From contig PBTE01000178.1 of NCBI GenBank assembly GCA_002726515.1, positions 1 to 64,000 on the forward strand: a stretch of DNA of 64,000 nt. Reading direction: 5' to 3'. Position 1 is the stretch's first letter. Every line of letters begins with the position of its first letter. Below are positions 1 through 64,000 of this stretch, in pieces. The notes beneath the pieces were generated by a model, which saw nothing but the letters and a program-made list of their open reading frames with translations, was not told the origin of the DNA and did not search any database. Source of the stretch: Planctomycetaceae bacterium. GTDB lineage: Bacteria > Planctomycetota > Planctomycetia > Pirellulales > Pirellulaceae. A program made the position numbers and the translations under genes.

Positions 1-1458
1 AACTCGACTGCGGTCGGAATATCATTGTTGGCCACCCTGCTCAGTACCATCTCCTATCTGGCCACACCGGGCGAAATGATTGCTAAAGGCCCCGTCATCG
101 GCCTGGGAGTGCTGGGCTCACCGATTGTCTACTTTGTCGTGGGTTACTGGTTGCTGCCAGTCATCATGCGACACCAAATCACCAGCGCCTACGAACTCTT
201 GGAATCGAAACTCGGATTGGGTGTACGGCTATTGGCGGCGAGCATGTTTTTGGCATTGAGACTCACCTGGATGGGAGTCATGATCAGCGTGGCTTCGGTG
301 GCCGTCGTGGGACTGCTCGGGTTAACTGACGAACAGGCAGAATGGGCTGTGCCACTGACCGTTTTCCTATGCGGCATCCTGGCAGTGGGATACACCGCAC
401 TGGGCGGGCTGAAAGCAGTGGTCACCACCGATGTCGTCCAATTCATCCTCTTGTTCAGTGGCGCTCTGTTGACAATCGCCATGGTCACCTGGGAATCCGG
501 GGGATTCAGCTGGTTTCCAACCCAGTGGGAACCACACTGGCAATCACAGCCAATCTTCTCATGGGACCCCACGGTTCGAGTCACATGGTTCGGCACCATT
601 CTCGGAGGTGCGCTGTATTGGGTCTGCACGTCCGGTTCCGACCAGACAGCCATCCAACGCTTCATGGCCACCGGTAGTCATCAGGCGGCGAGGCGTTCGT
701 TCCTGGTGAACATCATTGCCGATGTTTCGACGATGGCCATGCTGGCCCTGGTTGGACTTGCCGTCCTGGGATTCTATCGACAGCAATCCGGTGCTGGTGT
801 TAATCTGGTCGACCAGGGCGACCAGTTGTTTCCCCGCTTCATTGCCACGCAATTGCCACCGGGAGTGGCAGGACTCGTCGTGGCGGCAATGTTTGCGGCG
901 GTCATGTCCAGTTTGGATTCGGGGCTGAATTCCGCAGCTTCGGTGATCATCACCGACTTTATTCGTCGCTTCTCAGGCCGGAAACCGACCGACGCCGAAG
1001 GTTTGCGGCTCTCAAGAAATCTGACTCTGGTCATGGGCTTTGTGATCGTGGCTCTGGCCATGCTCGTTCAACATGTACCGGGCAACATTTTGGAGATGTC
1101 ACAACGGACCTTGAACCTGCTGGTCGCCCCGTTATTCGGAATCTTCTTTCTGGCATTTTTTGTACGGTTTGCCACCGCTTTCGGCGCAGTCTTCGGCACG
1201 TGGTACAGTTGCACCGTTGCATTTCTGATCTCGTTCTGGGATGCGGTGACCGGGGGACCCACCCTCAGTTTTCAGTGGATTGCGCCTTGCGCACTGCTGG
1301 TCAGTATTGCAGTCGGTGTTTCCTTGAGTCTCGTGCCCGTCCAAAAGTCGAATCGCAAGTCACTTTGCGTTCTCGCCGGCTTGCCCGTGGCAGCGTGCAA
1401 CGTGTGGATTGTCTGGCAGTTCGCCCAAAGTTTGGTCGGTTCCGTTTCCTCCGGCTAG
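1..1458 (+). CDS. Sodium:solute symporter family protein, 5' end cut by window
   Basis: The reading frame is open to the first base of the window, so the apparent TTG start at position 25 is not the real one and the N-terminus (probably the first one or two membrane segments) is missing. The remaining ~485 residues are a polytopic membrane protein. They begin inside the conserved segment ISYLATPGEM and carry the SSS-family landmarks GYTALGGLKAVVTTD and, near residue 210, SGSDQTAIQRFMA. The stretch VVAAMFAAVMSSLDSGLNSAAS near residue 295 corresponds to the sodium-binding helix. Family role: Na+-coupled uptake of a sugar, amino acid or similar solute across the cytoplasmic membrane; the substrate cannot be read from sequence. 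It ends about 190 nt before the convergent HD-like gene. Confidence 0.9.
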   Translation, partial: NSTAVGISLLATLLSTISYLATPGEMIAKGPVIGLGVLGSPIVYFVVGYWLLPVIMRHQITSAYELLESKLGLGVRLLAASMFLALRLTWMGVMISVASVAVVGLLGLTDEQAEWAVPLTVFLCGILAVGYTALGGLKAVVTTDVVQFILLFSGALLTIAMVTWESGGFSWFPTQWEPHWQSQPIFSWDPTVRVTWFGTILGGALYWVCTSGSDQTAIQRFMATGSHQAARRSFLVNIIADVSTMAMLALVGLAVLGFYRQQSGAGVNLVDQGDQLFPRFIATQLPPGVAGLVVAAMFAAVMSSLDSGLNSAASVIITDFIRRFSGRKPTDAEGLRLSRNLTLVMGFVIVALAMLVQHVPGNILEMSQRTLNLLVAPLFGIFFLAFFVRFATAFGAVFGTWYSCTVAFLISFWDAVTGGPTLSFQWIAPCALLVSIAVGVSLSLVPVQKSNRKSLCVLAGLPVAACNVWIVWQFAQSLVGSVSSG

Positions 1459-1543
1459 ACACGGATGCAGCGCTGCCGGAAATGCCAAGAGGGATGGCGT
1501 TTCCCGCGTGTGCCGTACCCAGAACCTATCGGGATGATGGCGT

Positions 1544-1565
1544 GTTCACCCCGCGCGGGGTGAAC
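1544..1565. terminator. Perfect 22-nt palindrome between convergent genes
   Basis: GTTCACCCCGCGCGGGGTGAAC is a perfect palindrome. It can fold as a 9-bp stem with a GCGC loop and sits about 90 nt beyond the stop of the symporter and 86 nt beyond the stop of the facing gene. There is no T-run on either side, so a bidirectional hairpin terminator is likely but not certain. A dimeric protein site is the alternative. Confidence 0.45.
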
Positions 1566-1650
1566 GCCTTGCGGCAAGCCCATGCTCTGGCACTAAAAAA
1601 CGTCGCAAGCTGGCACCACTGACTACCGACCGCAAGATCTCGCTGCCGAT

Positions 1651-2202
1651 TCAGTGAGAATTGGAAGCAGGTTCATTGGCAAATACCCGGTCGTACGATT
1701 CGAGAGCCACTTCCCCCAGACGCAAGGCCAGGGCGTGGTACGCTTCACGGCGATGGTCCCAATTCCCCCAACGCTCCACCTGCTCCAACCAATCGCACAG
1801 ATGCACCACACAAAGATCATGAAAATCCTCGTCCGAAATTGAAATTTCGGTTTCCGTGAATCGATCGAAAAGTGTGTAGGGTCCCTGCGGCTTCTCAATT
1901 TGCGCATCGAAGTGTTCGCGTTGCATCGCACAATTGAAATACGACAAACGTTCGGCACGTTCACCGATCAGAGACCGAACCTGTCCACGACGCTCCAGCG
2001 GAAGCGAAAAACCTTGGAACGACGCCGTCCCGTAAACCGAGTGAAAGATGCCGACACGCGCCAGTTCCTCCTCACACCCCCACGCTTTCAAGTCGTTGTA
2101 GACGCCGACTGCATGAGCCAAATAAGTCTTTCCCGTATGCTCCACCTTGTCGGCGCCAACTTCACGAAAAAAATCCGTCAACGCTTTGAATGGTACCGTC
2201 AT
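1651..2202 (-). CDS. HD-like / DUF6817-type protein
   Basis: 183 residues without signal peptide or membrane segment, so probably cytoplasmic. The first half has spaced histidines in an alpha-helical pattern (HTGKTYLAHAVGVYNDL at about 21-37, then VGIFHSVYGT at about 49-58). This resembles HD-domain metal-dependent phosphohydrolases and in particular the family I know as DUF6817. The second half (HDLCVVHLCDWLEQVERWGNWDHRREAY) is rich in His, Asp and Trp. The substrate is unknown. It is monocistronic, convergent with the symporter and divergent from the large gene at 2836. Family assignment is from pattern memory only. Confidence 0.7.
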   Translation of the reverse strand: MTVPFKALTDFFREVGADKVEHTGKTYLAHAVGVYNDLKAWGCEEELARVGIFHSVYGTASFQGFSLPLERRGQVRSLIGERAERLSYFNCAMQREHFDAQIEKPQGPYTLFDRFTETEISISDEDFHDLCVVHLCDWLEQVERWGNWDHRREAYHALALRLGEVALESYDRVFANEPASNSH

Positions 2203-2835
2203 GTTCGTTCCTCAGGTAAAACCGACTCATCCCGCCATTTCGGAGGAACTTGATTATACCTCTCGATGACAATCGACAACCCGCAAACACCGAGACAGTC
2301 GGAAGTCAACCGTCAATCGACAAAGCCTTCGGCTTGTCGGATGGCACGCAGGCATGCTCGGTTCCACTGATGATACCGGTTTGCGTGTCTCGTGATACCA
2401 GCACGATAGGGCCATATTCCGTGCCGGAATTCAAAAGACATAACAATCGCGGTTGAACTGGGCCCTGTCCCATTTTGCAGCGGTGAGGCTTTGCCAAAGC
2501 TGTGCGACAGCGCGCATTTCCGCGCAGTGCAGCGCGCATTTCCCCGCAATCATGAAAAAACCGCTAAATCGGTCAAGGGCACAAAGAATGCAATCCTTCA
2601 TCTTGGAACTGTGGGACGGCCAGGTTCTACGACAGGCCGTGCGGGTCACAACCTGGAAGAGTCGCTGGTGAATCCTTCCCAGTCCCGTATTCTACACGTC
2701 TTCTTCACCAGTTATGGCCTGAAAACCTCTTGAATTATAGCCTTCAACAGTTCAAGATAATGGCTTGCATTGATAGGGGCAATGCAGGCCTGAATGTCCT
2801 CTCCCGACCCCACCCCAATACAAAGGAATGGTTTC
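2203..2835. other. Intergenic region upstream of the large PSD1 gene
   Basis: About 630 nt between two divergent genes. Short open frames on both strands lack ribosome sites and recognisable protein pattern. The notable element is a 14-bp perfect direct repeat (listed separately). The 3' end carries the AAAGGA ribosome site for the gene at 2836. Confidence 0.6.
2508..2543. repeat. 14-bp direct repeat, 22-bp period
   Basis: CAGCGCGCATTTCC occurs at 2508-2521 and again, without mismatch, at 2530-2543, start-to-start 22 bp (about two helical turns). It lies ~300 bp ahead of the PSD1/WD40 gene. It could be a pair of regulator sites on one DNA face or a simple local duplication. Confidence 0.7.
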
Positions 2836-5800
2836 ATGCCCCGTTGCCTCTGGTTGATCATCTTCATGCTCCTGGGAAGTCCTATCCTGGGGAATGACAA
2901 CGACACATCAGTTCCGGAGAGCGACACGGTAAGTTACTACCACCAGGTGCGGCCCGTTTTTCAGGCCAAATGCCATGGGTGTCACCAAGCTGCCAAGTCG
3001 ACGGGTGACTACATAATGACATCTTTTGAGCACCTCCTGCAGGGAGGTGAAAGTGAGACGGCCGCGATTGTTCCGGGAGCACCTGAGCAAAGTTACCTGT
3101 TGGAGTTGGTCACTCCTGAGGACGGGGCGGCTGAAATGCCCAAGAAAAGCGATCCTCTGAGCGCCGATGAGATTGAATTGATCCGCCGCTGGATTTCCGA
3201 AGGCGCAACCAATGATACCCCGGCCGATGCCGGACGCACTTTCGATCAGGATCATCCCCCGGTCTACACTCGACCACCGGTCATCACTTCGATGGATTAT
3301 TCACCGGACGGCCAATGGCTGGCCATTGGTGGATTTCATGAGGTCTTGTTACACCGGACGGACGGTTCAGGATTGGAAGCACGTTTGATTGGACTGTCGG
3401 AGCGCATCGAATCTGTACGCTTTTCACCTGACGGCGGTCGCCTGGCCGTTACCGGCGGTCGTCCGGGCCGCATGGGCGAAGTGCAAATCTGGGATGTCGC
3501 TTCACGCGAGTTATTGTTGTCTGCACCTTTCACATACGACACGCTTTATGGAGCCTCCTGGTCTCCCGACGGCAAACAAATTGCTTTCGGCTGTAGTGAC
3601 AGTTCGCTACGAGCCATCGACAGTACCACCGGTGAGCAAGTGGTCTACATGGCCGCGCATGATGATTGGATCCTGGGCACAACATTCTCCCACGATGGAC
3701 AGTCCGTCTTTTCCGCCAGCCGCGACAAAACCATCAAAAAAACGCACGTGCCAACGGAAAGGTTCCTGGGAAACGTCACCACACACACACCCGGTTTCTT
3801 ACTAGGCGGAATGAAGGCGATCGTACGTCACCCGCAACGAAAAGAATTGCTGGCAGGTGGGGCTGATGGAGCACCGAAACTCTTTAAGATGGATGTCACC
3901 GCCGCACGTGCCAGCGGAGGAAATCCAAATCAAATTCGTGAATATGCAGCACTTCCCGGCAGAATCTTTGATGTGGCGTTCAGCCCGGATGGTTCACTGG
4001 CTTTCGCCGGGAGCAGCCTGGATGGTGTGGGCGAAGTACGGGCTTTCAATACCGAATCCGGAGAGCAACAGTGGAAACTTTCCATTACGGAAGGCGGCAT
4101 CTTTTCGCTCGTCGCCTCCAGGGACGGCCAGGTTTTGGCCACCGCAGGCTTTGACGGTTGGATTCGCCTGGTTGATGTGGCTACAGGAACGGTTCAGCAC
4201 AAATTTTTGCCCGTCGATATCTCCACTTCGACGGATAAGGAAGAAGCCGTTCTACGGGCAACGGTCGCTGATTCGACACCCCTGCAACTGAAGGAAACAC
4301 TCTCAACGGACGTCGCCCCCTTGAGGCTGAAAGCAAACCCCCGGGAACTCGAAATTCGACATCTGATCGACTACGCTCAACTGATCGTACGGGCAGAATT
4401 CGCAACGGGATCTGTCGAAGATGTGACACGACTGGCAAGTTGGAGAGTTGAAGGCGGTGTGGGCCGCGTGTCCCCCACAGGACGATTCACACCGGAGCAA
4501 AGTGGCCAGGGCCGGATTATCGCGGAAGTTTCCGGAAAGTCCGTCGAAATTCCCATCACCGTTCACCCGATCGACGGCCCCTACGTGCCGGACTTCATCC
4601 GCGACGTCACTCCCATCCTTTCGAAAGTAGGTTGCAACGCCGGTACTTGTCACGGGGCAAAAACTGGCAAGAACGGGTTCAAGCTGTCTTTAAGGGGTTA
4701 CGATCCTCTGTTTGACGTTCGTGGTTTCACGGACGACTTGAAAACTCGCCGCATCAACCTGGCCGCTCCGGCGAGCAGCCTGATGCTATTGAAATGTACT
4801 GCCAGTGTGCCCCACGAAGGACAACAGGTCATCCATCCGGACTCGACCAGATATCGTATTCTCCACGACTGGATTGCTGATGGCGCGCAGCTTCATTCAA
4901 ATTCTCGCCAGGTCGCACGGGTTGATATTTTTCCCCAGAATCCGGTGATTCAGCAAACCGGAGCATTCCAGCAGATGCGCGTGGTGGCAACTTATTCGGA
5001 CGGATCCCAGCAGGATGTGACCCACGAATCGTTTGTCGAGAGCGGCAACATTGACACAGCAAAATCCGTGTCAAACCAGGCCGGTTTGATACGCGCCCTG
5101 CGTCGCGGAGAAGCTCCCATCTTGGTACGTTACGAAGGCGCCTATGCATCGACCATCCTCACGATCATGGGTGAACGCGATGGATTTGTGTGGCAACAAC
5201 CCCCCGCGAACAATCCAATCGATGAGTTCGTACTCGCCAAGCTGAAGCGGACGAAAACCCTCTCTTCAGGAATTTGCAATGACTACGAGTTCGCGCGTCG
5301 TGTTTACCTGGACGTGATCGGACTGCCACCGAGTTCAGAGCAACTGAAGGAGTTCATTGCGGATTCGCGTGATTCGCGCTGGAAGCGTGACGAGTTGATT
5401 GATCGCCTGGTTGGCAGTCCGGAATACGTCGAACACTGGACCAACAAGTGGGCAGACCTGCTGCAAGTTAACGGTAAGTTTCTAGGACGTGACGGGGCGG
5501 TCGCATTCCGGTCCTGGATTCGAGATCACGTGGAAAAAAATACGCGTTATGACGAGTTTGCCCGCAAGATTCTGACGGCCAACGGATCGAATCGGGAAAA
5601 TCCGGCGGCATCCTATTTCAAGATTCTGCGCACGCCCCAGGATACGATGGAGAACACTACCCACCTGTTCCTCGCCACGCGTTTCAGTTGCAACAAATGT
5701 CATGACCACCCGTTCGAACGCTGGACACAGGACCAGTACTACGGAATGGCGGCTTTCTTTGCCCGGGTGGGACTGAAAGAAGATCCCGAGAGCAAGGATC

Positions 5801-7857
5801 GGAAGATCGGTGGTACCAGTGTTGAATCGGCAAAACCGTACTACGAAGTGGTCTACGAACTCGAAGAAGGAGAAGTCAAACACGATCGTACCGGACTGGT
5901 CACCCCACCCTCCTTCCCGTACGCGATTGACAGTCTCTCGGATGGTCCGGCCAGCCGCAGGGAACGCATGGCTGCCTGGGTCACCGCGTCTGATAATCCG
6001 TATTTTGCCACCAGTTATGTTAATCGACTCTGGGGATATCTGATCGGAGTCGGATTGATCGAACCGCTCGATGACATTCGCGCCGGTAATCCGCCCACCA
6101 ATCCCGAGTTGCTCACATGGCTCGCCCGTGAATTCATGGAGCACAGCTTCGATACACAACACATGATCCGTACGATTTGCAAATCACGCACCTATCAATT
6201 GTCACTGCAGACCAACAGCTGGAACGAAGACGATACGATCAACTACTCCCACGCGAAGGCCCGCCGCCTGCCTGCCGAAGTTCTCTACGACGCTGTTTAT
6301 CGCGTGACAGGTGCCCATTCACAATTCCCGGGCGTAGCGAGCGGCACTCGCGCCGCAGCCCTGCCGGATGTGGGCATCAAACTGCCTGATGGCTTTCTCA
6401 GTAATTTTGGACGGCCAGCGCGAGAGAGTGCTTGCGAATGCGAACGTACCGCCGATTTACGTTTGGGGCCGGTCATGGCACTGGTGAGCGGACCGACCGT
6501 CAACGATGCGATCAGCGATCTGGACAACGCCATTGCACGACTTGTGGCTCAACAACCAGACAACCGTGAACTCTGCCGTGAAATCTTTCTTCGCTTCCTC
6601 AATCGCCCCCCCACGCCTGTTGAAATTGAAGCAACATGGAATTTGACCGAACAGTTGAAATCCGATCACGAGCGAGTTGTCTCGCAGCTGGAAGAGTATC
6701 GCAAGTTGCTACCCGGCATCGTGGCCGAACGAAAACGGCTGCGACAAGAGCGCATGGCCTTTCTTGGAAAGCAACTGGACGATTACGAAATTCAGCTTGC
6801 GCCACGTCTTGGCCAACTGGAACTCAAACGACAGCACCGTTTACTCGAGTTGGAACATGAATTAAGCGAATACGAACTGGCATTCCCCAGTCGATTTGCA
6901 ACTTGGGAAAAGCGGCAGTTAGAGCCCACCGAATGGGCCGTGTTCGATCCGGAACACTTGGAATCAGACTACCCCAGGGACATGGAAAAGCTGGAGGATC
7001 TTTCGGTCTATGTCAGTGGCCGTAACGGGCGGGTCCGCTACATGGTCACGGGGGAAAGCACGGCAAAAAACCTGACCGCCGTGCGACTCGAAGTGCTGAC
7101 AGATGAACGTCTTCCTCACCAGGGACCCGGACGCCGCGAGAGTGACGGAAATTTCGTGCTCTCCGAATTCAAAGTCAGCTGGGCTCCCTTGGGCACGAAT
7201 CCGGAAGTGGATGCGGATAAGCAAGCATGGAAAAACATTAGCTTAACTGACGCGATTGCCGATTTTAGCCAGAAAGAGTTTGACGTGACGTATGCCACTG
7301 ACGGAAAGCTCAATGACGACAAAGGCTGGGCAATCAAACCGGAAACGGGAAAGAATCACACGGTCGTCTTCGAAACCGCAGAGGCCCCTATCGAGGGCGA
7401 ACGGATTTTGTTGCGATTTGAGCTCATCCACGACTACGGCTCCACGGAGACCACAATAGGCAGGTTCCGTATTTCCACCTCCACTTCGCCGCGTCGGGTT
7501 CCGGGACCTTTGACCGATCATTTAAAGGAAATTTTGCAGATATCGTCCGATAATCGAAATAAAGAGCAACAGGATGAGTTGGTAGAACATTTCCGGAAAA
7601 ATGACGTGAGACTGAAAAAACTCGACACCCAAATTGGCCAAGCGAAGCAACCTTTGCCGAACGACCCGCACTTGAGCAAGCTGAAGGATCAACTGGTTTT
7701 AGCCCGGCGTCCATTGGGAAAAGAAGACCTCAAAGAAGAACGTCTTGGCCGTTACGTTCGACTCAGCAGGCAGCAATTGGAAAGTCATCGGCTGACCGTC
7801 GCGCAGGACTTGGCCTGGGCATTGATCAATAATCCAGCATTTTTGTTTAATCGGTAA
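2836..7857 (+). CDS. Giant PSD1-family protein: c-type haem + WD40 + DUF1549/DUF1553
   Basis: 1673 residues from the ATG at 2836, preferred over 2794 because AAAGGA lies 7 nt upstream and the protein then opens with a signal peptide (PRCLWLIIFMLLGSPILG). Order: PSCyt1-like domain about 33-130 with haem motif CHGCH; WD40 repeats about 140-480 (repeated FSPDG and DVAT/TGE blades); Ig-like domain; a second cysteine region GCNAGTCHGAKTGKNGFKLS; another Ig/BIG2-like domain; DUF1549 from PIDEFVLAKLKR; a CNKCHDHPFERW motif; DUF1553 with NRLWGYLIGVGLIEP; then charged, probably coiled-coil helices around 1270-1350 and a C-terminal beta-rich part. Such proteins are typical of planctomycetes and thought to act in the periplasm with DUF1501 partners, possibly in polysaccharide handling; the exact reaction is unknown. 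The DUF1501 gene follows 76 nt downstream. Confidence 0.93.
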   Translation: MPRCLWLIIFMLLGSPILGNDNDTSVPESDTVSYYHQVRPVFQAKCHGCHQAAKSTGDYIMTSFEHLLQGGESETAAIVPGAPEQSYLLELVTPEDGAAEMPKKSDPLSADEIELIRRWISEGATNDTPADAGRTFDQDHPPVYTRPPVITSMDYSPDGQWLAIGGFHEVLLHRTDGSGLEARLIGLSERIESVRFSPDGGRLAVTGGRPGRMGEVQIWDVASRELLLSAPFTYDTLYGASWSPDGKQIAFGCSDSSLRAIDSTTGEQVVYMAAHDDWILGTTFSHDGQSVFSASRDKTIKKTHVPTERFLGNVTTHTPGFLLGGMKAIVRHPQRKELLAGGADGAPKLFKMDVTAARASGGNPNQIREYAALPGRIFDVAFSPDGSLAFAGSSLDGVGEVRAFNTESGEQQWKLSITEGGIFSLVASRDGQVLATAGFDGWIRLVDVATGTVQHKFLPVDISTSTDKEEAVLRATVADSTPLQLKETLSTDVAPLRLKANPRELEIRHLIDYAQLIVRAEFATGSVEDVTRLASWRVEGGVGRVSPTGRFTPEQSGQGRIIAEVSGKSVEIPITVHPIDGPYVPDFIRDVTPILSKVGCNAGTCHGAKTGKNGFKLSLRGYDPLFDVRGFTDDLKTRRINLAAPASSLMLLKCTASVPHEGQQVIHPDSTRYRILHDWIADGAQLHSNSRQVARVDIFPQNPVIQQTGAFQQMRVVATYSDGSQQDVTHESFVESGNIDTAKSVSNQAGLIRALRRGEAPILVRYEGAYASTILTIMGERDGFVWQQPPANNPIDEFVLAKLKRTKTLSSGICNDYEFARRVYLDVIGLPPSSEQLKEFIADSRDSRWKRDELIDRLVGSPEYVEHWTNKWADLLQVNGKFLGRDGAVAFRSWIRDHVEKNTRYDEFARKILTANGSNRENPAASYFKILRTPQDTMENTTHLFLATRFSCNKCHDHPFERWTQDQYYGMAAFFARVGLKEDPESKDRKIGGTSVESAKPYYEVVYELEEGEVKHDRTGLVTPPSFPYAIDSLSDGPASRRERMAAWVTASDNPYFATSYVNRLWGYLIGVGLIEPLDDIRAGNPPTNPELLTWLAREFMEHSFDTQHMIRTICKSRTYQLSLQTNSWNEDDTINYSHAKARRLPAEVLYDAVYRVTGAHSQFPGVASGTRAAALPDVGIKLPDGFLSNFGRPARESACECERTADLRLGPVMALVSGPTVNDAISDLDNAIARLVAQQPDNRELCREIFLRFLNRPPTPVEIEATWNLTEQLKSDHERVVSQLEEYRKLLPGIVAERKRLRQERMAFLGKQLDDYEIQLAPRLGQLELKRQHRLLELEHELSEYELAFPSRFATWEKRQLEPTEWAVFDPEHLESDYPRDMEKLEDLSVYVSGRNGRVRYMVTGESTAKNLTAVRLEVLTDERLPHQGPGRRESDGNFVLSEFKVSWAPLGTNPEVDADKQAWKNISLTDAIADFSQKEFDVTYATDGKLNDDKGWAIKPETGKNHTVVFETAEAPIEGERILLRFELIHDYGSTETTIGRFRISTSTSPRRVPGPLTDHLKEILQISSDNRNKEQQDELVEHFRKNDVRLKKLDTQIGQAKQPLPNDPHLSKLKDQLVLARRPLGKEDLKEERLGRYVRLSRQQLESHRLTVAQDLAWALINNPAFLFNR

Positions 7858-7933
7858 GCAGGAGTATTGCACGAATGCAGGCAATGACAGCCTTTGCCTG
7901 CCAGCTCCAACCTATCCATAAGGACCATTCACG

Positions 7934-9397
7934 ATGTTGAGAATTCCCGGACAACCCGGTAAGGATGTTTGCGATCAGAACCTAGCTCCGAGTCGCCGCG
8001 ATATTTTGCGCGTGGGTGGTGCTGGTATGTTGGGAATGTCACTGGGTTCGATGCTTCAGCTCCAGGCACAAGCCAAACAAACGGGCCAGCGGGGCGGGTG
8101 GGGCAAAGCCAAAAGTATCATTATGGTTTATTTGCAGGGAGGTCCCAGCCATTTGGACCTTTGGGATCCCAAAGAAAACGTACCCGATAATGTCCGTAGC
8201 ACGTATTCCAATATCTCGACAAAAATTCCTGGAGTTCAATTCACCGAGGTTCTTCCCAAACTGGCAGAGATCAATGACCGGTACACGCTCATTCGATCGA
8301 TGGGCTACACCCCTTACGGGCTGTTTAACCACACTGCGGCCATTTATCAGATGATGACTGGTTACACCACGGACAAAGTCAGTCCATCCGGGCAACTGGA
8401 ACCCCCCAGCCCCAACGATTTCCCCAATTTCGGGGCGAACATTGTTCGTCTGCGGCCGCTTGATCAGCCCATGCTGCCGTTCGTGATGTTGCCGCGACCG
8501 CTTCAGGAAAGTGGTGTGGTGGGCAAAGGTGGTACGGCCGGTTTTCTCGGCAAGTCATTCGATCCCTACACGTTGTATCCTGATGGGGACGATATGGACA
8601 TGAATAAAATGGACCGCATCAAAATTGCTGATCTCCAACTTCGCCCGGACATTTTTCCAGAGCGGCTGCAGCGACGGGCTCGATTGCGTAACTTCGTCAA
8701 TCAGCAGATGCCGGAGATCGATCGCGCGGTGCAGGATTTGAAGCTCAATGAGTACTACGATCGGGCCCTGAGTCTCGTGGTCTCCGGCCGGGCGCGCGAC
8801 GCATTTCAACTGAACGCCGAGTCTGATGCATTGCGTGACACCTACGGTCGCAACACGTTCGGTCAAAGTTGTCTGCTCGCCCGGCGGCTCGTCGAAGCGG
8901 GGACGCGCGTCGTCGAGGTCATCTGGCCCAAAGTGGCGAATTCCGATAATCACTCCTGGGATCATCACATCGGGCTCACCAAACGAATGAAGCAGCAATC
9001 CGGTCCCATGCTCGATCAAGGCTTATCCGCTCTGGTGACTGATTTAGACTCGCGTGGATTGCTCGACGAAACCCTGCTCGTCGCCGTCGGTGAATTCGGC
9101 CGTTCACCACAAAAAGGTGTCAGTACCTCCGGAAACAACAACAGTGCTGATGGACGAGACCACTGGCCCTACTGCTACACAGCCTGTATTGCCGGGGCGG
9201 GCATCAAGCGGGGATATGTCCATGGCAAGTCGGACAAGACCGCTTCGTCTCCCGTCGAGGATCTGGTACATCCGGGCGAGCTGTTGGCCACGATTTACCA
9301 TGCCTTTGGAATCGATCCCGAAACGCTTGTCAACAATCACTTGAACCAGCCGCGTGAGTTGGTCAAAGCAAAGGCGGTCTCGGCGCTGTTCGCGTGA
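7934..9397 (+). CDS. DUF1501 family protein with Tat signal
   Basis: 487 residues. The N-terminus contains a twin-arginine signal ([10 protein letters not shown] followed by a hydrophobic stretch to about residue 48), so export of the folded protein is expected. The body shows DUF1501 landmarks: [18 protein letters not shown] near 62, [21 protein letters not shown] near 310, [18 protein letters not shown] near 395 and [10 protein letters not shown]. The fold belongs to the alkaline phosphatase/sulfatase superfamily. It lies directly downstream of the PSD1 gene with an AAGGA ribosome site, the usual planctomycete arrangement, and the pair probably works together. The substrate is unknown; a sulfated or phosphorylated polymer is inferred only from the superfamily. 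Confidence 0.93.
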
Positions 9398-9509
9398 GCA
9401 CCGCGTTGCTCTTGCGATATCCACCGGTCCAGATGTCCAGGCACATCGGTTGGCTGCATTTTCTACAGGGTCGTCAGGGCGCACCTGTTAGAATTCCAGG
9501 CTGCAAATT

Positions 9510-10820
9510 CTACGTGTCCTTGGACTGGTCTACGCGCTCTGGATTAACCAATGGCAACAACAGGAGCGGCAACCCCAACGCCACCGCGGCAAACCAGAAA
9601 CTCTGTGCGTACGTAAAACCGTAGCTGTCGCTCAACGTACCTACGGCTTTGTTGCCGATTACGTGTCCGATGTTACTGACGGTCATATAGATGGTGAATA
9701 TCGTGGCAGCAGCTTTGGTCCAGGTAATTCGCATCCCCATCGAGAGGAATCCCACACTGCCGATCGCCAACACGCCCGGGTAAAACAGCAGGTAACCTCC
9801 GGCAAACCACGATTTCTCCCAGTGTTCGGGAAAGGCTGCAAAACATGCCGTCATCAGCCCGAACATGCCAAAACCGATCGTCATCACGATCCGTCGACCA
9901 GCCCGATCTGCCAAGAAACCTCCTAACAGTGCGCCAGCCATTTCTGTCAAGACAGCGGCACCCGAAATCTGGGAAACTTGAATGAAGCTCCAACCGAGTT
10001 CTTGTGTATACAACGGTTTGGTGATCACTTCTACAATGCCCCAGCCAACCGTGCTAAGCGTCCCGAAGATCAGGAATATAAAAGTCGTCGTTAACGAAAA
10101 GGCCCGACGTACGTCAATGAGGACCTCCAGCGGGCTGCGCAAACTGGAAGATGTCTCCAGCTGTCCACCGTCAGGATCGGGGCAGGAAGGTTGTACGGGG
10201 CGACTGCTCCAGGGAAATCGTTTTTCTCCCGGCCGCTCCAGCAGCAGCAATGGAAAGAGCATGATCAGGACCAGAAGGACAAACTGAGCCAGCACCGCGG
10301 CGGGTAGACCCCAAAAATAGATCATCTGGGCCATCACCATCGCGCCCACGGCCTTGCCTACCAGCTTCGAGCCCCACATCATGCCGTTGGTGCGTCCTTG
10401 CTCGGCAACAGGCAACACATCGATTGCAAGCGCATCGGTGGCAACGTCCTGCAGCGAAGCGAAGCAGTTGTGGATGAAGAACATCCATCCCAACAGCCGC
10501 AAGTTCTCCGAAAGGTCGCCCAGCATCAGGATGCCGAGCAGGGAGACGGCCATCATTAACTCGGCACCGATGATCCAGGGCCGACGACGGCCCATGGAAC
10601 GAATAGTGACGGTGTCAATCAGCGGGGCCCACACCAGTTTGAACGTCCAGGGCACCAGCACAATCGCTGTCAGTTCTCCCGCCGCCGCCTGACTGATCCC
10701 TTTCTCTCCCGTCAGGTAAGCAACCAAAGCGGTTACCATAAAACCCCAGGGAACCCCCTGGGCAAAGTACATCGCACAGAGCATGGTCACCCGGTGTGTG
10801 CGGTTGTCGACAAGAGCCAT
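9510..10820 (-). CDS. AmpG/PAT-like MFS transporter
   Basis: 436 residues with about 12 hydrophobic segments. The N-terminal pattern MCAMYFAQGVPWGFM followed by VLVPWTFKLVWAPLIDT and MGRRRPWIIG is characteristic of the peptide-acetyl-CoA (AmpG-like) branch of the major facilitator superfamily, whose members move muropeptides, acyl-CoA or siderophores across the inner membrane. A central hydrophilic loop of about 40 residues separates the two halves. It is followed, 27 nt upstream on the same strand, by the acetyltransferase gene, so the two could be co-transcribed. The substrate is unassigned. Confidence 0.87.
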   Translation of the reverse strand: MALVDNRTHRVTMLCAMYFAQGVPWGFMVTALVAYLTGEKGISQAAAGELTAIVLVPWTFKLVWAPLIDTVTIRSMGRRRPWIIGAELMMAVSLLGILMLGDLSENLRLLGWMFFIHNCFASLQDVATDALAIDVLPVAEQGRTNGMMWGSKLVGKAVGAMVMAQMIYFWGLPAAVLAQFVLLVLIMLFPLLLLERPGEKRFPWSSRPVQPSCPDPDGGQLETSSSLRSPLEVLIDVRRAFSLTTTFIFLIFGTLSTVGWGIVEVITKPLYTQELGWSFIQVSQISGAAVLTEMAGALLGGFLADRAGRRIVMTIGFGMFGLMTACFAAFPEHWEKSWFAGGYLLFYPGVLAIGSVGFLSMGMRITWTKAAATIFTIYMTVSNIGHVIGNKAVGTLSDSYGFTYAQSFWFAAVALGLPLLLLPLVNPERVDQSKDT

Positions 10821-10847
10821 GTGGAAAATCCATCCAGTTAAAAGAAG

Positions 10848-11930
10848 CTAAGGCGTATTAAATTCTGGCCAGTTGCATTGCCAGCAGGTCACAATCCCCG
10901 GCTCATCCGTCCAGTCGTCAAACTCTTCGAAGCTCTCCCAGGGCGGTAGATCATTCGCCGCACAACGGTGGTGTTCGCGGATCCTTCCACGATATGCCGG
11001 ACAGTCGGTGCGAGGTTCTGCGGTTTCCTGAAACTGGACGGGTTCCACCGGTTCTCGCGAGGCGTGCAAGAACCGCTCCCACGCGGCGTTCTCGCGGCAG
11101 CTCTGCCAACATTGCAGCATCCGCTGCGTCTTTTCAGCTGCGTCCTGCTGTGGATCGTAGGTCTCTTTCACAGGACGCAAGACAAGACACCAGGGATCGT
11201 CTTCTGTCACGGTCCACAGAAAAGAACCCAGGTCGCGCGCGCCCATGGCGTGACATGCAGCTTGTCCGATTCGCATGGTGCGCACCAAATCTGCTGTAAC
11301 CAGGGTCTGAAACAACAGCTCGGGAAAGTGGTACTGGATACGGCGGCCACTGGTCGTATAAGTGGCGTGACGACGTGATGGATCGATCGCCGACAGGTAG
11401 GGAACGTTCCGCACGTCCTCGACAGCATGAAGATTCGTGAGCGAGTTGATGCCGACACCCAACAACAGGAGCACGCCATCTTGTTCCATCAGACGAAAAA
11501 AAGGGGACTCTCGTCCACAGGGTGTCGGGCTGTGCCGGTGTCCTTCCAGTAGAGAATCGGCATCCCCGCCAACTCCCACCCAGGAGTGGGTCGGATGGCA
11601 GCTACGGAGGGAGTCCGGTTGCTCGCGCAGTGTCTCGCCAATCTTTCCCGTAAAACCACGCTGACGGCTGTTACAGAGTCGTTGCGGACATTGTGCCAGA
11701 CACAGGCTGAGCGCATAGTTGTCCGAACGAACCGCATCCCGGAAAGATGGCGCAATCACGGCTCCCGCCGGGCCGGTGGCCTCACGTAAGGCCGCGACCA
11801 CCGTTTCGGCCCCACCCTCCACGTGACCAAACCGAGAAAGCGAAGCGTGAACCATGATGTGGCTTGTGGGGCGAATTCCCAGTCGCTCCAGGCGCTCTAC
11901 CATTGCCGCTTGCGTCACATGGCTGGTCAT
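10848..11930 (-). CDS. AAC(3)-family N-acetyltransferase
   Basis: 360 residues, longer than typical AAC(3) enzymes (about 260-290); the extra length is C-terminal, rich in Trp/Asp/Glu and ending CWQCNWPEF. The family core is clear: IMVHASLSRFGHVEGGAETV near 25-43, a conserved PTHSWVGVGG near 115, CGRESPFFRLMEQDG near 137 and LLLGVGINSLTNLHAVED near 155-172. Family members acetylate the 3-amino group of aminoglycosides with acetyl-CoA, but environmental members can act on other amines, so resistance should not be assumed. It lies between the AmpG-like transporter and the DUF35/thiolase pair, all leftward. Confidence 0.85.
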   Translation of the reverse strand: MTSHVTQAAMVERLERLGIRPTSHIMVHASLSRFGHVEGGAETVVAALREATGPAGAVIAPSFRDAVRSDNYALSLCLAQCPQRLCNSRQRGFTGKIGETLREQPDSLRSCHPTHSWVGVGGDADSLLEGHRHSPTPCGRESPFFRLMEQDGVLLLLGVGINSLTNLHAVEDVRNVPYLSAIDPSRRHATYTTSGRRIQYHFPELLFQTLVTADLVRTMRIGQAACHAMGARDLGSFLWTVTEDDPWCLVLRPVKETYDPQQDAAEKTQRMLQCWQSCRENAAWERFLHASREPVEPVQFQETAEPRTDCPAYRGRIREHHRCAANDLPPWESFEEFDDWTDEPGIVTCWQCNWPEFNTP

Positions 11931-12046
11931 GATTCCCTTGTTCGCTGGTGAACACCCGGTGGGGAGCGACAGTGTATTTCAAAACTAGCGTGCGAGTGAA
12001 CCGACCCTTTGACCTACGGCTCCCCAAGCAGCTGGCAAGTTTAGCT

Positions 12047-12463
12047 TCAGACAGGCGCAAACGTCAACGACGTTGTTACCTCGTCACCCACAGCCCGTTG
12101 CGCAAATCGCGCCACCAGCCGCATTCCCACCTGGATCTCTTCGGGCTGGCGAGCATCGACTCCCTCCACACGGGCCACGACGCGCGGTCCTTCTGTCAAC
12201 TCGATCACCGCCGAACAATACGGATTATTTCTGTCAAATCCCTGCTCGATCATGAATGGCGGTCCGATGGCGATCGAGGTGAACGCGGCCAATTTGCCGG
12301 TTCCCTGCATTTGCTGCCACTCCATTTGAGTCTGCTGGCACGCACTACAGCGGCCGCGGGGAGGCACGTAAAGAGCGCCACATGCAGTGCACCTGGAACC
12401 CATCAGTTTTTCTTCCTGGAGATACTGCTGATAACCATAATCGCTAACGGGTTGTTCTTCCAC
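12047..12463 (-). CDS. DUF35 zinc-ribbon/OB-fold acyl-CoA-binding protein
   Basis: 138 residues starting at GTG, with GGAG 7-8 nt upstream. A rubredoxin-like zinc ribbon is visible: C25-x2-C28 and C39-x2-C42 (SRCTACGALYVPPRGRCSAC). It is followed by an OB-fold region (GTGKLAAFTSIAIGPPFM, NPYCSAVIELTEGPRVVARVEG) ending in VGMRL. This is the DUF35 architecture, which partners with thiolases and thiolase-like lipid-transfer proteins and helps bring acyl-CoA to them. It begins 3 nt after the thiolase stop, so translational coupling and a physical complex with that thiolase are likely. Confidence 0.9.
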   Translation of the reverse strand: MEEQPVSDYGYQQYLQEEKLMGSRCTACGALYVPPRGRCSACQQTQMEWQQMQGTGKLAAFTSIAIGPPFMIEQGFDRNNPYCSAVIELTEGPRVVARVEGVDARQPEEIQVGMRLVARFAQRAVGDEVTTSLTFAPV

Positions 12464-12466
12464 GAG

Positions 12467-13732
12467 TTATCTCCGTTCCAGGATCGTGAAGGTGCAGGTA
12501 CCTCCCGTTCCCCCCAAATTGTGAGCCGCACCGAAGCGTAGATCGGGGTGTGGCACCTGCCGCTTTCCCGCCTTGTTCCTGAGCTGTTCCCAGACCTCGA
12601 TCAGCTGCGCCGCACCTGTTGCACCCACCGGGTGCCCTTTACACTTCAGTCCCCCTGAAGTGTTGATCGGTTTGGGTCCGTCGAGCCGTGTCAGGCCATC
12701 AGCGACGGCCTGGTAACCCTGGCCCGGTTTAAAAAATCCCAGATCCTCGATGTGCATGATTTCGGCGATCGAGAAGCAGTCGTGAACTTCTGCAAACTGT
12801 ATGTCTTGAGGCGTCAAATCCGACATTCCATAAGCCTCTTGTGCTGCACGGCGGGTGGCTTCGAAGTAGGTCAGGTCCTCTGCCGCATGGAGCGCCCGTC
12901 CACTGGCTTGCCCCAGTCCAGCCACATAGAGTGGTTCTTCCGTGAACGACCTGGCGATTTCTTCGCCAACCAACAAGATGCAGGCAGCTCCGTCGCTGAT
13001 GGGACTGCAATCGAACAGATGCATTGGCCAGGCCACGACCGGATTGGCCTGGGGATCGCCGAGGAACTGTTTTTCGTCCTGCCACTCTGGAACCGGACCG
13101 CCTTTCTTCTTCGCTTTGACGGCCCTCGACGCCATGATGCCTTGGATCGTTTGTTGAAACTGGGCTTTTGGATTCAACGGCGCATTATTGTGGCTCTTGA
13201 TCGTGACATTCATCAAGTGTTCGCGCGTGGCGCCATATTTGTCGAAATAAGCAGTGGCGATAGCGCCAAAGACGCCTGGAAACGTGAAGCCAGCGGACCG
13301 TTCATAAGGGCTCGCCGCAAGCGCCAGGCCTTCTGCAACTTGCTCGGTGGCTTGCTTCGACATGTCCTCAAAACCACCTACCAGAACCACGTCATAAAAT
13401 CCTGACGCGATGGAAAACACGGCCTCCCGGAAAGCGAGCGCACTGGAAGCACACGCTCCCTCGATCCGCGTAGCCGGCCTGGGAACCAACCCCAGTGTGT
13501 CCGCAAGAATCGCGCCCCAGTGTGATTGTTGAACAAAAAAGTCGTTGGTGAAATTCCCCAGGTACAACGCTTCGATGTCGCCAGGATCGACACCCCGGTC
13601 GACCGAGTGAAGCATCTCCTGAAAAGCTTGCAGAAACAAGTCTTTCGAATCTCGATCAGCGAACATTCCAAATGGAGACATGCCGGCGCCCACCATTGCG
13701 ACACCCCTGCCTAGTTTTCTTTTTTTGATCAT
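12467..13732 (-). CDS. Thiolase family protein (DUF35-associated)
   Basis: 421 residues from the ATG at 13732; the longer frame up to 13798 would add a non-homologous 22-residue leader. The nucleophile Cys94 lies in RIEGACASSALAFREA, the catalytic His in LKCKGHPVGATGAAQ. The C-terminal glycine loop reads HNLGGTGGTCTF, so the Cys usually preceding this loop in classical thiolases is a His here, as in SCP-x/lipid-transfer-like and DUF35-associated thiolases. Likely role: Claisen or retro-aldol type carbon-carbon bond chemistry on an acyl-CoA. It is cotranscribed with the DUF35 gene 3 nt downstream. Confidence 0.92.
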   Translation of the reverse strand: MIKKRKLGRGVAMVGAGMSPFGMFADRDSKDLFLQAFQEMLHSVDRGVDPGDIEALYLGNFTNDFFVQQSHWGAILADTLGLVPRPATRIEGACASSALAFREAVFSIASGFYDVVLVGGFEDMSKQATEQVAEGLALAASPYERSAGFTFPGVFGAIATAYFDKYGATREHLMNVTIKSHNNAPLNPKAQFQQTIQGIMASRAVKAKKKGGPVPEWQDEKQFLGDPQANPVVAWPMHLFDCSPISDGAACILLVGEEIARSFTEEPLYVAGLGQASGRALHAAEDLTYFEATRRAAQEAYGMSDLTPQDIQFAEVHDCFSIAEIMHIEDLGFFKPGQGYQAVADGLTRLDGPKPINTSGGLKCKGHPVGATGAAQLIEVWEQLRNKAGKRQVPHPDLRFGAAHNLGGTGGTCTFTILERR

Positions 13733-14397
13733 GAATTTTTCATTTCGGATCAACGGTCTCGCGATTGGTAAGACCCGTGTTTCACATGACCAGGACATGT
13801 CACGATCAACTCAGGTTCCCCGGGGTGGCAACCCACCTGTCCCACACAACGTTTTGGCATTGACTCTGTCGACCAGTATACGGGTGCGATCACCGAATGG
13901 CACGCCCGGGTGAGCCGGCTTTATTTTTTTCGAGCCGCCTGTCAGTGAACCTGCTGAAAACCTCCCGATCCTCGCTGAGATGGTCAGCCACCACAGAACC
14001 TCTCGGGATGGTCCCTGGGTCACGACCGGATCCTCGAAGCAAATAATCGATTGATTTCCTTCGGGAATTTCAACCGGTCCAAGCAGCGGTGTTTTTCCGG
14101 ATCGTGTTGCTCACACAGGGAATGACCGGGACCTGCCGGGCGGTGTTGGCGGGCCTATTTGTTGGACATCCAAAAAACGTACGGACCGGTCTTTCCCTTG
14201 ACAGTGACCATTTTCCTACTAACATTTGCTTTTTGCCTGAGTGGACTGGGCAATTCTCGACCGAAAAGCGTCGGACCTACCCGGGTGCCCTCCTGTACAG
14301 CTCGAGAAACGTTCTTCCAGACTTTTCGGGACCGTGGGCCTGCTGGAGCATATCTCACAGCGGGTGATCCAGCAGGCCCCGTTCATACCACCTGCCT
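13733..14397. other. Intergenic region, no gene seen
   Basis: 665 nt between the leftward thiolase and the rightward MFS gene. Open frames here overlap each other on both strands and show neither protein pattern nor ribosome sites. No strong hairpin or repeat was seen. It presumably carries the two divergent promoters. Confidence 0.55.
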
Positions 14398-15558
14398 ATG
14401 CTCTACCTCATCACCTGGATCACCGACTTCGCCGGAGTCCTCTTCATTTTTGTGGGTACCCGCCACCTGTCGGAACAAGACACGGGTTCCACGATGCTCG
14501 GAGCGCTCGGAGCTCTTTACTTCCTGGCATCGGCCGTCAGCAGTGCCTGGTCAGGAACTGTCGCAGATCGTTGGGGACGCCGCCAAGTCTCAATCGCTGG
14601 CATGGCATTGTTGGCTGTCAGCCTGGGCGTCAACAGCTACTGGAATGACGAGTACTGGATATTCTGCGTTGTGTATGTCGCTGCGGGGATTGCATTCGGG
14701 ATGATCTATCCGCCCCTCATGGCCTGGTTGGGCCACGGTCAGAGTGGCCAGACAGCCAGTCGTCGATACTTGATTTTCTGTTTGGCATTCAACCTGGGAA
14801 TTGTTTCCGGGCAACTCACGGGTGGCTGGGCATTCGAGCGATTCGGTGTCGGTATCTCCCTGCTAATCGCACTGACACTGGCTTCGTTTAATTTGATTTT
14901 GATCTGCCTGCACAAGGAAAGCAACAACGAAGGCAATTTGGATACAGACGACCACGCGGGAACAGACATGGAAGTCAGCCTTTCGCAATCATTCGCCCGC
15001 TTGGCAAGGTTCGCCAACTTCGGTGGCATGTTTTCAATGAGCATGCTGTGGTTCTTACTGCCACAATTGGTCGTTAGCCTCGACATTTCTGCGGATCGTC
15101 ATGGCTTGATCCTGGCAAGCGGACGAATGATTGTGATGAGCACCTATCTGTTGTTGCACCTGACTTCCTTCTGGCAACACAAGTTTCGCATTTCAGGTTA
15201 TGCCCAGGCATTAGGGGCTGTGGGTTTGATCATTCTATCCCTGGCCCACTCATCATTCGGATTGGTGCTGGGACTTGCAGCCCTTTCGACCATGATGGGC
15301 TACAATTATTTTGCCAGTCTTTTCTACAATGCAACCGGTAGTTCTCATCAACATAAGGGACGAGCATTCGGACTGAACGAAGCGTCACTGGGACTGGGTG
15401 CGGCAGGAGGTTCCTTAATCGGTGGGGTGGCAGCTAATGATTGGGGAAGTCGCGCTCCTTTCCAATTGGCTGCCTTGCTGATCACGATTCTGTTGGTCGT
15501 CCAATGTATCGTGTGGTGGAAGTCGATTCGTCCAGCACAGAAGCGTTTCCATGGTTAG
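14398..15558 (+). CDS. Major facilitator superfamily transporter
   Basis: 386 residues, about 11-12 membrane segments. The MFS signature between helices 2 and 3 is present as GTVADRWGRRQVSIAG near 58-73. The equivalent loop in the second half is less obvious, with a conserved glycine-rich helix pair near NEASLGLGAAGGSLIGGVAAN. No Shine-Dalgarno motif is evident before the ATG, but upstream sequence contains no further membrane segment in frame. Substrate unknown. It is a stand-alone gene, convergent with the SDR gene, with a TTTCCCGGGAAA palindrome at 15612-15623 between them. Confidence 0.85.
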   Translation: MLYLITWITDFAGVLFIFVGTRHLSEQDTGSTMLGALGALYFLASAVSSAWSGTVADRWGRRQVSIAGMALLAVSLGVNSYWNDEYWIFCVVYVAAGIAFGMIYPPLMAWLGHGQSGQTASRRYLIFCLAFNLGIVSGQLTGGWAFERFGVGISLLIALTLASFNLILICLHKESNNEGNLDTDDHAGTDMEVSLSQSFARLARFANFGGMFSMSMLWFLLPQLVVSLDISADRHGLILASGRMIVMSTYLLLHLTSFWQHKFRISGYAQALGAVGLIILSLAHSSFGLVLGLAALSTMMGYNYFASLFYNATGSSHQHKGRAFGLNEASLGLGAAGGSLIGGVAANDWGSRAPFQLAALLITILLVVQCIVWWKSIRPAQKRFHG

Positions 15559-15832
15559 CGGGGCAAAAAAACGCACAGGTCCGTAGAAGTACACGCAGGA
15601 ATGGAAAATCGTTTCCCGGGAAATCCGGTTGTTTGGACACCGACCGGAGTCAGGAAAAGACGTTCGAATGGAACGTAGTTCCGCTGGAGTCCGTAAAGCG
15701 GATCACCACCCTGCAGACCTGGGAATCTGCGTGTCGAAAAACGCCCCGGCGTTTTTTCACGTCACGGAATCCTTCTACAACGCGGACAACAAGCACTCGA
15801 CACTCGCGTCGGGATCCGGTCCGAGCGACAAC

Positions 15833-16639
15833 TTAGTGCCAGATTTCGAATCCACCGTCCACCGCGAGGTTTTGGCCAACGACGTAGTCTGACGCAGAGG
15901 AAGCAAGAAATAAAATCGCTCCCTTCAGATCGACACCGTCCTTACCCATGCGTCCCAGCGCAGTTCGTTCGCTGTAATCTTTGACAAAGCCGTCCGAAAG
16001 ATTGCGTTCAAATCCTCCCGGGCTGATTGCATTGACATACACTCCCTTGGGACCCAGCAGGCAGGCCAGATCCATGGTAATCCCCAGTACGCCCGCTTTA
16101 GCTCCTGCATAATCAATGGGCTGACCGGACATGTCATTGCGATCATACATCTTGCGATCTCGCCCCAGGAGACCGGCAATAGATGCGATGTTGATGATTT
16201 TTCCCGAGCGACGTTCTTCCATATGACGTCCAATCTCACGACAACACCAAAGCGTTCCGGTCAGGTTCAAGCGAATGAGGCCGTCGATGTCAGCCGGATC
16301 ACGGTCAAACAAGTATCCCGGACTTTCACCGAAACCACCACCGGCGTTGTTCACCAGGACGTCGATTCGGCCTTTCCATTCAATAGCACGATCCATCGTC
16401 TGGACGACGGAACCAGATTCGGTTTGATCCAGTGCCAGTGCCAGCACTTCGACAGGATAGGTTTTTCTAAGTTCTTCGGCGGTCGACTCGGCGCTGGCCA
16501 AGTCACGTGACGTGATCACCAGGTCCGCACCTGCAGCAGCAAGTACACAAGCAGCGTCGTAGCCCAAGTCACGTGCCCCACCCGTCACGAGCGCGACCCG
16601 GCCTTGCAGGTTAAACATATCTTCAATTTCGTGGTGCAT
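15833..16639 (-). CDS. Short-chain dehydrogenase/reductase (SDR)
   Basis: 268 residues, typical length for a classical SDR. Cofactor loop VALVTGGARDLGYDAA near 15-30 (D replaces the more usual G-I/L-G glycine), NNAGG near 97-101, catalytic serine in INIASIAGLLG, YxxxK as YAGAK near 178, and C-terminal DYVVGQNLAVDGGF. It oxidises or reduces an alcohol/ketone with NAD(P). Its ribosome site AGGAG lies 9 nt from the ATG. It is divergent from the sugar ABC transporter operon, from which I infer a sugar or sugar-acid substrate (gluconate 5-dehydrogenase-like or sugar 1-dehydrogenase-like). Confidence 0.9.
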   Translation of the reverse strand: MHHEIEDMFNLQGRVALVTGGARDLGYDAACVLAAAGADLVITSRDLASAESTAEELRKTYPVEVLALALDQTESGSVVQTMDRAIEWKGRIDVLVNNAGGGFGESPGYLFDRDPADIDGLIRLNLTGTLWCCREIGRHMEERRSGKIINIASIAGLLGRDRKMYDRNDMSGQPIDYAGAKAGVLGITMDLACLLGPKGVYVNAISPGGFERNLSDGFVKDYSERTALGRMGKDGVDLKGAILFLASSASDYVVGQNLAVDGGFEIWH

Positions 16640-16895
16640 AACTCAGTACTCCTGTCGCGGATTTCCACATTGGGTCTGGAAAACTTCCTGGCTCACAAGC
16701 AATCGCCTTTTTCAGTGGAAAACATTGTGACCTGGCAATCGTGCTCACAGAATAACAAACCCTGCCTGTGAAGAAAGGACCCAAACCGGTCCCCGACACT
16801 GGGAGCAGGCATTTCCCGCCTGCAATCCACTCTCTAGAATGGCAAACACCCCAACTTGGTCCAATCACTTCAACAAGAGTTCCAGGGAGACAAAC

Positions 16896-17867
16896 ATGTC
16901 AGGGCAGCGCACCTTGTGGGGAGTTATTGTGATCGCAATTTCGATGACCAGTTGTGACAACACCAACACCCCCGGCACGGTTAACAAATCCAAAGGCACG
17001 ATTGGCTATTCAGCCATGAGCTTTAAAAATCCGTTCTTCGTTGTTATCAAAAACAATCTGGAAGCATCGGCTAATGATGCTGGATACGAACTGATTGCCA
17101 ATGATGCCGATTCGGATGTGAGCAAGCAGGCTAATCACATTGATGAGTTCATCAGTAAAGGTGTGTCAGCGATTGTCCTGAATCCCACCGACCGTCTGGC
17201 AATCGGCGAAGCAATCAAGAAAGCGAACGCCGCCGGCGTTCCGGTATTTACATGTGACTTGCAATGCATTGCCGAAGATGTGGACATTGCCGGTCACATT
17301 GGTACGGATAACTACCAGGGCGGTACCCTGGCCGGCCAGGCAATGGTGGAAGCACTTGGTGAACAAGGTGGCGAGGTACTCGTTTTGGATTTCAAACAGG
17401 CGAACTCGTGCGTTCTTCGTGTGGACGGATTCATGGAAGTAATCAACCAGCACAACGAAGGTCGCCGGGAAGGAAAAATTGCAGTCATCGCCATGGTGAA
17501 CGGGGGTGGCGATGAAGACATTGGTTACAAGGCAACCTCGGACAACCTGGTTGCTCATCCCAATATTGCCGGCGTCTTCGCCATCAACGACCCGTCTGCT
17601 CTGGGTGCGTGGAAAGCCATTGATGAAGCTGGAAAAAATGAACAAATCACCATCGTGGGTTTCGATGGGGCGAAAGCAGGAAAACAAGCGATTCTTGAAG
17701 GCAAGATTTTTGCAGACCCGATCCAGTTTCCTGCCAAGATGGGCAATGACATCATGGAAAAAATTCTCGCGTATCAACACGGCGAGGAATTTGATCCGGT
17801 AGAGCTTATTCCAACATCGCTGTACAAAAGAGAAGACGCTCGGAAAGACCCCGAGATTCAGAACTAG
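16896..17867 (+). CDS. Sugar ABC transporter substrate-binding lipoprotein (RbsB-like)
   Basis: 323 residues from the ATG at 16896, chosen because GGGAGA precedes it and it opens a lipoprotein signal ending ISMTSC (lipid-modified Cys about residue 20). The mature protein is a type I periplasmic binding protein of the ribose/galactose class: IGYSAMSFKNPFF near 36, DADSDVSKQANHIDEFISKGVSAIVLNP near 70-97, NAAGVPVFTCDL, and the hinge-side motif NDPSALGAWKAIDEAG near 235. It delivers a monosaccharide or similar ligand to the ATPase/permease encoded directly downstream (8-nt gap). It is the first gene of the operon. Confidence 0.93.
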   Translation: MSGQRTLWGVIVIAISMTSCDNTNTPGTVNKSKGTIGYSAMSFKNPFFVVIKNNLEASANDAGYELIANDADSDVSKQANHIDEFISKGVSAIVLNPTDRLAIGEAIKKANAAGVPVFTCDLQCIAEDVDIAGHIGTDNYQGGTLAGQAMVEALGEQGGEVLVLDFKQANSCVLRVDGFMEVINQHNEGRREGKIAVIAMVNGGGDEDIGYKATSDNLVAHPNIAGVFAINDPSALGAWKAIDEAGKNEQITIVGFDGAKAGKQAILEGKIFADPIQFPAKMGNDIMEKILAYQHGEEFDPVELIPTSLYKREDARKDPEIQN

Positions 17868-17875
17868 AAAGATCG

Positions 17876-19393
17876 ATGATCGATTCGAGTTCAACGGTAC
17901 CTTTGCTGGAAATGAAGGCCATCAGTAAATCCTTTCCTGGTGTGCGCGCGTTAAACAATGTGGACCTGACTCTTCATTCCGGTGAAGTACTTGCGCTGCT
18001 TGGTGAAAATGGCGCCGGCAAGAGCACTTTGATCAAAATTCTGGGCGGAGCACATACCCCGGATGAAGGGACTGTGTTTATTGATGGGAAACAAACTCGC
18101 ATGGACTCACCGACAGCTGCTCAACGGGCAGGTGTTGGCGTCATCTACCAGGACTTTAACCTTGTTCCTGCACTAACCGCCCGTGAGAACATTTTCCTGG
18201 GACAACATTCTCATCTTCTCGGTCGTACGAAGAAGAGCGAGGAACGCCGAAAAGCGGAATCGCTGTTCAAGCGGATTGGGATCGATGTAAATATCGAATC
18301 GCTGTGCCGCGATCTGCCGGTTGCTCAACAACAAATCGTTGCAATAGCGAAGGTCCTTTCTCTTGATGCCCGAATCGTTGTGATGGACGAACCGACTGCT
18401 GCATTGACACCACGGGAAGTCAAAGGACTTGCAGCAGTTATCGACGAATTGAAGTCACAGGGTATCGGTATCATCTATATCAGCCATCGACTCGACGAGA
18501 TCGAACAATTTGCCGACCGTATCACGGTACTTCGTGATGGAAAACACGTGGGAGGCAGGCCGATTGGTCAGATTACTCGTGACGAAATGATCGAGTTAAT
18601 GGTTGGTCGAAGTCTCGAAAACGAGTTTCCGAAAGCGAAATCGCAGGCCGGAGACGTCTTGCTAACCGTCAAGAACCTTTCCCGCGCACCGGTTGTGCAG
18701 AACATCTCCTTTTCCCTTCATCGCGGAGAGATCCTTGGATTCGCTGGACTCGTGGGAGCTGGACGCACCGAAACCGTGCGGTTGCTGTTCGGTGTTGATG
18801 CAAAAGAAAGCGGCGAGATCTGGCTTGATGGATCCAAGGTGAACATCACTAGCCCCGCCCAGGCAATCCGGCATGGAATCTGCCTGCTTACCGAAGATCG
18901 AAATTCACAGGGACTGGTCTCGGGAATGTCGGTTCAGGAAAATTTCGGCCTCGCTAATATGAAATGGTTTTCCAAGCTCGGTTTCGTGAATAGCAAGAAC
19001 GAAGGGTTGGCCTTCAACAATTATGTTGATCAGTTGACAATCAAAGTGACAGACGGCTCGCAGATTGCACAAACGTTGTCAGGCGGAAACCAACAAAAAG
19101 TGGTTCTTGCAAAATGGTTGCAGCAAAACGCGGAAGTTCTGATTTTTGACGAACCAACCCGGGGAATTGATGTTGGTGCAAAATACGAAATTTACCTCCT
19201 GATGAATGAATTGGCAGCTCAGGGAAAAGCAATTCTAATGATCAGCTCCGAGTTACCGGAAATACTTGGAATGAGTGATCGAATCATTGTGATGCATGAG
19301 GGAAAGGTCGCCGGCGAAATCACGGATCCCGCAGAGGTAACACAGGAAGACGTGATGCGATTGGCGACAGGGTCCGTGATGGCAACCATGTAA
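17876..19393 (+). CDS. Sugar ABC transporter ATPase (RbsA-like, two NBDs)
   Basis: 505 residues, the usual length for RbsA/MglA. First nucleotide-binding domain: Walker A GENGAGKST at 43-51, Walker B VVMDEPTAAL near 168, with a degenerate signature (LPVAQQQIVAIAK). Second domain: Walker A-like GLVGAGRTETV near 297, classical signature LSGGNQQKVVLAKW near 400, Walker B VLIFDEPTRGIDVG. The degenerate pairing is normal for the CUT2 family. It energises import of the ligand captured by the upstream lipoprotein. It begins 8 nt after the binding-protein stop and ends 18 nt before the permease start. Confidence 0.95.
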   Translation: MIDSSSTVPLLEMKAISKSFPGVRALNNVDLTLHSGEVLALLGENGAGKSTLIKILGGAHTPDEGTVFIDGKQTRMDSPTAAQRAGVGVIYQDFNLVPALTARENIFLGQHSHLLGRTKKSEERRKAESLFKRIGIDVNIESLCRDLPVAQQQIVAIAKVLSLDARIVVMDEPTAALTPREVKGLAAVIDELKSQGIGIIYISHRLDEIEQFADRITVLRDGKHVGGRPIGQITRDEMIELMVGRSLENEFPKAKSQAGDVLLTVKNLSRAPVVQNISFSLHRGEILGFAGLVGAGRTETVRLLFGVDAKESGEIWLDGSKVNITSPAQAIRHGICLLTEDRNSQGLVSGMSVQENFGLANMKWFSKLGFVNSKNEGLAFNNYVDQLTIKVTDGSQIAQTLSGGNQQKVVLAKWLQQNAEVLIFDEPTRGIDVGAKYEIYLLMNELAAQGKAILMISSELPEILGMSDRIIVMHEGKVAGEITDPAEVTQEDVMRLATGSVMATM

Positions 19394-19411
19394 AAGAGGA
19401 ATTTGTTGCGG

Positions 19412-20770
19412 ATGAAAAGGCTGCTGCAGAGCAAGTTAATAACCGACTACGGCATGGTCCTCGTACTGGTACTGCTTGGTGCACTGGTGACCTGGGCTAC
19501 GTGGGGTGAGCAACATCCGGATGATCCCGGGGCAGGAAAACACCTGGCCAACGGTATCGTCGAATTGCCGGGGGATGACACGCACGTGGCAGTTGTTGTT
19601 CGACAGACCAAAAGCGACACCGAGTATGCCGAGGCGATTGCAACTCAACTCAAAGACAAGGGAGTAACTGTTGCTGCAATCATCCAGGCCAGGACGCCAC
19701 GAGATGCAAGAGTCGAACTGGTGAAACTGGGTGAGCAACAAGTACGGGTGAATGCCATCGCGACGCACCACTTCTGCTTCAGTACGTGGGGTGTATTGCA
19801 GCAATCGGCACTCGACGGCCTTGCTGCAAATTATCCATCCCTGAAAGGTGTGAAGCCGTTTAAGCCAGCAAGCCGAATGGGTTCAACATTCCTCTCCAAG
19901 AAAAACCTGGTCAGTATCCTGAACCAGAATGCGCCGATCGCGATCATGGCGATCGGCATGACGTTTGTTATCATTACCGCCGGAATCGATTTGTCGGTCG
20001 GCAGCCTGATGGCACTCTCTGCTTTGATAACAGCCGTCTCCCTGCGAGACTGGTTTGGTGGTCCGCAAGCATCCTCGCTTGGACTTTACAGCGCGTTTGC
20101 TTCCGCGATGCTGGTTTGCACACTGTGTGGTGTGTTTGTTGGCCTGATGGTAACTTCGTTTCAAGTGCCACCGTTCGTGGTGACTTTGGCCCTCATGATG
20201 ATGGCACGCGGATGTTCGTTCATCCTCGCTGGCGGTGCAGACTCCGTCGACATTCAAGCCAGCGGTGCAGAACTGCTTTATAGCGGCACAATTTTTGGCG
20301 TGCCAAACCAAATCGTGCTGATGCTAGTGCTGTTTGTACTGGCGCATGTAGTGATGAGCCATACGGCACTGGGGAGGTACGTGTACGCGGTGGGTGGTAA
20401 TGCTCAAGCTGCACGGCTGTCCGGGGTTCCAGTCTTCCGGGTGATCATCGTTGTCTATGCGATTTGTGGTGCAGCAGCCGGATTGGCCGGTGTTCTGGAC
20501 GCCTCGCACTTTACAAGCGGCCGTCCAAAGGCTGGTGAATTTTATGAACTTCAGGTGATCGCAGCTGTCGTCGTTGGCGGCGCGAGCCTCATGGGCGGAG
20601 AAGGTAAAATCTTTGGCACGTTCATCGGAGCGATGATCCTTGCTGTGATTCAAAACGGTTTGAATATGCAGGGGGTCGATTCGTATCGTGCAAATGTTGT
20701 TTATGGTGCCTTGATTCTGGTCGCCGTGCTGTTGGACCAACTGCGAAACCGGAGTTCGCGCTGGGCGTAA
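19412..20770 (+). CDS. Sugar ABC transporter permease (RbsC-like) with large extracytoplasmic insert
   Basis: 452 residues from the ATG at 19412 (AGAGGA 11 nt upstream; TTG codons at 19403 and 19406 are alternatives), against about 320-350 for typical RbsC. After the first membrane segment (MVLVLVLLGALVTWATW, about 14-30) comes about 110 hydrophilic residues with alternating beta/alpha pattern (HVAVVVRQTKSDTEYAEAIA; LKDKGVTVAAII). Then the normal BPD_transp_2 permease starts at LVSILNQNAPIAIMAIGM with the conserved GIDLSVGS, and later RGCSFILAGG and GRYVYAVGGNAQAARLSGV. The inserted part faces the periplasm by topology and looks like part of a sugar-binding-protein lobe. It is last in the transporter operon; the dehydratase gene follows after 116 nt. 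Confidence 0.92.
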   Translation: MKRLLQSKLITDYGMVLVLVLLGALVTWATWGEQHPDDPGAGKHLANGIVELPGDDTHVAVVVRQTKSDTEYAEAIATQLKDKGVTVAAIIQARTPRDARVELVKLGEQQVRVNAIATHHFCFSTWGVLQQSALDGLAANYPSLKGVKPFKPASRMGSTFLSKKNLVSILNQNAPIAIMAIGMTFVIITAGIDLSVGSLMALSALITAVSLRDWFGGPQASSLGLYSAFASAMLVCTLCGVFVGLMVTSFQVPPFVVTLALMMMARGCSFILAGGADSVDIQASGAELLYSGTIFGVPNQIVLMLVLFVLAHVVMSHTALGRYVYAVGGNAQAARLSGVPVFRVIIVVYAICGAAAGLAGVLDASHFTSGRPKAGEFYELQVIAAVVVGGASLMGGEGKIFGTFIGAMILAVIQNGLNMQGVDSYRANVVYGALILVAVLLDQLRNRSSRWA

Positions 20771-20886
20771 AAAGCATGCAGAAATCCCCAAACCAATATG
20801 ACTGCTCCGAGCGATGAAACAGGTTCCGGCCGCCCCTCGCCAAATCTACAACCACTTAACCCCATGTCAAACACGAGAGTCGACGC

Positions 20887-22077
20887 ATGAAAATCACCGC
20901 CTGTAAGATCTACAAATTCAGCGTGCCCCTCACCAGCCAGTCGATCGACCCTCACACGGGCCACCGGATGTCGAGCACGACCAAGACCTGGCTATTCTTG
21001 AAACTGGAAACCGACGCGGGAATCGATGGCTGGGGCGAGGGCTCCGGTGAATGGCTTGTGCCCTCTGTCGACGCTGCGTTACGCGCCTGGTTCCCCCTGC
21101 TGATTGATCAGGATCCACTTCAGGCAGAGGCTTTGAGCGAAGATATTACCAACCGCCTGCCGTGGAAAGGCGGTCCCGTGTTCGGCACAGCCATCGCCGC
21201 CATCAACATGGCCCTGTACGACATTACCGGCAAAGCCTGGAACGTTCCGGTTCACACCATTCTGGGTGGAAAACGGCGAGACCGAATCCGTGTGTACGAC
21301 AATGGCGGCGTGTCATTTGAATCCCCTGAACAGGCCGAACAAGCCGCTACCAGGGCACAGGCACAAGGTTACGACGCGGTCAAAGGCAACCCCCTGGAAA
21401 CGCGTATGAGTCCCATGGACCAGGGGGCCATCGATCACTCGCTGGCTTGTGTGGCCGCTGTACGAGAAGCCCTTGGTCCGCAAGCCGATATCATGCTCGA
21501 CAGTCATGGCAGTCCGACACCCGAGTTGAGCATCGAATTTGCGAGGCAGGTTGCACCCTATCGTCCGCTCTTTATCGAAGAACCGGTAAAAGTCGGCTCG
21601 GTGGAAGCACTGCAAGAGGTGTCCCGAAAAAGTCCTGTACCAATCGCAACGGGTGAAAAGCTTTTCACGATACGTGAATTCAAAGAATTGATCGATTGCA
21701 GGGCGTGCGCAGTGCTGCAGCCTGATCTAAATCACTGTTTTGGTATCTCAACGTTGGTCGAAATCGCCAAGCTGGCCAACCATGAGCAATTGCTCATGGC
21801 ACCACACAACGCCTCGGGCCCAATCAACACCGCCGCCACATTTCACGCCGACGCCGTGATGAACAATTTGCTCATTCAGGAGACCTCCGCGCAATACTTC
21901 AGTCTCTTCGATCACTACGTCGATCACGACATGGTGGTGAAGGATGGTTTTGTTCAGCTCTCCGACCGTCCCGGCCTGGGTATCGAAGTCAAAGAAGCCG
22001 ATGTGGCCCAAGCTCCTTACGAGGAGATGGCCTACCGCCAGTACCTCCACGCCGACGGAAGTTGGAAAGGCTGGTAG
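20887..22077 (+). CDS. Enolase-superfamily sugar-acid dehydratase (galactonate dehydratase-like)
   Basis: 396 residues. Mandelate-racemase/muconate-lactonizing enzyme architecture: N-terminal capping domain to about 125 and a TIM barrel. Metal ligands and acid/base residues are readable: D205-x-H207 in IMLDSHG, E231/E232 in FIEEPV, E257 in ATGEK, H307 in MAPHNASG. The D-x-H motif plus the later His is what galactonate- and mannonate-type dehydratases use for Mg2+-assisted syn/anti elimination from an aldonate, giving a 2-keto-3-deoxy acid. The neighbouring sugar transporter, SDR and SMP-30 lactonase support a sugar-acid substrate; which one cannot be read. Confidence 0.92.
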   Translation: MKITACKIYKFSVPLTSQSIDPHTGHRMSSTTKTWLFLKLETDAGIDGWGEGSGEWLVPSVDAALRAWFPLLIDQDPLQAEALSEDITNRLPWKGGPVFGTAIAAINMALYDITGKAWNVPVHTILGGKRRDRIRVYDNGGVSFESPEQAEQAATRAQAQGYDAVKGNPLETRMSPMDQGAIDHSLACVAAVREALGPQADIMLDSHGSPTPELSIEFARQVAPYRPLFIEEPVKVGSVEALQEVSRKSPVPIATGEKLFTIREFKELIDCRACAVLQPDLNHCFGISTLVEIAKLANHEQLLMAPHNASGPINTAATFHADAVMNNLLIQETSAQYFSLFDHYVDHDMVVKDGFVQLSDRPGLGIEVKEADVAQAPYEEMAYRQYLHADGSWKGW

Positions 22078-22133
22078 GAGTCAATCCTTGATCGCTGATG
22101 ATTCAAAACCCGAAAGCTCGCCACTGGCAGTCA

Positions 22134-23279
22134 CTAGGAAATGTGCGCCCCCCGGGTTTCGACGTAAACTGCATACAGTGACTGGCTGGCAGGCATGAAC
22201 AGTCGATTTCGTTTCGTGCCACCGAAACAGACATTTCCGCAAATCTCCGGTAACAGGATCTGACCAATGCGGACCCCTTCTTCCGGTTCGAAAATATGTA
22301 CGCCGTCGTATCCCGCTCCGACCCAGCCGGCGCTGGCCCAGATGTTGCCATCCTCATCGGCCCGGATACCATCGGCAAAGCCGGCCATTTGTTCACCGTT
22401 CAGCTCCAGTGACATGGAAGCAAATTCTCTTCCCCTGGCCAACTTCTTTTCATTGACCACATCCCAGACGCGAATATTTTTGGGAGCGTCACTGTAGTGC
22501 GATGACCCGGTGTCAGCCACATAAATTTTTTTGTAGTCGGGCGAAAAGCAAAGCCCATTGGGTTTGAAAATATCGTCCGCCACCAGATAGAGCTTGCCGG
22601 TATTTCCATCGATGCGATAAATCGCCTCCTTCTGATAGGGCTGTACCGTGTCCGATTCGGCACGCGCACCTTCATAGTCCATCAGGCCTCCATAACCCGG
22701 GTCCGTAAACCAGATGTCACCGTTGGGATGAACCGCACCGTCATTGGGGCCATTTAATGATTTTCCACCGTAGCTGCTGGCTAACACCTGCCGTTTCCCG
22801 TCGTGTCCATAACGAGCGACACTGCGAGTCAGGTGTTCGAAAGAAATCTGGCGCCCCTGCCAGTCGAACGTATTTCCATTGCTGTTGTTGGAGGGAAAAC
22901 GAAATTTACTGACATGTCCGTCTTCCTCCAACCAGCGATGCTGACAATTGTTGGGAATGTCGCTCCACACCAGATAACGGCCCACAGCGTTCCACGCCGG
23001 ACCCTCGGCCCACAAGGTTCCACGGTGCAGACGCAAAATCGGCGAGTTCCCCAATTTGTATCTCTTGAACCGATCGTCCAGTACCACGACGTCCGGCTCC
23101 GGGTAACGGACCGGTTCTGCCTGGGGGCTATAATCCCTGGCCGAAACGGCCGAAGCGGCTGATGCTGTGGCCGAAGCAACCAGGCCGAAAAACGACCGAC
23201 GGCGCAATTTCCATGGATCGGTAATGTGTTCGGTTTCCGGCAAATCGACATTCGTTTTTTTCGTAAGCTGCTGGCTCAT
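22134..23279 (-). CDS. SMP-30/gluconolactonase family protein with Tat signal
   Basis: 381 residues from the ATG at 23279, which has AAGGA 7 nt upstream. The longer frame to 23576 would add 99 residues that bury the signal. The N-terminus has a twin-arginine motif (LRRRSFFGLVASATASAASA, about 25-44). The body is a six-bladed beta-propeller of the SMP-30/LRE type: GPAWNAVGRYLVWSDIPN near 95, GPNDGAVHPNGDIWFTDPGYGG, KPNGLCFSPDYKKIYVADTGSS, and FADGIRADEDGNIWAS with the metal-binding Asp. Expected activity is hydrolysis of a sugar lactone in the periplasm. It is convergent with the dehydratase (56 nt apart) and separated by 265 nt from the DUF1501 gene. Confidence 0.9.
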   Translation of the reverse strand: MSQQLTKKTNVDLPETEHITDPWKLRRRSFFGLVASATASAASAVSARDYSPQAEPVRYPEPDVVVLDDRFKRYKLGNSPILRLHRGTLWAEGPAWNAVGRYLVWSDIPNNCQHRWLEEDGHVSKFRFPSNNSNGNTFDWQGRQISFEHLTRSVARYGHDGKRQVLASSYGGKSLNGPNDGAVHPNGDIWFTDPGYGGLMDYEGARAESDTVQPYQKEAIYRIDGNTGKLYLVADDIFKPNGLCFSPDYKKIYVADTGSSHYSDAPKNIRVWDVVNEKKLARGREFASMSLELNGEQMAGFADGIRADEDGNIWASAGWVGAGYDGVHIFEPEEGVRIGQILLPEICGNVCFGGTKRNRLFMPASQSLYAVYVETRGAHIS

Positions 23280-23544
23280 GGAAAATCCTTCGAATAGGGA
23301 AGAGTGGAACAACGGGAAAGGAGCGGAGTTTGCAGGCTGGAGGTTGCCTCCGAGTTTATTCCACGGCCGTTCTAAGTTCAAGGATTCGGTGTCAGAAGAA
23401 ATCGAAGGACCCGGGGCACACAACTTCTTCGTGAGGCTCCGGTTTCTATCCTGATCCCTGCGGTATCTGCTGAAATGCGGCCAATTGGCGACCGCCAGAT
23501 TTCCACTGAAACACCGAGATGAGAGGCGCAAAAAACGCAGGCGT

Positions 23545-24933
23545 TCAGGCCACGATGTCTTCGACGACGTCGCCATACAAGTCGGTCAAGCGAAAATCGC
23601 GGCCCGAATAGTGATAGGTCAGACGGGTGTGATCCAGGCCCAGCAAATGCAGAATGGTGGCATGCAAATCATGCAAATGCACTTTATTTTCCACGGCTTC
23701 ATAGCCCAAGGGGTCGGTTTCGCCGTAGCTCAAACCGCCACGGACGCCGCCACCGGCCAACCATACCGTGTAGCCGTCTGCATTGTGGTTGCGACCGTCT
23801 TTTCCTCCCCCGTCAAGCGCCTGCTGTTCAGGCTGCCTTCCGAATTCGCCTCCCCACAGAATCAACGTATCCTCCAACATTCCCTGTCGTTCGAGATCCG
23901 TCAGAAGCGCAGCCACGGGCCGGTCAATTTCATGGCAGCGGTCCGCCAATAGATCAATCTTTGAGTGGTGGTCCCACCCCGTCAAACTCAATTGAATAAA
24001 ACGCACACCCGCTTGTGCGAAACGTCGCGCCAGCAAACACTGTCGTCCGAACCCATCGGTGGGACCTTCGCCGATTCCATACATGGCCAGGGTTTCAGGT
24101 GACTCACTGGACAGATTCATACTATGCGGAAGCGCTGTCTGCATGCGAACTGCCAACCCGAGGGAATCGATTGCACCTTGCACGTCCTGAACCGCCCGGG
24201 TCCGCTCGAGCAATGCCTGGTTGAAACTTTGAATGAGCCTCAATTGTCCCGCGACGACGGGGGCCGGAATGCCCGGAGAACTCACGTTGTCAATGGAAAC
24301 ATCTTTCAGGGATTCTTTAATCCATCCGATGCGTGTTGCCTGATAAGTGCTTGGAAGAAAAGCACTACCGTAGTTGGAAGGACCTCCAAATATCCGCGTG
24401 GGATTGATCGTGATGAAACCTGGCAGGGACTCGTTGACGCTTCCCAATCCATACAGCACCCAGGCGCCCATGGACGGACGCGTGGACTGGAAGGCACCCG
24501 TGTGGAGCATCGGCACCGCCAAGGGATGAGCCGAGCTCTCGGTGTGCATGCTGCGCACGACACACAGTTTGTCCGCGTGTTGCGCCAAGTGAGGCAACAG
24601 TTCTGACGCAATCCACATTCCACTTTCACCCTGCTGCGTGAACTTCCACCGGGGCCCCATCAAGATGGCGCCTTCGTTCTTGCCCTCTTTGCCATGCCGT
24701 TTTTTTAACTCGGGTTTGTAGTCGAAAAGATCGTGCTGAGAGGGGCCACCATCCATAAACATGAAGATCACACGCTTGGCACGCGGCTTGAAGTGGGATT
24801 TTGGAAGCTCCCGAGTGTTTTCTCTCGCAGCGGCTGACGAGCCACAGAGCGCTGAGAGCGCCAGAGAACCGCAGCCTGCCATCGATCGCTGCATCCAGCC
24901 CCGACGCGTTAGAGGCCGTTGAGAAAATTGCAT
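23545..24933 (-). CDS. DUF1501 family protein with Tat signal (second module)
   Basis: 462 residues. Twin-arginine signal LTRRGWMQRSMAGCGSLALS near 8-27. DUF1501 core motifs: VIFMFMDGGPSQHDLFDYK near 55, SSAHPLAVPMLHTGAFQ, FGRQCLLARRFAQAGVRFIQLS near 300, GWDHHSKID, LWGGEFGRQPE near 370 and KDGRNHNADGYTVWLAGG. It starts 3 nt after the stop of the upstream PSD1 gene with GGGAG 7 nt before ATG, so the two are translationally coupled. It is clearly divergent from the copy at 7934, so the two modules are not a recent duplication. Confidence 0.93.
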   Translation of the reverse strand: MQFSQRPLTRRGWMQRSMAGCGSLALSALCGSSAAARENTRELPKSHFKPRAKRVIFMFMDGGPSQHDLFDYKPELKKRHGKEGKNEGAILMGPRWKFTQQGESGMWIASELLPHLAQHADKLCVVRSMHTESSAHPLAVPMLHTGAFQSTRPSMGAWVLYGLGSVNESLPGFITINPTRIFGGPSNYGSAFLPSTYQATRIGWIKESLKDVSIDNVSSPGIPAPVVAGQLRLIQSFNQALLERTRAVQDVQGAIDSLGLAVRMQTALPHSMNLSSESPETLAMYGIGEGPTDGFGRQCLLARRFAQAGVRFIQLSLTGWDHHSKIDLLADRCHEIDRPVAALLTDLERQGMLEDTLILWGGEFGRQPEQQALDGGGKDGRNHNADGYTVWLAGGGVRGGLSYGETDPLGYEAVENKVHLHDLHATILHLLGLDHTRLTYHYSGRDFRLTDLYGDVVEDIVA

Positions 24934-24936
24934 GGG

Positions 24937-27093
24937 TTAGCTCCCGGCTGACTCATCCACATCGACGAGGTAGCGAAATTCGGCACAACCAAAAAGTGCC
25001 CGGAACACAGCCGACCAGGCAATCACCTCTGCCGGCTGTTTTGTTTCAGCACCCGTCTGATCCATCTTTTCTACCTGGCTGACCAATTCCAGAATTCCCG
25101 CTATTTCGTCTTCACGCGGCGTCCGTGTGAGTGCCCAGCGATGAGCTGTTGCAGCACGCAAGCGGTTGTTCGCTTGATTCTTACTTAAAAGCCGCTCCGC
25201 GGCCAGCTGCGCAAACCGGATGACATCCGGATCGTGCTGCAGGTAGAGGTCCTGGGTCGGCACCGCCGTGGCAGTGCGACTACCGTTGACTAAATTTGGT
25301 GAAGGAAAGTCGAACAGTTCAAATATTTTCGGCAAATAGTCACGAACCACCGGCAGGTACACGCTCCGATGGTTGCTGGGTGGTTGCAGTAGATCCAATT
25401 CCACGTCACGTACCAGGCGATCTCCCAAACCGGTCACCGTCGAACCGACAGGTGGTGCCAAGTCGAGGCTCCCACTTACCAGCAACATCGAATCCCGAAT
25501 CGCCTCAACCTGCAGTCTCCGTGGCGACATGCGCCAAAGGTACCGGTTGTCCGCATCCAACTGGTTGCCTGCCTCCGACACCTGGCTACCCAATCGATAA
25601 GTACGGCTGCACACGATCGATCGGATCAGACGCTTGTTTGACCAGTCACTGTGCATTTTCCATGCAAGGCGGTCAAGCAATGCGGGATGGCTGGGAGGTT
25701 TTCCAAGGGCCCCGAAATTGTCCACCGTCTCCACCAGTCCACGTCCAAATAGATGATGCCAGATACGGTTAACCATGACCCGAGCCGCGAGAGGATTCTG
25801 TTTGTGAGTGATCCACCGGGCAAGCTCCAGTCTGCCGCTCTGCCCGTCGGACGGCAAGGCTGCAGTATCGATTGTCAGGCAAGTCAGAAAACCACGGGGA
25901 ATTTCCTCGCCGACAAGTTCCGTCGGGTTTCCGCCCGAGGCAATCTTGGTACCACTGGGAGCATCGCGATCGCACATCGAAATCGTATACGCTGGTCGCG
26001 GTGGGCGAGCCGATTCCAGCTGTTCTTTATGCTCGGTCAGCTCAACATTTTCCGCTTCAATTTTCGCCATCTTGACTCGGATCGAGTCCACCTCTACCTG
26101 CTGCCGATCCGAATCACCATCAAGTTCCTGACTTTCTATCTCTGAGAGCCGCTTCCGTTCTTCATCGAGTTGGGTACATTGTTTCTCCAATTCCTCGGCC
26201 GCAACCTTAATTTTCTCCTCATGCCGTTCTGCTACGTTGTGCAGTGCCTGGGCACCTGTTCCGATGGGTAGCACTGTGGTGGGATGGTTGCTGTACCTCT
26301 GGGAAATAGTCCCGTACAACGGTTGCGAACTATAAAAAATCCCCGCCAGGGAATAATAATCCCGCATGGAAATGGGGTCCATTTTGTGATCGTGACAGCG
26401 GGCGCAAGAAACCGTCAGTCCCATTACAGCGCGCATCGTCACATCGATTTGTTCGTCAACAACATCTGCTCGAAATTCGGTTTCATTGGCGTAATGGCGC
26501 TTGGGTCCCAACGCAAGAAAGGCAGGAGCAATTTTCAACGCCTTATCCTGGCTATGCTCCTCTTTCGCCAACAAATCACCGGCCAGTTGTTCCTGCAGAA
26601 ACCGGTCGTAGGGCTTATCAACGTTAAATGCCTCGATCACGTAGTTGCGGTAGGGCCAGGCGTGAGGATAGGTGAAGTTGAACTCTTTGCCGCTGGACTC
26701 TGCGAAGCGAGCCACGTCCAGCCAATGGCGTGCCCACTTCTCACCAAACTGCGGAGATGCGAGCAAGCGGTCGACCAAGCGTTGAAATCGATCGGGGCGT
26801 TCATCGGCCAGGTAGTCATTCACGTCGGCCGGATCCGGCGGCAGGCCTGTCAAATCGAAAGAGGCGCGGCGGATGATAATCAACGGACCAGCGTCACCGA
26901 CCGGGGTCAATTCCAGAGCTTCTAAGCGAGCCAGCACGAAAGAATCCAGATCGCTGGTAGGCCAATCGGCCTGCCGAACCGCGGGCACCTCTTCTTGTAG
27001 AAGCGGCTGAAGTGACCAGAGTTCTTCCCCGCCAGCCGGAAAAGCTGCTAGCAACAATACTATCGCCGTGAAGTAGCAGGTGGGATAATTCAT
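24937..27093 (-). CDS. PSD1-family protein: DUF1549 + DUF1553, short form
   Basis: 718 residues from the ATG at 27093 (a TTG 15 nt earlier is possible). Signal peptide in the first 22 residues (CYFTAIVLLLAAFPAGG). DUF1549 about 45-260 contains SDLDSFVLARLEA, RRASFDLTGLPPDP, WARHWLDVARFAESSG and the cysteine motif VSCARCHDHKMDP. A coiled-coil segment near 305-365 (charged Glu/Lys/Gln helices) links to DUF1553 with NPLAARVMVNRIWHHLFGRGLVETVDNFG near 425. Unlike the gene at 2836 it lacks the N-terminal haem domain and WD40 repeats. It forms a two-gene unit with the DUF1501 gene downstream. Periplasmic; biochemical role unknown. Confidence 0.93.
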   Translation of the reverse strand: MNYPTCYFTAIVLLLAAFPAGGEELWSLQPLLQEEVPAVRQADWPTSDLDSFVLARLEALELTPVGDAGPLIIIRRASFDLTGLPPDPADVNDYLADERPDRFQRLVDRLLASPQFGEKWARHWLDVARFAESSGKEFNFTYPHAWPYRNYVIEAFNVDKPYDRFLQEQLAGDLLAKEEHSQDKALKIAPAFLALGPKRHYANETEFRADVVDEQIDVTMRAVMGLTVSCARCHDHKMDPISMRDYYSLAGIFYSSQPLYGTISQRYSNHPTTVLPIGTGAQALHNVAERHEEKIKVAAEELEKQCTQLDEERKRLSEIESQELDGDSDRQQVEVDSIRVKMAKIEAENVELTEHKEQLESARPPRPAYTISMCDRDAPSGTKIASGGNPTELVGEEIPRGFLTCLTIDTAALPSDGQSGRLELARWITHKQNPLAARVMVNRIWHHLFGRGLVETVDNFGALGKPPSHPALLDRLAWKMHSDWSNKRLIRSIVCSRTYRLGSQVSEAGNQLDADNRYLWRMSPRRLQVEAIRDSMLLVSGSLDLAPPVGSTVTGLGDRLVRDVELDLLQPPSNHRSVYLPVVRDYLPKIFELFDFPSPNLVNGSRTATAVPTQDLYLQHDPDVIRFAQLAAERLLSKNQANNRLRAATAHRWALTRTPREDEIAGILELVSQVEKMDQTGAETKQPAEVIAWSAVFRALFGCAEFRYLVDVDESAGS

Positions 27094-27654
27094 ACCGGTA
27101 AGGAGCAAGAATTATAGCTGCGGGGAAGGAGTTGAAATTATAGCCTCGGCACTTACTTGAGTCAAGTTAAAGCGTGCCCCGGTTCAAAGTGATTCTGTCC
27201 TCGCTGCACAATGCGTGACACCTGAAAAGTGTTTTACATTTCCTTGTGCCTTCAAGGGCTCGTGTCCAAAATGAGGGATCACAAAGTCAGCTTGTTTTTA
27301 AAAAAACGGAACCGCTCTGTCGTAGTTTTTCCTCCGCCCCGGATTCAATCCGTTACCCCCGGCGCGGCTACTATCCGGCCAACAATTTTTTCAACAGAAA
27401 AAAAGAAGTGTAGCTTTCTAAACATCGGAACCGTGCAGCGCAAACTTGGTCCGTATTTCCCGACTGGTTCTAAATCTCCGCCACTGTGCACAGATGTGCG
27501 CAGATGTGCACAGATAAAATGGTCTCGCGCATTTGTGACTACCACTTGCACGGTCGGGATTTTTCATTCGCCACCATGTCTCGCCCGACTTACTCTGCTA
27601 GCCAGATAACTTTCACGTGACGCGGTGGATCAAGAATCGACGTCCACCATGAAA
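27094..27654. other. Intergenic region upstream of the second PSD1 module
   Basis: About 560 nt between two leftward genes. It is AT-richer than the flanks near 27280-27420 and holds a triple decamer repeat (listed separately). No open frame here has a convincing ribosome site or protein pattern. The promoter of the PSD1/DUF1501 unit should lie at its left end. Confidence 0.55.
27486..27515. repeat. Three tandem decamers GTGCRCAGAT
   Basis: GTGCACAGAT (27486-27495), GTGCGCAGAT (27496-27505), GTGCACAGAT (27506-27515), head to tail. Period 10 bp places each unit on the same DNA face. The first unit with its two left bases forms the palindrome CTGTGCACAG. It lies ~390 bp upstream of the leftward PSD1 gene start. 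Possible regulator array; could also be a chance microsatellite. Confidence 0.6.
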
Positions 27655-28488
27655 TCACGACTCGCCAGCCATCAGGCGACGCAAGAACTGGGCGGTGGCT
27701 TGGGCGGACTGTCGGGGTGACTGACCCTCGCAGGCCGATTGGTGGACCGTCACCGTACCCGTGTAAGAGATGCGTCGCAGGCCCTCAAAAACCCGGGGGA
27801 AATCGATTCCTCCCGAATCATGAATCTGAATCAGATCAAACGATACGGGGCCGCGGCACCATGTGTCCAACGTCAGCTGTCCACCTGGCCGGATCAATTG
27901 GTTCTGAAGATAAACGTTGAAAATCCAGGGACTCAAACGTGCGATAACTTCCGGTCCGTAGGCTTGCCCGCAAGTCTCAAGATTCGCCGGCTCGAAAATC
28001 AGTCCGAAGTTGGGCCGGTCAATGCGGCGCAAAGCCTGCTCTATTCCGTCCACTGTTTCGAATAGGCTACGTGTATGGCATTGATGGACAAGCCGAATAC
28101 CAACAGCAGCCGCCTGGTCTGCGGCCTGCTGTGCGGCTTTAATGTCCTCATCCTCTCTCAGAGCAACCCGAATTAACGGAGCATTCAATCGCTGTGCCAG
28201 TTGCAAGTAGGGTGCAATATCCCGCAGGCAGTCCGGTCCCCGTTCGTTGTTGTAGACCACGTCAAAATCTCCCGTCAGCATACTGACGGGGAGCCCGCTT
28301 CCTGTCAGAATCCGGCAACCATCAGCAATGGTCATCTCTGACGATTGAACGCCAATCTGTGATGCGCGCATGCAGATTGCGTCGTAGTCACAATCAGAAG
28401 CCAGGCGGACCACTTTTTCCAAATTCAGGATTGGAATTTCTTTGGATCCAAAACCTTCGGCAATTCGAACAGATAGTGATAATCGCAT
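27655..28488 (-). CDS. Sugar phosphate isomerase/epimerase-like TIM barrel
   Basis: 277 residues, the normal size for the xylose-isomerase-like TIM-barrel family (AP_endonuc_2). Visible elements: FGSKEIPILNLEKVVRLASDCDYDAICMRASQIG near 13-46, IAPYLQLAQRLNAPLIRVAL near 89-108, VGIRLVHQCHTRS near 128-140, FGLIFEPANLETCG near 160 with the conserved Glu, and DLIQIHDSGGIDFPRVFEGLRRISYTGTVTVH near 213-245. Members isomerise or epimerise sugars or inositol derivatives using a divalent metal. It is a stand-alone leftward gene; no ribosome site is obvious before the ATG. Confidence 0.85.
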   Translation of the reverse strand: MRLSLSVRIAEGFGSKEIPILNLEKVVRLASDCDYDAICMRASQIGVQSSEMTIADGCRILTGSGLPVSMLTGDFDVVYNNERGPDCLRDIAPYLQLAQRLNAPLIRVALREDEDIKAAQQAADQAAAVGIRLVHQCHTRSLFETVDGIEQALRRIDRPNFGLIFEPANLETCGQAYGPEVIARLSPWIFNVYLQNQLIRPGGQLTLDTWCRGPVSFDLIQIHDSGGIDFPRVFEGLRRISYTGTVTVHQSACEGQSPRQSAQATAQFLRRLMAGES

Positions 28489-28954
28489 GGATCAGAAACC
28501 TGCTGTCGACAAGGTCCGGAATTGTGGATCGGGCGCTCGTGTAGCAAACTCGAAATCCCGGCAGCAGCCGAGGCTTTCCACTTGGAACCACAGGAAACAG
28601 CCAGACGCCAATACCCCGCGCTCCGTTTTTCAGGACTGAACGGAGAGCGGATTCAAATCAACCGGGAAATTCTCCCACGTCCCAGGCCGTGGTTCCAGGG
28701 GGGAGAGACGGACGCTCGCCCCCGACCGGTGAGCCAACATCCGCCCGCTAAGTCATGCGTCCAGCGGCGGCTGGATAAGACATGTAAAACCGTTTTCTGT
28801 GGCCGACCGGTACCCTTCATCAGTTTCTCGATCGACCACAAATTCGAGGACCCGTCAGGAAATTGCCGGGACAGAACAATTCGCAACCTCGACCGCGCGA
28901 CACGCCAAGTTTTCAAAGGGATCCATCCGATTTCCCGGCCGGACCGCAAATCGA
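28489..28954. other. Intergenic region, no gene seen
   Basis: 466 nt between two leftward genes. Only overlapping spurious frames; no clear repeat, strong hairpin or RNA gene was found. Confidence 0.5.
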
Positions 28955-30484
28955 CTAATCGCGGACCTTCAAAATCTCGTATCGCCGTATGCCGTTGCGC
29001 ACCAGTCGCAGCAAAATGCCCCCTTCAAAATCGCCGCGTTCCAGCAGCTCGCCAAACTCTTGTGCCGTACCGACGGGGCGATTATCTACTGAAACGATCA
29101 CATCGCCCGGTCGCACCATCGCACGGGAGGCCAGGCTACCGGGTTCGATCTTCATCACGACAACCCCGTTTTCCACTTGGGTTTTCATGGATCGGGCAAG
29201 CTCCGGCGTAAGGGTCTGAACAGTCAATCCTGCATCGGTTGAGGTCTCTTGCTCCCGCTCATCCGAAGAGTCGCTCCCACGACTGGACAGACGAACCAGT
29301 TCGTCTTCCAACTCATCCAACACCACGTCGAACATCTCCTCACGGCCATCACGAAAGACACCGATCTGCACGGGAGTCCCCGGCAGGGTGTGGGCAATCG
29401 TGTTGCGCAGTGTCCGTACTTCATCTACGGCCGTTCCGTTGACATTTACAATAATGTCACCCGCCTGGATGCCGGCACTTTCGGCCGGAGAGCCCGTCAT
29501 AACATCGCTCACCAACACTCCCTTGTCCGTGTCAAAATCGAACTGACGAGCCAGGTCACGGTTCAGATCCTGGATGATGACACCCAGCTTTCCACGTTGC
29601 ACATGCCCATGTTTTACAATGGCACCAGTGTGCCTGCGGACCCAGTTACTCGGTATGGCAAACCCCAGGCCATTGAAACCACCCGAACGGGACGCAATCA
29701 CGGTGTTAATTCCAATCACCTGGCCTCGTAAATTGACCAGAGGCCCTCCACTGTTACCCGGATTAATGGCGGCGTCGGTCTGGATAAAATTTTCATACTC
29801 GGTTACCCCCACGGTGCGCCCTGTCGCGCTGACGATTCCCGCCGTGACGGTTTGTTGATAGTTGAAGGGGCTTCCAATTGCCAATACCCATTGGCCTACA
29901 ACGACGTCTTCGGAATCACCTAAAGGGGCCGGAGTCAGTCCTTCTGCCTCGATCCTCAAAACTGCAAGATCAGTTCTTCGATCGACACCTACAACCTTGG
30001 CATCGAATTGACGACCATCCGCCAAGGTAACGACCACATCGTCCGCATTTCGGACCACGTGATTGTTAGTGACGATGTAGCCATCCTGAGAGATGATAAC
30101 GCCGGATCCCAACCCTTGACGGTTGAATCCTTCCGGCGGATTCTGAAAATCAAAAAACTTGTCCCAGTCATCCTCATCACCAAAGAATCGACGAAGTTCC
30201 TCCGGAATCTCGGGACGTGATTGGCGGGTCGGGTGTATCTTCTGGATACTGCTGATCGTCACCACTGAAGGACCAACAGATTCTGCCACAAATTGAAATG
30301 CTTTTGAGAGATCCTCGGCTGTACTCAGAGCCTGCTGCGCCGCCCGAGCACCGTCATCTCGATCCGCGTAAGAAACACCGTTCTCGGACCAGAGGAACAA
30401 ACCCATTGCACCCACAACCATTCCAAACAACAGCACAACCGTTGTCCCGGATACACAATATGTTCTTTGACGACTGGTCATCAT
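28955..30484 (-). CDS. HtrA/Deg-family serine protease (S1C) with two PDZ domains
   Basis: 509 residues from the ATG at 30484, preceded by AAGGAG; the frame to 30565 adds an unlikely leader. One N-terminal membrane anchor (about 12-32: GTTVVLLFGMVVGAMGLFLW) places the enzyme in the periplasm. Catalytic triad: H142 in IVTNNHVVRNADD, D172 in DRRTDLAVLRIE, S245 in NPGNSGGPLVN. PDZ1 about 290-380 (GVLVSDVMTGSPAESAGIQAGDIIVNVNG) and PDZ2 about 420-505 (GVVVMKIEPGSLASRAMVRPGDVIVSVDN). It degrades or refolds misfolded envelope proteins. An acidic insert between the anchor and the protease (about 98-120) is typical of Do-like proteases. It is divergent from deoC. Confidence 0.95.
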   Translation of the reverse strand: MMTSRQRTYCVSGTTVVLLFGMVVGAMGLFLWSENGVSYADRDDGARAAQQALSTAEDLSKAFQFVAESVGPSVVTISSIQKIHPTRQSRPEIPEELRRFFGDEDDWDKFFDFQNPPEGFNRQGLGSGVIISQDGYIVTNNHVVRNADDVVVTLADGRQFDAKVVGVDRRTDLAVLRIEAEGLTPAPLGDSEDVVVGQWVLAIGSPFNYQQTVTAGIVSATGRTVGVTEYENFIQTDAAINPGNSGGPLVNLRGQVIGINTVIASRSGGFNGLGFAIPSNWVRRHTGAIVKHGHVQRGKLGVIIQDLNRDLARQFDFDTDKGVLVSDVMTGSPAESAGIQAGDIIVNVNGTAVDEVRTLRNTIAHTLPGTPVQIGVFRDGREEMFDVVLDELEDELVRLSSRGSDSSDEREQETSTDAGLTVQTLTPELARSMKTQVENGVVVMKIEPGSLASRAMVRPGDVIVSVDNRPVGTAQEFGELLERGDFEGGILLRLVRNGIRRYEILKVRD

Positions 30485-31001
30485 CTGTCTCCTTATGAAT
30501 TTTCTGCTGTCACTCCCGAGGCACGGGAATTTCGATTTCGAGAACCTGTTCCGGTTCCAATCCATTTCAAGTCTCAGGCTCTATTTTTCCAGTAATGATG
30601 GCTTTTGAAAAGATCGTTTGGAGATTGGCGAAGAGCCAGGAAAGGGTCCCATGTCGTGAGCACCACACCGGCAACGAAAAAGGGGGATCCAGTCCCTATT
30701 CAAACGGGTTGGGCTGGGGAAAAGCCCTATTGAGCCTACGTAGGTCAAAGCGAATCGGTTCGGAACATCCTGGAATTCTCCCGGTCGGTCGAAACCTGCC
30801 GGAGACCGGCTGCCATACCCGGCCGACGACCTCAGAACTGTTGACAGCCGGATTCCCTGCTCATTTCAGGAAATTTCCTGAACGGCCCCCAGGCCCACGG
30901 GGTTCCCTGCGGCAGCGCTGACGTCCTTCTCCAAACCGGGAACGCTTGCGAAGTCATCCAGCAAGCTTTAACATTTCCAACATTTCCAATGGAGGACTGC
31001 C
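30485..31001. other. Divergent intergenic region HtrA / deoC
   Basis: 517 nt containing both start regions. It holds a perfect 18-bp palindrome at 30865-30882 (listed separately) preceded by TTGACA at 30841-30846, and the GGAGG ribosome site of deoC just before 31002. No gene-like frame seen. Confidence 0.55.
30865..30882. promoter_or_regulatory. Perfect 18-bp palindrome, candidate operator upstream of deoC
   Basis: TTCAGGAAATTTCCTGAA equals its own reverse complement. It lies 119 bp before the deoC GTG start and 18 bp downstream of a TTGACA hexamer. The AT centre and 6-bp arms are the usual form of a dimeric repressor site. No other copy was noticed in the window. Confidence 0.5.
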
Positions 31002-31694
31002 GTGGATTTCGAGTTCCGTGACATCGCGACCATGATCGACCACGCCCTACTCAACCCCACTCTCACCATGGCCGAATTGGAAGCGGGGTGCCAGTTGGCG
31101 GTGGACCATGGCGTGGCGAGCGTCTGTATCATGCCCTACTATTTGAAACGCTGCTCCGACCTTCTGGAGGGAACTCCGGTAAAACCAAGTACGACGATAG
31201 GATTTCCGCACGGAAACAGTACGATTCAAACAAAACAATCTGCGGCAGTCCAGGCACTGGAAGATGGCTGCCAGGAGTTGGACATGGTCGTCAATATCAG
31301 CCAGGTACTAAGCGGCAATTGGGCTTACGTGCGTCAGGATATTCAAACCATTGTCGAAGTCTCACACGCGGCCGGCCGGAAGGTAAAAGTAATTTTTGAA
31401 AACTGTTATCTGCAGGATCAACACAAACGGATGCTCTGCCAGATCTGCAACGAACTCCGTGCGGATTGGGTCAAAACGTCGACAGGTTTTGGAACGGGGG
31501 GTGCCATTCTCGAAGACCTGAAATTGATGGTCGAAAATACTGCCGACCACGTCCAGGTCAAGGCAGCGGGAGGTATCGGTGACTTGAAGACGTTATTACA
31601 AACCCGAGCATTGGGAGTCACTCGAATTGGTACCAGCCGCACACAGGAACTTCTCCGGGAGTGTCGCCGCCACCTTGAAAGTGCAGCAGGTTGA
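31002..31694 (+). CDS. deoC: Deoxyribose-phosphate aldolase
   Basis: 230 residues starting at GTG with GGAGG 6-7 nt upstream. Class I aldolase TIM barrel: MIDHALLNPTLT near 11-22, IGFPHGNSTIQTK near 66-78, EVDMV-like segment as ELDMVVNIS (D94), Schiff-base lysine K158 in WVKTSTGFGTGGA, and K187 in VKAAGGIG. Cleaves 2-deoxyribose-5-phosphate to glyceraldehyde-3-phosphate and acetaldehyde in nucleoside salvage. Length and all catalytic residues match the family. Single gene; a perfect palindrome upstream may control it. Confidence 0.95.
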   Translation: MDFEFRDIATMIDHALLNPTLTMAELEAGCQLAVDHGVASVCIMPYYLKRCSDLLEGTPVKPSTTIGFPHGNSTIQTKQSAAVQALEDGCQELDMVVNISQVLSGNWAYVRQDIQTIVEVSHAAGRKVKVIFENCYLQDQHKRMLCQICNELRADWVKTSTGFGTGGAILEDLKLMVENTADHVQVKAAGGIGDLKTLLQTRALGVTRIGTSRTQELLRECRRHLESAAG

Positions 31695-31839
31695 AAAGCC
31701 TGGCATCCGTCCAAGACGCGCCAGGATGGCGAGTAAGGTTACCAAGCGGGGCAGCAGAGGCGAGATGATGTCAGCACCACCTGGTGCAGGCATCTCCGGC
31801 AGGCCGGGACGCGCAAAGCCCACGACAACGGACGTGGTG

Positions 31840-33090
31840 CTACCAACCGAGCAGCAACCTGCCATCTCCGTCAAATTCCAGAGGGATCGGTTCTGCAACG
31901 ACGCTGACGTCCTGCCGTTCTACGACCTCCCTGACCACCGGCTCTGTGGCGTAGAAAATTTCCAGGCTGAGCGTATCACGGATAAAAATCAGGCGCGGCT
32001 GCCCAATACCTCGCCGCGCCAGCAACTGCACCATTTCTTGGATCATTTCACGGTCATCCCGCCATACCAGTGGCAGCTTTCCTCGTTCCAGAAATGTTGA
32101 CGTAATGATGTTTCTAGCAGTCACCGCCGCATTTATTTTTCCCGCCAGGCGCTGGGTCGTGAAATCAGCGATCCCCACACCGGTTGCATTGCCATCGGTC
32201 AAATCAGACACGCCGATCAGAGAAATTTTCGGTCGCGGAAAATCGGGTTCATTTGCGATCACGACACGTCCCACCACGTTCGTGTCGATTCCGGTGCCAC
32301 TGATCTCTTTTCCCATGCGAGAAATCACCAAGCCGTCGAGTTGTTCGATGGGCAGATCGGCGGCCCAACTCTTGGCCAACTTCAGAAATTCGGACTCGCG
32401 TTGCACCATCTCTTCCGGGCTCAGCACGTCCACCTGGGCAAGCTGGTGCTGAGCATCTTCGAGCAAAGCCACTCCGGCCAGAACCTTTCCTGTCCCGAGT
32501 AACGCCCGGGCCATGGGAACCAGTGCCTGCCGAAGGCCCACCGTACCCTGCGAATGAAAGACCTGGGCGCCCCGTTCTTTGCCCAGCCCCACAACAAGCA
32601 TCTTCAGTAAACCGCTTTCGATCGTTCCGGAAAAGTCCGTGTGCGGCTTGATCCGGTTCACCAGAACAATCCCATCCGCTTCGGCAGCCAGGCGATCCAT
32701 CATCAGGGGCCATGTCCGTCCGGAAACTTCGACCTCGCCGAGTTGAACGGTGTCCATGCTGGAACAGACCGGCGCGCCGACCACCTGCTCGTCGATTCCC
32801 AACGCCGCTAACAGTCGCTCCTGGGATGCAGCATTCGCGCCGGCATGGCTGCCCATCGCCGGGACAATGAAAGGTGACGCCCCTTGTTCTCTCAAAAACG
32901 ACACCAACGTCGCGGTCACTTCAGGTAGTCGGTCGATGCCACGACTTCCAGCGGCAATGGCAATCCGCCGGCCAGGGAGACCCTTGCGCTGATTCCACCA
33001 ACGTTGCAAACGGTCTACAAGCGTCTGCCGAGGATCGGGCAGTCGTCGGTCGGGAAAAACTCTGCGCAACCGGGTAATCTTCATGTTCAT
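31840..33090 (-). CDS. LarA-like (DUF2088) N-terminal domain family protein
   Basis: 416 residues, cytoplasmic. Landmarks: RIAIAAGSRGIDRLPEVTATLVSFLREQGASPFIVPAMGSHAG near 41-83, SSMDTVQLGEV, ADGIVLVNRIKPHTDF near 137-152 and ESGLLKMLVVGLGKERGAQ near 157-175. These match the lactate-racemase N-terminal (DUF2088) family, which binds a nickel-pincer nucleotide in true LarA. Here the C-terminal half (VISRMGKEISGTGIDTNVVGR, TDGNATGVGIADF) is unlike LarA, and no NPN-synthesis genes (larB/C/E) are in the window, so racemase activity should not be assumed. Monocistronic, convergent with deoC. Confidence 0.75.
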   Translation of the reverse strand: MNMKITRLRRVFPDRRLPDPRQTLVDRLQRWWNQRKGLPGRRIAIAAGSRGIDRLPEVTATLVSFLREQGASPFIVPAMGSHAGANAASQERLLAALGIDEQVVGAPVCSSMDTVQLGEVEVSGRTWPLMMDRLAAEADGIVLVNRIKPHTDFSGTIESGLLKMLVVGLGKERGAQVFHSQGTVGLRQALVPMARALLGTGKVLAGVALLEDAQHQLAQVDVLSPEEMVQRESEFLKLAKSWAADLPIEQLDGLVISRMGKEISGTGIDTNVVGRVVIANEPDFPRPKISLIGVSDLTDGNATGVGIADFTTQRLAGKINAAVTARNIITSTFLERGKLPLVWRDDREMIQEMVQLLARRGIGQPRLIFIRDTLSLEIFYATEPVVREVVERQDVSVVAEPIPLEFDGDGRLLLGW

Positions 33091-33449
33091 ATCGCGACAA
33101 TCCGTAGCCTGTCCGCCAATGCAAACGCGTAATTTTTATCAGCCTTGTAAACCATTGTTGCACCATCCTGCACCGTTGGCACCTTCGAGACTACCCTGGA
33201 CCCGGGCTCAAGGCTACCATAAGGACGAATGACTGTTCCAGATGTTGTCTCATCCCTGAAAAAGAAAACCCTCCTGCCCTCATTGGATCCGACTGACGGA
33301 AGAGCCGTTGCAGTTGGAAGACAAAGCTTGGTTTCAGACATCCCCTACAACACAGGACCGGCAAATCGCTCCGTTCCTCACAAACGGGTTGTTTTATTTT
33401 CGTTCTGATCGTTGTCAGATTCTTCGTGTCGACTGACTGATTCTTTATC
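33091..33449. other. Divergent intergenic region LarA-like / P450
   Basis: 359 nt; AT-rich near 33385-33445 where promoters for the P450 gene could lie. No RNA gene, repeat or extra coding frame was recognised. Confidence 0.5.
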
Positions 33450-34697
33450 ATGCCCGATTCGCTAGAACGTGTCTGCCTCTCCGGGGATTACCAGGCCTTC
33501 GTCCGTCAGCAACTAGACAACCCGTACGCATTGTACGACCGGTTGCGGAAACTCGATCCCATCCATTGGTGCAAACCGATGCGCTGCTGGTTGCTTACAC
33601 GCTACTCGGACGTCTTTGCACTGCTGAATGACTCTCGACTCTCGACCAATCGTGGAGGTTTGTACCTGGACCTGCTCACACCCGAAAACCGTCTACTCGC
33701 CGGACCACTGGTCAACCACATCAACACCTGGATGTTGACCATGGATGAACCTCGTCGTACCCGTTGTCGACGCCTGGTCAGTCTGGCCTTTACTCCACGC
33801 ATGATCACGGGACTACGGCCGATGATAGAACGCGTGGTTGGCGAGTTGATTGATCACCTGTCGAAGCAAGGACCGGTTGACTTCATGCGGGAATTCGCTG
33901 AAAAATTGCCCGCCTATGTGATCAGCGATATGCTCGGCATTCCACGAGAAGATCGGGACCATTTCCAGGAATGGGCAGTCGCCCTTACCCGCTTCAGTGC
34001 TGCCGCAGGCCCAGAATTGAATAACTTTGTCGTCCCGGCATCGACCGGGTTACAGAAACTGATCGAGCTATTTGACCCGCTGATTTCCGAGCGTCGCTTA
34101 AAGCCCCAAGATGACCTGATCAGTTCCCTGCTGCTGGTCGAAGAAAATGGTGAACAACTGAGCCAGGAAGAGCTGTTCGCCATGTGCATTTTTTTATTCA
34201 TTGCCGGGCAGGACACAACCATGGCCCTGCTCGGAAGCAGCGTCTGGTTGCTCAGCCAAGATGCCGAGCAGTTTGCCGAGTTGCGAGCGCAGCCCGCAGG
34301 CCTTGTCGAAATGGCGGTCGAGGAGTTCATTCGCTGCGAGTCGCCGGTCCCGCGCGGTGTTCGCCGCGCCAAAAAAACATTCCAGATCGATGGCCGGCAA
34401 ATCGAACAGGACCAAACCGTCATCCTACTGATCGGCGCGGCCAACCATGATCCTGCCCGGTTTCCCGAGCCGCACCGGCTCGATATCAAGCGAACACCCA
34501 ATCAGCACGTCGGGTTCGGACGCGGCCCACATTTCTGCATCGGTGCACCGCTCGCCAGGCTCGAGGCTCAAATTGCGCTGCTTGAAATTGCCCGGCGAGT
34601 CAGCACGCTGCGACCGCTGACGGACCATCCCCAGTGGACCACGAACATGGGACTTCGTTCACTGGCAGAGCTGCCCCTGGAAATCGACGTCGCCTGA
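33450..34697 (+). CDS. Cytochrome P450
   Basis: 415 residues, normal for a soluble bacterial class I P450. I-helix oxygen-activation motif FIAGQDTTMALLGS near 250, K-helix ExxR pattern in the region FAELRAQPAGLVEMAVEEFIRCESPVPRGVRRAKKT near 275-310, and the haem-binding loop FGRGPHFCIGAPLARLEAQ near 351 with the axial Cys. It hydroxylates an unknown hydrophobic substrate using electrons from a ferredoxin system; no ferredoxin or reductase gene is adjacent. It is convergent with the ceramidase-like gene 54 nt downstream. Confidence 0.95.
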   Translation: MPDSLERVCLSGDYQAFVRQQLDNPYALYDRLRKLDPIHWCKPMRCWLLTRYSDVFALLNDSRLSTNRGGLYLDLLTPENRLLAGPLVNHINTWMLTMDEPRRTRCRRLVSLAFTPRMITGLRPMIERVVGELIDHLSKQGPVDFMREFAEKLPAYVISDMLGIPREDRDHFQEWAVALTRFSAAAGPELNNFVVPASTGLQKLIELFDPLISERRLKPQDDLISSLLLVEENGEQLSQEELFAMCIFLFIAGQDTTMALLGSSVWLLSQDAEQFAELRAQPAGLVEMAVEEFIRCESPVPRGVRRAKKTFQIDGRQIEQDQTVILLIGAANHDPARFPEPHRLDIKRTPNQHVGFGRGPHFCIGAPLARLEAQIALLEIARRVSTLRPLTDHPQWTTNMGLRSLAELPLEIDVA

Positions 34698-34751
34698 CTT
34701 CACAAAAAACGACGCGCGGTGATCAAAACGCGGTGATCAAAAGGAGAACTC

Positions 34752-36122
34752 TTATCCCACAATCGACGCCTGGCAGGCTGCGCTGATCCGTTCCAAGCTT
34801 CCCCGGGCAAACGGGGTCTGCCAGACTGGATACATGTCGTGATCGTAAAACTCGGCAGGAGGCAGGTAGCCACACGACCCATTGACTTGTCCGATCACCA
34901 CTACGGATTTGTCCGGCTCACTCTGCCGCAACCTCTGTTGAAAGATGGAATAGGCTTCGTTGGGCTGTCCCACAAAACTTGCCTCGCCAACTCGCCAGAT
35001 CCAAACAGGCTGCTGACTGGTGCGACCGTCGCCCAGTTGGCGGCGAATCAACCGTTCTCGCGACAACCGCTCGGCCAGAGCACGGTCCTGGCAGGCTTTT
35101 AAGTCTGTCTCAATCTGCGCCAGTGAAGGCAATTTCTTCAATTCCAGTTCCACGTTCAATTGTTGCACCTCGATTTTTGTGGGTACTGCATGGGAGCAAC
35201 GTTTCCAAATCGCAAGTGGCGCTCCGGATTCCTGCACGCCTTCAAACTGCAAGGCCTTGCCCGATGGCAGCATCCCCTCCAGCGTGGAGAGTGCGGCGAA
35301 GCCCAATTCCCGCCCGTTCTTGTCTGCAATTTCAGTGCTTGCATGGTGACATTCCCTGGGTGACAACTCAGCAGAAGCCCCCTGCAAAAAAAGACAGGGA
35401 CCCGGGTATCGTGTTTGGATCACTTCGCGCATGGATCCCACAAAATCAGGCGAGATCAATCGATTTTCCGCGGCCAGGGTCGTCGGATGACACGCATAGT
35501 TGACCAGCGTTGCCAGCGATTCTCCACTCTCTGAAGTCACACAACCCACCAGAAGCGTGTCATCAGGCTGGCCAGCGGGGTGATACCCACACAGAAGGCG
35601 GTCAGCGTTCGGATCAGCCAGGTCTCGATCCTGAGCCAATCCGCAACGACCGTAATTCCAGCTGGTCGTCGCCATGGTTGCCCCATCCAATGCCCTTTCC
35701 GTGGTCCGCGTCAAGATATCTTGCAACCGGTCCAAATAGGGACCGATCAGATGCCCACCCGGCAGGTCCCGATTTAAACGCACAAGAGAAGGTCCCGCAT
35801 GAGTGTGTGACGCACAGAGCATCAGGCGTTCGGGCTCTAAATTCAGATTCTCCAGCAGACCACCACGGACGTGCCATTCATCTTCCAGGTCCTGCCACCA
35901 ACCCAGATCAACGGTGGCCAGTACCAGCGGCGCAGCTCCCGGCTCATCTTGAATTGTCATCACGGCAGCTTCAAGCGGCCGATGGATTCCTTCAGCAACG
36001 TCGTGTTGGGCGGCTCCCCAATTCCGGGCATAAATGCCAACCGGGGGCGTGATGTCGTGTCGGGCTACCCCAATCCAACCCCGAAAGGACGGGTGGGAAA
36101 ATTTTAAATGCTTCGCTTGCAT
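34752..36122 (-). CDS. Neutral/alkaline ceramidase-like protein
   Basis: 456 residues. The N-terminus WIGVARHDITPPVG and the metal-site region MLCASHTHAGPSL near 98-110 are the hallmarks of the neutral non-lysosomal ceramidase N-terminal domain, seen in many planctomycete proteins. Further conserved parts: VNYACHPTTLAAENRLISPDFVGSM near 205-228 (second zinc-site His), LFLQGASAELSPRE near 243. No clear signal peptide. True ceramidases are larger (about 650-750) with a C-terminal Ig-like domain that is missing here, so amidase activity on another lipid or amide is possible. Confidence 0.85.
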   Translation of the reverse strand: MQAKHLKFSHPSFRGWIGVARHDITPPVGIYARNWGAAQHDVAEGIHRPLEAAVMTIQDEPGAAPLVLATVDLGWWQDLEDEWHVRGGLLENLNLEPERLMLCASHTHAGPSLVRLNRDLPGGHLIGPYLDRLQDILTRTTERALDGATMATTSWNYGRCGLAQDRDLADPNADRLLCGYHPAGQPDDTLLVGCVTSESGESLATLVNYACHPTTLAAENRLISPDFVGSMREVIQTRYPGPCLFLQGASAELSPRECHHASTEIADKNGRELGFAALSTLEGMLPSGKALQFEGVQESGAPLAIWKRCSHAVPTKIEVQQLNVELELKKLPSLAQIETDLKACQDRALAERLSRERLIRRQLGDGRTSQQPVWIWRVGEASFVGQPNEAYSIFQQRLRQSEPDKSVVVIGQVNGSCGYLPPAEFYDHDMYPVWQTPFARGSLERISAACQASIVG

Positions 36123-36511
36123 GGCAGCGGTTGCTCCCCGATGATCTGGTCGTTGAACAATCTTTTACACACGGTCCCGTACAACCTTCATGGAAACCGG
36201 AAGAAACGGTCGTAATCAGGTACAATCGGACTGTTCCCAGCGGTCTGACAATCACCCATAGTAGTAATCCACTTAGCTAGTTCAAGTCCTCTCGTGACAA
36301 AAACAACGACCGGGCAGCACCTGCGGTGCAGCGCGAGCACAGAGCGCCACAGGATGTTTTCGATTCACTACGGTTGCTCTTTTATCGAGGAGAAATTTGT
36401 TAGAATCGTTCTTATTACTCATCGTACCAACTCAAACGAGAAAGCCCGCGAAGCTGGTCAGCCTGCAAAATGACGACCAGCAAACGCAGCGGTGAAACCG
36501 GAGATGTTTCT
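36123..36511. other. Divergent intergenic region, no gene seen
   Basis: 389 nt between the ceramidase-like gene and the glycosidase-like gene. The right part (36360-36420) is AT-rich and may hold the rightward promoter. No repeat or RNA gene recognised. Confidence 0.5.
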
Positions 36512-38140
36512 ATGATTAAAAAGTCCATCGTGTTTTGGAGCCTGCTGTTGACCATGACAACCAGCAAGGTTGTATTCTCTGACCAACCGATCAACCCCAA
36601 AAACCCGAATTCGCACCAGCTGCGAACTGCTCCACCGGGTACAAAGCAACCCAAACCCCATTTTTCTCGTCGCAAACCTTATCGAGTTATCTACCAGCAG
36701 GATAGCAGTTGGGGCTTGGCCAACGCCGTCGACGTGCAAGACTACCTGCACGGAATGTGTGGCTTTCTGAAAGACACCCACGTCGATGCGCTGTTCTGGC
36801 ATGACGGCGCGGGGGGCAACACGGCTAATTACGACAGCGACGTACTGGAACTTACCGGAGAACGAATCGGTAAGGTTCACCCCTTCCTGGAGCAATTGAT
36901 CCGGACGGGAAACGACCCTGCAAAAATCGTTGTCCAGGAGGCCCACCGACATGGTGTGGACATCTTTTACTCGTTCCGCATCAACGACTTGCACGACAGT
37001 CTTGGAGACGGAAAAAGTCTTCCGCAACTGATTGCCTCGTTCAAGATAGAACACCCGGATTGGACCATCGGTGCGGGGCAGCCCTACGGCGGCGTTCACC
37101 AACTCGACTTCGCGATTCCAGAGGTCAGGGAACTGAAATTTGCCGTCATCGAAGAAGTCTTTCGCAAGTACAACTTCGACGGACTGGAGATCGATTTCAT
37201 GCGCAGTCCTCCTCACTTTATTCCCGGCACCGAGCCGGAAAACGCCCCGATCCTGACCCAATTCCTGCGGCGGGTGCGGGAACATCTTGTACAGCGCGCG
37301 AAGGAGCGTGGCAAACCCATACCGCTGGCCGTCAGAGTCTCGGAGACCCGGGAAGCGTGCCGGTTGGATGGATTCGATGTGAAAACCTGGATTCAGGAGG
37401 GACTGGTCGATATCCTCATTCTGGGATCCGGTGCCATTGACATCGAGGTGGAATCTTTCAAACAGCTCGCCGCCAATACGAACACTTTGATCTATCCGTG
37501 TCTGTACGGTTGGCCGAGTGGATACATGCCCATCTCGCCCGAGATGACGCGTGGCCTGGCGGTCAATTATTGGCACCAGGGCGCGGACGGAATCTACACG
37601 TTCAACTGGAACGCCCACACCTACACCCAGCGGCCTTCCGATAGCCGCTCGGGAGGACACGCAAAGTTTAAACACCAGATGCAGCGACTCCGCGAAATTG
37701 ATAGTCCGGACGTGATGCGAGGAACAGACAAAGTTTTTGCAGCGGATCGAGGCAGGCCAGGCTGGACGTATCCGCACAACTGGATGCACTGCGTGCTGCC
37801 AGTGACCTTTCAGGCAGGCCAAAACAGGGACATATCCGTCCTGGTCGGCGAAGATCTATCCAAACCACCGCAACCTCAACACCTTCACCTGGCCATTGAC
37901 TGTGCACAAAAACAACTGCCGGGAGTCGACCCTGGAACATGGCAGGAATTTTCCGATGACGATCAGTTCGAAATCAAGTTGAATGGAAAAAAACTATCCA
38001 ACCTGAAACGCATCGACTCGCGGACCGTGATTCCCCTGAACTCTGAGCAGCTCCTGGTAGGTCGAAACCGTGTGAACATCTCTGCTTCGGCCGGCGAGTT
38101 CACCGTCAATGCTGTCGAAATCCAGGTAGTCTACGACTAA
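36512..38140 (+). CDS. Secreted glycoside-hydrolase-like TIM barrel protein
   Basis: 542 residues from the ATG at 36512 (GGAG 9 nt upstream); this start gives a signal peptide, KKSIVFWSLLLTMTTSKVVFS. The frame from 36470 adds only a hydrophilic leader. The catalytic-looking barrel runs about 50-380: VDALFWHDGAGGNTANYDSD, GVDIFYSFRINDLHDS, LDFAIPEVRELKFAVIEEVFRKYNFDGLEIDFMRSP (the acidic ExD after a strand is a typical GHL10/GH-like active-site signature), and ADGIYTFNWNAHTY. A C-terminal beta-domain follows (about 390-540). Probable periplasmic or secreted carbohydrate-active enzyme; substrate unknown. Terminated by the hairpin at 38181. Confidence 0.8.
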   Translation: MIKKSIVFWSLLLTMTTSKVVFSDQPINPKNPNSHQLRTAPPGTKQPKPHFSRRKPYRVIYQQDSSWGLANAVDVQDYLHGMCGFLKDTHVDALFWHDGAGGNTANYDSDVLELTGERIGKVHPFLEQLIRTGNDPAKIVVQEAHRHGVDIFYSFRINDLHDSLGDGKSLPQLIASFKIEHPDWTIGAGQPYGGVHQLDFAIPEVRELKFAVIEEVFRKYNFDGLEIDFMRSPPHFIPGTEPENAPILTQFLRRVREHLVQRAKERGKPIPLAVRVSETREACRLDGFDVKTWIQEGLVDILILGSGAIDIEVESFKQLAANTNTLIYPCLYGWPSGYMPISPEMTRGLAVNYWHQGADGIYTFNWNAHTYTQRPSDSRSGGHAKFKHQMQRLREIDSPDVMRGTDKVFAADRGRPGWTYPHNWMHCVLPVTFQAGQNRDISVLVGEDLSKPPQPQHLHLAIDCAQKQLPGVDPGTWQEFSDDDQFEIKLNGKKLSNLKRIDSRTVIPLNSEQLLVGRNRVNISASAGEFTVNAVEIQVVYD

Positions 38141-38180
38141 AAAGTCTCCCTGTCACGTAATAATGCCCATGCAGGAGGGT

Positions 38181-38210
38181 GGCCGCCACATGTCAGGGCG
38201 GCCTGATTTT
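38181..38210 (+). terminator. Hairpin terminator after the glycosidase-like gene
   Basis: GGCCGCC (38181-38187) pairs with GGCGGCC (38197-38203) across a 9-nt loop, followed by TGATTTT. It is 40 nt after the stop of the upstream gene and fits an intrinsic terminator. Confidence 0.7.
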
Positions 38211-38341
38211 AGCGGCGGCAGTCGGGAATCAAATTTGGCCTTGCCTCTAGTCTCTGGTGTTTGAAATTTCAAGACGAACTGATAAATTCGCTCCAGACAG
38301 TTTTCCGTAAACAGGTCGAGCACGGCTCGTTAAGAAAACGT

Positions 38342-39715
38342 ATGTCAGAAAATCCGTCCTCTCTGCAACCCGCATCTGCCAATGACTGGGTTGATCGTGA
38401 GACCCGAGAATGGACGACTATCAGCCGGCTTTCACCACCACCCCGGAGAGTGTCCTGGCTGATGTGGTTCCGGCTGATGTCATCTCAGTTCAACTGGAAT
38501 TTCGGGTTTGCCTGCGGTTTTAGCGCGATGGCGATTTTCATCGGGTTGGGCTTCGTTCTGTTTGTCGGTCCCGACATGGGCTCGATCGATGATGAATACT
38601 CCTGGATGCCATCCGCCCTCGGGGGGGTGCTGCTGCTTTTGGGAGTCTGCATTGGCAGTGGTGTGGCAGCCATCCTGGTGTCGAGGAGCCGGCAAGTCGC
38701 TGGTGTGCTCCGCGGGGGAGAGCCGGTCCAGGGACGTATCACCCGAGTCATGGACCGCGGTACTGGAAAGTACCGGTCCTACCATGACACGTTGGAACAG
38801 ATGGCCAAGTTCCGAAGCACGGCCGGCTTCAGGGGCATCGTGCTGTCCATCATCGAACATTCCTTGAAGAATTGGGCCGTAAAAATACTCGTCACAGACT
38901 CACATGGGCATGATCGAGAATTGGAAGCGCGCATGGACATGGGTCCCCGGTTGACCAAGGGTGTGAAGGATCCGGAAGTTGTGCTGCTGGTCGATCGTCA
39001 CCAGGGCCACACACGGTGTGTCGCCCTGGAGCAATTTTCCTGGTTGAGCGTCTCAGACTCCGGGAACCTGGTGTATGCCGTAGCCGACGACGCAGCGAAA
39101 AACGGCCTAGGTTGGGCACTACTTCGCGCGCTGCTGGTTGTTGTTCCAACGTATTGTGCGGCGGTATGCGGGTTGAAATTCGGACTTATCCCACCGTTTG
39201 GTGGAGAAGATGGCTTGGGAGTGCCGGCCCTGTTGGGCGCCTTCATCGTTCCAATGTTTACTTTTACACACGGTGTTGTACCCGTTTTTTTCTATCGTCT
39301 TTTTACCGGAGTACTGGACTCGTTCAGCCAAGCAAAGAAAACTGCCACTGATAACCGCTTGCGTTCAATTCCGTTCCTGCCGTTCCTATCCGGTTTCGTC
39401 TATCTTCACATGGGGTTTTGGTACGGCGGGCCCATGATTTTACTCGCTGCCCTGACTGGCTGGCTGAGTTTGGCGTGGGGACTTCTTCACGTGTTGCTGG
39501 CTGGTCATGGCCGTCGCCGCTGGGTCTTCCTGGAACACGGGTCAACTTCAATGGCTCTGCTACTGTTCGTGGTCTGCTTTTCTGGACGTAATTTGTTTCC
39601 CGTCGGCGTGATGGTTGCTTTGTTTCAGGCATTGTTGCTGACACTGGTGGAGTGGAAAGGAAAAGGGTTGTGGATCAAAGCGGAACCGAACGTTGCCAGG
39701 CAGAGGCAGATGTAA
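38342..39715 (+). CDS. Multi-pass membrane protein of unknown function
   Basis: 457 residues from the ATG at 38342; the frame from TTG 38261 adds 27 residues without support. Hydrophobic segments pair at about 60-80 and 95-120, then a soluble region about 120-250 with beta-rich pattern (VQGRITRVMDRGTGKYRSY, WAVKILVTDSHGHDRELEARM, VVLLVDRHQGHTRCVALEQF). At least six more membrane segments follow to about 440. The soluble middle part looks like an OB/SH3-like beta domain, which I cannot name. Single gene between a terminator and tRNA-Gly; role unknown. Confidence 0.75.
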   Translation: MSENPSSLQPASANDWVDRETREWTTISRLSPPPRRVSWLMWFRLMSSQFNWNFGFACGFSAMAIFIGLGFVLFVGPDMGSIDDEYSWMPSALGGVLLLLGVCIGSGVAAILVSRSRQVAGVLRGGEPVQGRITRVMDRGTGKYRSYHDTLEQMAKFRSTAGFRGIVLSIIEHSLKNWAVKILVTDSHGHDRELEARMDMGPRLTKGVKDPEVVLLVDRHQGHTRCVALEQFSWLSVSDSGNLVYAVADDAAKNGLGWALLRALLVVVPTYCAAVCGLKFGLIPPFGGEDGLGVPALLGAFIVPMFTFTHGVVPVFFYRLFTGVLDSFSQAKKTATDNRLRSIPFLPFLSGFVYLHMGFWYGGPMILLAALTGWLSLAWGLLHVLLAGHGRRRWVFLEHGSTSMALLLFVVCFSGRNLFPVGVMVALFQALLLTLVEWKGKGLWIKAEPNVARQRQM

Positions 39716-39912
39716 CAGCTTCGCGGACAGGGTGACAGGAATGCAGCTAGAGTCGTTGGCCAGTTTGCACCAAAAGCTGACCAAAACAGCAACTCAGAGA
39801 CACTGGTCGACCGGGTGACAAATCCTCGAGCAGCCCAGCAGTCAAACGATGTACATTCTGAACCTGTCAAAAGAAACAAGCCGCTGACAAGGACTGTCAA
39901 CAGCTTGCGGTA

Positions 39913-39965
<53 letters not shown>

Positions 39966-39986
<21 letters not shown>

Positions 39987-40548
39987 AGCACGGTCTACCC
40001 GGTAGGAATTCGTGATGTGTGTTTCAAACTCCAGCAAAGCATTCATCAAGTTTTCCGGAGCCAACACGTTCAAACCACTGGATTGTATTCTAACTGCTGC
40101 CAGGTTCATGAAGTAGACCCGCAGAAAACTTTCAGGTCGCGAGTTGGCAATCGGCCGGTGACAGTCTTGGACGGGCAATTCGTTCAATAGTGTGGCAGGC
40201 AGGTTCAACGTGCAACGCTGTTTCAGTCGGTCCGCACGGTCTTCTTCCAAGCCAGATGGAAGCGGGCCTTTAGCAGGGACAGCTCCGACCGCGACCGCGT
40301 CCCGAATCAGACCGCAACTTCCCGCTGCCCACAAACTCCTGCTGGAGGTACCGCGTTTCGACCTGTGCCAAGAAAGGGGGCAGCCCTCTATCCAGGTTTC
40401 CGTTCAACAACTTCGGAGCGTCATATGTCACCCCGATTACGGGACCTTGCCGGACCACTACAAGGTCCCGCGAAGAACCGACTGGGTCCAGATTTTCGAC
40501 CGATTGACGAAAAGGTCGCAGGTCGGTGACAGTCGAAAATTCGGCCAC
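39966..40548 (-). pseudogene. Possible frameshifted gene (two overlapping frames)
   Basis: Leftward from 40548 one frame gives 92 residues with protein-like composition (FSTVTDLRPFRQSVENLD; LVVVRQGPVIGVTYDAPKLL) ending near 40270. A second frame overlapping by about 65 nt continues with equally protein-like text (DAVAVGAVPAKGPL; LNLPATLLNELPVQ; FLRVYFMNLAAVRIQSSGLN) to 39966. A single +1/-1 shift near 40270-40330 would join them into one protein of about 190 residues. The end overlaps the first 21 nt of the tRNA gene and the first frame contains a perfect 10-bp inverted repeat (40440-40449/40461-40470), both arguing against an intact gene. No family recognised. Confidence 0.3.
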
Positions 40549-40694
40549 ATGCGGGGTTTTTTTCGACTAAAACCTCTTTTTTTTTCAAAAACCGGGATAT
40601 TTAAGTAATTTGAGATATTTCCCTAGTGAAAAACTTGATCCTTTTAGGACGATCTATTAGATTAAGGCCTATGGAGTTAGGTAAATAGAATGAC

Positions 40695-41016
40695 TTTTTT
40701 GATGGCGCGCGTTGGTTGCGCGCTGACATCATTTGCGTGACAGGTACAGTGGTTTTCATCAGGTCGGTGAAACATTTTCCTGCGCGTCGCAGTGGTGCGC
40801 CGTTAAACGTTGGACGCAAAAGTGAAAGGAGTAGAACTTATTTTTTGATGGCGCCCGCGTGATGGGCGGTGACATCATTTGCGCGACAGGTGCTGTGTTT
40901 TTCACCAGGTTGGTGAAACACGTTCCTGCGTGTCGCGGTGGTGCGCCGTTAAACGTTGGACGCAAGAGTGACAAGAATAACAACTTTGGTGATGGCGCTG
41001 GTGCCACTGTGTGGTG
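40695..41016. repeat. 146-bp tandem repeat, two copies plus truncated third, hairpin-forming
   Basis: Copy 1 40695-40840, copy 2 40841-40984, third copy only its first ~30 nt. Anchor TTTTTTGATGGCGC recurs at 40695 and 40841; GCGCCGTTAAACGTTGGACGCA recurs at 40797 and 40943 (offset 146). Within each copy TTTGATGGCGC can pair with GCGCCGTTAAA (11 bp, two G-U), and an inner arm pairs GTGTTT..CACCA with TGGTG-AAACAC around a GGT loop (perfect apart from a TT bulge in copy 2, weaker in copy 1). A small 5' hairpin keeps pairing despite sequence change: 709G-719C in copy 1 is 855C-865G in copy 2. Lies just upstream of the PEP-CTERM gene; could be a structured leader, a DNA hairpin element, or attC-like. 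Confidence 0.75.
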
Positions 41017-41041
41017 GTGCCGAGTCATCGAACGTACTTAC

Positions 41042-41060
41042 GCGATTCCGTGGGAATCGC
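41042..41060. promoter_or_regulatory. Perfect 8-bp hairpin upstream of PEP-CTERM gene
   Basis: GCGATTCC (41042-41049), loop GTG, GGAATCGC (41053-41060): a fully complementary 8-bp stem with minimal loop about 67 nt before the start codon. Not followed by T residues, so a leader or operator element is more likely than a terminator. Confidence 0.5.
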
Positions 41061-41126
41061 AGCAAACGGCACAGTTTGTACTAGTTGAATTAACGCTAAT
41101 GATCACATTTAACATTTGAGGAGCTA

Positions 41127-41798
41127 ATGATGGCACGCTTGACTAACAACACTTTGGCATTGGTTATTGGAATTTCTCTCGCTTTGATTTCCTCTTCGCT
41201 CTGCGTCGCCGATACGATCCACATCGAATTCACCGGTGTCGACATTGCTTATAATGGAACAGACATTACCGACGCCGACCCAGCTTTAAATGACCCCGAC
41301 CCGTTGTCCACTGTTGTACTTTCGGTCGACGACGTAACGACTGGGCCGATTCTAACGAGCGACATTACGCACGACTTGTTGATTCCCGGAGTCGCAGGGA
41401 TTCCCGTCACTGGTGGTCATGTGACAAGCGCTGGTGGGGGCACGTTAGACATCGGCCTTGGCACCGGTAACTACCTGAATATGAACTTGGCGACCGTCGA
41501 CGTTAATTTCATCAACATTATTCCCGGCGCAGTGACGTTCGCCTTCGCTGGATCCGTCGCTAGCGTGACTGGCCAGAGCCTGCCGTCTGGGTTGGAAATT
41601 GGATCTGACGTGACTGTGTCGATTTCAAGCCAAGTGGATCCCGCGTCGCTCACCGATGATGGAGCAGGTATCGTCACAGGTTTTACATCTGCCGGAACGG
41701 GTGAAGTCGGTGGTATTGCTGTTCCCGAACCGACCAGTATCGCTTTGCTACTGCTGGCCATCGCTGGTACGTGCAGCCTGACCGGTCGCCAGAAGTGA
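41127..41798 (+). CDS. PEP-CTERM sorting-domain protein
   Basis: 223 residues from ATG 41127; ATG 41130 is equally likely since GAGGAG (41118-41123) is then 6 nt away. Signal peptide MARLTNNTLALVIGISLALISSSLCVA. The mature part is Asp/Thr/Gly-rich, beta-strand-like and low in charge (VDIAYNGTDITDADPALN; GGGTLDIGLGTGNYLNM), similar to structural exported proteins. The C-terminus is a PEP-CTERM tripartite signal: VPEPTS, a hydrophobic helix IALLLLAIAG, and a short basic tail TGRQK, recognised and cleaved by an exosortase. No exosortase gene is in the window, so it must be elsewhere. The last codons are the first unit of a downstream tandem repeat. Function unknown; surface/extracellular matrix likely. 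Confidence 0.9.
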   Translation: MMARLTNNTLALVIGISLALISSSLCVADTIHIEFTGVDIAYNGTDITDADPALNDPDPLSTVVLSVDDVTTGPILTSDITHDLLIPGVAGIPVTGGHVTSAGGGTLDIGLGTGNYLNMNLATVDVNFINIIPGAVTFAFAGSVASVTGQSLPSGLEIGSDVTVSISSQVDPASLTDDGAGIVTGFTSAGTGEVGGIAVPEPTSIALLLLAIAGTCSLTGRQK

Positions 41799-41930
41799 AC
41801 TGCGCTATAGGTGCGCGCGCGCCCGACCGATCGAAAAATGTGATTTGTGACATACGTGCTACCTGACCGATCGAAAGAAGTAAACTGTGACATACGTGCT
41901 ACCTGACCGATCGAAAAATGTGATCTGCGA
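41776..41930. repeat. 40-bp tandem repeats derived from the end of the PEP-CTERM gene
   Basis: Units start at 41821, 41861 and 41901 with exact 40-bp period, core CTGACCGATCGAAAGAAGT followed by a TGTGACATACGTGCT block; the last unit is cut at about 41930. The coding end of the gene (41776-41805, encoding LTGRQK and the stop) reads CCTGACCGGTCGCCAGAAGT and is clearly the same motif, 45 bp before unit 1. The repeats therefore duplicate, outside the gene, the codons of its basic tail. Confidence 0.85.
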
Positions 41931-41966
41931 CAGCTGATTTTAGCGTTAATTTATTGTGCCATGCTG

Positions 41967-42010
41967 AAAAAGCGGGTGGGAATTGCCAAAGGTTCCCACT
42001 CGCTTTTTTT
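41967..42010. terminator. Strong intrinsic terminator after PEP-CTERM gene
   Basis: AAAAAGCGGGTGGGAA (41967-41982) pairs with TTCCCACTCGCTTTTT (41993 on), one mismatch, 10-nt loop, followed by a run of T. The matching A-run on the left makes it potentially bidirectional. Confidence 0.9.
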
Positions 42011-42121
42011 ATTGAAAATTGCGGTTCATTGTTATTGTCTGGTTTTGTTCTGCCGAGTTGAGCTAGAGAGTCAGTCATTCAGCATCCAACCTGGAGACAC
42101 TTTCATCACGAGGGGTTCGGA

Positions 42122-42175
42122 AGGAGAGGGGGTTCTTTCCCCCACTCTTTAGTGGGGGGGAAAGAACCCCCTCCT
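42122..42175. repeat. Long near-perfect inverted repeat ahead of a small gene
   Basis: Left arm 42122-42146 (AGGAGAGGGGGTTCTTTCCC and on to CCACT) and right arm 42151-42175 are complementary over about 23 bp, differing only by small bulges, with a CTTT loop. It stands 10 nt before the AAGGAG ribosome site of the gene at 42197. There is no T-run after it. Possible mRNA 5' stabiliser, translation control hairpin or cruciform. Confidence 0.8.
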
Positions 42176-42196
42176 ATCACCAACCAAGGAGTGAGA

Positions 42197-42460
42197 ATGG
42201 ATTCCCAACTCAACACTGTCGTAATGGCACAGTATCGCTGCAAGTCAAAGGGCCCACACCGCACCGTCATCAACTCTGGGGGGCACTGCCGCACCTGCCC
42301 CGAATTAGAACACGATTTCGTGCTGGTGCGTGACGACGGCCACACGCTGGGTGTACCCATCCGCTGGCTGGCAAACGCTCGTAACCTGTACGAAGGAAGA
42401 CGATGGGTCGCCATGCTGAAGCGTGATCGATCACTGAACGGTTACCATCAGGTGTGGTAG
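42197..42460 (+). CDS. Small Cys-containing hypothetical protein
   Basis: 87 residues from ATG 42197, chosen because AAGGAG lies 5 nt upstream; the frame back to 42152 runs through the inverted repeat. The text is protein-like and has three cysteines with a CRTC pair: AQYRCKSKGPHRT, GGHCRTCPELEHDFVLV, then DDGHTLGVPIRWL and a basic Trp/Tyr-rich end. A C...CxxC arrangement could bind a metal with a nearby His, but no named family is recognised. It is cytoplasmic. The next rightward gene with a ribosome site is the C25 protease 430 nt on. Confidence 0.6.
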   Translation: MDSQLNTVVMAQYRCKSKGPHRTVINSGGHCRTCPELEHDFVLVRDDGHTLGVPIRWLANARNLYEGRRWVAMLKRDRSLNGYHQVW

Positions 42461-42477
42461 TGGGTAGCGATGTAGCC

Positions 42478-42738
42478 ATGGGTAACTTTCGGAAGGTGAG
42501 CCGAAATCCTAAACCACGACGTTACGCTAGCACCCTGCCACCGACCTGGTCCCCGCAACACGATGGATGCCGTGACAGACTGTTGTTGTGTTTCAACTTC
42601 GTAAAGACAACCGACTCGGTGACCCCTGCGAACCGCAAATGGTGTTCTACTGGTCCTGGATCCTTTGAGCCGGACGGATCGGCGCCAGAATATTTGTGTC
42701 CGTGTCGTGACCGGGACTGCCAAGGCCGTTTGCTCTGA
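42478..42738 (+). CDS. Doubtful small ORF with Cys-rich C-terminus
   Basis: 86 residues in a frame overlapping 8 nt of the previous gene if the GTG at 42454 were used, or starting at ATG 42478. No ribosome site is seen. The end PEYLCPCRDRDCQGRLL has CxC-x4-C and is the only protein-like part. It may be a real zinc-binding micro-protein, a shifted remnant of the preceding gene, or non-coding. Confidence 0.25.
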   Translation: MGNFRKVSRNPKPRRYASTLPPTWSPQHDGCRDRLLLCFNFVKTTDSVTPANRKWCSTGPGSFEPDGSAPEYLCPCRDRDCQGRLL

Positions 42739-42892
42739 GTTCGGACCTTGCTTTTTGACCCGTTCTCCGTTACATACCGTCGGCCGTTTTATGCTCGCTC
42801 CCTACCGTTGAACCCACGTTGGTTCATTCCGACTGACAATCGTCGTCAGTCGCTAGTGGTCCAAATCTTTTGCCCCGTTCCAAGGAGACACC

Positions 42893-44503
42893 TTGGCTGT
42901 CGTCGTTTTGCTTGCCTGGTTACAAACAGTCCCGGCAGCGCCCGATGTGGCGGTGGTCTGTCCCCGCGAGTTCCGTTCCGCGTTGGAACCCTGGGTAGCA
43001 CACCGCACCGGCCAGGGACACCAGTTGGAGTTTGTATCCAGCCAAGGCTCAGCCGACCAGATCCGGGCGCGACTTCTCAAATTGGCCCGGACCGGTTCCC
43101 TGCGGTTCATTGTGCTCGTCGGCGACGCCGAGCCGGCAGCCGACAAAAGTGCCGCGATCCAAGCCCGCTGTGTACCCACCCACAAGGCGCCCGCAAAGGT
43201 CAACGTGCGTTGGGGATCAGAGCCCGAACTCGGAACCGATAATTGGTATGCCGATCTGGATGACGACTGGCTGCCCGACGTGGCAATCGGCCGCATTACG
43301 GCCGATACGGAGACGGAACTTGAGCAGGTGGTTGCCAAGACCCTGGCATACGAGCGGTCACCCGACATGGGACATTGGCGACGCAAAATCCATTTTGTTG
43401 CCGGTGTGGGAGGTTTTGGACTGCTCGCTGACAAGCTGTTGGAAACGGTCGCCAAGCGTTTCATCACCGAAGGGCTTCCGGCGACTTTTGAAAGCAGCAT
43501 GACCTATGCCAGTTGGCGGAGCGTTTATTGCCCGAGCCCGCTTGATTTCCAACGTGAAACGTTGAACCGACTGAACAGCGGCTGTTTCGCCTGGATCTAC
43601 ATGGGGCACGGGCACCGCGACCGATTGGATGCCATCCACACGCCCTGGGGATCCGCACCCGTTCTGGAGCTGCAGAACATCGGACAGCTCAACAATTCTC
43701 AACAGGTTCCCATCGCCATCTTTTTTTCCTGTTATGCCGGTGCGTTCGACCAGGAAACGGACTGTCTGGCCGAAGAAATGCTCACGCACCAGGGAGCACC
43801 CGTGGCAGTCATCTGTGGATCTCGAGTAACGATGCCTTACGCGATGACCGTCTACGGGATCTCGTTGTTGAACGAAATCTTCCGGCAGCAGCGTCCGACG
43901 CTGGGAGAGATCCTGCTCCACAGCAAGCGGCAGCTCGGGACGGACCGGGAAGATGAGCAGAGAAAACTTCTGGACTCACTGGCAACAAGCCTCAGTCCTC
44001 ATTCAGACCTGTCGGCCGAACGGTTGGAACATGTGCAACTGTTCAACCTGCTGGGGGACCCATTGCTGCGGTTGCGTTATCCACAAACGATTGTGGTACA
44101 GGCCCCACGACATGCAGAAACAGGAAAGACCATCGAAGTTTCCGGCCAGGCTCCCCTGGGGGGAATTTTGACGGTGGAACTGGCCTGCCGGCGCGATCGC
44201 TTGAAATTCGTGCCCGCCGCACGGCGACCGCGGGGAGGCTCGGCGCCCGATTGGCAGGCAATGAACACGACTTACCGACGGGCGAATGACCATGTCTGGG
44301 CCAGCGAAACTTGTCATGTCCAGCGGGGACCGTTTCGTATCAAGATCGCAGTTCCCGGCGAGGCACAAGGTCCCAGTCATGTACGCTGTTACCTGGCAGG
44401 ACCAACGGCCTTTGCAATCGGAGCAGCTGACGTGGATGTGCAGCGGGCCGGTGACAGACCGTCGCTTGCCGCCCAACCGGACAACAAGCCCGCACCACGG
44501 TGA
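42893..44503 (+). CDS. Gingipain-like C25 cysteine peptidase
   Basis: 536 residues starting at TTG, supported by AAGGAG 5 nt upstream and a short signal peptide (VVVLLAWLQTVPAA). The caspase-like fold of peptidase family C25 is visible: a repeated alpha/beta pattern with RFIVLVGDAEPAAD near 71-84, LPDVAIGRITADTETELEQVV near 127-147, then the catalytic dyad H239 in WIYMGHGHRD and C280 in AIFFSCYAGAFDQ. A C-terminal Ig-like domain follows (about 400-525), as in gingipains. Likely an exported endopeptidase acting on proteins at the cell surface or outside. No type IX sorting C-terminus is visible. Single gene. Confidence 0.88.
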   Translation: MAVVVLLAWLQTVPAAPDVAVVCPREFRSALEPWVAHRTGQGHQLEFVSSQGSADQIRARLLKLARTGSLRFIVLVGDAEPAADKSAAIQARCVPTHKAPAKVNVRWGSEPELGTDNWYADLDDDWLPDVAIGRITADTETELEQVVAKTLAYERSPDMGHWRRKIHFVAGVGGFGLLADKLLETVAKRFITEGLPATFESSMTYASWRSVYCPSPLDFQRETLNRLNSGCFAWIYMGHGHRDRLDAIHTPWGSAPVLELQNIGQLNNSQQVPIAIFFSCYAGAFDQETDCLAEEMLTHQGAPVAVICGSRVTMPYAMTVYGISLLNEIFRQQRPTLGEILLHSKRQLGTDREDEQRKLLDSLATSLSPHSDLSAERLEHVQLFNLLGDPLLRLRYPQTIVVQAPRHAETGKTIEVSGQAPLGGILTVELACRRDRLKFVPAARRPRGGSAPDWQAMNTTYRRANDHVWASETCHVQRGPFRIKIAVPGEAQGPSHVRCYLAGPTAFAIGAADVDVQRAGDRPSLAAQPDNKPAPR

Positions 44504-45074
44504 AATCACCCGATCAACAAGCGCCCCCCGTGGTCCGGGTTCGATGACGACATCGAGGCTTTTGCTGATCTGTCACATGGTGGGGAGGTATCGATTCCTC
44601 CAGGAGCACTCTGCCAGCACACCATCCGCATCCCACTCCGGTCGCCTGTTGCACCGTAAGGCCTGCCAGATCCGGTGTGGCGAGGCGCGGAATCGCCTTT
44701 AAATCCGGCACGCACCTCCCGACCATCCCTGGAAAACCAGCGCGTAACCCTTACGGTTCCTAGTAGTTTTTACAGATGGCAACGAAGTCTGATATTTCTC
44801 ATATTTGAACAAGCACTTTCATTTTCAACTCCCCGCTTTTCAACTCCTCGAAGAAAAGTTTCACCTTGGAAAACAGTTTGTGGAGGTTTTAGATGATGAC
44901 TGTTTGCCCCGGAACACTGTTAGTAATCGCGGTTCCGTTCTGCCCGATGTTTTTACTGTGCAGAGCAATGCACAAACTGCTGTACCTACTTCGAAGAATA
45001 TTTTTCAACACTTTAAGAGTCCCTTAAGCCAACGGGGTTGGTCGTTGAAATTTGGCAGGCGTTAATGAAACCAC
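44504..45074. other. Intergenic region, no gene seen
   Basis: About 570 nt after the C25 protease. It becomes AT-rich after 44740. Open frames of 70-140 codons overlap one another on both strands without ribosome sites or familiar motifs. Confidence 0.5.
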
Positions 45075-45106
45075 GAAAAACGGGCGGCCCGCCAGGCCGC
45101 CCGTGG
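45075..45106 (-). terminator. GC-rich terminator of the leftward secreted-protein gene
   Basis: CGGGCGGCC (45081-45089) and GGCCGCCCG (45095-45103) form a perfect 9-bp stem with loop CGCCA. Read leftward it is followed by TTTTT (45076-45080), the expected form for an intrinsic terminator of the gene ending at 45180. Confidence 0.85.
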
Positions 45107-45179
45107 TGAGCATTCGTGGTTGTGAACTTTGTTCGCTTCTGCCGATGCCTTGGGCCGTGGCCGAGTTTTGCTTGCGATG

Positions 45180-45719
45180 TCACAGACCGACCGCACTGAT
45201 GCCGAACATAGCGAGAGATGAGGATTTTTTGCGAACAGAGGTGAATTGCATTTCACCAGCTGTAAAAGCCTGAGGTGCAGTATAAGAATTAACTCCGTCT
45301 GATAATTCAAAAGTAATGTTAACGAATCCATCCGTTTTAACAGTCGCCCGGTCAGCTTGAGTAATTATTGCTTCACCGGAATTTGTTAACACATTGTTCT
45401 GGTTTCCACTGTAGTCATCATTTGAAAAACTAAACAAATCATTGCTCGTATTACTGTCAAATATTCTCCTCTGAGAATAGCGTTCCATTAACACAAGAGT
45501 TCTCTCTGTCACCTTGTTATCATCAAGGCCTCCTGCAATTTTCAATGTGCGTGCGGCGTCCGGTACTGTGTTGGTAGGAGTAACAGGATTTGTATGAGTA
45601 ATAGTCCCCCACACTTCTCCTGTAGATTTGGGAACTACGTTTATCTCGGTTGCATTAGCAGAGCATGCAAAAAAACATACCGTTTGCACCAACAACCCCG
45701 TGACTAACGTCGTTCTCAT
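45180..45719 (-). CDS. Secreted hypothetical protein
   Basis: 179 residues. AGAGGT about 6 nt before ATG; signal peptide MRTTLVTGLLVQTVCFFACSANA with cleavage after ANA. The mature part is Asn/Thr/Ser-rich with short beta-like stretches (SGEAIITQADRATVKTDGFV, ITFELSDGVNSYTAPQAF) and ends KKSSSLAMFGISAVGL. This short hydrophobic tail with a preceding basic pair looks like the start of a membrane or sorting helix that is then cut off by the stop. No family recognised. It is last in a leftward run of small genes; its own ribosome site and terminator indicate a real gene. Confidence 0.65.
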   Translation of the reverse strand: MRTTLVTGLLVQTVCFFACSANATEINVVPKSTGEVWGTITHTNPVTPTNTVPDAARTLKIAGGLDDNKVTERTLVLMERYSQRRIFDSNTSNDLFSFSNDDYSGNQNNVLTNSGEAIITQADRATVKTDGFVNITFELSDGVNSYTAPQAFTAGEMQFTSVRKKSSSLAMFGISAVGL

Positions 45720-45869
45720 CGTTTACCTCTTTTCCAAAAAGTACAGGGCGGGCTCAGAAATTCGCTTCAGTCCCCATAGAACTGACCAGTAGAATTGCAG
45801 GCAGTTATCGATCCTAAAACGGAAAAAACATCACAAGCGAAGATTCAGACAAACGAGAAACGGGCGCCA

Positions 45870-45893
45870 CGGGACGGCCAACAGGCCGTCCCG
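45870..45893. terminator. Perfect 10-bp GC-rich hairpin
   Basis: CGGGACGGCC (45870-45879), loop AACA, GGCCGTCCCG (45884-45893). It lies 54 nt past the stop of the leftward basic-protein gene and is closely similar in design to the hairpin at 45081. Leftward it is followed only by a weak T-rich stretch, so termination is probable rather than certain. Confidence 0.65.
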
Positions 45894-45946
45894 CTCTTCG
45901 AATCGTTTTCACCCGAATCCCGCGCTGGACAGACGATTCGGGCTGT

Positions 45947-46138
45947 TTACCAGCGAATCTTCTTCGCGTGACGACGGTGAATTCCATTGAAGGACAGCGG
46001 AGTTTTACCTCGACGCCGACTGTAAATCGGTCGATTTGTGCTTGCACCCATCGACGACCGTTTCGTTCCGGTACCGGGGCGAGTCTTCAACGAATAAGAG
46101 AGTTCTTGATCTTCATACAACGTTATTGCAGCATTCAT
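45947..46138 (-). CDS. Very basic 63-residue protein
   Basis: 63 residues with GGGAG 6-7 nt before the ATG. The C-terminal half is strikingly rich in Arg, Lys and His (RPIYSRRRGKTPLSFNGI followed by HRRHAKKIRW), the N-terminal half is neutral to acidic with Tyr/Leu. The charge suggests binding to nucleic acid or ribosome. I believe similar short proteins with the ending NGIHRR...W recur in planctomycetes, but no named family can be given. A hairpin terminator-like element lies downstream, so it may be its own transcription unit or the end of the unit from 46740. Confidence 0.6.
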   Translation of the reverse strand: MNAAITLYEDQELSYSLKTRPGTGTKRSSMGASTNRPIYSRRRGKTPLSFNGIHRRHAKKIRW

Positions 46139-46239
46139 GTTTCACTCCCGACTCAATAATTTGTCAAACGTACTTAAACCGAGACTGCACGCGGATCACT
46201 GGTTACCAACCAGCAAACGCACAGCTCTTTGATGCGTGG

Positions 46240-46740
46240 TTAAACCCGCGAGGTATTCACCTCGACCTTCCCGTTCAATCGCTCGACGACACCGCGCGCT
46301 TCGTCGCACAATTCTGTGACTGCTCCTTCTTCCGTGACGCCGGCCAAATACAGCCAAACCCCCAGCTGCCTGGCCCAAATTTCTTCCATGGGATCCGCTT
46401 GACGACCGCACACCACCAACAGCAAGTCGCGACCTTCTACCGCTAATTGGCGGCAGACATTGCGAAACTCACCATCCGGTGCTGTACCAGTTCCTACCAG
46501 GTCGATAAAAATCAACTGGAACCGATGACGTCGAAACTCCTTTAACGCAGAACCAGTGTCGGAACACACAACCGTGCCCCAACCACCATCCAGAGCCGCC
46601 TTGCTCAACATTGCCCGTTGTTTCTGGCTGGTCGAAACCACCAAACACCGATGATTCGACGTGACCTTTCGACTTGAAACTACGGGAACACCTTCGACTT
46701 GCTCTACCGTCGAAACAAAATCTGGATGTGCCGTACTCAT
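46240..46740 (-). CDS. Degenerate receiver-domain (pseudo-REC) protein
   Basis: 166 residues from ATG 46740 (GAGGTG 6 nt upstream). After a 28-residue lead the fold alternates strands and helices like a CheY-type receiver: CLVVSTSQKQRAMLSKAAL, WGTVVCSDTGSALKEFRRH, FQLIFIDLVG with D80 at the phospho-acceptor position, DLLLVVCGR. The acidic pair normally after strand 1 is S-T here, and the conserved Lys-Pro after strand 5 is absent (LGVWLYLAGV), so phosphorylation is doubtful. No output domain. Only 27 nt separate it from the gene upstream, so the two are likely cotranscribed. Confidence 0.6.
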   Translation of the reverse strand: MSTAHPDFVSTVEQVEGVPVVSSRKVTSNHRCLVVSTSQKQRAMLSKAALDGGWGTVVCSDTGSALKEFRRHRFQLIFIDLVGTGTAPDGEFRNVCRQLAVEGRDLLLVVCGRQADPMEEIWARQLGVWLYLAGVTEEGAVTELCDEARGVVERLNGKVEVNTSRV

Positions 46741-46767
46741 ATCTGTCACCTCGCTTGTGCGAGGCCC

Positions 46768-47205
46768 TCAAAACCTTTCGTGCCCTCTCAGTAAACGCCC
46801 CGGGACGTGTTTTTTGAAACTCGCAAGAGTTCCATCAAATCCCCATTCAAAACGTCGATCTCCCGGCAGACGCACAGCGACCTGACAGGCCCTGTTGCCA
46901 CCGGTACCCACCAGCACCACTTCTCCCAGTGCGCAACTGCGCACGTGGAGCCTTAATGCCGACAAAAAACAAACACTTTCAATCGACAGACGCTGACCAC
47001 TGACTGGCAGCTTCAACGCCTGTCGCAATGATTCACGAGAACTCCATGCACTCCGCGATCCGGATGCCGCACACCGCGCTGCAAAACGCAACTCGCGGAT
47101 GGCAAACGCCGTTGTGCCACTCACCGGTTCACAGTTTGAAAAACATTTCCTCGCCTGCCAGGAAACAACGCACACCTGAAGATGCACGTGCCCGACAGGC
47201 TCCAC
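46768..47205 (-). CDS. Hypothetical protein upstream of the pseudo-receiver
   Basis: Up to 145 residues; the start is uncertain (GTG at 47205 or a later codon). The first half is Ser/Arg/Ala-rich; the second half (RLSIESVCFLSALRLHVRSC; LGEVVLVGTGGNRACQVAVR; RRFEWGFDGTLASFKKHV) has a beta-alpha pattern vaguely like the short ribosome-hibernation (HPF/RaiA-like) proteins, without their diagnostic residues. No ribosome site is obvious. Its support is the tight 27-nt spacing to the next leftward gene and protein-like composition. It could be spurious. Confidence 0.4.
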   Translation of the reverse strand: MEPVGHVHLQVCVVSWQARKCFSNCEPVSGTTAFAIRELRFAARCAASGSRSAWSSRESLRQALKLPVSGQRLSIESVCFLSALRLHVRSCALGEVVLVGTGGNRACQVAVRLPGDRRFEWGFDGTLASFKKHVPGRLLRGHERF

Positions 47206-47679
47206 GCCACTTGGCTGGGACTACTTAAAAGCAAGCAGTGTGCCAGCAGAGGCTTAAAATGCAGGACTGCTCACAACTCGTTTCGGAACAATGAGTTGAT
47301 TGAAGAGATGGGGCGATCTGATCAAGATCTGCTCGCCCGGGAACTTCCCTGTTTGGGTGAGAAAAGAACTTTCTTGTCGTCGCAAACTCCAGTTCACAAA
47401 GAACTTACACTTGATTTCACCAAGCCAGGGAACCCTCTGCATCGTGGGGAAATGCCTTCTGTCGGACAACAATTGAGGGCGGGACAAACTCAAATTTTTC
47501 TTGTTCTGGTCTGCCGGCCTTTTCGAACGATGCTGAAAACAGCGCGCCGCATCCAAGCAGACCGTGGCGGCTACCAGGAAGGCTTGAGGCGGTGGCTGAT
47601 CGAGAAGAACGACCAGCCGCAGACGGAGTGCGAATCCTCTTGGCAAAAGTGATGTCGGTCAGTAATCGGAAAACGGCTG
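47206..47679. other. Intergenic region with ambiguous ORFs
   Basis: 474 nt. A rightward frame (47182-47652) and a leftward one (47254-47646) overlap each other completely; neither shows a motif or ribosome site, so I annotate neither. No repeat or RNA gene recognised. Confidence 0.45.
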
Positions 47680-48096
47680 TTATTCCCCCATGACTGTGAC
47701 CACGACTTCGCGCTGTCGAGGCCGAACGTCACATTCTAAATGGAACACTTGTTGCCAAGTCCCCAGAGCCATTTGCCCCTGAATGACAGGAATCGACAGC
47801 GCCGGCCCCAGGAGGGTGGCCTGCAAATGAGAATGGCCGTTCCCGTCCTGCCAGGCTCGTTCATGTCCGTAGTCAGGATTGGGTGGGATGAGTTGGTCGA
47901 GAATTGCTGGTAAATCTTTTTGCAAACCCGGTTCAAACTCAATCGTACCCACGCTTGCCGTGCTACCTACGTTGAACACCTGAACTGTCCCGTTTTGTAT
48001 GCCACTTTTCGAAACCACTTGCGCCACGGATTCCGTCAGGTCCTGGCTGTCGCGATGTCCTTGGGTGGTGAGATGAATGCGTTCCTGGTAGACCAT
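47680..48096 (-). CDS. yjbQ: YjbQ family protein (UPF0047)
   Basis: 138 residues, the family's usual length. Conserved parts: GTVQVFNVGSTASVGTIEFEPGLQKDL near 36-62, NPDYGHERAWQDGNGHSHLQATLLGPALSIPV near 73-104, LGTWQQVFHLECDVRPRQREVVVTVMG at the end. The conserved histidines (GHSH) are the putative active site. Family members have weak thiamin-phosphate synthase activity and are widespread; the physiological role is uncertain. It is divergent from the sirtuin gene with 137 nt between. Confidence 0.92.
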   Translation of the reverse strand: MVYQERIHLTTQGHRDSQDLTESVAQVVSKSGIQNGTVQVFNVGSTASVGTIEFEPGLQKDLPAILDQLIPPNPDYGHERAWQDGNGHSHLQATLLGPALSIPVIQGQMALGTWQQVFHLECDVRPRQREVVVTVMGE

Positions 48097-48233
48097 GTTG
48101 AAGGGATCCTCACGTTAGGAAATTCGAAATTAAACTCAAAAGCCCGTCACTGCGTGAAAAAGATACACACCGATGAGCAGATCGCCCTTCATGATTGTCA
48201 GCTGACATCAAACCGTAAAGACGACTTCCAATC

Positions 48234-48983
48234 ATGGAAGATAACATCGAACTTGTGGCCCAGTGGCTCCGGCAATCCACCATGACTGTCGCCTTCACCG
48301 GTGCCGGAATCAGCACCGAGAGTGGTATTCCCGATTTTCGCTCACCGGGCGGTGTATGGGCCAAGTATCAACCTGTCTATTTTGACTCTTTTCTCTCCGA
48401 CGCCGATGCGCGGCTCGAGTACTGGCGTCAGAAAGCGGAGGCACACACTGAAATAGCGCGTGCGGAAGCGAACGATGCACATCGCGTACTCGCAAAATGG
48501 GAGGCCAATGGACATTTGCACGGAGTGATCTCTCAGAATATTGACGGACTGCATCAGCTCGCCGGTAGCCACCGTGTTTTGGAACTTCACGGCACAGCGC
48601 GACAAGTCAAGTGTCTCGACTGTGGGATGATCTACGAGGCAGATCAACTCGTAGACGAATTCCGGCGTTCCGGTAGCGTACCTCTTTGCGCCGAGTGTGG
48701 GGGGCGACTTAAACACGCAACCATATCCTTCGGCCAATCATTGCCCGAGGAGGTACTCAGCGAAGCTACGGCCTGGTGCGAGGGGTGTCAATTGCTGCTT
48801 GCAATGGGGTCGTCTTTACAGGTGACACCCGCCGCCAACTTACCGCCTTTGGCCAAACAGACCGGCGCACGAGTGGTTATCATTAATCGTGACACCACGG
48901 CATTGGACGAAATGGCAGACGTAGTCATTCGAGGCTCGCTAGCCCGCATACTCGTTAAGATTGACGACCGTATGACAGGCTGA
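48234..48983 (+). CDS. cobB: Sir2-family NAD-dependent protein deacylase
   Basis: 249 residues, class III/U bacterial sirtuin size. NAD-binding GAGISTESGIPDFRSPGG at 23-40, SQNIDGLHQLAG near 98-109, catalytic His in VLELHGTARQ near 119, a zinc ribbon with C-x2-C ... C-x2-C (CLDCG near 125, CAECG near 153), then ISFGQSLPEEV, GSSLQVTPAANLP and IINRDTT. Removes acetyl or other acyl groups from lysines using NAD. Single gene followed closely by sufU. Confidence 0.95.
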   Translation: MEDNIELVAQWLRQSTMTVAFTGAGISTESGIPDFRSPGGVWAKYQPVYFDSFLSDADARLEYWRQKAEAHTEIARAEANDAHRVLAKWEANGHLHGVISQNIDGLHQLAGSHRVLELHGTARQVKCLDCGMIYEADQLVDEFRRSGSVPLCAECGGRLKHATISFGQSLPEEVLSEATAWCEGCQLLLAMGSSLQVTPAANLPPLAKQTGARVVIINRDTTALDEMADVVIRGSLARILVKIDDRMTG

Positions 48984-49059
48984 TCTCGTTCTTGTTTCGC
49001 GGGAGTCTCTACCGTACACTGAGATGTACTGGCGAAATAAAGAACAAATCACGCAGGTG

Positions 49060-49470
49060 ATGATGCACAGCGAAGAAGAAATCTATCAAGAGCACGTTTT
49101 GGATCACTCTGACGACCCCTACCATCGCGGGCGTTGCATTGATGCAACACACGCTCACGAGGATGACAATCCACTCTGTGGTGACGTGGTGCGAGTCGAA
49201 CTGCGCATCCAGGATCAAAGGGTAGCGGAAGCCTGGTTCGACGGGGAGGGTTGTTGCATCAGCCTGGCATCAGCCTCCATGTTGATGGAAGAACTGGAGG
49301 GAAAGACCGTCCAGGACGTCCGGAATTTCGGTGCGGAACAAATGCTCAGCCTGTTTCGGGCGAAACTCACGCCCAACCGACAGAAATGCTGCCTGCTCTC
49401 CTGGAAAGTCGTCCAGTCGGCACTGTATTCTCCTACCAATGACGCCACTGGCAACGGGGAGACAGGCTGA
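49060..49470 (+). CDS. sufU: SufU-type Fe-S cluster assembly protein
   Basis: 136 residues from ATG 49060 (ATG 49063 is possible; the frame to 49024 lacks a ribosome site and family similarity). Conserved ligand cysteines and aspartate: NPLCGD, GEGCCISLAS, NRQKCCLLSW. These match SufU, the zinc-dependent sulfurtransferase that accepts persulfide from SufS. The start of the protein, EEEIYQEHVLDHSDDPYHRG, matches the family N-terminus. The stop codon overlaps the sufS start (TGATG), so the two are translationally coupled. Confidence 0.93.
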   Translation: MMHSEEEIYQEHVLDHSDDPYHRGRCIDATHAHEDDNPLCGDVVRVELRIQDQRVAEAWFDGEGCCISLASASMLMEELEGKTVQDVRNFGAEQMLSLFRAKLTPNRQKCCLLSWKVVQSALYSPTNDATGNGETG

Positions 49471-50723
49471 TGCCAGCCGTCGATGCAATCACGCCCATAG
49501 ATCCCCATGCCTGGCGAACGGATTTCCCCATTCTGGAAACCCGCATTCGTGGCACTTGTCCCCTGATCTATCTGGATAACGCTGCCACCGCCCAGCGGCC
49601 TCGGCAGGTCATTCAGGCCATGGTCAGCGCCTACGAAGAACATTATGCAAATGTCCATCGTGGAGTGCACTGGCTGAGCGACCAGAGCACGGATCTTTAT
49701 GAGAATTCCCGCGAGAAAGTGCGCAGCTTTATCAATGCCGTACATTGCCATGAAGTCATCTTCACGGCGGGCACCACAGCGGCGATCAACCTGGTGGCAC
49801 GTAGCTGGGGAGACTCGCAGGTGAAAGCCGGTGACGAGATCCTGCTGACCATGATGGAGCATCACTCGAATCTGGTGCCCTGGCAACAGCTCGCCGAGAG
49901 AACCGGGTGCACGATCCGGTTCATCCCAGTGAGAGATAATGGCACCCTTGCGCTCGACAATATAGACGAACTTGTCACCGAACGAACAAAAATTGTCGCG
50001 ATTACGGCCATTTCTAACGTTTTGGGAACCATCAATCCTCTGCAGGAAATCATCTCAAAAGCACATGCCGTCGAGGCAAAAGTCCTGGTCGATGCCGCGC
50101 AAAGCGCTCCCCACGAAGTCCTGGACGTACAACAATTGCAGGCTGATTTCGTCGCTTTCAGCGGCCACAAGATGATGGGTCCTTCGGGGATTGGAGTACT
50201 GTATGGTCGGGAAACAATTCTGGAACGGATGCCGCCCTTCATGGGCGGTGGAAGCATGATCCGTCGCGTGCGGTTGGACGGATTCGAGTCAGGAGATCTG
50301 CCCGCAAAGTTCGAAGCCGGAACCCCACCGATTGTACCGGCCATTGGCCTAGCCAGCGCAATCGAATACTTGAGCCGCATTGGCATCGCAGCGATTCGCG
50401 AGCACGAGTCGCTGCTGACTCAACGTACCCATCAATTACTGCAAGAGGTCGATGGTGTTCGCATCCTGGGACCGGGTCCCGCACAAACCGCTGGCATCGT
50501 CAGTTTCGTGCTGGATCGAATTCACGCTCATGATGTGGCACAGATTTGCGATCGTCACGGTGTCGCCATTCGGGCAGGCCACCATTGCGCCATGCCGCTT
50601 CACAAAGCCCTTGGTGTCAACGCCAGCAATCGAGCCAGTTTCTATTTCTACAATACGCTTGACGAAGTTGATCGTTTAGCAGCAGCATTAAAGGATGCCA
50701 AAAAAATTATGCGACGGGCCTGA
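49470..50723 (+). CDS. sufS: SufS-type cysteine desulfurase
   Basis: 417 residues. PLP lysine K234 in AFSGHKMMGPSG, active-site cysteine C373 in RAGHHCAMPLH, NVHRGVHWLS near 61-70 and NVLGTINPLQEI near 183. The sequence around the Cys is the group II (SufS/CsdA) form with the short loop. Produces a protein-bound persulfide and alanine from cysteine; SufU, encoded immediately upstream, takes up the sulfur. Other suf genes (sufB/C/D) are not in the window. Confidence 0.96.
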   Translation: MPAVDAITPIDPHAWRTDFPILETRIRGTCPLIYLDNAATAQRPRQVIQAMVSAYEEHYANVHRGVHWLSDQSTDLYENSREKVRSFINAVHCHEVIFTAGTTAAINLVARSWGDSQVKAGDEILLTMMEHHSNLVPWQQLAERTGCTIRFIPVRDNGTLALDNIDELVTERTKIVAITAISNVLGTINPLQEIISKAHAVEAKVLVDAAQSAPHEVLDVQQLQADFVAFSGHKMMGPSGIGVLYGRETILERMPPFMGGGSMIRRVRLDGFESGDLPAKFEAGTPPIVPAIGLASAIEYLSRIGIAAIREHESLLTQRTHQLLQEVDGVRILGPGPAQTAGIVSFVLDRIHAHDVAQICDRHGVAIRAGHHCAMPLHKALGVNASNRASFYFYNTLDEVDRLAAALKDAKKIMRRA

Positions 50724-50927
50724 AGAATGCCTCCCATCAGTTGAACGACGAGATGCCCACGATTAGCAGGTTGCAGACAAAAAACGGACGTTCTTGGGCG
50801 TTGTTGACCGACCCCGGATAACAACACCGAGCAAACGCAACAGACCCACCCTGCCGGTCACCGAAAACCATCGTTGCTGAAACAGCCCTTCAATGGACTG
50901 GTAACTGAGGCAGGTTACACTATCCAC

Positions 50928-51482
50928 TCAGTCCAGGGGTTCACTGCTATACTGAAAGAGCAGGTCTTCCGACAGACGGCGATCAAACACTCGGCCAAAT
51001 TCATCCAAGCTTCGTCGCTGGCCGACAGTATGCCAGGCACCCACATCCTTCAGTTCGGGCATGATTTCAACAAGTTGGTCAATCAAACGCTCGGCAAGAC
51101 GCTCGACCTGTTTTGTCTGGCATTCCTCCCGAATGGCCGCTGCTGTCTTCATCATGCGCACCAACCGCGCCCGCTCCAAAACGGGCCGGGAAAGCGGAGT
51201 CTCCCCGTCGATGAGCAGGTCGGCAACTGGAACTCCAAGCAGTTTTTGCCAAGCGTACAGGTCCGAAAGACAGAGATCCGAGGTTTCCTCTTCTTGACGA
51301 TTTATCTCGCGAAGATTTTTCCCCAACTGCCGTGCAGCGCGACGCGATGAAATGTTCTGTTGCTCGCGCACTTGCCGAATACAGTGCAAAGGCGGGGCTT
51401 GTTCATTGTTATTGCGTACAACATTGTCATTCAAAACCTTCGACCCATTTGCATGAGCACCGTTCGAACCATTAGTCGACAT
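50928..51482 (-). CDS. HTH (XRE-like) regulator
   Basis: 184 residues with AGGAG 8-9 nt before ATG. A 27-residue Asn/Gly/His-rich leader (NGSNGAHANGS) precedes a helix-turn-helix of the Cro/C1 type, about 32-82: LHCIRQVREQQNISSRRAARQLG, INRQEEETSDLCLSDLYAWQKLLGVPVADLL. The second half is alpha-helical (LERARLVRMMKTAAAIREEC, VERLAERLIDQLVEIMPELKDV) and may dimerise or bind a partner. Target unknown. The low-complexity leader is odd for this family. Monocistronic and leftward, convergent with sufS. Confidence 0.75.
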   Translation of the reverse strand: MSTNGSNGAHANGSKVLNDNVVRNNNEQAPPLHCIRQVREQQNISSRRAARQLGKNLREINRQEEETSDLCLSDLYAWQKLLGVPVADLLIDGETPLSRPVLERARLVRMMKTAAAIREECQTKQVERLAERLIDQLVEIMPELKDVGAWHTVGQRRSLDEFGRVFDRRLSEDLLFQYSSEPLD

Positions 51483-52381
51483 GATTTTCTCCTCTCCTAT
51501 GGCGTCCTTTTAATAAGAATGGCTTTGGAGCCACCAAGTCGTAACGAGATTTTCACTAAAAGAAATCGCAGATCGCTGCCAATTACCTCGAAACACACCG
51601 CTAGCGCAATTCACGCGCAATCGGCGTACCAACTTTTGCGGTCGATGCTAACGAATCGACCTGGCTAGCCCTTGGTGCCTATTACTCTATTCCACGGACG
51701 ATTGAAGAAGACATGAGGCAGAATTCAACGAGTCCTTCTGCCTCGACCATTGAACTAAAACGTTGAAAAGATCTTGCTTCTCTGTATCAGACACCTCACC
51801 GCGAATGCGGTTTTGCCCGAAATGTGTCTTCGATGAATCTGACTGGAAATTGATGTGCTTCCTGCCAACCCATCTTGATACCACTAAGTTGACGCTGAAC
51901 GCTAACTGTCAGCGCAGGAGCATCCTAGAAAAACGATTTCTACGGGGCAAGTAGAGTAATGACCATCGACGACGCCCAAGGGTCATAATTACGGCGTTTA
52001 AAGTCACCCCATTGCATCGCACGCGACACAACTTTCAGTGATTTCCAAATCTGGTGAACAACCGTAAGGAACGTGGCACTAAGAAGATAAGCCGTTGAAA
52101 TTTCTGCAAATCACCTGGTGAAATTAAAGATTGAAAATTTTATCACGATTGGGAATGCGGATTTCCGCAACCTCTGTTCGGACAGTGAAAAATGGGGTAA
52201 ACCGCACGTTCAGGGACAACCTTCGGCCGAGGTCCGGGGCCGTCACCAACGCGACAGACATTTTGCGCGAGGCTGCCTCGCCGCGAGCGATGCGCCAGAC
52301 CAGTCACCAGTCCAGTCATAAGAAGATTCGCCGGGGGGGAAACTTCCTCCGGCCGATGCTGGTTGTCAGGTTGGCCAACCT
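51483..52381. other. Long gene-poor stretch with an inverted repeat
   Basis: About 900 nt without a convincing gene. GAGGCAGAA (51715-51723) and TTCTGCCTC (51736-51744) form a perfect 9-bp inverted repeat with a 12-nt loop, and GGTTGGCCAACC (52369-52380) is a 12-bp palindrome adjoining the end of the GT2 gene, probably part of its terminator. A short frame near 51763 encodes FCPKCVFDESDWKLMC but lacks a ribosome site. The middle (52080-52150) is AT-rich. Confidence 0.5.
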
Positions 52382-52837
52382 TTAACTGCTGGCAGCCTTC
52401 TCCTGTTTCAGCGCGTTGCTCCACTTCAGCAGGCGATGCAGTAAAATGGGGCTCATCGTTTCAGGTTCTTCTAATGCAGCCTGCATTGCCGGTGAAACGT
52501 GCTTCTCTGTCATCCGGAGTTCATCAACCAGACCGGCTTGGTAGGCATGCGGGCTTTCCTGAACCACAACAGTTTCCGAGGTCGCATGTTCCAGCCCGGT
52601 CTGCACCGCAGCACGATTTCCGCGACTGTCGTGATGACGAACAAATCGGACCTGTGGGTAGGTACGAGTCAATTCGCAAGCGACTTCCTCTGTCCGGTCG
52701 GTCGAAGCGTCGTCAACCAGGATTAATTCGAAACGGGCTGCAACGTCGGGGAGTACGTCCAGCATTTGCGACACTTGCTGCTGCAGGGTCGCTTGCGCAT
52801 TTCTTACGGGCAGAATGACAGAAATGGATTCTTTCAC
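52382..52837 (-). CDS. Mini GT2-like glycosyltransferase domain protein
   Basis: 151 residues from GTG 52837, about half the smallest usual GT2 enzyme. The nucleotide-binding half of the GT-A fold is clear: ISVILPVRNAQATLQQQVSQML near 5-26, FELILVDDASTDRTEEV near 36-52, then VRFVRHHDSRGNRAAVQTGLEHATSE. The DxD metal site expected after the last segment is replaced by VVQES, and the acceptor half is absent; the C-terminus is a helical, acidic tail. It may be a binding-only relic or a regulatory protein, or a truncated gene. Leftward, single. Confidence 0.75.
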   Translation of the reverse strand: MKESISVILPVRNAQATLQQQVSQMLDVLPDVAARFELILVDDASTDRTEEVACELTRTYPQVRFVRHHDSRGNRAAVQTGLEHATSETVVVQESPHAYQAGLVDELRMTEKHVSPAMQAALEEPETMSPILLHRLLKWSNALKQEKAASS

Positions 52838-53380
52838 GAGTCGGTGATTCCCCGGGTGTGCGAGCCTCTGATACGCTTCTTCGGCATGCTGGCTGGAGTC
52901 GCTGAAATCGACCGCTAGCTGATGCGGATAGACGACTCGTGCGAACCGGGACGATCATTCGGCGTACACGTTTTCAAGAGCGCCGGTTGTAGTGGTACGT
53001 TCAGTTGTACGGTGCGTTGTTTTGTTTTTAACGAATTTAAATCCCTACAATTTGCTCGACACGCACGTGAGGGAACTTCGTGGTTTTCCTCAAAACTTAC
53101 GGCCGACGCTCCCATGGGAGAAATTTGGTCATTGCCGTACTGCTTCATTGTCTGACACCATGTGACTGGTCGGTTTTTCCTTGTAAGACGCTGAATTGCT
53201 TGACACGCTGGACAGCGTTTGAACAAGGATCTCAAACGAAAAACAGCACCACTGACTGAAGGGTCTGTTTCGTCGAGACTGACACAGACAGGTAAAACCA
53301 ATCCATTGAAGTTCCGCGAGCCCGATGCGTGAACTGATTCGTCCGTTTCGAACTCCGGGAGAACATTTCCCAGCCAACCC
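52838..53380. other. Intergenic region, no convincing gene
   Basis: 543 nt. A promoter-like pair TTGTTT (53022-53027) and TACAAT (53046-53051), spacer 18, faces rightward, but no rightward gene follows for 1.6 kb. Either chance or a promoter of an unseen small RNA. Open frames on the minus strand (52915-53301) look spurious. Confidence 0.4.
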
Positions 53381-54286
53381 CTAAGAGTCCGGAGCGGACT
53401 TCGAGTAGCCGACTCGCAGATAGCGGACGAGGAGTCCGACCAGAATCAATGCGGCACCCCAAAGTGTCCACCCGGTGGGAGCTTCGTAGTTGGCAGCCTG
53501 CCCCCAGGCCAGAAATACCCACAGGGGCAAAAGAACGGGCTCCAGAAGGGTAATGCAGGACGCTTCATGGCCCGGCAAGCGACGCAGACCACGGCTGAAC
53601 AAGACGTAAGGGATGCCCATTTGAAATATGCCAAATGCGGCTAACATCAGGATTTGCGCAGCGGTCACCTGCACCCCTGCCTTGAGTACCACAGGCGCCA
53701 GCACCAGAGCGGTGGCAAACTGATTCAAGCTGACGAGCCAAAACGTGTCGTAATCTTTCAGACCACGGAGCGTTAGAACCACACCTGCGTAGCAAAGGCC
53801 GGATGCCAATCCAAACCACACTCCCAGTGGCCGTTCTCCTCGCAATTCAAACGCCAGGATCACCCCGACTCCCGTCAGGCAGAATGCCAGCATCAGTCCG
53901 TCCCGCAACTGCACCCGCTCACGCAACCAGACAACACCTCCTAAGAAGACCCACACGGGTGCAGTGTTTTGCAACCAGATTGCTACCGAGGCTTCGCTCA
54001 GCGACATGGAACTCAGAAAAGTGACGTTCATCAAGGTGAAGCTGGTGACCATGGGGATCATCATCCAACTCCAGCGCCGTTGACGAATGAATGGCAGAAG
54101 AACCAGGCCGGCGAACAGTGCACGCCAGAACGCAAGCAAAATCCCGCGCGTGCTGACGTCCCAGGCATCGAAGATTGGCGCCTTGGCAAAAAAGCCTCCG
54201 GAACTCCACATCAAAGCAGCCACGAGGACGTAGAGCTGTCCGTGGAGCCTACTGCTTATTTGATATTTCTCAGGAAACAATGCCAT
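53381..54286 (-). CDS. EamA/DMT-family transporter
   Basis: 301 residues with ten hydrophobic segments, the normal drug/metabolite transporter size. Two EamA repeats: LYVLVAALMWSSGGFFAKAPIF near 19-40 and the second starting at VWFGLASGLCYAGVVLTLRG near 153-172; ITLLEPVLLPLWVFLAWG near 250 is the typical end-helix. Exports or imports an amino acid, nucleoside or other metabolite; unassigned. Monocistronic, divergent from the oxidoreductase gene. Confidence 0.9.
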   Translation of the reverse strand: MALFPEKYQISSRLHGQLYVLVAALMWSSGGFFAKAPIFDAWDVSTRGILLAFWRALFAGLVLLPFIRQRRWSWMMIPMVTSFTLMNVTFLSSMSLSEASVAIWLQNTAPVWVFLGGVVWLRERVQLRDGLMLAFCLTGVGVILAFELRGERPLGVWFGLASGLCYAGVVLTLRGLKDYDTFWLVSLNQFATALVLAPVVLKAGVQVTAAQILMLAAFGIFQMGIPYVLFSRGLRRLPGHEASCITLLEPVLLPLWVFLAWGQAANYEAPTGWTLWGAALILVGLLVRYLRVGYSKSAPDS

Positions 54287-54660
54287 TCAACTGTTGTGCC
54301 AATTACTCGCTCCTGCGCCTACCCGAAAACGTTGATGATGTGTAATGAACAACGACTGAAATGCTGTGGAAAATCATTTCACTGCATTGGTCACAAACGG
54401 TTTTCCCGTCGCTGATCGCAACCCTTCAGCGAAATGGTAATGGATTTTCAGCGCTGGGAAACCTTCGTCGCTTTGGACTGGCTTCGTTGACTGGTCAACA
54501 CCCTGTCTGTGATTCATTTTCCTGAGAAAAAGGAGCCTGAACGTTTTCTGTTGTGCGGTAGTTTCAACATCCGATAGCGATTTTCGTTCCCTTCACGACG
54601 ATCGAATTCGGCACCTGACCCGCCGTTGACAAATTCCTTGTTTTCCTCCAGAGTGTTGCC
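54287..54660. other. Divergent intergenic region, nothing recognised
   Basis: 374 nt between the EamA transporter and the FAD oxidoreductase. No repeat, hairpin or gene-like frame stands out. Confidence 0.5.
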
Positions 54661-56307
54661 ATGGCAAGACAAGGAAGAATGGCTTACGACTGCGTCGTGA
54701 TCGGGGGCGGACACAATGGACTGGTTACCGCCGCCTACCTTGCCAAATCAGGTAAATCGGTGTGCGTACTGGAACGCCGCCATGTGTTGGGCGGTTGTGC
54801 TACAACTGAAGAACTCTGGCCAGGCTACAAGGTTTCTGTCGCGGCCTACGTCATCAGTCTGCTCCTGCCCCAGATCATTCGTGATTTGCGTCTGAAACCG
54901 TACGGACTGAAAATTCTTCCGAGGAACCCTTCCTCTTTCACACCCCTGTTAGATGGGCGTAGCCTTTTGCTGGGATGTGAGGCGCGTGCCAACCAAGCGG
55001 AAATCGCCAAGTTCAGCCGGTCCGATGCGGAAGCCTACCCCCGCTATGAATCACTGCTGGAACGGATCGCCAAGGTGCTCGAACCCGTCTTGGAACAATC
55101 TGCGCCTGACCCGCTGCCACTGCCCAAAACCTGGCGCAAGATCGGAGTCGGCAAAAAGATGCGCGACGCCCGCAAACTTCTTAACGCTTACCAGGCGCTA
55201 AGTAGCCTGGGAGAAGACTTGCCACAGGCGTTGGAGCTGCTGACCGGCGCCGCTCGCCCAATCCTGGAACGCTGGTTTGAGGCGGAGGTATTGAAGGCGA
55301 CACTGGCGACCGATGCGGTGATCGGATCGTTTGCATCGATTTCGTCGCCGGGGACCGCTTATGTCCTGCTACACCACGTCATGGGTACCGCCGGAGGAGC
55401 ACGAGGCGTATGGGGTTACGTGCAAGGCGGAATGGGAGGACTGGCAGACGCACTGGAACATGCCTGCCATGATCTACGTGTCGATATCCGCCGAGAAGCC
55501 GAAGTGAGCAGGATTGTCACGCGTCGGAATCAGACGGTGGGCGTACTTTTGGCCGATGGCAGCCACCTGGATTGCAAAGTGGTAGCCTCCAGTGTCGATG
55601 CCCACCTGACCTTTGAAAAATTTATCGAAGCCCAGGACCTTCCGCAGTACTTTCGCGATGCTGTCTCTCGCATTGACTACAGCTCGGCCTCGGCAAAAAT
55701 CAATCTTGCCCTTGCCGAAACGCCTAATTTCAGCTGCGCCCCAAGCAATGAGGTTGCCCCGCACCACGCTGGTACGATCCACATTTCACCGACGCTCGAC
55801 TACATCGAACGGGCGTTTGATGATGCAAAATACGGTCGTCCCAGCAAAGAACCGGTCCTGGAAATCACACTACCCAGCAGCGTGGACCCCACCCTTGCTC
55901 CCCCGGGACATCACGTGATGTCGATGTTTGTCCAGTTCGCTCCGTATCAACTGGCCCAGGGTGGCTGGGACGACATGAAAGAGGACTTCGCGGATCGTTG
56001 CATCGCTCTCCTGGCACGTTACGCTCCCAATGTGCCCGACGCGATCGTTCATCGCCAGATTCTTACTCCACTTGATCTGGAGAGAACTTTTGGCATGAAA
56101 GGAGGAAATATCATGCAGGGCGCAATGGGACTCGACCAGCTCTACGCCCAGCGTCCGATTGCAGGTTGGGCAGATCACCGTACGCCCATCAAAGGACTCT
56201 ATCTTTGCGGCGCAGCCAGTCACCCTGGGGGTGGCGTTATGGGGGCTTGCGGCAAGAACGCAGCCGACGAAATTTTACGCGATTACGGGAGTCGAGAAGC
56301 CTGGTAG
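54661..56307 (+). CDS. CrtI/PYROXD2-like FAD-dependent oxidoreductase
   Basis: 548 residues; ATG 54661 used, with ATG 54679 (AAGGA 7-8 nt upstream) as a good alternative. Dinucleotide-binding motif VVIGGGHNGLVTAAYLAKSGKSV near 12-34 followed by LERRHVLGGCATTEE. Mid-protein GVWGYVQGGMGGLADALEHAC near 252, and the C-terminal FAD contact LYLCGAASHPGGGVMGACGKNAADEI near 517-542 are the hallmarks of the phytoene desaturase-like/PYROXD2 family. The substrate is unknown; no phytoene synthase or carotenoid gene is near, so carotenoid desaturation is not implied. Confidence 0.88.
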   Translation: MARQGRMAYDCVVIGGGHNGLVTAAYLAKSGKSVCVLERRHVLGGCATTEELWPGYKVSVAAYVISLLLPQIIRDLRLKPYGLKILPRNPSSFTPLLDGRSLLLGCEARANQAEIAKFSRSDAEAYPRYESLLERIAKVLEPVLEQSAPDPLPLPKTWRKIGVGKKMRDARKLLNAYQALSSLGEDLPQALELLTGAARPILERWFEAEVLKATLATDAVIGSFASISSPGTAYVLLHHVMGTAGGARGVWGYVQGGMGGLADALEHACHDLRVDIRREAEVSRIVTRRNQTVGVLLADGSHLDCKVVASSVDAHLTFEKFIEAQDLPQYFRDAVSRIDYSSASAKINLALAETPNFSCAPSNEVAPHHAGTIHISPTLDYIERAFDDAKYGRPSKEPVLEITLPSSVDPTLAPPGHHVMSMFVQFAPYQLAQGGWDDMKEDFADRCIALLARYAPNVPDAIVHRQILTPLDLERTFGMKGGNIMQGAMGLDQLYAQRPIAGWADHRTPIKGLYLCGAASHPGGGVMGACGKNAADEILRDYGSREAW

Positions 56308-56363
56308 GCTGACGGGATCCGTTGCGAGGACTCGCCACCCATACCCTTTACTGACCGGTCGCC

Positions 56364-56939
56364 TTACTGACCGATCGCCTTGCGATAGCAAAAGTCGAAA
56401 AGGAGTTGCCATTCCAATGTTGCCACGTCGCGCGCCAAATTTCCAGAGTCCGAGTGACCACCGGCAACTGCCTGACAGAGATCTACAAAGGCGAAAGGGT
56501 CCCAAACGGTCTGAGCAGCCAGGAATTGAGAATGGGAATCGATGGGGTTCTGCTGGGCCAACTGACGAGCGGATTCGCACAACTGGGCATGAATTTCATG
56601 CTTTGGCACCTTACGGCACCAGTATTTGGAATTGGAATAATCTGGCTCGCGACGGTGCATGATGGCGTGCCAGTAGCTGCCGGTGGCGGTGTCGATCTGC
56701 TGGCTCAAAACGTGTGATTTGTCCAGGAAGTCATGGAACAGCCACAAACCGGAGATGCAGCAACGCACCATGTCGAAATCTACGATGGTCTGCTGCCCAA
56801 TCAGTGCTTCTGCATCCAGGTTCCCCAGCGCTGCAGCCATGGATTGATTGGGCAAACCGGGTCCTAGACCACACTGTCGATCCGGTTGATAGATTTGCTC
56901 CACGGATGGACCATAACCACGAAATTCGAACGAGAACAT
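56364..56939 (-). CDS. Conserved hypothetical protein of planctomycete type
   Basis: 191 residues; GGGAG lies about 10 nt before the ATG. The central part WLFHDFLDKSHVLSQQID followed by TGSYWHAIMHRREPDYSNSKYWCRKV is rich in His, Trp and Tyr, and the C-terminus WQLLFDFCYRKAIG is aromatic. This pattern resembles a conserved family of unknown function that I associate with planctomycetes; the clustered His residues suggest a metal site. No signal peptide or membrane segment. It is convergent with the oxidoreductase, and the S1 protein gene is divergent. Confidence 0.75.
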   Translation of the reverse strand: MFSFEFRGYGPSVEQIYQPDRQCGLGPGLPNQSMAAALGNLDAEALIGQQTIVDFDMVRCCISGLWLFHDFLDKSHVLSQQIDTATGSYWHAIMHRREPDYSNSKYWCRKVPKHEIHAQLCESARQLAQQNPIDSHSQFLAAQTVWDPFAFVDLCQAVAGGHSDSGNLARDVATLEWQLLFDFCYRKAIGQ

Positions 56940-57233
56940 CGATCGGTTTCTCCCACTTCCGATTCATCTGGTCCAGACGCAGAATAAAACCGGAATTGTT
57001 GTTGTCGAGCCGAATGAAGGATTTGACGGGTGAAAAGCGGACCGGCAGTATCGAGGTCTCCACAACGGGGCTGGACCCTCGCCCTCCCGTCCCGGTTTTT
57101 CCACGAGCTTCCCCAAACTTAAACAACAATCAACAATTCTGTCCAGCATGAAAATGGCTATTCTTCCCGGAGAGAGGCTGCTAAACTGGGTCGCACTGGT
57201 CCACCGCACACACAACTCGTCGACCGAAATTCC

Positions 57234-58700
57234 ATGAGCCCCGACCCTCCCCCACCCGAATCCAATCCGGACACATCAAACCCTGCGGAACTGACGCACT
57301 CGACTCCTGCCGAAAAACGTCCGATTAAGATCGGTTCCCAACGGAAAGAAGCAGTCGAGGAAACACCGGCAAGCCCCGAGAAAGCTTCGCAGCAGGGGTC
57401 CTCCGAAGATCCCCCAGACAAGCCGGCAGCCGTCCCTGCAGAGGAGCTCGAATCTTATTTTCCTACTCCGGAGATCAAGCAGATGACTCCTGATCTGGAA
57501 GATGAAATCAGCCAGGCATTGGGTGGCAAGAGCCTGGAGGACCTGTTGGATGAGGAAACCGGTGCAACTCGCACGCCCGTCCTGGAACCCGAATCGCGTC
57601 TTTCGGCAAACGTCGTCAAAATCCATCGCGGAGATGTCTTCTTTTCGCTGGGTGGGCGCGACGAAGGTGTTGTGCCACTCAAGAATTTTGCCGAGGCTCC
57701 GGAAATTGGCAGCTCGGTGGAAGTCATTGTGGTCGGCTTGAATCAGTTGGAAGGCCTCTACACACTGACAATACCTGGTGCGGCCATCGACGTGGGTGAC
57801 TGGTCCGACCTCTCGGAGGGCATGGTCGTCGAGGTTTTGGTGACCGGCCATAACAAAGGTGGACTCGAGTGCGAAGTCAACCACCTGCGCGGGTTCATGC
57901 CCGCCAGCCAGATCTCGACCTTTCGGGTGGAGGACTTCGAACAGTTTGTCGGACAAAAGTTGCAGTGCGTTGTCACGGAAGCCAATCCCGAACGACGTAA
58001 TTTAGTCGTGAGCCAACGTGCAGTCCTGGAACGCGAACAGGAATCCTCCCGGAAGAAATTGTTAGAGGAACTTGAAGTCGGCCAGATGCGAGAAGGTGTC
58101 GTGGCGCGACTGCAGGACTTTGGCGCCTTCGTCAACCTGGGAGGCGTCGACGGCCTGATCCACATCAGCAAAATGAGCTGGGATCGTGTCAATCACCCCA
58201 GTGAGGTGCTGACCGAGGGCCAGACGATCCAGGTCAAGATCGACAAGATCGACAGCACCACAGGCAAGATCGGATTGTCGTACCGTGACACCACCACCAA
58301 CCCGTGGGACGAGGTTGAAACAAACTTCTCGGGGGGATCGATTGTCACGGGTACGGTGACTCGCGTGGCCGCTTTCGGCGCTTTTGTACGCCTGGCACCG
58401 GGAATCGAAGGCCTGATTCACATTTCCGAATTGGCTCACCACCGGGTACACAAGGTCGACAGTGTGGTGGAGCAGGGGCAGGAGGTCGAAGTCAAGGTAT
58501 TGTCGGTCGATCGCTCCTCGCAACGCATTGGCCTGTCACTCAAGGCCCTGGCCAATCCGTTGTCATCTTCTTCGGCAGCCGGTACCGACGAGGATTCCGA
58601 GGAAGATGCCCAGTCGTCTGCAGTGCCCAAATTTCAAGGCGAACTCAAAGGCGGTACCAACCGTTCATCGGGTGGCGAGCAATTTGGACTGGATTGGTAG
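57234..58700 (+). CDS. Four-S1-domain RNA-binding protein (ribosomal S1-like)
   Basis: 488 residues. A ~110-residue Pro/Glu/Ser-rich, low-complexity N-terminus precedes four S1/OB domains, roughly 120-185, 192-265, 285-360 and 370-445. The last two are closest to consensus: EGVVARLQDFGAFVNLGGVDGLIHISKM and TGTVTRVAAFGAFVRLAPGIEGLIHISEL. Bacterial S1 proteins bind mRNA and help it onto the 30S subunit; S1-type proteins with four domains also occur as degradosome or regulatory factors. The acidic C-terminal tail is typical. There is no Shine-Dalgarno before the ATG, as often for rpsA-like genes. Monocistronic. Confidence 0.92.
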   Translation: MSPDPPPPESNPDTSNPAELTHSTPAEKRPIKIGSQRKEAVEETPASPEKASQQGSSEDPPDKPAAVPAEELESYFPTPEIKQMTPDLEDEISQALGGKSLEDLLDEETGATRTPVLEPESRLSANVVKIHRGDVFFSLGGRDEGVVPLKNFAEAPEIGSSVEVIVVGLNQLEGLYTLTIPGAAIDVGDWSDLSEGMVVEVLVTGHNKGGLECEVNHLRGFMPASQISTFRVEDFEQFVGQKLQCVVTEANPERRNLVVSQRAVLEREQESSRKKLLEELEVGQMREGVVARLQDFGAFVNLGGVDGLIHISKMSWDRVNHPSEVLTEGQTIQVKIDKIDSTTGKIGLSYRDTTTNPWDEVETNFSGGSIVTGTVTRVAAFGAFVRLAPGIEGLIHISELAHHRVHKVDSVVEQGQEVEVKVLSVDRSSQRIGLSLKALANPLSSSSAAGTDEDSEEDAQSSAVPKFQGELKGGTNRSSGGEQFGLDW

Positions 58701-58876
58701 CCCGCAATCGTGACGGCGCCGGAAAGACAAAGGGCTGTAAATGCAGCAGCGCTGGCTGTTACCAATTCCGAGGCCTCGCGAGCCAGACCGGTGAACTGCT
58801 TTTCATCTCTTGGCAAGCACCAGTTAACACCAGAGGTTGGCTGCCACCTGTTTTTAGGCGCAGCGGCTCCGCCTTG

Positions 58877-59281
58877 TCACTCCCTCAAATACCCGGCACT
58901 GGATTGAAAGTACTTCTGCCGCCGGCCCGCCGAAATCTCGGTGACTTCGTCCTGCTGCCGCTGCAGGTCGGCCAGATTGGCCTGGCAAATTCGACAGCCA
59001 ATCTTTTCCAAATGGAATTTAACATAGCTGTGCTGGTCGTCTGGCATCGCACCCAGCAGGTAGCTTCCCAACTGCTCACGATCCGGACAACTGAGGTGAC
59101 CGCGACGCCAAATCTCACCAACCGAATGGACCCCTGCATCACGCTGCCCATTCAACATTGCCAACACCTCCAGCAACTTGGGGTCGTCGCGCAGGGCGTT
59201 CTCGATCTGTGCCATTTTTTCGGCCGCCAGATCTTCATCCAGGTACGCCTCGAGTTCAGATTGAGTCAAACGTGGACGCAT
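58877..59281 (-). CDS. Zinc-finger anti-sigma-like protein
   Basis: 134 residues from ATG 59281 (the frame to 59329 adds an unsupported leader). N-terminal helical part (LTQSELEAYLDEDLAAEKMAQIENALRDD) is acidic. Then a Cys/His cluster C-x-D...H-x5-C-x2-C (LSCPDREQLGSYLLG; FHLEKIGCRICQANLADL) resembles the zinc-binding anti-sigma (ZAS) motif though with a longer H-C spacing. No membrane segment, so soluble. It lies downstream of the sigma factor gene on the same strand, 222 nt away, which suggests it could regulate that sigma factor. Confidence 0.7.
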   Translation of the reverse strand: MRPRLTQSELEAYLDEDLAAEKMAQIENALRDDPKLLEVLAMLNGQRDAGVHSVGEIWRRGHLSCPDREQLGSYLLGAMPDDQHSYVKFHLEKIGCRICQANLADLQRQQDEVTEISAGRRQKYFQSSAGYLRE

Positions 59282-59503
59282 GGCAATGCTGTGGATTTGA
59301 ATGCATGTTCCGGGAACCCGTGTTGACAACGTGGGCCAAAATGGCAGGACACGAGATCAATAATCATTCTAAAAAAACCTCAACTCTATTTTGGTCGCCT
59401 GCTGGAAAGATCCACACGTGGCGAGTGCTACTTTCCTCGATCCTGAAACCTACGGCACCTCTGATTTCATTCCTGCGGAAAGATTTGATTATTCTCACCG
59501 TGA

Positions 59504-60145
59504 TCACTCGTACAATTCGGGGAACACCTCTTGAGACAAGGATTGTTTTTTCACGGCGGTTCTCAATTGCGTCAGAAAATCAAATTTAAAATTGGCCACC
59601 TGCTGTTCACTGATTCCCAGATCGCTGGCAACCTCTTTGTTGGCCCAACCACGCACAAATAGCGATTCAACGCACATCAGTTTCGTCCAATCACCACGCT
59701 GCCGCCAACGATCGACCTGTTCCGAGATTGCCCGGGCCAAGGCGTCTGCCTCGATATCCCGACGTTCATCACTCCGCGCAACACTGCTGGCTGGCCGGGA
59801 TTTTCCGGGTATGTCCCAGTTGCCACCGCTACCGGTGGAACCACCAGAAAGAGGAAGCGTCGGCCGACGACCTTCGCGACGTAGATGGTCGGTCAGCTTG
59901 TGCGCACAAATGGCAAACAGATAAGCTTCCAGGGAACGCTTGAAGTCATAGTTGGGAAGACTGTTCAAAAATCCGATGAACGTCTCCTGCACGACATCTT
60001 CACTGGGCGCTCGACGACCTAAACGACTTTCCGCGAACGCCAACAACCTGCCCTCGTAGCGAGCGATCAGATCATTCCACGCGTCGGTGTCTGCCTTCCG
60101 AATGCGTTCCACCAGAAGCGTATCGACTTGCCGAGATGACTTCAT
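59504..60145 (-). CDS. ECF-type sigma-70 family sigma factor
   Basis: 213 residues. Region 2 about 15-90: WNDLIARYEGRLLAFAESRLG, PSEDVVQETFIGFLNSLPNY, LEAYLFAICAHKLTDHLRREGRR. A Gly/Ser/Pro-rich linker of about 40 residues (unusually long) leads to region 4 about 150-205, with the helix-turn-helix GWANKEVASDLGISEQQVANFKFDF. It directs RNA polymerase to an unknown regulon. It is in the same leftward series as the kinase and FHA genes, and is followed by the zinc-finger protein, so signalling from the kinase to this sigma factor is a plausible inference. Confidence 0.88.
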   Translation of the reverse strand: MKSSRQVDTLLVERIRKADTDAWNDLIARYEGRLLAFAESRLGRRAPSEDVVQETFIGFLNSLPNYDFKRSLEAYLFAICAHKLTDHLRREGRRPTLPLSGGSTGSGGNWDIPGKSRPASSVARSDERRDIEADALARAISEQVDRWRQRGDWTKLMCVESLFVRGWANKEVASDLGISEQQVANFKFDFLTQLRTAVKKQSLSQEVFPELYE

Positions 60146-60307
60146 GGCATCAACCTGGCACTAGGTCAAAATTGACTTCAGCACCCCATTGGAATGCTTG
60201 GCACCGAAAAAAACATCAATCCTGCCGGCTAGCGAATCTTTATCTCCGCGGACCGCTGGACGACCTTCCCACAACAACTCTCCGGCGCCAACACAGCAAA
60301 AGTATTT

Positions 60308-61075
60308 TCAGATCCAGAGAATCCACCAGCGAGAGACTCCCACACCTGCTGCACATAACGTCAGTATTATCCCCACAACGCACAACTGCAATCGTCCCGA
60401 ATGGCAACCAAGGGTCATCGCATCCACTTTCAGGTAGCCAAAGGTCGTTGCCAACAGCAGCAGAATACTACTTGAGCCGAATGCTACCTGCAGCAGGCGT
60501 GCTTTGCGCTGAACATTTTTCCAGCGTGAGTCAACTTCATCCAGAAAAGGCTGGTCATGTTCAAATCGCAAGACAGTCGCGAGATGACACCTCTCGCCAG
60601 AGGGCGTATCAACAAACTCAGGTTCTGTGACTTCATACGGCAGATGAGACCTCACAAAATCAGCATCAATCTGCAGAAGTCGCCCTATATCGTCACGACC
60701 GAATTTCTCAGCAATGTATTGATTCGTTACAACCACAACCTTTTGGTCCAGCTCCTGCTGACAATCTTTGATCGTTAAGTGGGGTCCGGCAAAGAGTTTC
60801 CAACCACCGCCGTCGGGCAGAGGAGTTGAGCCGGAATCAAAGCTGCCCAGGGGCTGCAAATCCAACTGGGACTCGGTCGCTTCGGCTTGCAACAAACCGG
60901 CCGACCCAACTATCAACAGCAGAAGAGAGAGGCGGCGGATCGCCACCAACGTGGCCCGTCTCCTGCTAATTCGATATGCGCAAGAAATCCTCTGCAGCCA
61001 GTCCTGGAAAAACCAGCTCCGGCCCGCCATCGCCATCCTTGTTGGTCCCAGATTCGTGAATGATGAAAAGCTCAT
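60308..61075 (-). CDS. Membrane-anchored hypothetical protein downstream of the kinase
   Basis: About 255 residues from the ATG at 61075 (TGAGGT 6 nt upstream); a later start at 60946 (GTG, giving VAIRRLSLLLLIVGSAGLL) is also possible and would place the signal peptide at the N-terminus. After that hydrophobic segment comes a soluble domain of about 130 residues (VVVVTNQYIAEKFGRDDIGRLL, GERCHLATVLRFEHDQPFLDEVD), then two C-terminal membrane helices (LLQVAFGSSSILLLLATTFGYL; LCVVGIILTLCAAGVGVSRWW). No family recognised. Its start lies about 70 nt after the kinase stop, suggesting cotranscription. Confidence 0.65.
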   Translation of the reverse strand: MSFSSFTNLGPTRMAMAGRSWFFQDWLQRISCAYRISRRRATLVAIRRLSLLLLIVGSAGLLQAEATESQLDLQPLGSFDSGSTPLPDGGGWKLFAGPHLTIKDCQQELDQKVVVVTNQYIAEKFGRDDIGRLLQIDADFVRSHLPYEVTEPEFVDTPSGERCHLATVLRFEHDQPFLDEVDSRWKNVQRKARLLQVAFGSSSILLLLATTFGYLKVDAMTLGCHSGRLQLCVVGIILTLCAAGVGVSRWWILWI

Positions 61076-61142
61076 TCCATACCTCAGTTCCATCCTCCAA
61101 TTGATCAACTTCTGGAAGACTAATCAGACTCCCCGAGCCACA

Positions 61143-63179
61143 TCAAACGTAGCTCCGTTGCGACTCGCGAATTCGGGCCCGTTCGCTCGAATCGATCCAG
61201 GGCGCAGCCAACTGTACGGCAATTGCAATCATACCGGTTATCAACAAACCTCTGGGAAAAGGAAAGAATAAATGCAAGAGCAACGCCCAAAACACCGCTC
61301 CGGCCGTCCTCCAAAAACTTAATCTTGTGGTGCGCATGGGGTCGGCACCTTTCCAAAAACGCAACACCACGAACAAACCGGCAAAATATCCCAGGTAGGC
61401 CAACAGCTGTGGGGACCCATCCGGTGCGTAAACACTGGACGGATAACTGCCACTGATTTCTGATAGTCCCGATATCAAGTAAGTCGGTTCCACCAACAAC
61501 CAGTTGGACAGGCCAAAGGAAACCGCTCCCACTCCTAGCCCCATGACCAACATGGCAAAACGCCGCAAGGCCGCATCCGGCTTGCGACCCTCCCAGAATT
61601 TGTGAGCAATTAAAACCGTCCATGCACCAATCAGGCTGGAGCAAGTGATCCAGGCATAGGTCGAAGCCCAAATGGGCACTGATCCGGTCAGGTCATAGTT
61701 TCCCATGACAACACCAAGGATCAGAGATACTACTCCCAAAACCACCATAACGAGCGCACTCATCAGCAACGAACCGACGAGTTCGACGGTGCGTTGCTGC
61801 AATGTTTTTTCACGCAACACCTGATAGCCAAGTTCCTGCCAACTCAAGTAACGCTTTCTTCTCACCCTGCGCGTCTTGGTGGGAGCCGCCTCATGATTTC
61901 CGCCTCCAGGTGCTGCGGGCGAGCGGGTATCAGGAGCGGACGAGGGCATCAGCGCACGAACTTCCAAGTACCCCAGGTAACAGAGTCCTGACATGATTGA
62001 TAAAAACAACAACAACGGGGAATTGCTAACAAAAAAAGCAACGACAACCACCACCAAAATAACCTTCAAAGGCGCCGAAAACTTCGATGGCGACTCCCCC
62101 CGGTTCCCCTTCCGTCGGTAACCGACTGCGTTGCCCACGGACTCCTCAGACGGTACCAGCACAGCCTTTGCTGAAGTTGAAACGCCTAACCTGACAGTTT
62201 CCGCAATAGTCTCCCGCTCTTGTCCCTCGTCGACAATGGGAAAAGCGTCTCGAGCTTTCACATGCTGTATCGAGGGTACCGGTTGGGTCTTTGACAATTC
62301 AATTCCTAAAGGTGCAACCATCTGCCCCACGGTCGAGTAACGATTGGCCGGATCTTTACTGAGTGCCTTGGCAACGACTTCTCTGTACGGCGCGGACAAC
62401 GGACTCAGATCCGGTGCATCCGTCAGGTGTTTCATGATGATTTCCTGACCGGTTTCGCCATCGAACGGCACGTCACCCGTCAGCATCTCGTACAACACTA
62501 CTCCCAACGCATAGACGTCAATCTCTTTCCCGTAGCTCCCTTTGCCTATTTCTGGGGCCATGTAATGGAACGTTCCTACACTCTCTGTTTGACCACTGCG
62601 TCGGCTCACGGAAATGAATTTGGAGAGACCGTAATCACCAATTTTTACCAGTCCTTCGTCTAGAAAAATATTACCGGGCTTCAGATCGCGGTGCACAATA
62701 CCGTGGTCATGCAAGTACGCGGTTCCGGCTGCGATTCCCGAGATCCAACTACGGACAAGTTCGTCGGGCATACCTTGAGGATGGGATTCAATAACGTCTT
62801 TAAGCGATTCTCCCGTGACATATTCCATTACAACCCAACCCGATTCCTGCTCGTCGTACCGGATATTGAATAACGAAACCAGGTTGGGATGCTTTAAATT
62901 AAGACACTGACTGACGCCGCGCAACTCAACATCACGATTTCGTTGAATATGCTTCAGGGCAACTTCTTTACCGGTGTCACTGACCGCAAAGTAGACCTCT
63001 CCAAAACCACCAACTCCAATCCCGCGCTTGATCGTATATCCTTCCAAGGGACGTGAGCCGCTCGTGTGTGTAAATTTCATGACTCCAACCTGGGGCTGTT
63101 CGCTCAGATTCAAATCAACGGTCTTTTTGTTGACAATCAGATCAGACTCTGACTTTAGAGTAGCGGTTCGTTCGTGCAT
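61143..63179 (-). CDS. Transmembrane Ser/Thr protein kinase
   Basis: 678 residues from ATG 63179 (upstream TTG/GTG codons are possible). Kinase domain about 48-300: glycine loop RGIGVGGFGEVYFA at 52-65, Lys76 in VALKHI, HRDLKPGN at 163-170, the metal motif as DYG (182-184) in place of DFG, APE at 208-210. Then a linker, a pair of membrane segments (VILVVVVVAFFVSNSPLLLFLS near 365), a basic stretch, and about six more membrane helices to the end. The Tyr variant of DFG is known in active bacterial kinases. It probably transmits an envelope signal to cytosolic targets; the FHA protein upstream is a likely phosphothreonine reader. Confidence 0.93.
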   Translation of the reverse strand: MHERTATLKSESDLIVNKKTVDLNLSEQPQVGVMKFTHTSGSRPLEGYTIKRGIGVGGFGEVYFAVSDTGKEVALKHIQRNRDVELRGVSQCLNLKHPNLVSLFNIRYDEQESGWVVMEYVTGESLKDVIESHPQGMPDELVRSWISGIAAGTAYLHDHGIVHRDLKPGNIFLDEGLVKIGDYGLSKFISVSRRSGQTESVGTFHYMAPEIGKGSYGKEIDVYALGVVLYEMLTGDVPFDGETGQEIIMKHLTDAPDLSPLSAPYREVVAKALSKDPANRYSTVGQMVAPLGIELSKTQPVPSIQHVKARDAFPIVDEGQERETIAETVRLGVSTSAKAVLVPSEESVGNAVGYRRKGNRGESPSKFSAPLKVILVVVVVAFFVSNSPLLLFLSIMSGLCYLGYLEVRALMPSSAPDTRSPAAPGGGNHEAAPTKTRRVRRKRYLSWQELGYQVLREKTLQQRTVELVGSLLMSALVMVVLGVVSLILGVVMGNYDLTGSVPIWASTYAWITCSSLIGAWTVLIAHKFWEGRKPDAALRRFAMLVMGLGVGAVSFGLSNWLLVEPTYLISGLSEISGSYPSSVYAPDGSPQLLAYLGYFAGLFVVLRFWKGADPMRTTRLSFWRTAGAVFWALLLHLFFPFPRGLLITGMIAIAVQLAAPWIDSSERARIRESQRSYV

Positions 63180-63360
63180 CTGTCCAGCTTTCAACACCGC
63201 CGGTGGGGATGGAAAAACCGGCTCACACTTGCACTCCCCATTCTAAACAACTTGTCTCATTAATACGGGAGACCTTCGTTTTTCCGGCCTACCCCTTCGT
63301 CATCCGCCTTCCCACCAGTGATCGCATGTCAGCAGCTCAAATCATTTTACCGCTATTCCC

Positions 63361-63960
63361 CTAGACCCGCTCCAAGCTGAGAGCAAACTCGCTTCCCGAG
63401 ACATGTGAATTCCACCCCAATTTGCCCCGTCTATCATGCACACGATCGTCAATTTCAATGGGCTCCGAAGCCCGACAGAACAAGTCATCAGCATGTCTGT
63501 ACAAAACAACGTCCTGCGTCCAATCCTGGCAAACGATGTGATTTTTCATGCGCGGCCCCAGGACACAAGACTCAGCCATCAAGAGAACGGCATCGGCTGA
63601 CGGCTGCGTACGATGGCTGCTCTTAAAATCCAGCCGGGCCGTAGCACTTAACGCGTGCGACTTGCGAAACGTGAGTTCCACATTGGACCCCAGTAGGATT
63701 TCCATGCCATCGGTGAGCAGTGCTCGCTTGCTGATCTTTTTCCCATTCAGGCAAACCTGTTGTGTCGGTTCGATCACGTACTGGCCATCTTCCCGCCAGA
63801 TCTTGGCGTGACGACGTGATAAGTCTCCGAAAACAGGGATATCAACAGTCGTTCCGGGCACAGCCTGGCCCAGTGCAATCTGCTCCCCTGTGCAAACAAG
63901 AAATCCACCGACAGCATCCACCCAAAGCAAAAAACGCGGATAGGAGTCTTCCACTATCAC
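63361..63960 (-). CDS. FHA-domain protein, possibly continuing past the window edge
   Basis: 199 residues if the GTG at 63960 is used (GAGGA-like site just before it); the frame remains open to the window end, so a longer protein is possible. The FHA domain is near 25-95: VDIPVFGDLSRRHAKIWREDG, YVIEPTQQVCLNGKKISKRALLTDGMEILLG contain the conserved S-R-R-H-A and N-G-K signatures for phosphothreonine recognition. The C-terminal half is beta-rich (AVLLMAESCVLGPRMKNHIV). Encoded 180 nt before the kinase gene on the same strand, it probably binds phosphorylated targets of that kinase. Confidence 0.85.
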   Translation of the reverse strand: MIVEDSYPRFLLWVDAVGGFLVCTGEQIALGQAVPGTTVDIPVFGDLSRRHAKIWREDGQYVIEPTQQVCLNGKKISKRALLTDGMEILLGSNVELTFRKSHALSATARLDFKSSHRTQPSADAVLLMAESCVLGPRMKNHIVCQDWTQDVVLYRHADDLFCRASEPIEIDDRVHDRRGKLGWNSHVSGSEFALSLERV

Positions 63961-64000
63961 AGTCTCTTCCTCATTTTTCTTATGCCCGCAACAACCCGGC

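Follow-up and report, generated by a model that had tools for sequence, protein, structure and literature searches.

The locus at 40695-41016 of the window (the whole stretch of 64,000 nucleotides of planctomycete DNA that was analysed) raises the question whether a tandem repeat with hairpin-forming units has been selected as structured RNA or is a palindrome that was duplicated next to a gene.

Architecture and position of the repeat

TRF returned a period of 146 and 1.9 copies over 40695-40971, and sequence comparison bears out the two full copies and the broken third at 40695-41016 that an earlier note on this DNA had described. Copy 1 (40695-40840) and copy 2 (40841-40986), both of 146 bp on the + strand, differ at 26 of 146 positions (82% identity) with zero indels. 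The third copy (40987-41020, + strand) has a degenerate start, TGATGGCGC, at ~40994, a spacing of 144, beyond which the similarity is gone; a short hairpin, GGTGCCAC/GTGGTGCC, follows. A few bases 5' of copy 1 also resemble the repeat. On the + strand, both full copies share an invariant 3' block, GCGCCGTTAAACGTTGGACGCAA (40797-40819 and 40943-40965), and their stem arms match those quoted in the earlier note.

The repeat does lie, as had been stated, between a tRNA-Gly gene and a PEP-CTERM gene, the tRNA gene (39914-39986, minus strand) being located ~700 bp from it. The PEP-CTERM gene (41127-41798, + strand, with its start at 41127 or 41130) encodes a sorting-domain protein of 223 aa with a signal-peptide-like start that scores above the cut-off of NCBIfam TIGR02595. 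The repeat is positioned 5' of this gene and is co-directional with it. Between the two, an 8-bp perfect hairpin, GCGATTCC-GTG-GGAATCGC (41042-41060, + strand), was identified from sequence and fold; it lacks a T run. At and after the PEP-CTERM stop, 40-bp tandem repeats (41777-41941) comprise three good copies and one weak copy. Further 3' of the gene, small ORFs gave nothing significant in Pfam, and a peptidase C25 (gingipain/PorU-like) protein encoded at 42893-44503 occurs in almost every genome sampled from the family.

Two simple accounts of the repeat were rejected. A period of 146, which 3 does not divide, is at odds with a coding explanation, and the overlapping ORFs have no Pfam match. 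A sigma-54 promoter (TGGCGC...TTGC, copy 1) has the wrong spacing and is not kept in copy 2.

Predicted fold and its strength

On the + strand, the two copies share a consensus fold that is predicted to be a three-way junction. Its outer stem pairs 40699-40708 with 40797-40806 in copy 1 and 40845-40854 with 40943-40952 in copy 2, and gives zero covariation because the 5' arm is identical in both copies. The remaining helices, likewise on the + strand, are a small 5' hairpin with several pairing registers (40709-40723 and 40855-40869) and a long, interrupted main inner hairpin arm (40728-40796 and 40874-40942), which is the most reproducible portion of the fold. All 40 of the 40 consensus pairs are standard in both copies, a figure that is circular when taken alone because the structure was derived from both.

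A compensatory base-pair change in the small 5' hairpin had been put forward as a sign of selection for structure. The exchange itself, G40709-C40719 to C40855-G40865, is present in the sequence, and the 7-nt loop indeed differs between the copies. In the register of this exchange, 40705-40723 is a GC pair whose counterpart in copy 2, 40851-40869, is GG, such that one pair is compensated and one is lost. Moreover, the GCGCGC stem has three possible registers: 40709 is partnered by 40721 in the minimum-energy fold of copy 1 and by 40723 in the consensus, which pairs 40709-40712 with 40720-40723. Over the whole consensus fold there are 2 two-sided pair changes, against a mean of 1.0-1.5 under random substitution (P 0.25-0.46). 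Because it is register-dependent and the count lies within chance, the single compensatory pair cannot carry the selection claim; partial support for that claim comes from a shared + strand fold that is kept better than random substitution predicts, which is compatible with selection for structure. The additional proposal that the hairpin and the outer stem are mutually exclusive and could switch does not follow, since in the alternative register 40709-40712/40720-40723 the hairpin can coexist with the outer stem; the predicted three-way junction houses both helices, so a switch is unneeded.

The consensus energy of -47.05 kcal/mol was compared with three null models. Placing the same substitutions at random gave -31.7 +/- 4.5 (+ strand, P 0.001), keeping their sites and changing their identity gave -37.1 (P 0.005), and shuffling the alignment columns gave -27.3, corresponding on the + strand to a z of about -5 (-4.9 to -5.3). 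For folds predicted from single copies, 3 of the 41 copy 1 pairs are lost in copy 2 versus 7.4 expected (P 0.0085), and the fold of copy 2 loses 9 pairs in copy 1, which is at chance level. Both random and site-fixed substitutions thus lose more of the shared fold than is observed, and a purely neutral point-mutation history is therefore disfavoured (P 0.001 and 0.005, respectively, for n=2 copies at a locus picked post hoc).

Compared with shuffled sequence, the complete 146-nt unit of copy 1 has an unremarkable fold energy (z -0.7) and that of copy 2 a good one (z -2.9), and the 110-nt cores reach z -2.4 (copy 1) and -4.4 (copy 2). The objection, anticipated in the earlier note, that folding might be no better than that of shuffled sequence hence applies to the full copy 1 unit, and neither to copy 2 nor to the cores. 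A composition-corrected 110-nt scan of the window ranks copy 2 among the top 0.2% and copy 1 among the top 2.5%. No fold in the window is stronger (z about -6) than that of an unrelated inverted repeat at 42126-42173 (23-bp, 91% complementary, 2-nt gap), for which Rfam gave sub-threshold, chance-type matches only.

The - strand is weaker than the + strand in every test and still beats column shuffles (z -3.7 to -3.9), as both strands of palindromic DNA are expected to do. In the inner arms, G-U juxtapositions outnumber A-C juxtapositions by 6 to 2 in copy 1 and by 4 to 0 in copy 2. The stronger folding of the + strand, together with this G-U excess, hints at RNA.

As a control, every tandem array with a period of at least 60 was evaluated by the column-shuffle test in a 1.86-Mb sample that includes the window and covers about one third of the genome. 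The 11 other array rows, some of them overlapping, gave z values of -2.1 to +2.4, versus -4.9 here, making the repeat at 40695-41016 the strongest two-copy fold among 12 long-period array rows. Such long-period arrays are no rarity in the sampled genome; the present one folds unusually well.

The energies relative to the mutation nulls (P 0.001-0.005), this first rank among the arrays and the co-directional position 5' of the PEP-CTERM gene all argue for a selected structured RNA, either a tandem cis-regulatory leader of that gene or a duplicated small RNA gene, in which each copy would form a three-way junction or a long hairpin on the + strand. We consider this a possible reading, somewhat short of an even chance. 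Weighing against it, the copies are predicted to cross-pair or refold once flanks or the full leader are included; in this context the common fold is not dominant and no single fold prevails. In addition, promoter and terminator matches around the repeat do not rise above shuffled expectation.

Search for relatives

A covariance model, R1, was built from the two copies; with n=2 sequences, it could miss distant relatives. Across >700 genomes, in overlapping sets from the family (241), the order (396) and the phylum (392), R1 recovered only its own locus, save two weak matches, in G103 (in a coding region) and G601, whose E values of 0.0017 and 0.003 per genome are chance-level because such values are expected across that many genomes. 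The earlier note had proposed just such an Infernal search and had held that a lack of homologous hairpins elsewhere would speak against its reading; none was found in the family, order and phylum genomes searched. These searches likewise returned no homologues with compensatory changes, so covariation, which a structured RNA would call for, is unsupplied.

Within its own genome, R1 detected one locus plus a single 21-bit partial match. There are about two dozen PEP-CTERM matches in this genome, and the repeat accompanies one only, the other PEP-CTERM genes being without it. The adjacent PEP-CTERM protein has 1 relative detected in the family sample (G015, 35% identity), and R1 found no match in the ~170 bp examined upstream of that homologue, a further point against a selected leader. 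This PEP-CTERM protein and the protein encoded by the upstream neighbour are both rare within the family. Related loci checked via neighbouring genes gave no R1 match either.

Known families offer no counterpart. At the Rfam 15 gathering threshold, tRNA alone is reached in the window, and the repeat matches nothing even at E up to 5. This agrees with the earlier remark that no known RNA family is recognised, and it also counts against the structured-RNA reading.

DNA BLAST against the own genome and 98 relatives gave, besides the locus, only chance matches of 17-38 bp. Exact-pattern scans of genome contigs and viral contigs produced one chance-expected 20-mer, in Muribaculaceae, at a site where the R1 match is weak and spans 58 bases. 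Plasmid and phage collections contained no match. These results bear on the suggestion that the repeat is what remains of a mobile element or one of its ends, such as a REP/MITE-like sequence or an IS200/IS605-like hairpin end. A palindromic, intergenic, tandem unit is what such an element might leave behind, but a second genomic location and dispersed copies are absent and the viral, plasmid and phage collections are without a match, which renders this origin quite unlikely.

Integron attC-like recombination sites were considered as well, given that both copies carry, at their conserved 3' end, GTTAAAC, which fits GTTRRRY, and GTTGGAC. The 5' end, however, has no matching RYYYAAC, and the integron integrase model TIGR02249 is not exceeded at its cut-off in the genome (~95% complete). 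The attC interpretation is refuted on these tested features and we assign it a negligible probability. Tyrosine-recombinase-type matches to the integrase model, below the cut-off, occur at G000:C208:10133-10951 (L063, L064) and G000:C230:11799-12596 (L062, L065).

Origin of the repeat and comparison with known systems

The reading that we favour, at about an even chance, is a lineage-specific tandem duplication of an imperfect palindromic intergenic unit of ~146 bp, upstream of a PEP-CTERM gene that is itself lineage-specific. Long-period arrays occur at several other places in the 1.86-Mb sample, a 40-bp array abuts the same gene on its downstream side, the repeat itself occupies a single locus in the genome and none in the family, order and phylum genomes searched, covariation counts lie within chance, and both strands outdo column shuffles in the manner of palindromic DNA; each of these observations supports this reading. 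Palindromes promote replication slippage and unequal exchange, and the duplication probably arose via one of these. The copies would then have diverged with foldability kept, through either weak selection on a transcribed leader or the correction of the quasi-palindrome by template switching, which is known as a mutational mechanism. The retained fold, moderately above the neutral prediction, fits both alike, given two copies of a locus chosen as structured-looking.

The analysis demonstrates the palindrome, its duplication and its ability to fold, and we infer transcription, origin and effect. If the repeat is transcribed, the 5' leader of the PEP-CTERM mRNA would carry its + strand hairpins, whose influence on stability or translation would be generic at most; a dedicated switch or RNA family is not implied. 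A more ambitious version, in which a new lineage-restricted tandem leader RNA controls the PEP-CTERM surface protein and each 146-nt unit is a regulatory three-way-junction domain, appears improbable. If true, it would mean that a PEP-CTERM gene is controlled at the RNA level; a full-text literature search joining planctomycetes, PEP-CTERM and small RNA found no paper. Evidence for the repeat working as RNA is no more than suggestive. As the searches brought up no homologues and no known family, the most economical description is a lineage-specific duplicated palindrome before a lineage-specific gene, possibly a structured leader RNA. As a single-locus duplicated palindrome, the repeat is instructive mainly in showing why a claim of selection on structure needs more than one compensatory pair between two copies.

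Among known systems, REP/MITE repeats are similarly palindromic, intergenic and duplicated; in contrast to these, the present repeat is undispersed, at a single locus, and no transposase or RAYT link was seen. Type III toxin-antitoxin arrays (ToxI, TenpI, CptI) likewise place tandem RNA-like units 5' of a gene. Their RNA repeat unit measures roughly 36-45 nt, whereas the unit described here is ~4 times longer (146), and the gene found downstream of it codes for a PEP-CTERM protein instead of a ToxN-like nuclease. A passage of PMC2864571 names a Rhodopirellula-1 RNA candidate, with no Rfam accession alongside. Tandem cis-regulatory leader RNAs, such as tandem glnA or pan motif RNAs (PMC2864571), resemble the repeat in consisting of structured tandem units 5' of a co-directional gene; the repeat differs from them in showing no phylogenetic conservation, no Rfam match and no regulated pathway common to other genes.
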